From: Myxococcales bacterium | GTDB taxonomy: Bacteria; Myxococcota_A; Polyangia; Haliangiales; Haliangiaceae | DNA length: 44,674 nt | Direction: 5' to 3' | Assembly (NCBI GenBank): GCA_016794525.1 | Contig: JAEUJY010000121.1 | Span: 1 to 44,674 of the forward strand | In this document: piece after piece, positions 1-44,674 of the stretch | Layout of the letters: every line of letters begins with the position of its first letter | Numbering within the stretch: position 1 is the first letter of the stretch | Program-made: the position numbers and the translations under genes | Notes under the pieces: model-generated | What the model was told of the DNA's origin: nothing | Database searches by the model: none | The model's input: the letters and a program-made list of their open reading frames with translations, nothing else

Positions 1-1
1 C

Positions 2-406
2 CACATCGTGCCGCGGGTGGTCGGCGGCAACCACGCGCCGCGCGGGCTGGCGACGCTGTGCTCGGCGCACCACAAGGCGGTCCACGATGGCCGGCTGCGG
101 CTGGAGCAGACCCCGCGGGGGCGGCTGCGATTCACCCACCCCGACGGGCTGCCGTACGGGACGCCGCCGTCCCACGTGGGAGACGAGGCCGGGCGCGCGG
201 CGCGAGGCGGCTCCACGGCGCCACCGGCCGAAGCCGGACCTGCTAGCGACCCAGGGCCGCCGGCCGAAACTCGAGGGGCGCGCCCGCGGCGGCGTGAGCG
301 GTCGAAGCGTCGATCACGCCGGCGCGGCGCATCGCGCGCAGGACGACGTCGATCCGCTGGGCCGTGTCGGGGTCGAGCTTGTGCCCGGCCGCGAGGCGCG
401 CGCTGA
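2..406 (+). CDS. HNH endonuclease, C-terminal fragment
   Basis: The gene is cut by the left edge of the window, so no start is visible. The first residues read H-I-V-P-R, then GG and the motif LATLCSAHHKAVH. This is the last half of an HNH nuclease fold (His, then Asn/His, then a C-x2-HH-x3-H metal site). The recognisable part ends near base 180. Beyond it the frame runs Arg-rich to a stop at 404-406, overlapping the convergent glycosyltransferase gene by about 160 bases, so the real end may be earlier or a frameshift may have removed an earlier stop. It may be a stand-alone nuclease or a nuclease tail on a larger protein; the window cannot tell. Family call fairly sure, boundaries not. Confidence 0.6.
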   Translation, partial: HIVPRVVGGNHAPRGLATLCSAHHKAVHDGRLRLEQTPRGRLRFTHPDGLPYGTPPSHVGDEAGRAARGGSTAPPAEAGPASDPGPPAETRGARPRRRERSKRRSRRRGASRAGRRRSAGPCRGRACARPRGAR

Positions 407-2306
407 TCGTGCGCGGTGCTGGGGTCAGCGCCGCGAGGAACGCGACCTGGCGCACGGTCAGCTGCGCGGGCGCGCACCCGAACCAGTGGCGGGCCGCAGC
501 CGCCAGGCCGTAGACGCCGGGGCCGAGCTCGATCACGTTGAGGTAGCGCTCGAGGATCGTCGTCTTGGGGAGCACCGCCTCGAGGCGCCACGTCAGGACG
601 GCCTCCTCGAGCTTGCGCGCCAGCGTGCGCCGCTGGTGCAGGAACGCGTTCTTCACCAGCTGCTGGCTGATCGTCGATCCGCCGCGGGCGAGCCGATCCT
701 CGCGCAGGTCGATCTCGAGGCTGCGCGCGATCTGCGCCAGGTCGAACCCCGCGTGATCCCAGAACCGCGCGTCTTCGGCCGCGACCAGCGCACCGCGGAC
801 GTGGGCCGGCAAGGTCGCCAGCGTCACCCAGTCGCCGATGCCGGGCCCCACGGCCGCGCGAGTGCCGTCAGGGAAGCGATGCTCGACGACGCCAGCCAGG
901 CGCCGCGGGTCGACCTCTGGCGGATCGGCCACCACCTCACACCGGTTGTCGAGATCGAGGTCGAGGTGGACGCCGTCGCCGAGCTCGGCGTCGAGGTCGA
1001 GCGTCGCATGCGCGTGGCCGCCGATCGTCCCGCGCACCACCATCGCGTCGAGGTGGCCTCGCAGCGCCGCGGGCACCGCGTCGAGCAGATCGCGGCAGCG
1101 CGCATCCGGCACGGCCACGTCGAGCGCGCCGGCCGTCGGGCCATGACCGCCCCAGCGGAGCCACCCGGCCAGCTCCGTGGTGGCGGCGCCGCGACGCAGC
1201 GTCAGGCGCTCCAGCTCGACCCGGTCCCCCGTGCGATGGGCCGCCACGGTGATCGCGCCGTCGAGGTCGACCGGCGCGTCCGCGACCGCCGGGTGCTCCA
1301 GCCGGGCGCCGACCAGCTCGAGCGCGCCGCGCAACCACAGCCCGCGATCCAGCGCGAGCGCGATCTGGCCACTCGCCCGCGCGTCGCCCAGCGTGAGCGC
1401 CCCGCTCACCGGCGCCAGCACCGCCAGCGGCACCCGCTCGCCGGCGATCGCCAGGCGACGCGCCCCGGCGTCCGCGGCCAGCGCCGCCGCGAACGGGCGC
1501 GGTGCGCCCGCGTCGTCGACGGTGCCGGTCAGGCGCCACCCGCGATCGCCGCCCCCGACCACCGTCAGGTCGCGCAGCGCCATGGCCGGGCCGCCGAGGT
1601 CGAACGTCGCCGTGCCGCCGACCATCGCCGCCCGCTCGACCGCCAGCTCGGGGAGCCGCACGTCGGCGCCGACCCGCGTCAGCGCGCCATCGAGGTGCCA
1701 GCCGTTCCCGGCCGCCGCCATCGTCACGGCGCCGGTCACGATCCGTACGCCGTGCCCCGACGGATGCAGCTCGACGTCGCCGGCGCGGACGCGCACGCCG
1801 CGGACGTCGGCGACGAGGTCGCCACCGGACACGACGATCCGCCGCAGGCGCCGGCCGGCGCCGCCGGTCCCGCCGTGGCTGCGCCGCGCCGCCAGCCGCG
1901 CCAGCACCTGCCGCCACACCTCGCGACCGTCGCGGTCGGCGACCGCGCGCAGCCGCGGGTGGGTCACGCGGATCTCGTCTGGCGTCAGCTCGCCGGCCAG
2001 CAGCGAGTCGAGCGAGACCGCGGCCTCGACGGCGTCCGCGCTGAGCAGATCGCCGATCCGCAACTCGGCCACCGTGACGTTGCCGGTGAGCCCGGCCTCG
2101 AAGCCGCCCACGTGCGCGTCGACCCCGAGCGCGCGCGTCAGCGCGGGCTCGAGGCGGTCGTGGATGCGGTGCGCGAGGTAGCGCGCGGCAGCGACCGGCG
2201 TCGCCACCGCCAGCACCAGCGTCGCCGCCGCGGCGCGCTCCTGCCGCAGCCGCCGCCACAGCGCCGTGGCCGCGGTCAGCTCGCCGGACGCGACGTCGGC
2301 CCGCAT
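243..2306 (-). CDS. AsmA-like N-terminus fused to a GT51 peptidoglycan glycosyltransferase
   Basis: 687 residues. The C-terminal 200 or so carry the GT51 signature of peptidoglycan glycosyltransferases: AAEDARFWDHAGFD (catalytic Glu), RGGSTISQQLVKN, and ERYLNVIELGPGVYG followed by AAARHWFG. There is no transpeptidase domain, so it should polymerise lipid II like MtgA. Instead of the usual short N-terminus there is a membrane anchor (about residues 18-38) and roughly 400 residues of beta-rich repeats that look AsmA/TamB-like. That part is judged from pattern only. The start is ATG at 2306, which overlaps the ddl stop as TGATG, so translation is probably coupled. Pairing with ddl puts two cell-wall steps, D-Ala-D-Ala synthesis and glycan polymerisation, in one transcript. 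Confidence 0.8.
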   Translation of the reverse strand: MRADVASGELTAATALWRRLRQERAAAATLVLAVATPVAAARYLAHRIHDRLEPALTRALGVDAHVGGFEAGLTGNVTVAELRIGDLLSADAVEAAVSLDSLLAGELTPDEIRVTHPRLRAVADRDGREVWRQVLARLAARRSHGGTGGAGRRLRRIVVSGGDLVADVRGVRVRAGDVELHPSGHGVRIVTGAVTMAAAGNGWHLDGALTRVGADVRLPELAVERAAMVGGTATFDLGGPAMALRDLTVVGGGDRGWRLTGTVDDAGAPRPFAAALAADAGARRLAIAGERVPLAVLAPVSGALTLGDARASGQIALALDRGLWLRGALELVGARLEHPAVADAPVDLDGAITVAAHRTGDRVELERLTLRRGAATTELAGWLRWGGHGPTAGALDVAVPDARCRDLLDAVPAALRGHLDAMVVRGTIGGHAHATLDLDAELGDGVHLDLDLDNRCEVVADPPEVDPRRLAGVVEHRFPDGTRAAVGPGIGDWVTLATLPAHVRGALVAAEDARFWDHAGFDLAQIARSLEIDLREDRLARGGSTISQQLVKNAFLHQRRTLARKLEEAVLTWRLEAVLPKTTILERYLNVIELGPGVYGLAAAARHWFGCAPAQLTVRQVAFLAALTPAPRTISARLAAGHKLDPDTAQRIDVVLRAMRRAGVIDASTAHAAAGAPLEFRPAALGR

Positions 2307-3301
2307 CAGTGGGTCGCGGCCGAGGCCTCGCGGCGGTCGTCGCCGTCGAAGCCGCGCTGGGCGATGCGCCGCTCGCCGCGGGCGCGGTGGAGGGGCAGGG
2401 TGGCGGCGTAGAGCTGCGCCTCGCACAGCTCGCCGAACTCGATGCCGGCGGCCGCGGCGATCTTCGGCAGCAGGCTGGTCGGGGTCATGCCGGGGACGGT
2501 GTTGACCTCGAGCAGGTACTCGTTGCCGGCCTCGCTGACGATCAGGTCGACCCGCGTCGCGCCGCGGCACCCGAGCGCGGCGGTGGCCCGGGCCGCCATC
2601 GCCAGCACGCCGCGGTACCGCTCCGGCGACAGCCGCGGCGGCAGGAAGTAGTTGGTCTGGCCCCGCGTGTACTTGGCGCCGTAGTCGTAGAAGTCGGTCT
2701 TCGGCGCGATCTCGACGGCGCCGAGCGGCCGATCGCCGAGCACGGCGACCGAGACCTCCTGGCCGGCGATGTAGCGCTCGACCAGCACCTCGCGGTCGAA
2801 GCAGCCCGCGGCCTCGATGGCGGCGGCCAGCTCACGCTCGCTGTGGACGATCGTCACGCCGACCGAGCTGCCCTCGCGCGCCGGCTTGACGACGCACGGG
2901 TAGCCGAAGTCGCCGTGGGTGGTGACCGCGAGCTCGCCGTCGTCGGAGGCGACGTAGTACGGCGCGGTCGGCAGGTTGTGGAGCCGGAACAGCTCCTTCG
3001 ACTTGACCTTGTGCATCGCCAGCGCCGAGGCGAGCACGTCGGAGCCGGTGTACGGGATGCCCATCACCTCGAGCAGGCCCTGGACGCAGCCGTCCTCGCC
3101 GTAGCGTCCGTGCAGCGCGATGAACGCGACGTCGATCGCGCTCTGGCGCAGCACCCGGTCGACGTCGCGGTCGACGTAGATCGGCAGCGCCCGGTACCCG
3201 CGCTGGGTCAGCGCGGCCAGCACCGCCTCGCCGCTCCGCAGCGACACCTCGCGCTCGCTGGACATGCCACCCATGAGGACGCCGATCGTGCGGTTCTTCA
3301 T
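2306..3301 (-). CDS. ddl: D-alanine--D-alanine ligase
   Basis: 331 residues. It makes the D-Ala-D-Ala dipeptide of peptidoglycan precursors in the cytoplasm. The N-terminus has GVLMGGMSSEREVSLRSG, the ligase A signature. A glycine-rich ATP-grasp loop (REGSSVGV) and the C-terminal LEVNTVPGMTPTSLLP metal/ATP site complete the fold. Length matches the family. The start chosen is ATG at 3301, preceded by GGAG about 9 nt upstream; a longer frame exists but lacks ligase sequence before this Met. The gene is followed with a TGATG overlap by the GT51 glycosyltransferase gene. A second, more divergent Ddl-like protein lies at 5826-6854. Confidence 0.95.
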   Translation of the reverse strand: MKNRTIGVLMGGMSSEREVSLRSGEAVLAALTQRGYRALPIYVDRDVDRVLRQSAIDVAFIALHGRYGEDGCVQGLLEVMGIPYTGSDVLASALAMHKVKSKELFRLHNLPTAPYYVASDDGELAVTTHGDFGYPCVVKPAREGSSVGVTIVHSERELAAAIEAAGCFDREVLVERYIAGQEVSVAVLGDRPLGAVEIAPKTDFYDYGAKYTRGQTNYFLPPRLSPERYRGVLAMAARATAALGCRGATRVDLIVSEAGNEYLLEVNTVPGMTPTSLLPKIAAAAGIEFGELCEAQLYAATLPLHRARGERRIAQRGFDGDDRREASAATH

Positions 3302-3479
3302 CGTCGAGAGCTCCGGTTGCAGACGAGGCGGGGTAGAGCACGCGCGATGCCAGATCCCGCCGGCCACGCCTCGCGCACTTGCGCGCCGGTGCGGCTGGGG
3401 GGACACGGCCGTCGCGGGCCTGGGTGGACGCTACGAGCGGGTCTGGCGGCGGGCAACTTTTTGTCGTCGAGTCAGCGGC

Positions 3480-3508
3480 TTGACGTCGACGGTGGCCAAG
3501 GGTATCCA
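3480..3508 (+). promoter_or_regulatory. Sigma-70-type promoter for the HARE-HTH gene
   Basis: TTGACG at 3480-3485, a 17-nt spacer, then TATCCA at 3503-3508. Transcription would start near 3515 and give a short leader with AGG 6-8 nt before the ATG at 3529. The 227-nt region 3302-3528 between the two divergent genes holds nothing else recognised. Confidence 0.6.
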
Positions 3509-3528
3509 CACGCCCCGGTAGGTCCCTC

Positions 3529-5127
3529 ATGGCGAACAAGTCCGAGAAGTCTGAGAAGGCGGAGAAGAGCGACAAGGCCAAGTCGGCCAAGGCGCCGAAG
3601 CCCGCGAGCAAGCCCGCGAAGGCCGAGAAGCCGGCCGACAAGCCCGCCAAGGCCGCGGCCAAGCCGGCGAGCAAGCCCGCGAGCAAGCCGGCCAAGCCGG
3701 CCGAGAAGCCCGCGAAGGCCGAGAAGCCGGCCGACAAGCCCGCCAAGGGCCGCGGCAAGAAGCCGACCGCCGCGCCGACGCCCGTCGACGACGTCGTCAC
3801 CGAGGCCGCGCTGGCCCCGGTCGAGGCCAGCCCCGAGGTCGCGCCGGTCGAGGCCGCCGGCGATCTCGGCGACCTGATGATGGAGGACGCGATGCTCGAC
3901 GGCACCGCGCCCGAGCCGCCGCTGACCGCCGAGGAGCAGGAGCTCGCCGCGATCTACGGCGACGATCTCGCGCCGGCGCCGGCCGCCGCCGCCCACGCCG
4001 AGTTCAGCGACAGCCGCACCGCCGACGAGGATCGGCCGATGCTGCCCGAGATCAACGGCCGCCAGGAGCGGCAGAAGCGGTGGGAGGAGCGCCGCGACCA
4101 GCGCCGCGCCCGCCGCGAGTTCGAGCGCAACCGGCGCCAGGAGCGTTCGGGCGGCCGTCACGAGGGTGACCGGCCGCGGCCCGAGGGTGACCGGCCGCGG
4201 CCCGAGGGCGATCGGCCCCGGCCCGAGGGTGACCGCCCGCGCCTCGACGGCGACCGCCCCCGCGGCGACCGCCCGGCCCAGCTGGCGCTGCCGACCCCGG
4301 CGGCGCAGCCGGCGGTGCTGTCGGTGCCGGTGTCGATCCCGTCGGACGCCACCGGCGTGGTCCGCGTCGGCAACGCCCTGGGCGACGCCGCCTGGCAGGT
4401 GTTCACGTCGATCCGCGGCGCCCAGCCGATGCCGGTCAAGCAGCTGGCCGGCATGATGCGCAAGCGCGGCCTGCTCGACGTGGATCCCGAGCAGGCGTGG
4501 CCGCACCTCAAGGCGGCGCTGCTCGGCGACGAGCGCAGCTACCGGGCCCTGGGCCTGCGGCCGCGCATCGTCTACCGCGGCCGCGATCTGTTCGCGCCGG
4601 GGCCGGTGGCCCAGAGCGCCACCGCCGACGCCGAGGCCGCGCTGGCCCAGGCGCTGTCGTCGATGGCGGTCGCCACCCACGCGACGCTCAAGGCCCGCAT
4701 CGGCCAGGCCGGCCAGGCCGGCTTCGAGCGCCTGGTCCACGCGTTCCTGATCGCCGTCGGCTATCAGGAGGTCAACTGGATCAAGCGCACCGAGGCGATC
4801 AGCTACGCGACCGCGGTGGCGCCCGGCTCGTCGGGCACCATCCTGATCAGCGCGCGCGCGGGCGACGCGCCGGTCGATCGCCGCGGCGTCGGCGAGCTGC
4901 GGGTCGGCGTCGAGGCCAAGGGCCTCCTCGCCGGCCACCTGTTCGCGGCGCGCGAGCTGTCGGTCGAGGCCGAGCGCGAGCTCGAGCGGCCGGGCCGGTC
5001 GATCTCGGTCTACGCCGGCGACGGCTTCGTCACCGCGCTGCTGACCGCCGGGGTCGGCGTGGTCACGGCGGCCGCGCCGGTGCGCTACGTCGACGATCAG
5101 CTGTTCGGCGAGCTGCTGGCCGGGTGA
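3529..5127 (+). CDS. Lys/Pro/Ala-tailed HARE-HTH protein with a degenerate Mrr-like nuclease fold
   Basis: 532 residues in four parts. Residues 1-75 are Lys/Ala/Pro-rich, like a histone H1 tail. Residues about 140-250 are charged and include RPRPEGD repeats at about 205-240. Residues about 272-355 fit the HARE-HTH (HB1/ASXL) winged-helix domain: a hydrophobic helix ending QVFTSIRG, PMPVKQLAGMMRKRGLL, then a strand ending RDLFAPG. Residues about 385-525 look like an Mrr-type restriction-endonuclease fold (GFERLVHAFLIAVGY early, SVYAGDGFVTALLTAGVGVV late), but the expected Gln-x-Lys on the core strand reads ILISAR. So DNA binding is likely and cleavage doubtful. It overlaps lipB by 4 bases. HARE-HTH plus nuclease-fold fusions are known; the basic tail is the unusual part. 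Confidence 0.65.
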   Translation: MANKSEKSEKAEKSDKAKSAKAPKPASKPAKAEKPADKPAKAAAKPASKPASKPAKPAEKPAKAEKPADKPAKGRGKKPTAAPTPVDDVVTEAALAPVEASPEVAPVEAAGDLGDLMMEDAMLDGTAPEPPLTAEEQELAAIYGDDLAPAPAAAAHAEFSDSRTADEDRPMLPEINGRQERQKRWEERRDQRRARREFERNRRQERSGGRHEGDRPRPEGDRPRPEGDRPRPEGDRPRLDGDRPRGDRPAQLALPTPAAQPAVLSVPVSIPSDATGVVRVGNALGDAAWQVFTSIRGAQPMPVKQLAGMMRKRGLLDVDPEQAWPHLKAALLGDERSYRALGLRPRIVYRGRDLFAPGPVAQSATADAEAALAQALSSMAVATHATLKARIGQAGQAGFERLVHAFLIAVGYQEVNWIKRTEAISYATAVAPGSSGTILISARAGDAPVDRRGVGELRVGVEAKGLLAGHLFAARELSVEAERELERPGRSISVYAGDGFVTALLTAGVGVVTAAAPVRYVDDQLFGELLAG

Positions 5128-5768
5128 TCGCCTGGCGCTGGCTGGGTCGCGTCGCGCACGCCGACGCGGTCGCGCTGCAGGAGGCGCACCGGCAGGCCAT
5201 CCACGCCGGTGACGCCGACGCGGCGGTGGTGCTGCTGTGTGAGCACCCGCCGGTGATCACGCTCGGCCAGTCGGCCGATCGCGGTCACGTGCTGATCGAC
5301 GACGCCGAGGCCGCGCGCCGCGGCGTGACGATCACCAAGGCGTCGCGCGGCGGCGACGTCACGTACCACGGCCCGGGCCAGCTGATGGTCTACCCGGTGG
5401 TGCGGGTGCGCTCCGTGGTGGCGTTCCTGGCGCAGGTCGCGGGCGCGCTGGCGGCGGAGTGCGCGGCGGTCGGCGTCGACGGCGCGCGCTTCGAGCGCGA
5501 CCCCGCGGGCCTGTGGCTGGGCGACGCGAAGCTGGCCGCGTGCGGCTTGCACCTCGCGCGCGGCGTGGCGATCCACGGCTGGGCGTGGAACGTCGCGACG
5601 CCGCCGGAGGCGTGGTCGGCGATCGTGCCGTGCGGGCTCGCGGTGCCGCAGGTGTCGCTGGCCGAGGCGTGCGCCGCGCGCGGGCTGCCACCGCCACCGC
5701 CGCTGGACGAGCTGGCGGCGCGCCTGGGGCCGCGGCTCGCCGCCGCGCTCGCGTCACCGCAACCCTGA
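5124..5768 (+). CDS. lipB: Lipoyl(octanoyl) transferase LipB
   Basis: 214 residues. It moves the octanoyl group from acyl carrier protein to lipoyl domains of 2-oxoacid dehydrogenases and GcvH, the first step of lipoate assembly. The signature RGGDVTYHGPGQLMVYPV is intact. The lysine and cysteine of the acyl-enzyme mechanism are present, in DAKLAACGLHL and IVPCGL. The start is GTG at 5124 inside the GTGA overlap with the upstream stop, which fits translational coupling. No lipA is visible next to it. The C-terminus is Pro- and Ala-rich but of normal length. Confidence 0.94.
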   Translation: MIAWRWLGRVAHADAVALQEAHRQAIHAGDADAAVVLLCEHPPVITLGQSADRGHVLIDDAEAARRGVTITKASRGGDVTYHGPGQLMVYPVVRVRSVVAFLAQVAGALAAECAAVGVDGARFERDPAGLWLGDAKLAACGLHLARGVAIHGWAWNVATPPEAWSAIVPCGLAVPQVSLAEACAARGLPPPPPLDELAARLGPRLAAALASPQP

Positions 5769-5825
5769 CCACGCGCGCGGGCCGGCCGGTCCGCCCGACG
5801 CGCCCCGTAGTATAGGATGCGCGCC

Positions 5826-6854
5826 ATGGCCCTCGGCATCGCGGTCCTCTACAACACCGACTTCGAACACATCGCCGGCGCGGCCTCGGTCGACGCGGTG
5901 GCGGTGCGCAACGCCGCCGAGGCGGTCCGCGACGCGCTGATCGCCGCCGGCCACCGCGCCGAGCTGGTCGGCATGTGGGGCAAGGACGTGCCCGAGGTGA
6001 TGGCCCGCCTCGATCGCGAGCGGCCGGATCTGGTGTTCAACCTGTGCGAGTCGCTGGGCGGCATCGCGCGCAACGAGATCGCGGTGCCGGCGCTGCTCGA
6101 CCTGCTGGGCCTGGCCTACACCGGCGGCGACGCGATGGCGCTCGGCCTGGCGCTGTACAAGCCGCGCACCAAGGACGTGCTGATCGGCCGCGGCGTGTCG
6201 ACGCCGCCGTACCGGGTGGTGGCGACGGTGGCCGACGCCGAGCGGTTCGCGGCGAGCGGCCTCGACTATCCGTGGTTCATCAAGCTCGCCAACGAGGACG
6301 CATCGGTCGGCATCACCGAGGCCAACGTCGCGCGCGACGCGGCCGGGCTGGTGCAGCGCTGCCGCGAGCTCCTGACCGAGTTCGGCGAGCCGCTCCTGCT
6401 CGAGCGCTACGTCGACGGCCGCGAGGTCAACGTGACGCTGCTCGGCTCGGGCGACGACGTCGTCGTGCTGCCGCTGCACGAGATCGACTTCGCCGCGATG
6501 CCGGCCGGTCGCCCGCACATCGTCAGCTACGCCGCCAAGTGGGACGAGGCCCACGTCGACTACGCCGGCACCAAGCCGGTGCCGCTGCGCAGCGCCGACC
6601 CGGGGCTGGCCGAGCGGGTCATCGCCACCGCCCGCGCGGCGTGGGACGCGGTCGGCCTGCGCGACTACGGCCGGGTCGACCTGCGCATCGACGCGGCGGG
6701 CACGCCGTGGGTGATCGACGTCAACCCCAACTGCGACATCTCCCCCGACGCCGGCGTCCACCGCGCGGCGATCGCCTACGGCTGGGACTACCCGCGGCTG
6801 ATCGCGGGCATCGCCGAGCTGGCCCACCGCCGGGCCCGCGGCCCGCGCGCATGA
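5826..6854 (+). CDS. Ddl-like ATP-grasp ligase
   Basis: 342 residues of the D-Ala-D-Ala ligase/ATP-grasp superfamily, but divergent from the ddl at 2306-3301. It has FNLCESLGGIARNE near residue 70, an ATP-grasp lysine in YPWFIKLANEDASVGI, LLERYVDGREVNV, and the metal site GRVDLRIDAAGTP followed by VIDVNPNCDISPDAG. The classic ddl N-terminal motif (GGxSxERExS) is absent, so the substrate may be another amino acid or peptide. ATG at 5826 is preferred over ATG 5817 because AGGA at 5814-5817 sits 8 nt upstream. The stop overlaps the next start as ATGA, so it forms an operon with a lipoprotein gene. Confidence 0.75.
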   Translation: MALGIAVLYNTDFEHIAGAASVDAVAVRNAAEAVRDALIAAGHRAELVGMWGKDVPEVMARLDRERPDLVFNLCESLGGIARNEIAVPALLDLLGLAYTGGDAMALGLALYKPRTKDVLIGRGVSTPPYRVVATVADAERFAASGLDYPWFIKLANEDASVGITEANVARDAAGLVQRCRELLTEFGEPLLLERYVDGREVNVTLLGSGDDVVVLPLHEIDFAAMPAGRPHIVSYAAKWDEAHVDYAGTKPVPLRSADPGLAERVIATARAAWDAVGLRDYGRVDLRIDAAGTPWVIDVNPNCDISPDAGVHRAAIAYGWDYPRLIAGIAELAHRRARGPRA

Positions 6855-7777
6855 GGCGACGCCCCGCGCTCGGGCCGTCCGCGCGGGCGCGGCGCGCGGT
6901 GGTCGCGGGGATCGCCGCGCTGGCGGCCGCCTGCAAGAAGCCCGCGCCGGCCCGCGACGACGCGGCGCTGGCGCCGATCGTCGACGCCGCGCCGTGGATC
7001 ACGCCGACGCTGGTGATCGACCGGGTCGAGGTCTCGCTGGGCACGATCCCCGACGCCGTGGTCAGCTCGCGCGAGCTGGGCCGCCAGCTGGCGCGCTGCC
7101 TGATCGAGGCCGGCGACGACGTCGCGGCGCTGGCGCGGCAGGTGCCGGCCGGGCGGCGGCCGCTGCCCGGCGCGATCGCGCTCCGCTTCGACGCCGCGAC
7201 GACGCCCGACGGCGCCAGCCGCGTGGTGACGCTGACCGCCGGCGTCACGTGGCAGGAGCCGGTGCCGCTGCCGGCGCCGCGGTTCGAGCTGGCGGCGCAG
7301 GGGCCGATCCTCGACGGCCGCGTCGACGTCGCGACCGTGGCGGTGATCGAGCGGCTGCGCGAGGAGGCGTGCCACGGCCTCGCCGCACAGATCGAGCTGC
7401 TCGCCGCCGACGACCTCGCGCCCGGCCTGGCCGCGACCGATCCGACGCTGGTGCAGTGGACGCTGGCGCTGATCGCGGCGCGCCGTCCGGCCGGGCTGGG
7501 CGCCGCGGTGGCGGCCTTGCTCGACCGCCCGGCGCCGATCGGCGACGCCGCGCTGGCCGCGCTGGTGGCGCTCGGCGATCCGTCGACGGTCTCGGCGCTG
7601 ACCGCGCAGGTCGATCTGAGCGACGCCGCGCGGCTGAGCGCGACGCTCGACGCGGTCATCGCGATCGGCGGCCCCGACGCCGAGGCGTTCCTGCAGGTGC
7701 TCACCGCCCACCGCTCGCCGGACGTCGCGGCCCGCGCCACCGCCGGCCTCGCCGAGCTGCGCCAGCGCCGCCCCTGA
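6851..7777 (+). CDS. Lipoprotein with HEAT-like C-terminal half
   Basis: 308 residues. The Arg-rich start, hydrophobic stretch and LAAAC lipobox near residue 28 predict export and lipidation. The first half, up to about residue 190, is a single domain of unknown family. The second half is Ala-rich paired helices (ALVALGDP...TLDAVIAIGGPDAEAFL) that look like HEAT or armadillo-type repeats, which bind other proteins. Translation is coupled to the upstream ATP-grasp gene by an ATGA overlap, so the two probably act together. No enzyme motif was found. Confidence 0.65.
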   Translation: MRRRPALGPSARARRAVVAGIAALAAACKKPAPARDDAALAPIVDAAPWITPTLVIDRVEVSLGTIPDAVVSSRELGRQLARCLIEAGDDVAALARQVPAGRRPLPGAIALRFDAATTPDGASRVVTLTAGVTWQEPVPLPAPRFELAAQGPILDGRVDVATVAVIERLREEACHGLAAQIELLAADDLAPGLAATDPTLVQWTLALIAARRPAGLGAAVAALLDRPAPIGDAALAALVALGDPSTVSALTAQVDLSDAARLSATLDAVIAIGGPDAEAFLQVLTAHRSPDVAARATAGLAELRQRRP

Positions 7778-7791
7778 ACCCGCACTTCCGC

Positions 7792-7811
7792 AGGCGCTTA
7801 TCGAAGCGCCT
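7792..7811. terminator. Hairpin between convergent genes
   Basis: AGGCGCTT, loop ATCG, AAGCGCCT: a perfect 8-bp stem in the 59-nt gap between a plus gene ending at 7777 and a minus gene ending at 7837. No T-tract follows on either strand, so a terminator function is inferred from its place. Confidence 0.5.
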
Positions 7812-7836
7812 ATCGAGGTCGTCGATCAGGCGTCGG

Positions 7837-9296
<1,460 letters not shown>

Positions 9297-9302
9297 GGAT
9301 CG

Positions 9303-9331
9303 GATGTAACACGCACCGCGCGACCCGCCAA
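9303..9331 (-). promoter_or_regulatory. Leaderless sigma-70-type promoter of larE
   Basis: On the minus strand: TTGGCG (9331-9326), a 17-nt spacer, TACATC (9308-9303), then exactly 6 nt to the ATG at 9296. Transcription would begin at or within a base or two of the start codon. Confidence 0.65.
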
Positions 9332-9339
9332 ATGCCGGG

Positions 9340-9630
9340 TCAGGGCGCGCGCTTGACGACGCGCAGCCGCCACGGCGCCGCGTCGCCGGCGACCAGCTCG
9401 ACCTCCTGGCCCCAGTCGGCCAGGCTGCGCGGCAGGTTGCGGCGCGCCGGCGGGTGGTCGATCACGATCGTCAGCGCCGCGCCCAGCGGCAGCGGCTCGA
9501 GCGCCAGCCGCGCGCGCACGAACGTGTACGGGCACACCTCGCCGCGCAGATCGAGCTCGGCCGGATCGCCGTCACCAGACCCGGGGTGGGGCGGCGGCGA
9601 TGGCGTCGAGGACTCGATCGTAGTCGACAT
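9340..9630 (-). CDS. TusA-like sulfur carrier protein
   Basis: 96 residues. The core from residue 24 on reads ELDLRGEVCPYTFVRARLAL. This is the TusA/YeeD/SirA fold, with the sulfur-carrying cysteine in a Cys-Pro motif (CPYT here, CPxP in classical TusA). The C-terminal VVKRAP strand completes the small alpha/beta fold. It is the last gene of the FHA-to-TusA operon. Its first 59 bases overlap the end of the DsrE-like gene in another frame, and the Pro/Ser-rich residues 3-22 are encoded there. In known systems TusA hands persulfide to DsrE-type proteins, which are its immediate neighbours here. Confidence 0.8.
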   Translation of the reverse strand: MSTTIESSTPSPPPHPGSGDGDPAELDLRGEVCPYTFVRARLALEPLPLGAALTIVIDHPPARRNLPRSLADWGQEVELVAGDAAPWRLRVVKRAP

Positions 9631-9991
9631 CGGCGGGCGCTCCGAGCTGTAGCACCCGATCGCCCGGCGCGACAGCGCCGGCCGCGCGCCCGGCGCGCAC
9701 CAGGTGCACGACCGGCGGGCGCGGGGCCAGCGACGCCGCCGGGGCCGGCGCGCCGTCGTACCAGTGCTCGACGACGTCGGCCTCGACGCGATCGGGATCG
9801 CCGTCGACCGCGTGGCCGAACAGCGCCAGCGTGGCCCGGGCCCGCGCCGCGCCGGCGCCGCCGTCAGCGCTGCCCGGCCGCACCGCGACGATCACCCGCG
9901 CGCCGCGCAGGCTGACGCCGACCGCGGCCCGCCACGCCTCGGCGACGGTCGCCGGATCGCGGTGATCGATCACGATCGCGATCGTCGTCAC
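9572..9991 (-). CDS. DsrE-like small protein (2)
   Basis: 139 residues. It starts with a beta strand, TIAIVIDHRDP, then a helix with AEAWRAAVGVSLRGARVIVAV, the order seen in DsrE/DsrF-like sulfur relay proteins. No conserved cysteine is present, so if the fold is right this copy cannot itself carry persulfide. The last third (LVRAGRAAGAVAPGDRVLQLG) looks like a second strand-loop-strand unit. The GTG start at 9991 overlaps the upstream stop by 4 bases. The assignment rests on pattern and on context with another DsrE-like gene and a TusA-like gene. Confidence 0.5.
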   Translation of the reverse strand: MTTIAIVIDHRDPATVAEAWRAAVGVSLRGARVIVAVRPGSADGGAGAARARATLALFGHAVDGDPDRVEADVVEHWYDGAPAPAASLAPRPPVVHLVRAGRAAGAVAPGDRVLQLGAPADVDYDRVLDAIAAAPPRVW

Positions 9992-10293
9992 GCGAACGCC
10001 ACCACCCGATCGGCCCACGCGCACAGCGCGGCGTGATCGTCCTGGCTGCCGGCGGCCACCCCCAGCGCGGCGAGATCGACGCCGGCGGCGTCGGCGCTGG
10101 TGGCGCACGCGATGACCTCGACGCCGTCGTCGGCGAGCGCCGCCACCGCCGCGCGATCGCCGGCGAGCGCGCGCACGCCGGCGTGCATCGCGAACACCCG
10201 CACCGCCAGCCGGCGGGCCACCGCGGCGCGCGCCAGCCCCGCCGCCAGCGGCAGATCGTCGGCGGTGGCCAGCACCAGCCCCAGCCTCGTCAC
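9988..10293 (-). CDS. DsrE-like small protein (1)
   Basis: 101 residues. The N-terminus RLGLVLATADDLPLAAGLARAAVARRLAVRVFAMHAGV has the strand-helix-strand plan of the DsrE/DsrF family. There follows GVEVIACATSADAAGVDL, where the cysteine sits at the usual position of the DsrE active cysteine, and a terminal CAWADRVVAFA. It is likely a sulfur relay subunit that may pair with the cysteine-less copy encoded next, as DsrE and DsrF do. The start is GTG at 10293 within a GTGA overlap with the JAMM gene. A longer frame upstream is ignored because it is a shadow of that gene. Confidence 0.6.
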   Translation of the reverse strand: MTRLGLVLATADDLPLAAGLARAAVARRLAVRVFAMHAGVRALAGDRAAVAALADDGVEVIACATSADAAGVDLAALGVAAGSQDDHAALCAWADRVVAFA

Positions 10294-10706
10294 GCCGCGC
10301 TCCAGCGATCGGCCGCGTCGCGGCGCAGCCGGGCCACCGCCCGCGGCGCCGGGGCGCCCGCCGGCCACGCGAACAGCCCGGCGGCGGTCGCGCGGCGATC
10401 GCGCGTGGCGATGACGAGCATCGGCCACGGCCAGCGCGGCGCGCCGGTCGGCGCCCACGCGGCGACGTCGGCGGGCGACAGCGCGACCCGGCCGTCAGGG
10501 TGGCTGTGGAACAGCGCCAGCGGCGGGCGGCCCGCGCGCGCCGCGGCCACCATGGCCAGCAGCGCCGCGTCGGTCCACGCGCCGGCGTCGGTCAGCGCCG
10601 CGGTGGCGACCGCCGGCGTGGCGGCGCTGATCCAGCCCGCGACCTCGGCGGCCTGGCCGTCGACCGCGCGCACGATCGCCGGCCACGCGATCGCCGCGGC
10701 GATCAC
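10290..10706 (-). CDS. JAMM/MPN-type metalloprotease
   Basis: 138 residues. The sequence LFHSHPDGRVALSPADVAAW is the JAMM zinc motif (H-x-H-P-x-G then S-x2-D), as in bacterial Mec and in eukaryotic Rpn11. A glutamate that could complete the site lies in the N-terminal third (QAAEVAGW). Bacterial JAMM proteins usually cut ubiquitin-like carriers (ThiS, MoaD, CysO) from what they are joined to, next to an E1-like enzyme, and two E1-like genes follow here. No beta-grasp carrier ending in Gly-Gly is encoded in the operon. The GTG start at 10706 overlaps the upstream stop by 4 bases. Confidence 0.8.
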   Translation of the reverse strand: MIAAAIAWPAIVRAVDGQAAEVAGWISAATPAVATAALTDAGAWTDAALLAMVAAARAGRPPLALFHSHPDGRVALSPADVAAWAPTGAPRWPWPMLVIATRDRRATAAGLFAWPAGAPAPRAVARLRRDAADRWSAA

Positions 10707-11131
10707 GGCGCCTCGGCGGTGGCGCAGGCGTGCAGCCAGCGCGCCGCGGCCTCGCCGCCGCGCGCCAGCGCCTCGGCCAGCGGCAGGTCGGGGCGATCGT
10801 CGGCGATCCGCAGCGCCGCCTCGTCCGGCGCGGCCGCGCGCACCGCCACCTCGGGGTTGCGGGCCGCGACCGCGGCCGCGAGCCCCGCGGCGATCGCGCC
10901 GGGCGCCGCGGCGTCGAACGGGAACGCCAGCGGGGCCGCCCCGGCGCCGCCGCGCAGCGCCAGCGCGCCGACGCCCGCCGCCGCCAGGTACACCGCCGCG
11001 ATCTGACCGGCGCGCCCGTCGACGTCGACCACCGCCGTCGCCGCGCCCAGCCGATCCTGGCCGCGGCCGCCGACGTCGGGCAGGAGCACGTGGTGCGCGT
11101 AACGCACCTGGCGGTCGCGCGACCAGGTCAC
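10703..11131 (-). CDS. E1-like protein lacking the nucleotide-binding motifs
   Basis: 142 residues. The first 60 match the N-terminus of ThiF/MoeB enzymes: VRYAHHVLLPDVGGRGQDRLGAA, then VYLAAAGVGALAL. Where an E1 has GAGGLG, this protein reads DVDGRAG. Everything past that helix (Asn-Leu-x-Arg, the lysine, the cysteines) is missing or replaced by Ala-rich sequence. It cannot bind ATP as an E1 does. The neighbouring E1 begins exactly at its GAGGLG strand and lacks this N-terminal region. One reading is a heterodimer of an active and an inactive E1 half; another is a decayed copy. The GTG start at 11131 overlaps the E1 stop by 4 bases. Confidence 0.65.
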   Translation of the reverse strand: MTWSRDRQVRYAHHVLLPDVGGRGQDRLGAATAVVDVDGRAGQIAAVYLAAAGVGALALRGGAGAAPLAFPFDAAAPGAIAAGLAAAVAARNPEVAVRAAAPDEAALRIADDRPDLPLAEALARGGEAAARWLHACATAEAP

Positions 11132-11763
11132 GCGGCCTCGCGACACTCGCAGCCGGCGCGCGGCGCGATCGCCAGGGTCCGGGCGGCGCCGCCGCGCCGC
11201 AGATCGTCGAGCACCCAGATCGTCGCGCCGGCCGGCGCGCGATCGTCGAGCCGGGCCAGCACCGCCGCCGCCGCGACCCCGCCGACCCAGCCGACCACCG
11301 GCCCGAGCACGCCGGCCTCGCCGCAGCTCGGCGCCTCGGCGGGCGGCTCCTCGAACAGGCACGCGTAGCAGGCGTCGTCGGGGCCGCCGGCGAAGACGTT
11401 GCCGCCGTAGCGCAGCGCCGCGGCGATCACCGCCGGCACGCCGCGCGCGCGGGCCCAGGCCGCGACCGCGAACTTGGTCGGCGGATCGTCGCTGCCGTCG
11501 ACGATCGCCGCGACCGGCCCGAGGTCGGCCGGCAGCGCCGGGAAGCGCGCCACCACCGCGCGGGCGCCGGCGCCGGCCCGCGCCGCCAGCACCTCGGCCT
11601 TGGGCCGGCCCAGGTCGGCCATCGTGAAGTGCACCTGGCGGTGCAGGTTCGACAGCTCGACGACGTCGTCGTCGACCACGATCACCGGCCGCCCCGCCGC
11701 CGCCACCGCCAGGGCGATCGGGCCGCCGAGCCCGCCGGCTCCGACGACCACGACCGCGGCCAT
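11128..11763 (-). CDS. ThiF/MoeB/HesA-family E1 adenylyltransferase
   Basis: 211 residues. It has VVVVGAGGLGGPIALAVA at residue 4, acidic DDDVVELSNLHRQVHF (ATP/Mg binding), GRPKAEVL (lysine), VDGSDD, and a zinc pair: CYACL in the middle and CEC at the end. The segment SCGEAGVLGPVVGWVGG carries the likely thioester or persulfide cysteine. These enzymes adenylate the C-terminal glycine of ubiquitin-like sulfur carriers. It is about 40 residues shorter than MoeB because it lacks the N-terminal Arg-bearing helix, which the next gene supplies. The ATG at 11763 overlaps the upstream stop (TGATG). Confidence 0.88.
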   Translation of the reverse strand: MAAVVVVGAGGLGGPIALAVAAAGRPVIVVDDDVVELSNLHRQVHFTMADLGRPKAEVLAARAGAGARAVVARFPALPADLGPVAAIVDGSDDPPTKFAVAAWARARGVPAVIAAALRYGGNVFAGGPDDACYACLFEEPPAEAPSCGEAGVLGPVVGWVGGVAAAAVLARLDDRAPAGATIWVLDDLRRGGAARTLAIAPRAGCECREAA

Positions 11764-12194
11764 CAGTTGCCCACGTCCGTCCGGCCGCACACCTTGCAGA
11801 CGCCGGCGGCGTCGAGCAGGCCGGTGCACGCGCCGTCCGGGCACAGCCGCCGATCGTCGCTGTCGTCGTCGGCGGGCGCGCCCACCACCGGCGCCGGCGG
11901 CACGACCCGCACCACCCGCGGTACCGCGCGCCGCCCGCACACCTTGCAGGCGCCGTCGGCGCCGATCACGCCGGTGCAGGCGCCGTCCGGGCACAGCTGG
12001 CGATCGTCGGCGTCGACGTCGGGCGGCCCCAGATCGCCGGTGGCCGCCGGCTCGGCGGTCACCATGCCGCGCCGCCGCTCGTCGCCCCAGAACGGCGCCG
12101 CGCGCCCGCACACCTTGCAGGTGCCGTCACCCCCGATCACGCCGGTGCAGGCGCCGTCGGGACAGAGGGTGCGTTCGGCCCAGTCCTCGGTCAC
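11763..12194 (-). CDS. Triple zinc-knuckle repeat protein
   Basis: 143 residues, built from three near-identical cysteine modules: LCPDGACTGVIGxDGxCKVCGR at about residues 10-31, 67-88 and 116-137. Each has C-x4-C-x10-C-x2-C spacing, which fits a small treble-clef or zinc-ribbon site. The linkers are acidic or Pro/Val-rich and differ from each other, so the modules are the selected part. I do not recognise a named family. Such modules could bind zinc and a protein partner, or carry sulfur. It sits between the FHA gene and the E1 gene, with overlaps of 4 bases (GTG start at 12194) and TGATG. The start was chosen from the GTGA overlap. Confidence 0.75.
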   Translation of the reverse strand: MTEDWAERTLCPDGACTGVIGGDGTCKVCGRAAPFWGDERRRGMVTAEPAATGDLGPPDVDADDRQLCPDGACTGVIGADGACKVCGRRAVPRVVRVVPPAPVVGAPADDDSDDRRLCPDGACTGLLDAAGVCKVCGRTDVGN

Positions 12195-12760
12195 GACCGG
12201 CTACCCGGGCCGCCGTCGCGCAGGACCTCGAACAGCTGGGCGGCGGTGAAGAACGTCAGCTCGAAGTCGCCGATCCGGACCGCGGCGCCGGTCGTCACCT
12301 CGCGCTCGCGCCGGGGCTCGAGCGCGGCGCCCTCGAGCGCGCTGCCGTTGCGCGAGCCGGCGTCGGCCATCAGCCACTTGTCGGCGCGCTGGCGGAAGTA
12401 CGCGTGGAAGCGCGACACGGTCACGTCGCGCAGCACGACGTCGTTGTTGGGCGTGCGGCCGATCGTGATCATGTCGGCGAACGACGCGCCCGGCTTCTTG
12501 ATCAGCGGGTACACCTCGATCGCCCGCGGGCCCCGACGTTGCCCCAGCACCGGGGCCACCATCGTCTCGACCTCGTCGTCGCCGCCGCGCCCCGAGTCGG
12601 TGTCGCCGTCGAGGTCGCCGGCGCGCCGCCGCACCAGCGCGGCGGGGGCCGCCGAGGCCAGGAACGCGCTCCGCCCCAGGAGGGCGAGCTGCAGGTAGCG
12701 CTCCGACTGATCCACGGTCAAAGAAGTAGCACGACCGCGGTGAGCGCGGCCTGCTCCCAT
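12191..12760 (-). CDS. FHA-domain protein
   Basis: About 189 residues. A C-terminal forkhead-associated domain at about residues 90-180 shows the phosphothreonine-binding signature: ITIGRTPNNDVVLRDVTVSRFHAYFR, then DAGSRNGSALEG. FHA domains read phosphothreonine made by Hanks-type kinases, which are abundant in myxobacteria. The first 70 residues are linker-like. It is the first gene of the sulfur/E1/JAMM operon, so a kinase signal may be tied to that system. The start is uncertain: ATG 12760 is used, GTG 12715 and TTG 12721 are alternatives, and none has a clear ribosome binding site. Confidence 0.8.
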   Translation of the reverse strand: MGAGRAHRGRATSLTVDQSERYLQLALLGRSAFLASAAPAALVRRRAGDLDGDTDSGRGGDDEVETMVAPVLGQRRGPRAIEVYPLIKKPGASFADMITIGRTPNNDVVLRDVTVSRFHAYFRQRADKWLMADAGSRNGSALEGAALEPRREREVTTGAAVRIGDFELTFFTAAQLFEVLRDGGPGSRS

Positions 12761-12764
12761 CGTG

Positions 12765-12770
12765 CACAAT
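12765..12770 (+). promoter_or_regulatory. Putative -10 hexamer, leaderless
   Basis: CACAAT followed by 7 nt and the ATG at 12778. It fits the spacing seen at other genes of this window. No good -35 was seen, and it lies inside the 5' end of the divergent FHA gene region. Confidence 0.4.
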
Positions 12771-12777
12771 CGCGGGT

Positions 12778-14001
12778 ATGAACCGCGTGACCTGGTCGCT
12801 CGTGGCGCTCGCCGGCGCCTGCGGGGGCCCGCCGACGCCGCGCCCGGCCCGCCTCGATCCCGCCACCGCCGCCAGCATCACCGCGCGCCTCGCCGGCGGC
12901 CGCGATCGCTTCTGCCCGGGCGGCGCCGCGCCGCAGCTCGACGTCGCGGTGGCGACCACCCAGGGCAAGGTGCTCGACAGCTGGACCCAGGGCGAGCAGC
13001 GCGACGGCAAGCTGCCGTTCTCGACCTTCGAGTACACCACCACCTGGGGCCAGATCGACGGCGACGGCTTCGTCCGCCTTCCGGACGACCCGCTGGCGGC
13101 GATCGATCGCACCGTGACGATCGTCGTGCGGGTCGTCGAACGCCCCGACCTGGCCGCGACGGTGACGCTCGGGCCCGACTTCGGGTGTGGCGGGCAGCTC
13201 GGCGCGGCCGGCGTCACCGGCGGCTGGGGCCGCGGCGGGGCCAGCGGCGACCGCGGCGCCGACGGTCGGCCCGACGACGGCAGCCACCCGGCCGAGGCCG
13301 GCCAGCACGGCGGCCACGGCGGCGACGGCTCCCCCGGCGGCCCCGGCGGGCCGGGCCCGGCGATCGCGGCCAGCCTCGGCTACCTCGATCTCGGCGGCGG
13401 CCGCCGGCTGGCGATCCTGCGGGTCAGCGCCGGCGGCGGCGTCGACACCGCGGTGTTCGATCCGGCCGGCGAGCGGTGGGGCATCGTGGCGTTCGGCGGG
13501 GCCGGTGGCGCGGGCGGCGGGGGCGGCGCCGGCGGCGATGGCGGGCGCGGCGGGCGCGGGCGGGCGGCGACCAGCGCGCCCTCGACGAGCAGCTCCGGAT
13601 CTGGATCCGGCTCGGGCTCGGGCTCGAGCGACCCCGGCACCGACGGCGCGGCCGGCGGCGACGGCGGCGACGGCGGCGATGGCGGCGATGGCGGCGACGG
13701 CGGGCCGGGCGGCGCCATCACGCTCACCTACGACGCGCGGTTCCCCGAGCTGGCCAACCTGGTCGTGCTCGACACCCGCGGCGGCGTCGCCGGCGACGCG
13801 GGCAACGCCGGCAGCGCCGGGCAGGGCGGCCCCGGCGGCGAGGGCGCGCGCACCGGCCGCGACGGCCGCGCCGGCTCGCCGGGCTACATCGGCCACCCGG
13901 GGCGCGAGGGCGCACCCGGCGCCCCGCCCACGGTCAGCCCGGGCGACGTGCACGGCGCGTTCGCCGATCTCGCCGACCGCGGCCTGCGCCTCGCCGACTG
14001 A
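12778..14001 (+). CDS. Collagen-like Gly-rich lipoprotein
   Basis: 407 residues. A short signal peptide ends at the lipobox LAGAC (Cys at about 15). Residues 20-135 form a beta-rich domain with one cysteine pair candidate. From about 140 on the protein alternates globular stretches with Gly-Xaa-Yaa runs: [24 protein letters not shown], (GDG)n near 285-305 and GYIGHPGREGAPGAPP near the end. A Ser-Gly run encoded at 13590-13630 has the hexamer flavour of repeats found elsewhere in the window. Collagen-like surface proteins often form stalks or fibres. The family is unknown to me and the function is not predictable. It looks leaderless. Confidence 0.7.
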   Translation: MNRVTWSLVALAGACGGPPTPRPARLDPATAASITARLAGGRDRFCPGGAAPQLDVAVATTQGKVLDSWTQGEQRDGKLPFSTFEYTTTWGQIDGDGFVRLPDDPLAAIDRTVTIVVRVVERPDLAATVTLGPDFGCGGQLGAAGVTGGWGRGGASGDRGADGRPDDGSHPAEAGQHGGHGGDGSPGGPGGPGPAIAASLGYLDLGGGRRLAILRVSAGGGVDTAVFDPAGERWGIVAFGGAGGAGGGGGAGGDGGRGGRGRAATSAPSTSSSGSGSGSGSGSSDPGTDGAAGGDGGDGGDGGDGGDGGPGGAITLTYDARFPELANLVVLDTRGGVAGDAGNAGSAGQGGPGGEGARTGRDGRAGSPGYIGHPGREGAPGAPPTVSPGDVHGAFADLADRGLRLAD

Positions 14002-14007
14002 GTTACA

Positions 14008-14027
14008 GGGGCTCGTCGCCGAGCCCC
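14008..14027. terminator. Bidirectional hairpin terminator
   Basis: GGGGCTCG, loop TCGC, CGAGCCCC: a perfect 8-bp stem in the 47-nt gap between convergent genes. It is followed by a second small stem (CCCCC/GGGGG) at 14024-14039. No T-run. Confidence 0.5.
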
Positions 14028-14048
14028 CCTCGGCGGGGGCCTGCGTCG

Positions 14049-15041
14049 CTACGCGGGCGTGCCGCCGGCGCCGTCGTCACCGCCCGCCGCCGGCGCGCGC
14101 CGGCGGTTGGCGATGATCGAGGCCACCACGCCGGCGCCGATGAACCCGGCGATGATCGCGAGCGACACCAGGTTGGGCACGTGCAGGTGGTCGTGGGCGA
14201 TCATCTTGGCGCCGATGAACACCAGCAGGCCGGCCAGCGCGTACTTCAGGTAGTCGAACTGCGCCATCGCGCCGGCCAGCATGAAGTACAGCGAGCGCAA
14301 CCCGAGGATGGCCATGATGTTCGACGTGATGATCACGAACGACTCCTGGCTCACCGCCAGCACCGCCGGGATCGAGTCGAGCGCGAAGACGACGTCGGTC
14401 AGCTCGACGACGACCACCGTCACCGCGAGGATCGTCAACGCGCGGCGGCCGTGGCTGTCGCGCACCAGGAACTTGCCGCCGTGGTCGCCGTCGACGACGC
14501 GGACGAACCGGCGCAGCGTGCGCACCGCGAAGCTGTTCTCGGCGCCGTCCTCCTCGTCGTCCTCGCCCTTGAGCAGGCCGAGCCCGGAGTAGATGAGGTA
14601 GGCGCCGAAGAAATAGAAGATCCAGGTGAACTGCTTGGTCAGCCAGACGCCGCCGCCCAGCATCGCCACGCGGAACACGACCGCGCCGATGATCCCCCAG
14701 AACAGCACGCGGTGCTGGTACTTCCCGGGGATCTTGAACGACCGGAAGATCAGCGAGATGACGAAGATGTTGTCGACCGACAGGGCCTCCTCGAGGAGGT
14801 AGGCCGAGATGTAGGTCACCGCGGCGTCGCCGCCGGACATCTTGGGGTTGGCCCCCAGCCAGTGGTTCTCGTAGATCAGGTAGACCACGCCGGTGAACGA
14901 CATGCCCACCGAGACCCAGACGATGGTCTTCTTGAGCGCCGACTTGAAGGTCAGCTCGGAGGTCTGCCGCGATCCGATACCGAGATCGATCGCCAGGCAG
15001 AGGGCGACGAACACGAAGAAGCCGATCCAGAACCAATACAT
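14049..15041 (-). CDS. TerC-family integral membrane protein
   Basis: 330 residues with about 8 hydrophobic segments. Family marks are AIDLGIGSRQTSELTFKSALKKT at the start, SAYLLEEALSVDNIFVISLIF in the middle (conserved acidic Glu-Glu and Asp-Asn in a membrane helix) and ELTDVVFALDSIPAVLAVSQ in the second half, forming the pseudo-symmetric pair. TerC/Alx-type proteins are linked to tellurite resistance and to manganese export in the inner membrane. The C-terminus ends in a short charged tail. It lies downstream of cutA, with a hairpin between them. Confidence 0.92.
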   Translation of the reverse strand: MYWFWIGFFVFVALCLAIDLGIGSRQTSELTFKSALKKTIVWVSVGMSFTGVVYLIYENHWLGANPKMSGGDAAVTYISAYLLEEALSVDNIFVISLIFRSFKIPGKYQHRVLFWGIIGAVVFRVAMLGGGVWLTKQFTWIFYFFGAYLIYSGLGLLKGEDDEEDGAENSFAVRTLRRFVRVVDGDHGGKFLVRDSHGRRALTILAVTVVVVELTDVVFALDSIPAVLAVSQESFVIITSNIMAILGLRSLYFMLAGAMAQFDYLKYALAGLLVFIGAKMIAHDHLHVPNLVSLAIIAGFIGAGVVASIIANRRRAPAAGGDDGAGGTPA

Positions 15042-15048
15042 GCGAGGT

Positions 15049-15069
15049 GGTTCGCGGCGACCGCGAACC
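15049..15069 (-). other. Strong hairpin just upstream of the TerC start
   Basis: GGTTCGCGG, loop of 3, CCGCGAACC: a perfect 9-bp stem ending 7 nt before the ATG at 15041. It could occlude the ribosome site or stop transcription from cutA. It does not show the conserved core of the yybP-ykoY manganese riboswitch. Confidence 0.45.
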
Positions 15070-15141
15070 GGAAGGATGCCCGGGCCTCGTCAGTGAGGCA
15101 AGGCGGCCCAGCGAGATTCCCTCGCGCGATCGCGAGGATCG

Positions 15142-15468
15142 CTACCGCACCGACTGGGCCACCCACGCCAGGTACGGCGCGTGGCCGCCAGCGACCGGCA
15201 GGACGATGGCCTCGGGCACCTGGTACGGGTGCAGCTCGCGCAGCCGCGCCACCAGCGCGTCGACCCGATCGCGTCGGGTCTTGATGATCGCCAGCTGCTC
15301 GCGATCGTCGGCGACCGCGCCCTCCCAGCGATAGATCGAGCGCACGCCCGGCACCAGGTTCACGCACGCGGCCACGCCGTCGTCGACCAGCGCGCGGGCG
15401 ATCGCCGCCGCGCGCTCGTCATCGGGCAGGGTCGACAGCACCACCGCGATCGAATCCGGTTCGCTCAT
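15142..15468 (-). CDS. cutA: Divalent-cation tolerance protein CutA
   Basis: 108 residues. It has the CutA1 marks [68 protein letters not shown] and a terminal YLAWV. CutA1 forms trimers and is linked to copper and other metal tolerance; its biochemical role is still unclear. Length and motifs are normal. It probably shares a transcript with terC, another metal-related gene. The start, ATG at 15468, lies 6 nt after TAACAG, so the mRNA is likely leaderless. Confidence 0.93.
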
Positions 15469-15474
15469 GCGGCG

Positions 15475-15480
15475 CTGTTA
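15475..15480 (-). promoter_or_regulatory. Putative -10 hexamer of cutA, leaderless
   Basis: TAACAG on the minus strand, 6 nt before the ATG at 15468. No good -35 is seen. It is divergent from the aspartokinase promoter 45 nt away. Confidence 0.5.
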
Positions 15481-15524
15481 ACACGAAGCGTCACGGCCCG
15501 CTTCCCGCCGCTGCCGAACGTCAG

Positions 15525-15530
15525 TAATGT
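15525..15530 (+). promoter_or_regulatory. Putative -10 hexamer of the aspartokinase gene, leaderless
   Basis: TAATGT, exactly 6 nt before the ATG at 15537. The -35 region 17 nt upstream (TTCCCG) is weak. Confidence 0.55.
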
Positions 15531-15536
15531 GCGCGC

Positions 15537-16781
<1,245 letters not shown>

Positions 16782-16787
16782 TCACGA

Positions 16788-16810
16788 GAGGGTCTTTCGA
16801 AAAGACCCTC
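16788..16810 (+). terminator. Hairpin after the aspartokinase gene
   Basis: GAGGGTCTTT, loop CGA, AAAGACCCTC: a perfect 10-bp stem 7 nt after the stop codon. No T-tract follows. Its right arm runs into the first copy of a dispersed repeat. Confidence 0.6.
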
Positions 16811-16846
16811 CCCCACAAGACGTGGGGCCCCCACCCTAAACGCGAG
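16804..16846 (+). repeat. Dispersed palindromic repeat, copy A
   Basis: About 43 nt, starting GACCCTCCCCCACAAGACGT and ending CGCGAG. It contains the hairpin CCCCAC-AAGAC-GTGGGG. Near-identical to copy B at 16883-16924, and its core matches copy C at 39019-39045 in inverse orientation. Confidence 0.75.
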
Positions 16847-16882
16847 AGCCCTCGCTCGGTGGGGCGAGCGCGACCTCGAACC

Positions 16883-16924
16883 GACCCTCCCCCACAAGAC
16901 GTCGGGCCCCCACCCGAACGCGAG
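16883..16924 (+). repeat. Dispersed palindromic repeat, copy B
   Basis: Direct repeat of copy A, 79 nt downstream. Differences are one stem base (GTCGGG for GTGGGG) and a one-base indel near the end. Both copies lie in the 148-nt gap between the aspartokinase gene and a convergent lipoprotein gene. Confidence 0.75.
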
Positions 16925-16929
16925 CGCGG

Positions 16930-17847
16930 TCACGGCGCGCAGGCCGCGGGCGCGTCCGGATCGGGCGCGGCCTCGGGGCCGGTGTCGACGGTGCGGCGCG
17001 CGCCGGCGCGGCCCTCCGCGTCGACGTCGACGACCTCCCAGCGGGTGGGGCCGGCGAACAGCGCGACGCGGGTGCCGGCGGCGTCGGCCAGCGCGCCGAC
17101 CAGCGCGACGCCGCGGGTCTCGGTCAGCGGCCGGGGCTCGGCGCCAGCGGCGATGATCGCGCGGGTGCAGGTCGCGTCCGCCTCGGCGTCGAGGTCGGTG
17201 TCGAGCGCGGTCACCGCGCCCAGCGCCGGCGTGCCGGCGATCGTCGCGAGGGTCCAGCGCCGGGTGCAGCCGTCGCACGGCGGCGGCAGGCGCGCGTCCC
17301 ACGGGGTCGGCAGCGGCACATCGTCGGCGGGCGCATCATCGGCGGGCGCATCATCGGCGGGCGCGCGATCGGCGGGCGCCTCCGCGTCCGGCGGCGCGCC
17401 GTCGCTGGTCTGCTGCGTCGGCACCAGCACCCGGCACGCGGTGGGGTCGGTGCCGACCAGCGATGCCCACGCGGTCGCCGCGGCGTCGGCGCCGTCGCAG
17501 CCGTCGAGCCGCGCGGTCAAGACGACGCCGTCGTCGAGCGGCTCGGCGCGGTAGCCGGCGATCCGCGCCTGGCACGCCGGCTGGTCCGGGCGCATGAGCC
17601 ACAGCGAGGCGGGCAGGGGGCCCAGGCCGAGCCGCGCGATCACGTAGCCGGGCACGTCGCCGGGCGCGGGCGTGTCGGGGGTCGCGGCGCTGCGCCAGGC
17701 CAGCTCGACGCGGTAGCCGTCGTCGTCGAGCAGCGCTGGCGCCACCGCGAGCGCCGGCGGGCACGCGGTCGGCGGCTGCATCGGCACCGCCGGCCCGCCG
17801 CACGCCGCGGCGGCGATCACCGCCAGGCTCGCCGCGCGCCCGATCAC
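16930..17847 (-). CDS. Cys-containing lipoprotein with Ala-Pro-Ala-Asp repeats
   Basis: 305 residues. The start VIGRAASLAVIAAAAC gives a signal peptide and a lipobox with Cys at about 16. Two globular parts of unknown family are joined by an APADDAPADD repeat tract at about residues 150-175, encoded by repeated 15-base units at 17331-17375. There are several cysteines (CPPALA, CQARIAGY, DGCDGAD, CDGCTRRW, CTRAII), which suggests disulfides outside the cytoplasm. It is the last gene of a three-gene operon; the GTG start at 17847 overlaps the previous stop by 4 bases. Function unknown. Confidence 0.6.
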   Translation of the reverse strand: MIGRAASLAVIAAAACGGPAVPMQPPTACPPALAVAPALLDDDGYRVELAWRSAATPDTPAPGDVPGYVIARLGLGPLPASLWLMRPDQPACQARIAGYRAEPLDDGVVLTARLDGCDGADAAATAWASLVGTDPTACRVLVPTQQTSDGAPPDAEAPADRAPADDAPADDAPADDVPLPTPWDARLPPPCDGCTRRWTLATIAGTPALGAVTALDTDLDAEADATCTRAIIAAGAEPRPLTETRGVALVGALADAAGTRVALFAGPTRWEVVDVDAEGRAGARRTVDTGPEAAPDPDAPAACAP

Positions 17848-18518
17848 GACGGCGGCCGCAGCACCACCGCCGGCGCCCCCGGATCCGGCTCGAGGTCGGG
17901 CAACAGCTCGGCCAGCTCGCGCGCCACCATGCGCGCGCGGTGGCGGACGAAGTCGACCGGGTAGGCGTCGGCGAAGAACACCACCAGCGCCGCGCGGTGC
18001 CAGAACGACAGCGCGAAGACGTCGTCGTCGACCAGCTCGCCGTGGCTGGAGCCGCGCCGCGCCGCCGCGGCCTCGAGCCGCCGCACCAGCAGCGGCAGCC
18101 GCGCGTGCTCGTGGGCGTCGGGCTCGCTCGACGCCGCCACCAGCTTGTCGCGGACGCTGACCAGCGCGGTGCGCGCGCCGTGGAGCTCGGCCAGCGCGCC
18201 GAGGTACGCGCGCACGCGATCGCGGATCCGCACCGGCCCCGCCGACGCGACCGACACCGCGGCCCACGGCGCCTGGCTGGCGCGCACCAGCTCGCGCAGG
18301 TCGCGGACCGCCTCCTCGAGCGCGCGGTCGACCTCGTCGGAGGCGCGGCCGATCGCGCCCAGCTCGACCTCGAGGCGGGCGCCGCCGCCCAGCGGCAGCG
18401 TGCGCACGCCGCCGACGCCCAGCGGCGGCGGGCCGCCACCGGCCGGCACGATCGACACCCGCCGCGCCCCCAGCGTCGCCAGCAGCTCCTCGAGCCGCGC
18501 CCGCACGAGCTCGATCAC
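17844..18518 (-). CDS. Protein of unknown function, middle gene of a three-gene operon
   Basis: 224 residues, cytosolic by composition. It is mostly charged helices: RASDEVDRALEEAVRDLRELVR near residue 75 and VRAYLGALAELHGARTALVSVRDKLVAASSE near 110-140. A C-terminal strand-rich part follows (GELVDDDVFALSFWHRAALVVFFADAYPVDFVRHRARMVARELAELLP). The C-terminal pattern is loosely like Roadblock/LC7 or GAF-type folds, but I cannot support either. There are no catalytic motifs. It overlaps both neighbours by 4 bases (GTG start at 18518), so the three proteins are probably made in similar amounts. Confidence 0.55.
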   Translation of the reverse strand: MIELVRARLEELLATLGARRVSIVPAGGGPPPLGVGGVRTLPLGGGARLEVELGAIGRASDEVDRALEEAVRDLRELVRASQAPWAAVSVASAGPVRIRDRVRAYLGALAELHGARTALVSVRDKLVAASSEPDAHEHARLPLLVRRLEAAAARRGSSHGELVDDDVFALSFWHRAALVVFFADAYPVDFVRHRARMVARELAELLPDLEPDPGAPAVVLRPPS

Positions 18519-19198
18519 GCGGCCTCGCGCGGCAGCCACACGCTGGTCGTCATCGTCGCCGGCTCGGGGAACAGCAGGTAGTTCACGACGCCGGGCGCGC
18601 CGGCGTAGCGGGCCGACCACGCGCTGCCGTCGAAGCCCGGCGGCGGCGCCATCAGCTCGCCCATGTCGAGGTGGCGGCGGCCGTAGGCCGGCAGCGTCGC
18701 GACCACCTTCTGGAAGCGCGCCAGCAAGGTCGGCGAGTACACCCCCGACAGCGAGCGCTCGCGCACCACCGCGCCGTCGGCGTCGACCGCGACGTCGACC
18801 GCGATCTCCTGGACGCCGGCCAGCGGCGCCTGCGCGGCGAGCGCGACGCGCAGGTAGCGCTCGCTGATCGTCGCGGCCGGCGCCCACTCGTCGGGCAGCG
18901 CCAGCTCGCCGTCGCGGATCTGCACGGCGCACGGCGGCCGGCCCACGCACAGCACGTAGACGAAGGCGGCGCCGCCGCCGGTCGGCGGGCGCACGAACGT
19001 GGCGGTGTGCAGCACGTCGGCCAGCTCGTCGGCCAGCGCCGCGGCGTCGGCCAGGAGCGGCGCCGGGTCGGCGGGGCTCGGCGCGCGCCAGCGCCGCTCG
19101 GGGTACAGCTCGGCGAGCGTCGCGTCGATCGCGGCGAACATGTCGCCCTTGCGATCGTCGCAGCCGGACTTGCCCTGGCAGTTGGTGCAGCCGCTCAC
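18515..19198 (-). CDS. Protein with N-terminal Cys cluster, first gene of a three-gene operon
   Basis: 227 residues. The N-terminus reads SGCTNCQGKSGCDDRKGDMF: three cysteines spaced C-x2-C-x5-C, then Asp-Asp-Arg-Lys, a candidate metal or Fe-S site. Next come a helix (AAIDATLAELYPERRW), a central beta-rich domain with VYVLCVGRPPCAVQIRDG, and a C-terminal part with LARFQKVVATLPAYGRRHLDMGELM. I do not recognise the family, and the Cys cluster is the main handle on function. The GTG start at 19198 lies 6 nt after TAAGGT, so the transcript is probably leaderless. The operon diverges from the J-domain/Hsp70 genes. Confidence 0.6.
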   Translation of the reverse strand: MSGCTNCQGKSGCDDRKGDMFAAIDATLAELYPERRWRAPSPADPAPLLADAAALADELADVLHTATFVRPPTGGGAAFVYVLCVGRPPCAVQIRDGELALPDEWAPAATISERYLRVALAAQAPLAGVQEIAVDVAVDADGAVVRERSLSGVYSPTLLARFQKVVATLPAYGRRHLDMGELMAPPPGFDGSAWSARYAGAPGVVNYLLFPEPATMTTSVWLPREAA

Positions 19199-19204
19199 CG
19201 ACGT

Positions 19205-19210
19205 ACCTTA
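19205..19210 (-). promoter_or_regulatory. Putative -10 hexamer, leaderless
   Basis: TAAGGT on the minus strand, exactly 6 nt before the GTG at 19198. No clear -35. Confidence 0.5.
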
Positions 19211-19233
19211 CCCCGGCGCGCCCCGCGCCGCGA

Positions 19234-19262
19234 TTGAAGGCGTTGTACGAACGCGCTACTGT
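19234..19262 (+). promoter_or_regulatory. Leaderless sigma-70-type promoter
   Basis: TTGAAG at 19234-19239, a 17-nt spacer, TACTGT at 19257-19262, then 6 nt to the GTG at 19269. One of the clearest promoters in the window. The expected transcription start is at the start codon. Confidence 0.7.
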
Positions 19263-19268
19263 CGCGAC

Positions 19269-20219
19269 GTGGGCACTGGTTCGCTCGCCGAGAGCGAGAC
19301 CGTTCGGGATCTCGAGGCCACGATGGTGCGGTTCAAGGGGCCGCCGCTGCTGGCGTTTGGGCTGACCGGCGGCTACGACGCCACCGCGCTGCGCGCGTCG
19401 TTCATGGCGTTGTGCAAGCGATACCATCCGGCCAAGTACGCGCGCTTCTCGCCGCCGACCGTGCGGCTGGCCAACGAGGTGTTCCTGGTCATCCGCCGGG
19501 CCCACGACGACCTGGCGCGCGGCCTGACCGCGGCGCCGCCACGCCCCGGCACCCCGAGCAACGGCGTGCCGATCGCCGGCGCCGCGCCGCGTCGGGCCGC
19601 GACCCCGCCGACCGGCGTGCCGATCACCGGCGCCCCGCCGCGCCGCGCCGCGACCCCGCCCACCGGCGTGCCGGTCGTCCGGCCGCCATCCCCGGCCGCG
19701 CGCCCCGCCGGCGTCGCTCCGCCCGCGAGCACCCCGCCGCCCAGCGCCGCATCGCCGCGCCCGGGCGTCGCGCCGGCGCGCCCCAGCCCGACGCCGCCCC
19801 GGCCGACCTCGACGGTGCCAGCCCCCGCGGCCGCGCCGCCGCGCGCCGCCGCCCCGGTCGGCCCCGCGGCGTCGACCGCCACCACCCGCACGTCGGTGGT
19901 CCCGCCGCCCGCCGCGGATCGCGGCCCGTCGCTCAACCCCAAGCTCGGCCCGCCGCCGGCGAGCGACCCGCGCTTCGAGCGCGCCCTCGAGCACCTGCGC
20001 GAGCGCCGCTGGGCCGAGGCACGGCCGCTGCTCAGCGAGCTGTCCGCCAGGTCGCCCACCGACGTGCGCTACCGCGCGTACCTGCATTACCTGCGCGGCT
20101 GGGAGGCGTTCGAGCTGGGCAAGGACGGCGAGGCGCGCGCCGAGTGGCGGCGGGCGCTGGCCTGCGACCCGGGCCTGGGGATGGCGCAGTGGGCGCTGCA
20201 GAAGACCGGCCTGGGTTGA
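19269..20219 (+). CDS. Degenerate J-domain protein with Pro-rich linker and TPR-like end
   Basis: 316 residues. Residues about 28-80 resemble a J domain: FGLTGGYDATALRASFMALCKRYHPAKYARF, then VFLVIRRAHDDL. The invariant His-Pro-Asp that stimulates Hsp70 ATPase is His-Pro-Ala here (residues 53-55). Residues 90-225 are Pro/Ala/Thr-rich with a repeated TPPTGVPI-type unit. The end (FERALEHLRERRWAEARPLLSEL, YLRGWEAFELGKDGEARAEWRRALACDPG) is a pair of TPR-like repeats. It lies directly upstream of the Hsp70 gene, so it is likely a client or targeting partner rather than a normal co-chaperone. The GTG start is set by the promoter. Confidence 0.75.
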   Translation: MGTGSLAESETVRDLEATMVRFKGPPLLAFGLTGGYDATALRASFMALCKRYHPAKYARFSPPTVRLANEVFLVIRRAHDDLARGLTAAPPRPGTPSNGVPIAGAAPRRAATPPTGVPITGAPPRRAATPPTGVPVVRPPSPAARPAGVAPPASTPPPSAASPRPGVAPARPSPTPPRPTSTVPAPAAAPPRAAAPVGPAASTATTRTSVVPPPAADRGPSLNPKLGPPPASDPRFERALEHLRERRWAEARPLLSELSARSPTDVRYRAYLHYLRGWEAFELGKDGEARAEWRRALACDPGLGMAQWALQKTGLG

Positions 20220-20227
20220 GCGGCGAG

Positions 20228-20256
20228 CCGGCGACGGCGATTGGCGCCGTCGCCGG
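20228..20256 (+). other. Perfect 12-bp hairpin between the J-like and Hsp70 genes
   Basis: CCGGCGACGGCG, loop ATTGG, CGCCGTCGCCGG, starting 8 nt after the stop at 20219 and ending 23 nt before the Hsp70 ATG. No T-run. It may attenuate read-through or protect the 3' end of the upstream message. Confidence 0.55.
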
Positions 20257-20279
20257 GTTCGTGATGAGATGAGGGCTGC

Positions 20280-21827
20280 ATGGGCCGCATGATCGGGATC
20301 GACCTGGGCACGACCAACTCGTGCGTGGCGGTGCTCGAGGGCGGCGAGCCCCAGGTCATCCACAACCAGGAGGGCGGCCGGACGACGCCGTCGATGGTGT
20401 CGTGGAACGCCGACGGCGACGTCGTCGTCGGCGCCGCGTCGAAGCGGCAGATGGTCACCAACCCGTCGCGGACGGTGTTCGGCGTCAAGCGCCTGATCGG
20501 GCGCAAGGTCGCCGACCCCGAGATCCAGCGGCTGACCCGGACGCTGCCGTACACGATCACCGCGGCCAAGAACGGCGACGCGTGGGTGTCGATCGACGGC
20601 CGGGCCCACTCGGCGCAGGAGATCTCGGCCCACGTCGTCGCCAAGATGCGGCGCGTCGCCGAGGACTACCTCGGCGAGCAGGTCACCGAGGCGGTGATCA
20701 CCGTGCCGGCGTACTTCGACGACGTCCAGCGCCAGGCCACCAAGGACGCCGGCGCGATCGCCGGCCTGCAGGTGCGGGCGATCCTCAACGAGCCGACCGC
20801 GGCGGCGCTGGCCTACGGCGTCCAGCACCAGCACGATCAGCGGGTCGCGGTGTTCGACCTCGGCGGCGGCACGTTCGACATCTCGATCCTGACGATCGAG
20901 AACGGCGTCTTCGAGGTGCTCGCGACCTCGGGCGACACCGCGCTCGGCGGCGACGACTTCGATCGCGCGATCATCGAGCTGCTGGCCGACGGCTTCCAGA
21001 CCGAGAGCGGCGTCGACCCGCGCGGCGACGCGGTCTCGCTGCAGCGGCTCAAGGAGGCCGCCGAGCAGGCCAAGATCGAGCTGTCGTCGACGATGACCAC
21101 CGACGTCAACCTGCCGTTCCTGGCGATCGGCAAGGCCGGCCCGGTGCACCTGACGCGGTCGCTGTCGCGCGGCGAGGTCGAGCGGGCGTGCCGCGACCTG
21201 CTGGCCCGGCTGGCCGCGCCGTGCGCCAAGGCGCTGGAGCTGGCGCGCTGCACCGCCGCCGACATCGATCAGGTGCTGCTGGTGGGCGGCATGTCGCGCA
21301 TGCCGGCGGTGCAGGAGGCGGTCCTCGAGATCTTCGGCAAGCCGGCGCACAAGGGCGTCAACCCCGACGAGAGCGTCGCGGTCGGCGCGGCGATCCACTC
21401 GGCGGTCATCGGCGGCGAGCTGCAGGAGGTCGTGCTGCTCGACGTCACGCCGCACGATCTCGGCGTGAAGGTGGCCGGCGACAAGATGTCGGTGATCATC
21501 CCGGCCAACACCAGCATCCCGACCCGCGAGACCAAGGTGTTCGCGACCACCGAGGACAACCAGAGCTTCGTCGCGGTCGAGGTCTACCAGGGCCCCCACG
21601 CCCAGGCGTCGCGCAACCGCCGGCTGGGGCGGTTCGTGCTCGGCGATCTGCGGGTGGCGCCGCGCGGCGCGACCCGGGTCGAGGTCAGCTTCACGATGGA
21701 CGCCGACGGCATCCTCCACGTCGAGGCGGTCGAGGTCGCGACCGGCAAGGTCACGTCGGTGACGATCGAGGCGGCCAGCGGCCTGTCGAACGAAGAGATC
21801 AAGCGGCTGGCCGCGGGCATGCGGTAG
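20280..21827 (+). CDS. Hsp70/DnaK-family protein without lid
   Basis: 515 residues. The ATPase domain is intact: [51 protein letters not shown], and [17 protein letters not shown]. The beta substrate-binding part follows ([13 protein letters not shown], then [33 protein letters not shown]). The protein stops at [16 protein letters not shown], where DnaK (about 640 residues) begins its alpha-helical lid, so the lid and C-terminal tail are missing. Such a protein would bind clients loosely and release them fast. GAGG lies about 6 nt before the ATG. Its probable partner is the J-like protein just upstream. It is probably an accessory, not the housekeeping, Hsp70. Confidence 0.9.
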
Positions 21828-21872
21828 CCGACGGTCCGCGGGCGGTCCGCGGGCGGTCCGCCGTCGGTTTTT
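21828..21872 (+). terminator. Rho-independent terminator after the Hsp70 gene
   Basis: CCGACGG at 21828-21834 pairs with CCGTCGG at 21861-21867, followed by TTTTT at 21868-21872. The loop contains a tandem ten-to-eleven-base repeat of GGTCCGCGGGC type. It starts directly after the stop codon. Confidence 0.8.
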
Positions 21873-21919
21873 CGCGCGCCGGGTTCGCGCCGCCGCCGCG
21901 GCTCTGGCACCGTCGAGGC

Positions 21920-23146
21920 ATGTTCCTGCTCGACGAGTCCAGCCGCATGGTCGAGAAGATGGTCCGCGGGTGGTGCGAGGCCAAGCTCGCGCCGCGGCTC
22001 CCGGCGCTCGAGGCCGGCACCGAGATGCCGTGGGCGCTGATGCGCGAGCTCGCGACGACGTTCGGCGTCGGCGCGCTGGCCGAGGCCGCCGCCAAGAAGC
22101 GGATCGCCAAGCTGCGGGCCGGCGAGGGCGGCGATCGCGAGGGCGGGACGTTCGGCGGCGACCCGATGATGATGGCGGTGTTCGTCAAGGAGCTGTCGCG
22201 GGTGTCGCCGGGCTTCGCGATGGGGTGGGGCGTGTCGGTCGGGCTGGCCGGCGGCGCGATCGTCGGCAAGGGCACGCCCGAGCAGATCGAGCGCTGGGGC
22301 GTGCCGCTGGTGACCACCAAGCAGATCGGCTCGTGGTGCCTGACCGAGCCGGGCGCCGGCTCCGACGCGTTCGGCTCGATGACCACCACCGCGACCCCGA
22401 CCGACGGCGGCGGCTACCGCCTGCGCGGCACCAAGACCTTCATCACCAACGGCCCGGGCGCCGACGTCTTCGTCGTCTACGCGCGGATCGATCGCGGCGA
22501 GCCGCGCGAGGAGCAGGGCCTGGCGACGTTCATCCTCGATCGCGGCATGCCCGGGCTGACCACCGGGACGCCGTTCAAGAAGATGGGCATGCGCGACTCG
22601 CCGACCTGCGAGGTGTTCCTGGACGACGTCGAGGTCGGGGCCGAGCGGCTGCTGGGCGGCGCCGAGCGCGGCCGGGCCGGGCGGGCCGACACCAAGGACA
22701 GCCTGGGCACCGAGCGCTCGGGCATCCCGGCGATGGCGTGGGGCATCCTCGAGCGCTGCTACGACCAGTCGGTCGCGTACGTGCGCGAGCGCCGGCAGTT
22801 CGGCAAGCCGATCGGCGCGTTCCAGGCGGTGCAGCTCAAGATCGCCGACCTGTACCTCAAGCTCAAGACCGTCGAGAACTGCGTCTACCGCCTGGCGTGG
22901 ATGCAGAAGGCCAAGGTCAGCGACCCGGCGTACGTCAACGCCACCAAGGCGCTGTGCAGCCAGCTCGCGGTCGACGGCGCGCTCACCGCGATCCAGCTCC
23001 ACGGCGGCTACGGCTACATGGAGGAGTACCACCTCGAGAAGCTGGCCCGCGACTCGAAGCTGCTCGAGCTCGGCGCCGGCACCACCGACATCAACCTGAT
23101 GTCGGCGGCGCGGTCGCTGATCGGCGCGATCGAGTCCGGCGGCTGA
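21920..23146 (+). CDS. Acyl-CoA dehydrogenase
   Basis: 408 residues. A FAD-dependent acyl-CoA dehydrogenase with the usual three parts: an N-terminal helical domain; the beta domain with WCLTEPGAGSDAFGSMTT and GTKTFITNGPGADVFVVYA; and the C-terminal helical domain with RRQFGKPIGAFQAVQLKIAD and HGGYGYMEEYHLEKLARDSK. The position of the catalytic base is in LLELGAGTTDINL, where the Glu is kept though the common YEGT is altered. The substrate cannot be read from sequence. The ATG at 21920 is 6 nt after CACCGT, so it may be leaderless. It has its own unit after the Hsp70 terminator. Confidence 0.92.
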   Translation: MFLLDESSRMVEKMVRGWCEAKLAPRLPALEAGTEMPWALMRELATTFGVGALAEAAAKKRIAKLRAGEGGDREGGTFGGDPMMMAVFVKELSRVSPGFAMGWGVSVGLAGGAIVGKGTPEQIERWGVPLVTTKQIGSWCLTEPGAGSDAFGSMTTTATPTDGGGYRLRGTKTFITNGPGADVFVVYARIDRGEPREEQGLATFILDRGMPGLTTGTPFKKMGMRDSPTCEVFLDDVEVGAERLLGGAERGRAGRADTKDSLGTERSGIPAMAWGILERCYDQSVAYVRERRQFGKPIGAFQAVQLKIADLYLKLKTVENCVYRLAWMQKAKVSDPAYVNATKALCSQLAVDGALTAIQLHGGYGYMEEYHLEKLARDSKLLELGAGTTDINLMSAARSLIGAIESGG

Positions 23147-23233
23147 GCCGGCGCGGGCCGCGCGAGATCCGCGCCGCGCGGTGAAACACTTTTCGGCGGG
23201 GGCGCTCTAGGGGAGGGAACCAAGGAGCCCCCC

Positions 23234-23773
23234 ATGACCGCCCGCCTCATCTCCTCCGGCGTCGCCGCCCTCGCGGCGCTCGCCGCCGCCTGCACCGATC
23301 TGCGCCCGTCCGACGAGCACCCGCTGCTCGCCGCGCCCGGCGTCGCCGACCACGAGGCCGCGCTCGCCGGCCACGATCCCGCCACCTGCGACGCCGCCGG
23401 CGCCGACGGCGTCGCCACCGCGGTCGCCGCGCTGTGCCCGGCCAACCAGTGCACCAGCAAGGTGATGGTGATCGGCTGCGACGACCGCCAGCTGATCCCG
23501 CCCGGCACCGACGCGACGACCACCTCGCCGTGGCGCCACGTCGGGCGGCTGAGCAACGGCTGCACCGGCACGCTGATCGGCCCCAAGCACGTGCTCACCG
23601 CGGCCCACTGCGTGATGGGCTATGGCGCCGCGCCGATCGGCTTCAGCCTGGCCCAGACCGACATGGCGATCTGCCCGCTGGGCACGCGCTACGGTACGCG
23701 TCGATCAGCGCGCGCGGGCCGGGGGCCGCCTGGGCGTGGCGGCGGAGGTCGGCGCCGGTCACCAGCTCCATGA
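23234..23773 (+). pseudogene. Trypsin-like serine protease, 5' fragment
   Basis: AAGGAG lies 7 nt before the ATG. A signal peptide with lipobox-like LAAAC is followed by a pro-region (two cysteine pairs likely) and the start of an S1 protease: HVGRLSNGCTGTLIGPKHVLTAAHCVMGYG, including the catalytic His near residue 125. After LGTRYG (base 23694) the sequence changes abruptly to the antisense of a kinase gene. The catalytic Asp and Ser and about half the domain are therefore missing. The frame ends at 23773. This is either a real deletion/inversion scar or an assembly join. Confidence 0.75.
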
Positions 23774-24137
23774 CCAGGAACACCTGATCGCCGCGCTCGA
23801 CCACATCGAAGATGGGCACGACGTTGGGGTGAGACAGCTGGGCGAGGGCGCGGCCTTCGCGGCGAACGCGCTCGCGCAACGACGCCGCGCCGGTGGCCGC
23901 CAGCTTCACGGCCACGGTCCGGCCCAGCTCGGGATCGCGCGCGGACCAGACCACGCCCATGCCGCCGCGGCCGGCCGGCGCGACCAGCTCGTAGCGACCC
24001 ACGGTCACCGGCTCGGCGCGGCCGAACAGCGCGGCCCGGGCCTGGGCCCGCGCGACCTCCTGGGCCAGCGGATCGATCGCGCGTTCGCCCGCGGCGACCA
24101 GCGCGGCGGTGGCGGCGTCGGCATCGGCGGCCGTCAT
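23643..24137 (-). pseudogene. Hanks-type Ser/Thr protein kinase, 5' fragment
   Basis: From ATG 24137 the protein has a 45-residue Ala-rich lead and then a kinase N-lobe: VGRYELVAPAGRGGMGVVWSARDPELGRTVAVKL (P-loop and VAVK lysine), an Arg-rich helix C, LSHPNVVPIFDVVERGDQVFLVMELVTGADL and GPRALIDAYR. Homology stops there, near base 23691. The catalytic HRD and DFG motifs that should follow are absent and the frame drifts to a stop at 23643. The break coincides with that of the convergent protease fragment. An intact copy would be a membrane or soluble PknB-like kinase as is common in myxobacteria. Confidence 0.75.
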
Positions 24138-24519
24138 GGACGCTGGAGCCTCGCGCGATTGGCGACCGGGTGTGGGGCCGTGCGCCGCGGAAATGCGCGC
24201 TGGGAGGGCCATTTCCAGCCGCCAGGGAGAGCGCGACCCCTGGATGGCGCCAGGGATCAGAAATCACGGCGGATTTTGCGCAGGAGCCGACCCGACGGGC
24301 CTCCCAGATTCAGATCAATCACGTCGCAGAATCGATCTTATGTCAACACAGGACTGACCACGGTATGGACACTTGGCCGGTTGCTCGCGCTGCCGGCAAG
24401 CTGAATCGCCACCCGCATGGCCCGCCGCGGCAATCCGCCAACTGCCCGGGTGCGCTCGGTTCGGGCGATCGCGCCAGGCCAGCCAAGGTTCGGCATCGCG
24501 GTTGCTGTAGCGACCCGCC
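24138..24519. other. Gene-free stretch
   Basis: 382 bases between the truncated kinase and the SRPBCC gene. Locally less GC-rich around 24260-24370. I see no convincing gene or RNA here, only presumed promoter sequence for the two divergent genes (TAGCGA at 24508-24513, 6 nt before the ATG at 24520). Confidence 0.4.
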
Positions 24520-25002
24520 ATGAACGCAACCGCCGAGCTCCTCCGCGCCGCCACGCTGGATCTGCCTCCGGTCTCGACCGAGGTCGCGACGACCTTGCCG
24601 GTCCGCGCCGAGGTCGCGTTCGAGGTGTTCGCCGATGCCGGCGAGACGCCGCGCTGGTTGTCGGTCGTCCAGTCGGCCCGCGTGCTGTCGCGGACCGCCG
24701 ACGGCCGCCCGCTCCAGGTCTCGTTCCGCGCCAACTTCGAGCGCGCCACGCTCGGCTACATGGTCACGTACGACTACCGGCCGGCCGACCTCACGGTCCG
24801 CTGGTCGACCGATGACGGCAGCGCCATCCGGGTCGATGGCGAGGCGCGCTTCGCCCCGCTGTCTCCCCGCGCCTGCCTGATGACCTACCGGCTGGCCCTG
24901 GAGCTGCCGGTCAGCCGCGCCCAGATCGAGCGCCACTACGATGGCCACGCGGCCTCGGCCGTGGTCGGCGACTTCCGCGAGCACCTGCGCCGCTACATCT
25001 GA
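24520..25002 (+). CDS. SRPBCC (START-like) superfamily protein
   Basis: 160 residues. The layout fits the polyketide cyclase/START-like fold that binds small hydrophobic ligands: VATTLPVRAEVAFEVFADAGETPRWLSVVQSARVLSR at residues 23-60, central antiparallel strands (LGYMVTYDYRPADLTVRWST, IRVDGEARFAPLSP, CLMTYRLALELP), and a C-terminal helix DFREHLRRYI. No catalytic residues can be named. It is cytosolic. It stands alone before the EAL gene, with a 54-nt gap. Confidence 0.7.
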   Translation: MNATAELLRAATLDLPPVSTEVATTLPVRAEVAFEVFADAGETPRWLSVVQSARVLSRTADGRPLQVSFRANFERATLGYMVTYDYRPADLTVRWSTDDGSAIRVDGEARFAPLSPRACLMTYRLALELPVSRAQIERHYDGHAASAVVGDFREHLRRYI

Positions 25003-25044
25003 CGCTCGCTGCATCCGCATGAGGCGCGGCGGCGCCCGGCTTGG

Positions 25045-25050
25045 TATCGT
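25045..25050 (+). promoter_or_regulatory. Putative -10 hexamer of the EAL gene, leaderless
   Basis: TATCGT, exactly 6 nt before the GTG at 25057; no clear -35. Confidence 0.5.
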
Positions 25051-25056
25051 GGTGCC

Positions 25057-25812
25057 GTGGGTCAAGCCTCCGCCGCCGATGAACCGACGCTCGGCCTGGT
25101 CGAGCTCGAGGCCGCCTTCGACCGCGCGCTGGGCACGATGTGGATGGCGTTCCAGCCGATCGTCGTCGCCTCCAACCACCAGCGCTTCGGTTACGAGGCG
25201 CTGATGCGGTCGCGCGACCCGCAGCTGCCCCACGTCGGCGCCCTGCTCGACGCCGCCGAGCGCCTCGAGCGCACCGCGCTGCTGGGCCGCGCGGTCCGGG
25301 CCCAGGTCGCGTCCACGTTCACCGCGGCGCCGGTCGAGCGCGGCCTGGTGTTCGTCAACCTGCACCTGCGCGACCTGTTCGATCCGACGCTGTCGTCGCC
25401 GTTCGCGCCGCTCACCCGGCTGGCGCGGCGGGTCGTGCTCGAGATCACCGAGCGCACCTCGCTCGACGGCGTCGACCGCCTCGGCGATCGCGTCGCCGAG
25501 CTGCGCGAGATCGGCTACGGCATCGCGGTCGACGATCTCGGCGGCGGCTTCAACCGCATGAACCACCTCACGCCGCTCGACACCGACTTCGTGAAGCTCG
25601 ACATGTCGCTGGTGCGCGACGTCGACTCGCACCCGGTCAAGCAGCGGCTGGTGTCGTCGGTGATCGGCGTGTGCAAGGACTCCGGCGTGCGGGTCATCGG
25701 CGAAGGCGTCGAGACCGCGGCCGAGGCGCGGACGCTGGCCGAGCTCGGCTGCGACTACTTGCAGGGCTACCTGATCGCCAAGCCGGCCGCACCCTTCGTC
25801 GACCCGCTCTAG
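25057..25812 (+). CDS. Stand-alone EAL-domain cyclic-di-GMP phosphodiesterase
   Basis: 251 residues, almost all EAL domain. Motifs in order: FQPIVVASNHQRFGYEALMRSR (EAL), LVFVNLHLRDLF, VLEITERTSLDG (metal-binding Glu), GIAVDDLGGGFNRM (the Asp-Asp pair), DFVKLDMSLV (lysine), VRVIGEGVET (loop 6 Glu) and LQGYLIAKP. All residues needed for hydrolysis of c-di-GMP to pGpG look present, so it should be active. There is no sensor domain, so control must come from elsewhere. The stop codon lies inside the left end of the 184-bp fold-back element, so the last two codons may derive from that insertion. Confidence 0.92.
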   Translation: MGQASAADEPTLGLVELEAAFDRALGTMWMAFQPIVVASNHQRFGYEALMRSRDPQLPHVGALLDAAERLERTALLGRAVRAQVASTFTAAPVERGLVFVNLHLRDLFDPTLSSPFAPLTRLARRVVLEITERTSLDGVDRLGDRVAELREIGYGIAVDDLGGGFNRMNHLTPLDTDFVKLDMSLVRDVDSHPVKQRLVSSVIGVCKDSGVRVIGEGVETAAEARTLAELGCDYLQGYLIAKPAAPFVDPL

Positions 25813-25991
25813 AACACCGGACGGTTTGAATGCCGTCGCGAGACGCGGACTTGCGAGGTGGATCCGGGCGCGCGCCCGAAGCGCAGCGACGAGCGTAGGG
25901 ACCTACGTGAGGAGTGAGCATCGGACGTACGCCCGGAGGCGCCCGCAAGGTCGCGTCGCAGCAGGCACATCAAACCGTTCGGTGTTCTAGA
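25808..25991. mobile_element. 184-bp fold-back (MITE-like) element
   Basis: Terminal inverted repeats of 22 bp, 25808-25829 and 25970-25991, match with one mismatch (TCTAGAACACCG at the left end, CGGTGTTCTAGA at the right). The inner halves also mirror each other imperfectly, around the central hairpin CGTAGG-GA-CCTACG at 25894-25907. The whole element is therefore one long imperfect palindrome with no coding capacity. It sits between the EAL gene, whose TAG stop it supplies, and the membrane protein gene. Confidence 0.75.
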
Positions 25992-26076
25992 TATCCGGCC
26001 GTCGCGGCCCCCGGCCGGACGCCGCGGTGTACAGTCGCGCCACTGGCGGGGCGTACCGTCGCGCCGTCGCAACTCG

Positions 26077-26082
26077 AAGGAG
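26077..26082 (+). promoter_or_regulatory. Shine-Dalgarno site of the membrane protein gene
   Basis: AAGGAG, 6 nt before the ATG at 26089. One of few strong ribosome binding sites in the window, in contrast to the leaderless genes. -10-like TACAGT and TACCGT lie upstream. Confidence 0.65.
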
Positions 26083-26088
26083 CGTCCC

Positions 26089-26853
26089 ATGGAAGCGTTT
26101 GGCCCCATGATGGCCCTCGGCTCGACAGCCTTGGCCGCCGTCCCGATGTTCGTCGTGCTCGGGTACCTGTTCGTCCTCATCGATCGCCGTGAGGATCGCC
26201 CGAGCAAGGACGACAAGCAGATCGGCTCCAAGCTGGTCGTCTGGAACCTGACGCTCGCCGGCGCGGTGCTGGCGCTCGTCGGCGTGTTCCTGTTGCTCAA
26301 GTTCATCCTCGGCGGCTTCAAGGGTGGCGGCAGCGCGGTCAAGGACGCGCTGGTGCCCCTGCTCTCGGGTGGCGTCACCGCCGCGGCGTTCGCGCTCGGC
26401 GTCCTGCCGCGCACCAACAACACCGCGCAGCCGCAGATCGAGCGCTTCGCGATGGGCACCCTCGCGTTCGGCGCCGGCCTGGTGGTGATCGGCGCGTTCT
26501 ACATGCTGGTCGACGCCGCCGTGCACGGCTTCCACTGGCAGCAGGTCTCGACGGCGCTCGCCGGCCTCGTCGTCTCGGGCGGCGCCGCGGGCTTCGCGCT
26601 GATGCGCCACGGCCAGCTCTCGGGCTGGACCTCGGCCCCGCGCCCGGCCGCGCCGATGGCGCCCCCGGCCGGCGGCGGCTACCCCGGTGGCTATCCGCAG
26701 CAAGGCGGCGGCTATCCTCCCCAGGGTGGCGGCTATCCTCCGCAGGGCGGCGGCTATCCCCCGCAAGGCGGCGGTGGCTATCCTCCCCAGGGCGGCGGCT
26801 ATCCTCCGCAAGGCGGCGGTGGCTATCCTCCCCAGGGCGGCTACGGTCGCTGA
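26089..26853 (+). CDS. Four-helix membrane protein with GGYPPQGG repeat tail
   Basis: 254 residues. Four hydrophobic segments lie at about residues 8-30, 52-76, 90-105 and 122-145, with a fifth weaker one near 155-170. The last 70 residues are a Gly/Tyr/Pro/Gln tail with GGGYPPQ units, encoded by near-identical 21-24 base repeats at 26690-26850. Similar tails on small membrane proteins are low-complexity and prone to self-association. The family of the membrane part is not recognised. It has a strong ribosome binding site and a good terminator, suggesting strong expression. Confidence 0.7.
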   Translation: MEAFGPMMALGSTALAAVPMFVVLGYLFVLIDRREDRPSKDDKQIGSKLVVWNLTLAGAVLALVGVFLLLKFILGGFKGGGSAVKDALVPLLSGGVTAAAFALGVLPRTNNTAQPQIERFAMGTLAFGAGLVVIGAFYMLVDAAVHGFHWQQVSTALAGLVVSGGAAGFALMRHGQLSGWTSAPRPAAPMAPPAGGGYPGGYPQQGGGYPPQGGGYPPQGGGYPPQGGGGYPPQGGGYPPQGGGGYPPQGGYGR

Positions 26854-26875
26854 TCCTTCAGCCTGATTGACCCCG

Positions 26876-26907
26876 AAGGGCGCGCTCGTCGCGCCCTTTC
26901 GCATTTT
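26876..26907 (+). terminator. Rho-independent terminator
   Basis: AAGGGCGCG (26876-26884), loop CTCGT, CGCGCCCTT (26890-26898), then TCGCATTTT. It ends the membrane-protein transcript; an array of GGAGCC hexamers starts about 17 nt further on. Confidence 0.8.
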
Positions 26908-26923
26908 CGGTGCTCAAACGATC

Positions 26924-26999
26924 CCGGAGCCGGATCCGGAACCGGAGCCGGAGCCCGAGCCGGAACCGGAGCCGGAGCTGGAACCCGCGCCCGAATCCC
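26924..26999 (+). repeat. GGAGCC-type hexamer array
   Basis: About 12 units of a 6-base motif (GGAGCC with variants GGATCC, GGAACC, GAGCCC, GGAGCT) fill the gap between a terminator and the 3' end of the convergent BamB-like gene (stop at 27010). Related arrays are at 33181-33374 and 37806-37843. Confidence 0.8.
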
Positions 27000-27009
27000 C
27001 GCCCGTCGC

Positions 27010-28203
27010 CTACAGCGTCTTCAGATCGAACGCGTACAGCACGCCGCGGTTCGACATCACGTACAGATCGCGATCGTCGACCACCACCGGATCCGCCGAC
27101 ACGCCGTCGCCCGGATCGAAGTACTGCAGCACGCTGCCCGTGCGCTTGTCCGCGATGTACAGCCCGGCGTCGGTCAGCGCGTAGATCAACAGGTCGCCCG
27201 CCAGCTGCGGCGTCGCCGGCTCGCCGGCGCCCTTGGTGCCGTGGCGCCACAGCACGTTGCCCTCGTGATCGAGCGCGAAGATGCCGAGGTCGGCCGCCGC
27301 CACGTAGACGCGCTCGCCGTCGACCGCCAGGCCGCCGACCGCGCCGCTGCCGCCGTCGCCCCGGGCCGACGCCGACGCCACCAGCGGGGTCCGCCAGCGC
27401 ACCAGGCCGGTGGCCTGGTCGAGCGCCCACACGCCGCCCGACGACGACGTCACGTACAGCGAGTTGCCGTCGAGCACCGGCGTCGCGTCGACGTCGACGA
27501 ACTTCTCGGCGTCGGCGGTCAGCGTCGTCAGCCACGCGACCGAGCCGGTCTGGGCGCGCAGCGCGACCAGCGTCCCGTTGGCGAAGCCGGTGAACACCAG
27601 CTCGCCGGCGGCCGCCACGCCGGCGTGGCCGCGCAGCGTATACTCCTCGGGCGTCTCGGCCTTGTACTGCCAGCGGAAGGCCCCGCTCACCGCGTCGAGC
27701 GCGATGACCTGGTCGGCCTCGTTGGAGAACACGACCACCATGTCGGGGACCTTGGCGTCCTGCTTCCGGACGTCGAGCACGACCGGCGGCCGCAGGATCG
27801 CGCCGCGGCTGGCGTACCGCCACAGCACCTCGCCGGTGTCCTGGCTGACCGCCAGCAGCTCGCCGTCGTCGGTGCCGACGAACAGGCGATCGCCGGCGAT
27901 CGTCGGCCGGGCGTTGATCGCGCCCAGCTTGCGGCTCCAGCGCACGCGCCCGTCGAGCGCACGCACCGAGACGAAGCGCCCGCCGGCCGAGCCGGTGAAG
28001 ACGTTCTCGGCCCAGGTCGCGACGCCGCCGAACTCCTGGGGGCTGCTCTCGCTCGAGCGATCGCTGGTGACCAGCGACCAGCGCACCCGCAGCGCCGCGG
28101 CGCGGCCGTCGTCGTCGGCGACGTGGGGGGCCGGCTTCATCGCCGTGCACGCCCCGCCCGCCACCAGCGCGGCCGCGACCCCGAGGCGATCGAGGCGGAT
28201 CAC
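27010..28203 (-). CDS. bamB: BamB-like PQQ-repeat beta-propeller lipoprotein
   Basis: 397 residues. An N-terminal signal ends GGAC near residue 19, a weak lipobox. It is followed by WD/PQQ-type blades repeating the pattern ALDGRVRWSRKLG, SQDTGEVLWRY, DAVSGAFRWQYK, AQTGSVAWLTTL, DQATGLVRWRTPL and DHEGNVLWRHGTKG: an eight-bladed propeller of BamB size (about 390). BamB helps the BAM complex insert outer-membrane barrels. It follows a YfgM-like gene with a 4-base overlap, the same pairing as yfgM-bamB in enterobacteria, which supports the call. Confidence 0.85.
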   Translation of the reverse strand: MIRLDRLGVAAALVAGGACTAMKPAPHVADDDGRAAALRVRWSLVTSDRSSESSPQEFGGVATWAENVFTGSAGGRFVSVRALDGRVRWSRKLGAINARPTIAGDRLFVGTDDGELLAVSQDTGEVLWRYASRGAILRPPVVLDVRKQDAKVPDMVVVFSNEADQVIALDAVSGAFRWQYKAETPEEYTLRGHAGVAAAGELVFTGFANGTLVALRAQTGSVAWLTTLTADAEKFVDVDATPVLDGNSLYVTSSSGGVWALDQATGLVRWRTPLVASASARGDGGSGAVGGLAVDGERVYVAAADLGIFALDHEGNVLWRHGTKGAGEPATPQLAGDLLIYALTDAGLYIADKRTGSVLQYFDPGDGVSADPVVVDDRDLYVMSNRGVLYAFDLKTL

Positions 28204-29003
28204 GGCGCGCCGACCTCGGGCGCGGGCGCCGCCGGCGCCTCGGGCACCTTCGGCTCGGGGATCGGCGCACCGAGCGCCGCGAGCTGGTTCTCGATGTCCT
28301 GCTTGAGCGCGGTGTCGGGCACCAGCTCGAGCGCGCGGGTCAGCGGCGCGGCGGCCTCGCCGGGCTTGCCCATGCCGGTCAGCACCCGGGCCTCGTGGTA
28401 CAGCGCGTAGTCGCGGCGCAGGCCCTTGTCGTCGGGCTGCACCGCGCGGAACGCGGTCAGCGCCTGCTCGAGCAGCGCCTGCTTGGCGGCCGGATCGGTG
28501 GCCGCGGCGGCCTGGGTCTCGAGCACGACGCCCACGCCCTCGCGCGCCAGCACCGCGTCGTCGCCGGTGCCGGCGCCGAGCTTGCGGAACGCCGCCAGCG
28601 CCGCGTCGAGCTTGCCGGCGGTCAGGAGCTGGTTGGCCTCGAACAGCGCCGCGGCGCCGCGGGCCTGGCCGGCCTTGGCCAGCGCCGCCACCGTCGCCTC
28701 GGCCCGCTCGGCGTACGTCTTGTAGGACGGGTCGGTGTCCTCGGGCTTGGGCTCGGCGACGATCGGCCGATCACCCAGCTCGAGGCCCTTCACCAGCGCG
28801 GTGGTGGCCTTCTCTTCCTTCGAGTGCTGGTACCAGCGCCACGTGTAGAAGACGGCGATGATGACGACCAGCGCCACCGCGGCCGCCGCGATCTTCTTCA
28901 CGTGCGGCAACAGCCGATCGACGATCGAATCGCCGCCGATGTGGACCGGGGTGACGGTGGGACCAAGGGAAGGATCAGGAGCGTCGTCGTCTTTGCGGGC
29001 CAC
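28200..29003 (-). CDS. YfgM-like TPR membrane protein
   Basis: 267 residues. A cytosolic lead is followed by one transmembrane helix (AAAAVALVVIIAVFYTWRWYQH, about residues 37-58). TPR-like helices follow: TYAERAEATVAALAKAGQARGAAALFEANQLL, KLDAALAAFRKLG, ALTAFRAVQPDDKGLRRDYALYHEARVLTGMGKPGEAAAPLTRALEL. The end is a Pro/Ala tail. YfgM is an inner-membrane protein with periplasmic TPRs that links the SecYEG translocon to periplasmic chaperones. The gene pairs with bamB. The GTG start at 29003 has GAGGA about 7 nt upstream. Confidence 0.75.
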   Translation of the reverse strand: MARKDDDAPDPSLGPTVTPVHIGGDSIVDRLLPHVKKIAAAAVALVVIIAVFYTWRWYQHSKEEKATTALVKGLELGDRPIVAEPKPEDTDPSYKTYAERAEATVAALAKAGQARGAAALFEANQLLTAGKLDAALAAFRKLGAGTGDDAVLAREGVGVVLETQAAAATDPAAKQALLEQALTAFRAVQPDDKGLRRDYALYHEARVLTGMGKPGEAAAPLTRALELVPDTALKQDIENQLAALGAPIPEPKVPEAPAAPAPEVGAP

Positions 29004-29095
29004 GGGAGGTTCCTCGTCGAAACGAGCCGGGGGTGTAGCACCCGGTTCGTCGCGGCGTCAATTCAGGTGGTTCGACCCAGCACGCCGCGGCCGGG

Positions 29096-29124
29096 TTGCC
29101 TCCCGGGGCCCTTTCGCGTAACCG
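29096..29124 (+). promoter_or_regulatory. Sigma-70-type promoter of the outer-membrane barrel gene, leaderless
   Basis: TTGCCT at 29096-29101, a 17-nt spacer, TAACCG at 29119-29124, then 7 nt to the ATG at 29132. Confidence 0.6.
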
Positions 29125-29131
29125 TCAACGC

Positions 29132-29662
29132 ATGCGTCGGGTCGCGATCGCGCAGTTGGGGCTGGCCGTCGCCCTGGCGATCCCGGGGACGGCGTCCGCC
29201 GGCGAAGGCGAGCGCGCGGTGTCGGTGGCCGCCGGCTACGCGACCTACGCCACCCCCGACGACGAGATGATGGCCACGCTGAGCCCGACCGCGGGCGCGG
29301 CGGTCAGCGCCGGCTACGAGCGCGCGCTCGGCGACGAGGTGTCGTGGCGCGCCGACCTGCTGATCGCCGGCTACCTGGGGGGCGGCACCGCCGGCTCCGC
29401 GCTGGGCACGGTCGGGCTGGTCTACCGCATCGACGTGCTGAAGTACGTGCCCTACGTCGACGTCGGCGTCGGCGCGCTGACCCGGGGCGGCGGGCCGTTC
29501 GAGCTCGGCGTCGAGCCGGCGCTGCGCATCGGCGGCGGGGTCGACATCCTCCAGAGCCGGGCCCGCTCGTGGGGCGTGGTCGCGACCCTGACCTCGTTCG
29601 CCAGCACCACGACGACCTTCAGCGCCGGGCTGCGCTCGACCTGGCGCTGGGGCTACTTCTAG
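29132..29662 (+). CDS. Small outer-membrane beta-barrel protein
   Basis: 176 residues. A signal peptide ends TASAGEGE (cleavage after Ala at about 23). The rest alternates strands and turns with aromatic edges (VSVAAGYATYAT, AAVSAGYERAL, WRADLLIAGYLGGG, LGTVGLVYRIDVLKYVPYVDVGVG, ALRIGGGVDIL, WGVVATLTSFAS, TFSAGLRSTWRWGYF). It ends in Tyr-Phe, the C-terminal signal read by the BAM machinery. Probably an eight-stranded barrel. The function is not known. The BamB gene next door is transcribed the other way. Confidence 0.75.
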   Translation: MRRVAIAQLGLAVALAIPGTASAGEGERAVSVAAGYATYATPDDEMMATLSPTAGAAVSAGYERALGDEVSWRADLLIAGYLGGGTAGSALGTVGLVYRIDVLKYVPYVDVGVGALTRGGGPFELGVEPALRIGGGVDILQSRARSWGVVATLTSFASTTTTFSAGLRSTWRWGYF

Positions 29663-29709
29663 GCCGTCCAGGCCGGGCAGCGGTTCGACCGGGGCCGATT
29701 CGCGAGCCC

Positions 29710-29738
29710 TTGACCCCTCCGCGCTGGGCGTCTATGGT
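29710..29738 (+). promoter_or_regulatory. Sigma-70-type promoter of the DEAD-box gene
   Basis: TTGACC at 29710-29715, a 17-nt spacer, TATGGT at 29733-29738. The next plus-strand gene starts at 30041, so the leader would be about 296 nt. Confidence 0.6.
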
Positions 29739-29744
29739 CCCGCG

Positions 29745-30040
29745 CCAGTAGGAAGTCTCGTGGACTGGCTGGATATCTCGCCCGCTGCTCTCGCCCCGCC
29801 TGTCGCGGCTGCGAGCGAGCGTGAGCGCGACGTCAGCCCCGCCTCCCCGGGCGATCGACCTGCCGATCGCTCCCGTCACCTCGTCCGCCCTCGCGCCCAA
29901 GGTCGCGCCGGCGCCCCTCCACACCACGCGGGCACACGCCCGGTGGCTCGACGCGATCGTGGCGTCGTGGAATCGGGGCCGGTCCGACGCGTGGCAGGGA
30001 ACCGCGCCTGGCCGGACCTCGCTCTCCTGGAACCGCACCC
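29745..30040 (+). other. Long 5' leader of the DEAD-box helicase gene
   Basis: About 296 nt without a convincing gene on either strand. Open frames exist but look like GC-rich shadows. It contains at least one strong stem (GGGCGATCG near 29847 with CGATCGCTCCC near 29865). Long structured leaders are typical of cold-shock RNA helicases and may allow self-regulation. Confidence 0.45.
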
Positions 30041-33103
<3,063 letters not shown>

Positions 33104-33120
33104 TCGTTCCCGACGTCCAC

Positions 33121-33162
33121 GACGGGGCCGCGTCCAGCTTGGACCGGCCCCGTCGCCATTTT
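33121..33162 (+). terminator. Rho-independent terminator of the helicase gene
   Basis: GACGGGGCC (33121-33129) pairs with GGCCCCGTC (33146-33154), with an inner GTCC/GGAC stem, then GCCATTTT. The same ATTTTCGG follows the terminator at 26876. Confidence 0.8.
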
Positions 33163-33179
33163 CGGCGCCGTCGACGCAC

Positions 33180-33374
<195 letters not shown>

Positions 33375-33398
33375 CCCCGCCGCCCGCCCCGCCCCGCC

Positions 33399-34532
<1,134 letters not shown>

Positions 34533-34538
34533 CGCCCG

Positions 34539-34544
34539 AGTGTA
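34539..34544 (-). promoter_or_regulatory. Putative -10 hexamer of nagZ, leaderless
   Basis: TACACT on the minus strand, exactly 6 nt before the GTG at 34532. The -35 is weak. Confidence 0.5.
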
Positions 34545-34598
34545 CGGGGCTCGCGCGGCCAAAGTCGATCGAGCGTTGCCGATCCCCGCCGCCGCGGC

Positions 34599-36506
34599 TC
34601 ACCCGCCGACCGCGGCGCACTGCATCGGCTGGCACACGCTGCCGGGTCGGAACACGACGTGCTCGTAGACGTCGGCCACGCCCTGCCGGCGGATGATGAA
34701 GCCCTGGTGCGCGAGGCCGACGCCGATCACCCGCAGCACCGCGGTGGGGCCGGTGAGCGTGCCGCTCGGCATGGCCCCCATGCCGGTGTCGAGCAGGCCG
34801 ATCCGCCACCCGCCCTGCTGCTGGCCGCCGAGGATGGTCCACGTGCAGGTGCCGCTCGGGCACGGCGCGAGCGGGCGATCCTGCGGCGGATCGGTGCACG
34901 CCGGCCCCGGCAACGCGTTGGGCACGTGGGCGGTGCACACCAGCGCGGTGCCGCTGGTGCAGTTGATCGGATCGCCGCCCGTGGAGCACGGCGCGCACAG
35001 CGGCGACGGCAACGTCGGGCTGCTGGCCTCGACCACGCAGATCGAGCTCGGCTGGCCGGCCGTCTCGGTGCAGGTGCGCGTCCCGACCTGGCAGACGTTG
35101 CCGGCGGTCACCACCGGCAGGCACGGCACCATCCCCGCGCTGCGATCGAACGCGCCGTCGCAGTTGCTGTCGATGCCGTCGCACTGCTCGACCAGCGGAC
35201 GCGGCCGACCGAACTCGTCCTCGTCGTCGCAGTCGGCGGCGTCGTTGACCATCGTGCACACGATCCCGTCGGGCGGCGTCTGCCCGGCGCGCGCGCAGCG
35301 CGCGAAGCCGTCGGCGTCGCCGTCGGCGGGGCCGCCGTTGTCGCAATGCCGATCGCAGTCCTGGTCGACGCCGTCGCACTCGAGATCCTCGGCCTGCGGG
35401 TGGATCTCGGCGGCCTGCACGGTCCGCATCTCCTGCGGGTCGTTGCCGATGCCCGTGACGCTCCCGTCCTCGAGGCAGTCGGTCTGGCCCGGGAACCGCG
35501 TGCAGGTGGTGATCTCGACCGCGCCGACCGCGCCGCCGGGGCCGGTACAGGTGACGTACTTGTCGCCGTCGGGATCGGGGGCCATGCGATCGCACTTGCC
35601 GCCGCGCGGGATCGCGCACGACTCGTCGACGCCGTTGCAGGTGGTGTCGACGATGGTGGGGTTGATCGCCTCGGGCGGCACCGGCACGCCGAACATGTCG
35701 GTCACGCCGACGTCGTCGGCGCAGTCGCCGGCGCACTTCTTCGAGCCGTCGCGGTCGTTGTCCTCGAGGTTGGCGACGGTCTGCGAGCAGCAGTCGTTGT
35801 CGGTGGCCGAGCAGTTCTGCGCGGTCGGCCCCTCCTGCGGGAACACGTCGGGCCGGGTGTCGTCGCAGTCGATCGCCAGATCGGGGCGACAGTCGGGCGC
35901 GGCGACGCCCGCGTCGGGGGCCGCGAACGCGTCGCAGTCGGCGTCGCCGGCCGGCACGATCGCCCGGTCGCGCACCGGGCTGGGGATGGGGTCGGTCGGA
36001 TCGGCGCGCCACCACGCGCAGCCGGTGGCGGTGATGCCGGCCGCGGTGCGATCGATCGCGGGCGCCAGCGGCACGTCGAAGCGGCGGATCTCGCCGGTCT
36101 TGAACCGGGCCGGCCCGGTCGCGTGGGCGAAGCCGACGAGCGCCTCGCCGGTGCCGGTGGGAGCGTAGGCCGCGACCGCGAACATGATGTCGTCGCCGAG
36201 CTTGAGATCGTCGGATGGGTACAGCGCCAGATCGTAGACCTGGGCGCCGATGCCGCCGGGGAAGCTCAGCGTGTCGGCCGGCAGCTCGATCGTGGCGCGG
36301 TGCCACCAGGCCGGCGTGACGACGCTGCCGGGCACGGTGTCGGGCGGCGTCGCGTCACCGACCCCGACGTACAGCTCGAGCCGGCTGGCGGTGGCGACGG
36401 CGTCGCCGTCGGCGTGCAGCGACAGGACGATCGCGGTGTCGCCGCTGCACGCGGCGAGCGCCAGCGACGCGACCACGGCGATCCGACCGAGCGTGAACGT
36501 AGGCAT
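34599..36506 (-). CDS. MopE-like Asp/Cys-rich lipoprotein
   Basis: 635 residues. The signal peptide and lipobox LALAAC put the lipid Cys at about 21. The first 170 residues are a beta-rich domain of unknown family. Then come repeated Cys/Asp motifs of the MopE/putative metal-binding type: [51 protein letters not shown] and [14 protein letters not shown]. MopE of Methylococcus is a surface copper protein; related motifs are common in myxobacterial surface lipoproteins and probably bind calcium or other metal. The start is ATG at 36506, with a G-rich stretch just upstream. It diverges from a radical SAM gene. Confidence 0.8.
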
Positions 36507-36594
36507 GCATCCCCCCGGAGAAGCCAAGGCTCCATCGTAATGCAAGCCGAGCGCCACCGGCGTTCGAATCGCAGGTACCGTCGCCGGCGGGACC

Positions 36595-37797
36595 GTGCTC
36601 GCCGAGCTCCTCCGCCGCTACCCGCTCGACGCCCCGGCGATCCACGCCGCGGTGGCGCCGTGGACGATCACCCACATCGGCGCCAGCGCGGTCCGGTCGG
36701 CGGTGGACGTGGTGCTCGACGCCGCCGGCCGCCGGCTGGTGGTCGCGATCGAGGCACGCGCGTCAGGCGGTGCCTACCTGGTTGCCACCCGCGACCTGCA
36801 GCTCTCCTACTACGCCGAGGCCGCCACCGACCACGCCGCCGCCGCCGCGGTGGTGCGCGCGCTGGCCGCGGCGCTGGCTGGGTTCGAGACCGGCGACGCG
36901 CCGCGGCGGTTGCCGATCGCGCCGATCGCCGGCCACCGCTTCGTCGAGCTGCGGGTCAACCGCGCGTGCAACGAGGCCTGCCGGTTCTGCAACACGCCCG
37001 CCGACTCGCCGACGATCCTCGACGAGCCCGACCGCGTGCTGGCCGCGATCGCCGCCGCCGCCGCCGGAGGCTGCCGCGACCTGCTCCTGACCGGCCGCGA
37101 GACCACGCTCGCGCCGGAGCTGCCCACCTACGTCGCCGCCGCCCGCGCCGCCGGTATCGCCAACGTCCGCGTCCAGACCAACGCGACGACCCTCGGCCAC
37201 GGCCCGATGCTGGCCCGGCTCCTGGCCGCCGGCGTCACCGAGTTCGAGGTGTCGCTGCACACGCTCGCCCCCGAAACGTTCGCCGCGCTGATCGGCCCGG
37301 CCGGCCTCTTGGCCCACGCCGAGGCCGGCCTCGACGCGCTCAGCGCCGCCGCCGCGCCGGTCACGATCGTCACGGTGATCACCGCGGCCAACCTCGACGA
37401 GGTGCCGGCGCTGGTCGCGACGATCGGGCGGCGCTGGCCGAGCGTGCGCCGGCTGGTGCTGTCGCCGGTGGCGCCGGTCGGCGACGGCGCGGGCGCGTTG
37501 GACCTGCTGGTGCCTTACGGTCGGCTGGGCGCGGTGGTCGCCGCGGCGCTGACCGCCGCCGCCGCCGCCGGCATCGAGGCCAGCGTGCCGGCCCGCTGCG
37601 GGCTGCCGCCGTGCGTGCTGCCGGCGGCGCTGCGCGATCGCCACGACGCGGTGCGCGCCGATCGCGGCGGGCCGATCGAGCCGGGCAAGCGCAAGCCGCC
37701 CGGCTGCGGCGGCTGCGCGCTCGACGCCCGCTGCGCCGGCCCGTGGATCGGCTACCTCGATCGCTTCGGCGCCGACGACCTCGCGCCGATCGCCTGA
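36595..37797 (+). CDS. Radical SAM protein with C-terminal Cys cluster (1)
   Basis: 400 residues. A 110-residue N-terminal domain of unknown type precedes the radical SAM core. The [4Fe-4S] motif is CNEACRFC (Cys 125, 129, 132), followed by [10 protein letters not shown] in place of the common GGEP, then the barrel strands ([27 protein letters not shown]). The end has CGLPPC and [14 protein letters not shown], a SPASM-like auxiliary cluster with C-x2-C-x5-C-x-G spacing. The same spacing is found in the two radical SAM proteins at 37802 and 40170. The substrate is unknown. The GTG start at 36595 is the first in frame; TACCGT at 36576-36581 may be its -10. Confidence 0.82.
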
Positions 37798-37801
37798 CCG
37801 A

Positions 37802-38986
37802 TCACGCGGAGCCGGAATCGGAGCCGGAATCGGAGCCGGAGCCGTCGATACGCTCCTGCGCGACGCCCCCCGCCTCGGCGAGGCGCGCCTCGTGGCGGCG
37901 CTTGGCCTGGTAGCGCCGCGCCCCGACCTCGGTCAGCCGACCGACCGGGATCACCGCGTCGTCGCCATCCGCCGCATCGCTCGCCGCGCCGCGCCGCGCC
38001 GCGAACGCCGCCTTCCACGCCGCGAGGTCGCGCAGCGGGTAGGCCGGATCGTCGGGGTCCTCGATGATCGCGCGGACGATCGGATCGGGATCGACGAACT
38101 GCGGCGCCAACTCGGCCGGATCGTAGGCGGCGCCGCGATCGAACAGCCCGCCGCAGATCTCGCGCAGCGTGCACGCCGCGCAGCCGTCGGCGTAGATGTG
38201 GCCCCAGTCGGTCTGGCGGACGGTCTGCTTGGCGTCGAGGAAGTGGACGATGCGCTCCTCGCCCTTGACGATCTTGCGGGTCTCGGTCGAGGCCCAGCCG
38301 AACGAGCCGAGGTAGCACAGCGGCACCTTCTCGACGCGGAACGTGCGGCCGCTCTTGTGCAGGTGGCGCAGCGCGCGCTCGAGCGACAGCTCGAAGTCGG
38401 CGAGCCGCGGCGTGAACTGCGCCTGGTTGACCTCGGCCCGGCCCATCGACGGATCGAGGTTGTTCCAGACGAAGTGCCGGACCTGCGGGTGGTGGCGGGT
38501 CAGGTAGCGGACGTTGACGTCGAGGTGGTCGGCGTTGTGGCGGTTGATGACGCAGTTGACGTTGACCTCGAGGCCGGCGGCGTGGGCGCTGTCGAGCGCC
38601 GCCAGCGCCGTGGCCAGCGTGCCGTCGTGGCCGCGCAGCCGGGCCTCGACCGCGGGCCGCACCGAGTAGATCGAGACGTGGGCCAGCCGCACGCCCGCCG
38701 CCGCCAGCGCGCGGGCGTACGCGGGGTCGGCCAGCCGCGTGCCGTTGGTGATGATCCGGACGTGCAGGCCGGCGTCGGTCGCGTAGCGCGCGATCGCCGG
38801 CAGGTCGGGGTGCAGCGTCGGCTCGCCGCCGGTCAGGATCACGCCGAAGTAGCCGCGCCGCACGAAGTCGTCGACCAGCGGCTGCATCGACGCCAGGTCG
38901 TGCACGTACGGCGTCGCGGGGTTCGAGCAGAACCCGCAGAAGTGGTTGCAGTGGCGGACCACCTGGATGTAGCCGAGGTTGGCCAC
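37802..38986 (-). CDS. Radical SAM protein with C-terminal Cys cluster (2)
   Basis: 394 residues. The core begins at once: [22 protein letters not shown] (Cys 13, 17, 20), then [47 protein letters not shown] and FVWNNLDPS. The auxiliary site is [14 protein letters not shown]. The C-terminus ends in a Ser-Asp-Gly run encoded by a GGAGCC-type hexamer array. It follows a MopE-like lipoprotein gene in the same direction, with 76 nt between them that hold a dispersed hairpin repeat, so the lipoprotein is a possible substrate or partner. The GTG start at 38986 has no clear ribosome site. Confidence 0.85.
37806..37843 (+). repeat. GGAGCC-type hexamer array inside a gene end
   Basis: About six hexamers (GGAGCC, GGAATC) in the same orientation as the arrays at 26924 and 33180. 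Read on the minus strand it encodes [12 protein letters not shown] at the end of radical SAM protein 2. It lies at a convergent junction. Confidence 0.75.
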
Positions 38987-39018
38987 GTTCGTGCCGGGAG
39001 TCTCGCGTTGTTGGAGGA

Positions 39019-39045
39019 GGCCCCACGTCTCGTGGGGGAGGGTCT
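39019..39045 (-). repeat. Dispersed palindromic repeat, copy C
   Basis: On the minus strand it reads AGACCCTCCCCCACGAGACG then TGGGGCC, matching copies A and B at 16.8 kb apart from a base or two. It has the same CCCCAC/GTGGGG hairpin. It lies between a lipoprotein gene and a radical SAM gene of the same direction. Confidence 0.7.
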
Positions 39046-39062
39046 CCGGAGGAGCCCTGAGT

Positions 39063-40085
39063 TCACATCGCGTCGTAGATGCCGTTGGACAGCTCGACGT
39101 TGAACTGCGCGCAGGTGTCGGTGCCGCCGGTGGTGCGCTCGACGACCACGTAGTAGTCGGAGGCGTCGTCGCCGCACGGCGAGACGTTGTCGACGGGTGT
39201 GCCGGTCCAGCACGGACACTGGCCGGCCAGGTTGCCGCCGATCATCTGCCGCATGTCGGTGTACCAGGAGATCTCGGTGAACTGCCCGGGCGGCGTGATC
39301 GGCGTGTTGCAGTCGCCGCGGAACGCGCGGATGCGGAACTGATCGGTGGGGTTGCCGACGAACTTCGCGTTGACGTGGTAGTTGTCGCAGGCGGTGTCGG
39401 GGGCGTCGACGCCGCGGAACCGGTACCAGATCTGGCGGCCGTTGGGGATGTTGCCCATCACGTTCATCGCCTGGCCGACGTCGCTGATGTTGCCGACGTC
39501 GATCGCGGTCGCGCACGACGTGCCCTGGCCCAGCATCGGCGCCGCCGCGCACTCGCAGCCGGGCACCGTCGGATCGAGATCGAAGTTGCCGTTGGGGCAG
39601 ACGCAGCTGCCCATGACGCAGACGTTGCCGGCCTGGGCGCCCGAGCACAGCACCGCCGGGTCGCCGTCGTCGACGGTCATCGAGCAGTCGTCGTCGACGG
39701 CGTTGCACACCTCGGTGCCGCCGGGGTGGACGTCGGGGTTCTGCTCGTCGCAGTCGGTGCTGGCCGGGAAGGTGTCGCCGTCGATGTCGCGATCGCTGGG
39801 GATGCAGACGCCGTTGCGGCACACCGTGCCCGGGCTGCACATCGGCAGCGGGTCGGGGCCGGGGGTGCCGGCGTCGACCGGGCACTCCGGGAACGGCACG
39901 CACTGGCCCTCCTTGCAGTACTGCAGGCCGGGACAGGTGATGCCGGCGCACGGGTCGACCATGCCGTCGCCGCCGCCGTCGCCGGCGACCGGACCGTCGG
40001 TGCCGTCGCCACTCTTGCTCGACGCGCACGCGCCGATGAGGACGATCGCCAGCGTGAACGCGTACGCGGTCCCCCGGGTGGACAT
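39063..40085 (-). CDS. MopE-like Cys-rich lipoprotein
   Basis: 340 residues. A signal peptide with LIGAC puts the lipid Cys near residue 20; a Gly/Asp linker follows. Then come EGF-like and MopE-like cysteine motifs: CAGITCPGLQYCKEGQCVPFPEC, CSPGTVCRNGVCIPSDRDIDGDTFP, TDCDEQNPDVHPGGTEVCNAVDDDCS and CVMGSCVCPNG. The last 160 residues form a beta-rich domain (IWYRFRGVDAPDTACDNYHVNAKFVGNPTDQFRIRAF, YYVVVERTTGG) like bacterial pre-peptidase C-type or jelly-roll domains. It is surface-exposed by prediction. Its promoter (TACCCT, 7 nt before the ATG) is back to back with that of the radical SAM/methyltransferase gene. Confidence 0.8.
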   Translation of the reverse strand: MSTRGTAYAFTLAIVLIGACASSKSGDGTDGPVAGDGGGDGMVDPCAGITCPGLQYCKEGQCVPFPECPVDAGTPGPDPLPMCSPGTVCRNGVCIPSDRDIDGDTFPASTDCDEQNPDVHPGGTEVCNAVDDDCSMTVDDGDPAVLCSGAQAGNVCVMGSCVCPNGNFDLDPTVPGCECAAAPMLGQGTSCATAIDVGNISDVGQAMNVMGNIPNGRQIWYRFRGVDAPDTACDNYHVNAKFVGNPTDQFRIRAFRGDCNTPITPPGQFTEISWYTDMRQMIGGNLAGQCPCWTGTPVDNVSPCGDDASDYYVVVERTTGGTDTCAQFNVELSNGIYDAM

Positions 40086-40092
40086 CTCGCCG

Positions 40093-40098
40093 AGGGTA
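40093..40098 (-). promoter_or_regulatory. Putative -10 hexamer, leaderless
   Basis: TACCCT on the minus strand, 7 nt before the ATG at 40085. Confidence 0.45.
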
Positions 40099-40125
40099 CC
40101 GCAACCGCCGGCCCGGATCCAAGGC

Positions 40126-40131
40126 TATCCT
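40126..40131 (+). promoter_or_regulatory. Putative -10 hexamer of the leader peptide and radical SAM gene
   Basis: TATCCT, exactly 6 nt before the GTG at 40138 that opens an 11-codon frame overlapping the radical SAM start. Confidence 0.5.
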
Positions 40132-40137
40132 CACCGG

Positions 40138-40173
40138 GTGGTGACGCCGCTCGCTCCGACGGGGGCGCCGTGA
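40138..40173 (+). CDS. Possible 11-residue leader peptide
   Basis: GTG GTG ACG ... CCG TGA encodes (M)VTPLAPTGAP. It starts 6 nt after a -10-like hexamer, the spacing of leaderless genes here, and its TGA overlaps the GTG start of the radical SAM/methyltransferase gene (GTGA). It could load ribosomes on a message that has no ribosome site. It contains Pro codons but no run of one amino acid, so classical attenuation is not evident. It may be only a coupling device, or chance. Confidence 0.4.
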   Translation: MVTPLAPTGAP

Positions 40174-41963
40174 AGGCGCTGATCAAGGTCGGCTACGGCT
40201 GCAACGATCACTGCACCTTCTGCCACACCCTCGACGTCCGCCACGTCGACGCCCCGGCCGACGAGATCGACCGCAAGATCGACCGGGCCAAGGCGCTGGG
40301 CCACACGATGGTGGTGCTGTCGGGCGGGGAGCCGACGATCCGCCCCGAGCTGGTGCGCTGGGCCCGCCGGGTCGCGGCCCGCGACATGGACTTCGGGCTG
40401 GTCACCAACGGCCGGGTGCTGTCGTACCCGGCGGTGGTGGCCGAGCTGCTGGCGCTGCGGCTGCGCTACGTCTACCTGTCGCTGCACGGCGGCAGCCGGA
40501 CGATCCACAACCGCCTGGTCCGCGCCGACGCCTTCGCCGAGACTCACGGCGCGCTGGCCCAGCTCACCGGTCGGGGCCTGGACCTCAAGGTCAACTGCGT
40601 CGTGACGCTGCAGAACGTCGACCACCTGCGCGGCGTCGTCGACGCGGTGCGGCCGTTCCCCGACGTGACGCTGAAGTTCTCGATGGTCGAGCCCAAGGGC
40701 GGCGGCGCGGCGCTGTTCGCGGCGCTGTCGCCGCGGGTGAGCGACGCGGCCGCGCGGGTGGTCGACGCGATCGAGTACGGCCTGGCCACCGCCGGCGCCG
40801 CCGGCCCGCGCTTCGCCCACGGCGGCTTCCCGCTGTGCCTGATGCCCGGCCACGAGCACCGCTACGCCGACCTCAAGACCGATCGCTTCGCGACGATGAT
40901 CGAGGTCGGCGAGCCCGACTACTTCCCGGTCGACGACGACAACAAGCTGCAGCCCGACGAGGCGTGCGCCGGCTGCGCGCTGGCCGGCCCCTGCCCGGGC
41001 CTGTACCGCGGCTACCACGCCGCGCTCGGCGCCAGCGAGCTGCGGCCGCGCGCCGGCGGGCCGCGCAGCAACTCGTTCGACTACACCCTCGAGGCCACCG
41101 TGCGGCCGTCGCCCGACGGCGGCTGCCCGGTGCTGCGGGTCGGCGTGACGCCGTGGGATCGCGGCCGCCACCTGTTCGTCGCCCACGGCGATCGGATCGC
41201 GCGGTTCCGCGCCGACAGCCGCGACTTCTCGGACCGCGACCTCGCGGCGATCAAGCACGACCGCGGGCAGCTCTACCTCGACCGCAGCGCCAAGGACGCC
41301 CCCGACGACTTCGCCCGCGATCTGATCAAGCTGGCGCGCAGCCCGCGCTGCGCGCCGTGCCCCGAGTACGCGCGCTGCACCGGCCTCTACGAGCCGGTGC
41401 CCGACGCCGGCTTCGATCGCGACGACGCGATCGTCCGCGGCTGGCTGGCGGCGCTGGCCGGCGACGTGATCGACGTCGGCTGCGGCGCCGACGATCGCTA
41501 CGACGCGATCCTGGCGCCGGCGGCGGCGGCCGGCCGGCTGCGCTACGTCGGCGTCGAGCCCGAGCCGGCGCGGGCCGCGGCGCGGGCCGCGCGCTGCGGC
41601 TGGGCCGAGGTGCGGGCCCAGGCGCTCGACGACGTCGCCGAGCGCGGCGCCTACGATCACGTGCTGGCGCTGCGCAGCTGGAACCACTTCCCCGACGGCG
41701 ACGGCGCGCTGGCCCGGCTGGTCGCGCTGGCCCGGCCCGGCGGGACGATCATCGTCGTCGACAACGTCGCGTTCGGGCTGGCGCGCACGCCGGCCCAGAC
41801 CGCGCGGGCCCGGGCCGGCGCCGCCGGCTTCGAGCACCACCGCGACGACGACTCCCACGCGGTCGTGCGGCGCGCCGCCGCCGCCGGCCTCGCGGTGCTC
41901 GATCACCACCCGGTCGGCCCGGCGACGTCGAACCAGTGGGCGGTCCGGCTGCGCGCGCCTTGA
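40170..41963 (+). CDS. Radical SAM protein fused to a SAM-dependent methyltransferase (3)
   Basis: 597 residues. Radical SAM core: LIKVGYGCNDHCTFCHTLD (Cys 11, 15, 18), VVLSGGEPTIRPEL, VTNGRVLSYP, YLSLHGGSRTIHN and LKVNCVVTLQNVDHL. It is followed by a Cys pair in GGFPLCLMPG and two auxiliary-type sites: CAGCALAGPCPGLY near 270 and CAPCPEYARCTGLY near 395. From about residue 425 a class I methyltransferase follows: GDVIDVGCGADDRYD (SAM site), YVGVEPEP, YDHVLALRSWNHFPDGD and GGTIIVVDN. One chain thus pairs radical chemistry with methyl transfer. It ends 31 nt before the hxsD-like gene. Substrate unknown; a peptide is plausible from context. Confidence 0.85.
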   Translation: MKALIKVGYGCNDHCTFCHTLDVRHVDAPADEIDRKIDRAKALGHTMVVLSGGEPTIRPELVRWARRVAARDMDFGLVTNGRVLSYPAVVAELLALRLRYVYLSLHGGSRTIHNRLVRADAFAETHGALAQLTGRGLDLKVNCVVTLQNVDHLRGVVDAVRPFPDVTLKFSMVEPKGGGAALFAALSPRVSDAAARVVDAIEYGLATAGAAGPRFAHGGFPLCLMPGHEHRYADLKTDRFATMIEVGEPDYFPVDDDNKLQPDEACAGCALAGPCPGLYRGYHAALGASELRPRAGGPRSNSFDYTLEATVRPSPDGGCPVLRVGVTPWDRGRHLFVAHGDRIARFRADSRDFSDRDLAAIKHDRGQLYLDRSAKDAPDDFARDLIKLARSPRCAPCPEYARCTGLYEPVPDAGFDRDDAIVRGWLAALAGDVIDVGCGADDRYDAILAPAAAAGRLRYVGVEPEPARAAARAARCGWAEVRAQALDDVAERGAYDHVLALRSWNHFPDGDGALARLVALARPGGTIIVVDNVAFGLARTPAQTARARAGAAGFEHHRDDDSHAVVRRAAAAGLAVLDHHPVGPATSNQWAVRLRAP

Positions 41964-41988
41964 CCCGGCCCGGCGCCCCCGGTACCAC
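41960..41988 (+). promoter_or_regulatory. Leaderless sigma-70-type promoter of the Hxs-like operon
   Basis: TTGACC at 41960-41965 (overlapping the previous stop), a 17-nt spacer, TACCAC at 41983-41988, then 6 nt to the ATG at 41995. It would transcribe the two HxsD-like genes, hxsB and possibly the precursor gene. Confidence 0.65.
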
Positions 41989-41994
41989 CGTGCC

Positions 41995-42504
41995 ATGGCC
42001 AGTTTGCCGTCGATCCCCGGAGAGCTGGCGAGCGCCGACGTCGCCAGCGGCGTCGTGCGCCTGACCGTGCGCGAGGAGCTGTACCCGCTCGACGCGGTGT
42101 TCGCCGCGGCGTTCACGTTCATCAAGGATTGCTGGGTGGTGGTCGATCGCGCCGACGCCGCGCACTGGGCGATCGCGCTGACGCCCAAGACCGCCGGGGC
42201 CAACGCCGAGCTGCTCGAGCAGTGGGTCGGCGGCTTCGCCAACGAGCTCCTGGCCTGCGCCTACCGCCACCGCCTGGCGAAGGATCACCGCGCCACCGTC
42301 GAGGCGGTCACCGCCGCGGCGCTGGCCGGCGCGCTGGGCCCGCCGTCGCTCGACGAGCTCGAGGACTTCGACTTCTCCAACGAGGCGTTCGAGGATCCGC
42401 TCGGCATCGCGATGTCGTGGGAGGACAAGTACGGCAAGAAGGCCAAGGCCGGCGACGCCGCGCCGGCCGGCAGCACCGACGACGACGACGGCGGTGCGCC
42501 GTGA
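41995..42504 (+). CDS. HxsD-like protein of a His-Xaa-Ser modification system (1)
   Basis: 169 residues. The first 110 fit the HxsD family: RLTVREELYPLDAVFAAAFTFIKDCWVVVDRADAAHWAIALTPK, then a helix WVGGFANELLACAYRHRLAKDHRATVEAVTAAAL. HxsD proteins are small, of unknown role, and occur only with the HxsB/HxsC radical SAM pair and the HxsA repeat peptide, so a peptide-binding or scaffold role is inferred. A 55-residue acidic and Lys-rich tail (DELEDFDFSNEAFEDPLG, ending in an Asp run) is extra to the usual length of about 100. It is the first gene of the operon and overlaps the next by 4 bases. Confidence 0.72.
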   Translation: MASLPSIPGELASADVASGVVRLTVREELYPLDAVFAAAFTFIKDCWVVVDRADAAHWAIALTPKTAGANAELLEQWVGGFANELLACAYRHRLAKDHRATVEAVTAAALAGALGPPSLDELEDFDFSNEAFEDPLGIAMSWEDKYGKKAKAGDAAPAGSTDDDDGGAP

Positions 42505-42725
42505 TCGAGCTGCGCCTGCACAAGGACGTCTACGTCGGCGCCGCGGTCGACGCCGCGATGAAGCAGTTCGGGCGCTACGCGCGCCTGACCGCCCGCGAGG
42601 AGGCCAGCCACTGGGTGGTGCAGATCGAGGCGGCGACGCCGGCGCGCGCGCGCACGGTGGCCGGCGAGCTGGGCAACGCGGCGCTCGGCGGCAGCGCCAA
42701 GGCCCGGCCGGCGGTGCAGCCGTGA
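42501..42725 (+). CDS. Second, minimal HxsD-like protein (2)
   Basis: 74 residues. The layout repeats the first HxsD-like protein without its tail: IELRLHKDVYVGAAVDAAMKQFGRYARLTAREEASHWVVQIEAAT, then a helix ARTVAGELGNAALGG. The Y-x5-A-x2-A pattern and the HWVVQI strand align with the YPLDAVFAA and HWAIAL of its neighbour. It is probably a paralogue that forms a heteromer with it. The GTG start at 42501 and the stop are each in a 4-base overlap (GTGA), so it is co-translated with both neighbours. Confidence 0.6.
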   Translation: MIELRLHKDVYVGAAVDAAMKQFGRYARLTAREEASHWVVQIEAATPARARTVAGELGNAALGGSAKARPAVQP

Positions 42726-44254
42726 GGCTGGCGCCGCTCGGCGAGCTGGCGACCCGCCACGCCGTCGCGTTCCGGTTCCGCGCGATCGGCGACCGGGTGC
42801 TGGTCACCAACCCCGAGGGCCGGTGGCTGGTGCTCACCGCCGACGAGTTCGACGCCTACACCCGCGATCGGGTGCCGGCCGACAGCCCGCTGCACGCGCG
42901 GCTGGCCGGCGCCAACTTCCTCGCCGATCACTACGACCTGCGCGCCGCGGTCGAGATGGTGCGGGCGCGCAAGCGCTTCGTCCACCACGGCCCCAACCTG
43001 CACATGGCGGTGGTGACGCTGCGCTGCAACGAGACCTGCGTCTACTGCCACGCGTCGCGCGCCGACATGGACGCGGTCCACACCGACATGACCCGCGAGG
43101 TCGCGGAGCAGACCGTCGACTTCATCTTCAAGACCACCAGCCCGTTCGTGACGATCGAGTTCCAGGGCGGCGAGCCGCTGGTCAACTTCCCGGTGGTCCA
43201 GCACCTGATCGAGTACGCGCTCGACAAGAACCGCGCCGCGAAGAAGCAGCTCGAGTTCACGATGGTCTCGAACCTGGCGATGATGGACGACGCCAAGCTC
43301 GAGTACCTGCTGAGCAAGAAGGTGCAGCTGTGCACCAGCATCGACGGGCCGGCGCCGCTGCACGACAAGCAGCGGGTGCTGCCGATGGCGTCGAGCTACG
43401 ACCACGCCTCGCGGTGGATCAAGCGCATCAACGACGCCTACGCCGCCGCCGGCCTCGATCCGACGCTGTACCACGTCGAGGCGCTGCTCACGACGACCCG
43501 GGCCACGCTGCCGCAGTGGAAGGAGGTCGTCGACACCTACGTCGCGCTCGGCTGCCGCGCGCTGTTCCTGCGGCCGATCGACCCGTTCGGCTTCGCGGCG
43601 AAGACCGGCCCCAAGCTCGAGTACCCGCGCCGCGAGTACCTCGAGTTCTACCGGCGCGCGGTCGACTACATGATCGAGCTGCACGGCCGCGGCACCGAGA
43701 TCCTCGAGCGCTACGCCGCGATCTTCCTGACCAAGATCCTGGGCGGGGTCGACCCCAACTTCCTCGACGTGCGCTGGCCGGCGGGCGCCGGCCTGGGCGC
43801 GCTGGCCTACGGCTACGACGGCCGGATCTTCACCTGCGACGAGGGCCGCATGCTCGACGCGATGGGCGACGACGCCTTCGCGATCGGCCACGTCGCGACG
43901 TCGAAGTACCGCGACGTCGTCGGCCACGAGACCGTGCGCGCGGTGACGATCGCGTCGAACCTCGACGCGACGCCCGACTGTGTCGACTGCACCTACCAGC
44001 CGTACTGCGGCGTGCCGCCCAGCCACAGCTACAAGACCCAGGGCACGATCTTCGGCCGCATGCGCGAGAGCGCGCTGTGCGAGGTCTACAAGGGCATCCA
44101 GGACTACCTGTTCGAGAAGCTGGCGACCGGCGACGCCGCGACCCGGGCCACGCTCGAGCGCTGGACCACCCACCGCCCGCGCGAGCACTTCCTGCAGGAC
44201 GGCGCGACGGGATCGCCGGGGCCGGGCACGAAACCGGTGGCGCCGCGGCCGTGA
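42722..44254 (+). CDS. hxsB: His-Xaa-Ser system radical SAM maturase HxsB
   Basis: 510 residues. A 90-residue lead with RVLVTNPEGRWLVLTADEFDAYT is followed by the radical SAM core LHMAVVTLRCNETCVYCHASR (Cys 102, 106, 109). Then come VTIEFQGGEPLVNF, LCTSIDGPAPLHDKQR, ALFLRPIDPFGFAAKT, FYRRAVDYMIELHGRG and DGRIFTCDEGRMLDAMGDDAFAIGHV. The Cys-rich end is CVDCTYQPYCGVPP and SALCEVYKGIQDYL (SPASM-type clusters). This order and these motifs are those of HxsB, the larger maturase of the His-Xaa-Ser system. Its target should be the repeat protein encoded 32 nt downstream. The usual partner hxsC is not in the window and may follow it. Confidence 0.9.
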   Translation: MRLAPLGELATRHAVAFRFRAIGDRVLVTNPEGRWLVLTADEFDAYTRDRVPADSPLHARLAGANFLADHYDLRAAVEMVRARKRFVHHGPNLHMAVVTLRCNETCVYCHASRADMDAVHTDMTREVAEQTVDFIFKTTSPFVTIEFQGGEPLVNFPVVQHLIEYALDKNRAAKKQLEFTMVSNLAMMDDAKLEYLLSKKVQLCTSIDGPAPLHDKQRVLPMASSYDHASRWIKRINDAYAAAGLDPTLYHVEALLTTTRATLPQWKEVVDTYVALGCRALFLRPIDPFGFAAKTGPKLEYPRREYLEFYRRAVDYMIELHGRGTEILERYAAIFLTKILGGVDPNFLDVRWPAGAGLGALAYGYDGRIFTCDEGRMLDAMGDDAFAIGHVATSKYRDVVGHETVRAVTIASNLDATPDCVDCTYQPYCGVPPSHSYKTQGTIFGRMRESALCEVYKGIQDYLFEKLATGDAATRATLERWTTHRPREHFLQDGATGSPGPGTKPVAPRP

Positions 44255-44286
44255 TCGGCGGTAACCTCGGCACCACCTCGTAGACC

Positions 44287-44674
44287 ATGCCAGGCAACGA
44301 CGACAACCTGTTCGATCCCAAGCGGCCGTCGGCGCAGCCGGTCGGCGGCGACGCCCCGGTGATCGACGACGACGCCGCGATCCCGGTGTTCAAGGGCAAG
44401 CCGGCCGACGGCCTGCTGCCGGTCGAGCGCGAGGTCTCCGACAAGGCGCGCGACGACGCCGACGCGGCCCCGCCGGTCAGCGGCGACGATCCGATCCGCG
44501 CCCAGCACGCCAGCCACGGCAGCCACGGCTCGCACGGCAGCCACGGCTCGCACGGCAGCCACGGCTCGCACGGCAGCCACGGCTCGCACGGCAGCCACGG
44601 CTCGCACGGCAGCCACGGCTCGCACGGCAGCCACGGCTCGCACGGCAGCAGGAAGCCAGCCGCGCGCGCTCCGC
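44287..44674 (+). CDS. His-Xaa-Ser repeat precursor (HxsA-like), cut by the window end
   Basis: At least 129 residues, open at the right edge. Residues 1-73 are an acidic leader-like part (PVIDDDAAIPVFKGKPADGLLPVEREVSDKARDD). Residues 74-121 are one His-Ala-Ser and 15 His-Gly-Ser units in a row, then RKPAARAP. At DNA level the array is an 18-base repeat with Ser codons alternating AGC and TCG. Placement directly after hxsB makes it the likely substrate: a leader followed by a modifiable repeat core. A metal-binding His-rich protein is the alternative if the context is ignored. ATG 44287 is the only start; no clear ribosome site. Confidence 0.75.
   Translation, partial: MPGNDDNLFDPKRPSAQPVGGDAPVIDDDAAIPVFKGKPADGLLPVEREVSDKARDDADAAPPVSGDDPIRAQHASHGSHGSHGSHGSHGSHGSHGSHGSHGSHGSHGSHGSHGSHGSHGSRKPAARAP

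Follow-up and report, generated by a model that had tools for sequence, protein, structure and literature searches.

An Hxs-type radical SAM peptide modification locus of Myxococcota with an (HGS)n-Trp repeat precursor

Hxs systems have curated models, yet the open literature that could be searched contains no Hxs product shown by experiment and no paper on HxsA4 or HxsC4. The closest described system is HxsABCD (TIGR03976, TIGR03977 and TIGR03978). In Myxococcota, its classical form (genome G099, locus L166) comprises one HxsD, an HxsC and a precursor in which HRSHSSHRSHSSHYS is embedded in a longer protein. Related chemistry is known from other families of radical SAM enzymes. Among the triceptide maturases, HaaB and YhhB make three-residue rings through C2(His)–C-beta bonds and MscB makes a C4(Phe)–C-beta(Ser) ring, so that His and Ser each have a precedent as triceptide partners (PMC11002830). 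TvgB modifies TVGG repeats, unit after unit (PMC9062424).

The locus considered here lies at the right end of a contig (C21) of a 9.8-Mb genome; this contig, analysed over its whole length of 44,674 bp, is the window. Its resemblance to HxsABCD covers an HxsB over the cut-off, an HxsD homolog and an H-x-S repeat precursor beside hxsB. Unlike HxsABCD, it lacks an HxsC over the cut-off, has an HxsC-like enzyme (R37) in the HxsC place and contains an added HxsD-like protein (HxsD2); its repeat is pure HGS, C-terminal and ended by Trp. The precursor of the window and an HxsC4 encoded on another contig (C127) both exceed the cut-offs of the HxsA4 and HxsC4 families (NF038313 and NF038332). With the triceptide systems (FxsB/MscB, HaaB and YhhB), the locus shares a three-residue motif of the aromatic-x-residue kind and a maturase of the SPASM radical SAM type, but HxsB belongs to another radical SAM family, the units number ~16 instead of one to a few, and the ring is here inferred. 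The likeness to the poly-cyclopropylglycine enzyme TvgB, a single radical SAM enzyme that works on a core of repeats, does not extend to the TVGG motif or to the Val chemistry.

Gene order at the contig edge

The genes at the right end of the window follow in the order hxsD, hxsD2, hxsB and hxsA4:

41995..42504, + strand: hxsD, 169 aa (TIGR03976, 42.9 bits, slightly below the cut-off of 50)
42501..42725, + strand: hxsD2, HxsD-like protein, 74 aa (NF038315, 60.6 bits, cut-off 41)
42722..44254, + strand: hxsB, radical SAM/SPASM-type maturase, 510 aa (TIGR03978, 527.8 bits, cut-off 370)
42764..42973, + strand: RRE-like domain of HxsB, residues ~15–84 (from predicted secondary structure and the CteB alignment)
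44287..44674, + strand: hxsA4 precursor gene, cut by the contig end (NF038313, 81.2 bits, cut-off 55)
44287-44505, + strand: acidic leader of HxsA4, 73 residues
44506-44649, + strand: array of HxsA4, HAS-(HGS)15, 16 consecutive H-x-S units

The hxsD2 gene overlaps both hxsD and hxsB by 4 bases, and hxsA4 starts 33 bp past the end of hxsB. An earlier note, drawn from the sequence alone, had named HxsB, two HxsD-like proteins and a precursor with an acidic leader and 16 H-x-S units. Model searches bear out HxsB and the precursor (HAS, then 15 HGS), while for the HxsD-like pair HxsD2 passes its cut-off and HxsD falls just short. The surmise of a myxobacterial Hxs-type system also stands: the closest named HxsB, 86% identical, is from a Kofleriaceae MAG, and almost all of the 46 relatives of the window's HxsB in named genomes belong to Myxococcota or to MAGs labelled Deltaproteobacteria.

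The contig breaks off inside the HGS repeat of hxsA4. The assembly broke there because the 18-bp repeat units of the array are 100% identical to each other; the same perfect repetition makes the unit number in this genome uncertain, and the true number could differ from 16, the number found in the closest unbroken relative. The end of contig C127, when reversed, carries the same array and its tail, reading HGS-Trp-stop; past the array end, 20 of its next 25 bases are identical to the final 25 of the window. The whole region is unbroken in G025, a congeneric genome (contig C72, locus L055), where the end of C21 is followed by the array and then by C127 in reverse. The join of C21 and C127 is thus supported by synteny. 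Errors are likely in the final 25 bases of the window, which form a contig end, and hxsA4 truly ends in HGS-Trp-stop. The reading HGS-RKPAARAP, which seems to continue the array, is an artefact created by the contig end: C127 reads HGS-Trp-stop, and 58/58 complete sampled relatives finish in Trp-stop.

The (HGS)n-Trp precursor across the phylum

Collection of 60 HxsA4 regions across the phylum, together with named loci, gives 77 distinct arrays. They follow the pattern H[C/A/G]S-(HGS)n-[HGQ]-Trp-stop, with a median of 16 units and a range of 7 to 50. Unit 1 is HCS in 71 arrays, HAS in four and HGS in two. The 1,193 internal units are HGS in 1,163 cases, HAS in 22, HSS in four and otherwise changed in four. 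Among the arrays ending in Trp-stop, the last unit is HGS in 58 and HGQ in 19. His at position 1 and Ser at position 3 are nearly invariant; position 2 is occupied by small residues (G, A, S and C), apart from a single Arg in a decayed array. Of the 60 sampled loci, which were not selected for Trp, all 58 uncut by a contig end finish in Trp-stop. Cys occurs at most once in the core, in unit 1, and is absent from the copy of the window. A universal Cys–Trp end-to-end link is therefore unlikely, unit 1 being devoid of Cys in 6/77 arrays and in the window genome.

The DNA of the arrays behaves differently from the protein. Comparison of adjacent units in the 77 arrays reveals 1,524 synonymous and 50 nonsynonymous codon changes (rate ratio 0.010), and AGY and TCN serine codons are mixed within 50 of these arrays. 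The protein sequence of the array is conserved and its DNA sequence is not. Given this ratio and the Trp found in 58/58 loci, selection, of the purifying kind in the array, acts on the protein repeat and on the C-terminal Trp end.

Among 190 Myxococcota genomes with a completeness of 80% or more, 66 encode HxsB and 61 encode HxsA4, the latter spread over 40 of 136 genera. All 61 HxsA4 genomes also encode HxsB (Fisher 2e-44, not corrected for shared ancestry). Relatives keep the repeat gene next to hxsB, as the earlier note required, although hxsA4 and hxsB lie on different contigs in some genomes. Culturable carriers with the array adjacent to hxsB include Polyangium, Plesiocystis and Minicystis. 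At the hxsB loci of Nannocystis and some others, no hxsA4 was found within 10 kb of hxsB; the precursor of these loci may be elsewhere in those genomes. The earlier note had considered the uniform HGS array and its occurrence in a probable myxobacterium unusual, which the survey does not support; HGS arrays are the norm in the phylum. The repeat type already belongs to a curated family and is common, occurring in about one third of the sampled genomes. Three features lift the system above an ordinary new member: the strictness of its (HGS)n-Trp rule, R37 as a partner, and a locus with multiple enzymes.

Partner enzymes and the larger radical SAM locus

Radical SAM genes related to the locus extend to the left of hxsD and, beyond the repeat, onto C127:

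36595..37797, + strand: R36, a further HxsC-like radical SAM protein of putative role (PF04055)
37802..38986, − strand: R37, HxsC-like radical SAM enzyme (best NCBIfam match HxsC, 94 bits, cut-off 267.9)
40170..41963, + strand: rSAM-MT, radical SAM + methyltransferase fusion (PF04055; PF13489/PF08242/PF08241)
C127:113996-115006: HxsC4 (NF038332, 601 bits, cut-off 500), 4.8 kb beyond the repeat and counted as part of the same locus

A profile search found no classical HxsC over the cut-off in the window genome; across the 190 Myxococcota genomes there is one, in a genome without HxsA4. R37 occurs in 63 genomes, 61 of them with HxsB, and so in 61 of the 66 HxsB genomes (Fisher 4e-41, not corrected for shared ancestry). 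Its gene precedes hxsB by 1.1–1.8 kb in 17 genomes, in the same orientation, with hxsD and hxsD2 in between in those loci that were read. In several of these loci another radical SAM protein, R4, is encoded upstream of R37, and in some a small, often Tat-type protein (c4) is encoded between R37 and hxsD. The order R4-R37-(c4)-hxsD-hxsD2-hxsB-(hxsA4) recurs in distant genomes. Of the genes compared, R37 is the one most similar to the enzyme occupying the HxsC position in the single classical system of the phylum (78 bits, 28%). R37 is the best candidate for the HxsC counterpart of the HxsA4 variant, a core enzyme not recognised before. An hxsC had been sought only to the right of the window; HxsC4 is indeed encoded there, but the better counterpart lies inside the window, to the left of hxsB. 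HxsC4 is not a universal partner of HxsA4 (26/190 genomes only), and its role as an essential partner is rejected, since only 25 of the 61 HxsA4 genomes have it.

The hxsD and hxsD2 families recur in 35 and 34 loci, respectively, and the alignment of HxsD reveals a conserved C-terminal tail, FEDPLGIAMSWEEKYGKK. No function is drawn from the fold of HxsD: its AF2 model (pLDDT 80) matches nothing beyond common alpha/beta folds (best Z 7.6), with pterin dehydratase, secretion-chaperone and RNA-polymerase K/L structures bunched together.

The locus had been described as compact, whereas it lies within an unusually large multi-radical-SAM region. In the unbroken relative G025, ~13 radical SAM-domain genes, counted by orthology or position relative to tested proteins, lie within 40 kb, together with a radical SAM homolog of half length that lacks the cluster-binding motif. 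Orthologs of R36, R37, rSAM-MT, HxsC4, R9, R8, R6, R4 and others recur beside hxs genes. R36 has an ortholog at the same place in two relatives. The rSAM-MT gene ends 31 bp upstream of hxsD, and its orthologs near hxsB in other loci are 52–61% identical. R6 is a 760-aa radical SAM tandem protein, the first half of which resembles B12-dependent radical SAM families. An HExxH-type family is found in ten loci; the member tested, encoded on contig C124, scores 89.3 bits (cut-off 40) with the aKG-HExxH peptide beta-hydroxylase model. The genes of this C124 part (L026) adjoin the locus in one relative and lie on a separate contig in the window genome.

That separation, and the near-universality of R37, HxsB and HxsA4 alone in the survey, would suit a reading in which the extra HxsC-like radical SAM genes, except R37 and perhaps R4, form a separate neighbouring natural-product cluster. 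Such a reading is possible but on the whole doubtful, given that R6 (39/39 of the genomes having it, among the 190), HxsC4 (26/26) and rSAM-MT (10/10) are confined to HxsB genomes and adjoin hxs genes in several families. It covers the extra genes only and is compatible with the explanation preferred below for HxsB and HxsA4. The density of radical SAM genes in this close relative makes the region rich ground for new radical chemistry.

Possible chemistry on the HGS units

In 39/39 HxsB sequences, the CxxxCxxC cysteines (C102/C106/C109) and C204, C420, C423, C429 and C453 are invariant. The AF2 model of HxsB (pLDDT 83.6) begins with three strands followed by three helices, the topology of RiPP recognition elements. 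Its closest solved structure is the sactipeptide maturase CteB (5wgg; Z 35.4, rmsd 3.4, 407 aligned, model residues 15–471), with leader-binding and catalytic parts both aligned and the alignment starting at model residue 15 and CteB chain residue 1. On the basis of this RRE-like domain in the model and of a leader–core precursor, the locus is classed as a RiPP system. CteB makes Cys thioethers, whereas HxsA4 has at most one Cys; repeated CteB-like thioether chemistry is rejected, the repeated units having no Cys. The enzyme anSME oxidises Ser or Cys to formylglycine, and the HxsB model matches anSMEcpe nearly as well as CteB (Z 33.6, rmsd 2.9, 356 aligned). Matches to ChlB (Z 32.8) and TigE (Z 27.7) follow. 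HxsB being about equally close to anSME and CteB, the fold leaves the chemistry open. The models of known three-residue cyclophane enzymes score HxsB below their cut-offs (FxsB 37.8 bits, cut-off 370; YhhB 46.4 bits, cut-off 445).

Taken together, the locus probably represents an Hxs variant of Myxococcota in which HxsB modifies the HxsA4 units one by one, likely as His–Ser rings. The HxsA4 leader would be bound by the RRE-like N-terminal domain of HxsB, which would then work through the units sequentially; a hydrogen would be abstracted from Ser C-beta, and this carbon joined to the imidazole of the His two residues earlier. The result would be a row of three-residue His–Ser rings, each unit losing 2.016 Da. 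R37, as a second radical SAM enzyme, and the HxsD/HxsD2 pair would be near-universal partners, with HxsC4, the B12-type radical SAM tandem protein and rSAM-MT as putative lineage-specific additions whose parts in the pathway are presumptive. HxsA4 as substrate of HxsB and a reaction repeated along its chain, already suggested by the earlier note as one modification installed many times, remain the best reading. A ring between His and Ser is the most economical form of it, because of the HaaB/YhhB, MscB and TvgB precedents and of the His/Ser spacing; confidence in the ring is moderate, because the fold fits Ser oxidation equally.

It is tempting to propose, more tentatively, that, phylum-wide, several distinct radical SAM enzymes (R4, R37 and HxsB, with lineage extras) make a set-length (HGS)n-Trp polymer of strained His–Ser rings. 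If true, a ribosomally templated polymer of this type would represent a material class and a function not previously described. The HxsA4 variant offers the simplest possible substrate, one repeated unit, with a defined Trp end and a phylum-wide partner list, so that a ladder of mass shifts within a single spectrum should reveal both the chemistry of HxsB and the roles of its partners.

Modification of each Ser (or His) alone across the array and with no crosslink, for example by anSME-like Ser oxidation or epimerisation, is the less probable course. The near tie between anSMEcpe and CteB, the 69.5 bits given to HxsB by the anSME family model and the near-invariant Ser at position 3 all speak for it, but it leaves unexplained the equally invariant His at i−2 and the small middle residue. 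Ser oxidation and ring formation both amount to −2 Da, and mass alone cannot separate them.

It is rather improbable that the array is mainly a metal-binding His polymer, tuned or capped by modification (His N-methylation or at Trp), with HxsB acting at few sites. A His at every third residue, the presence of the rSAM-MT fusion in some loci and the unvarying C-terminal Trp, which might serve as a lone site of modification, agree with such a polymer, as does the copper binding of a lanthipeptide with a His-to-butyrine crosslink (PMC10206099). Against this, the methyltransferase is found in just 10 of the 66 HxsB genomes, and transporter or metal-uptake families are not prominent among the conserved neighbours. 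Metal binding and crosslinking are compatible with each other.

Finally, the view of the HGS array as simple-sequence repeat DNA or a spurious frame next to an Hxs remnant, to which the identical 18-bp units and the contig break in the window genome lend some colour, has next to no credibility: a chance DNA repeat is refuted by the codon test, with synonymous drift under a constant protein in 77 arrays, and the array belongs to a curated family with conserved leader and Trp-stop.

C-terminal tails and HxsA4 array length

The C-terminal tail of HxsD (window 41995-42504), FEDPLGIAMSWEEKYGKK, is nearly invariant and of low predicted order, and is possibly a docking segment for the radical SAM maturase HxsB. 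Low-complexity, Ser/Asp/Gly-rich C-terminal tails occur on two radical SAM proteins of the hxs cluster, in the window and in L025, a region of the contig (C127) that continues it:
window 37802-37840, low-complexity tail
L025 10982-11060, low-complexity tail

In three loci (L131, L127 and L128, from genomes G081, G154 and G053, respectively), the arrays of the repeat precursor HxsA4 are three times as long as usual, at ∼50 units.

Genes adjoining the radical SAM genes

Predicted lipoproteins and proteins with a PPCC-x-x-F motif adjoin radical SAM genes in these regions and in L026, on contig C124 of the same genome:
window 39063-40085 (-), predicted lipoprotein with a MopE-type putative metal-binding motif (PF11617)
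L025 2907-4349 (+), predicted lipoprotein with Cys-rich motifs, seen by eye
L025 15920-17622, PPCC-x-x-F protein(s)
L026 11551-12633, PPCC-x-x-F protein(s)

The window lipoprotein has orthologs in five loci; by eye, the Cys-rich motifs of its L025 counterpart resemble its own. Two of the PPCC-x-x-F proteins match DUF483 at threshold.

Other radical SAM genes and a small-gene run

Convergent with hxsA4 lies a conserved, shortened homolog, of which other families retain a full-length form (320-350 aa):
L025 18260-18778 (+), radical SAM homolog of 168-172 aa without the CxxxCxxC half

L026 itself is a second radical SAM cluster:
C124:65000-84500, second radical SAM cluster

Its genes encode a PA0069-like radical SAM protein and a peptide beta-hydroxylase of the HExxH type, together with a giant protein of >1,343 aa in which radical SAM domains share one chain with a Gfo/Idh/MocA oxidoreductase domain. 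In G025, a relative of the same genus, orthologs of these genes lie next to the hxs locus; in the window's genome the cluster occupies a separate contig.

Elsewhere in the window, a run of small genes looks, on inspection by eye, like a set of the sulfur-carrier or ubiquitin-like kind:
window 9340-12715 (-), small genes, among them those for a ThiF-like adenylyltransferase and for a JAB-type (HSHP) protein
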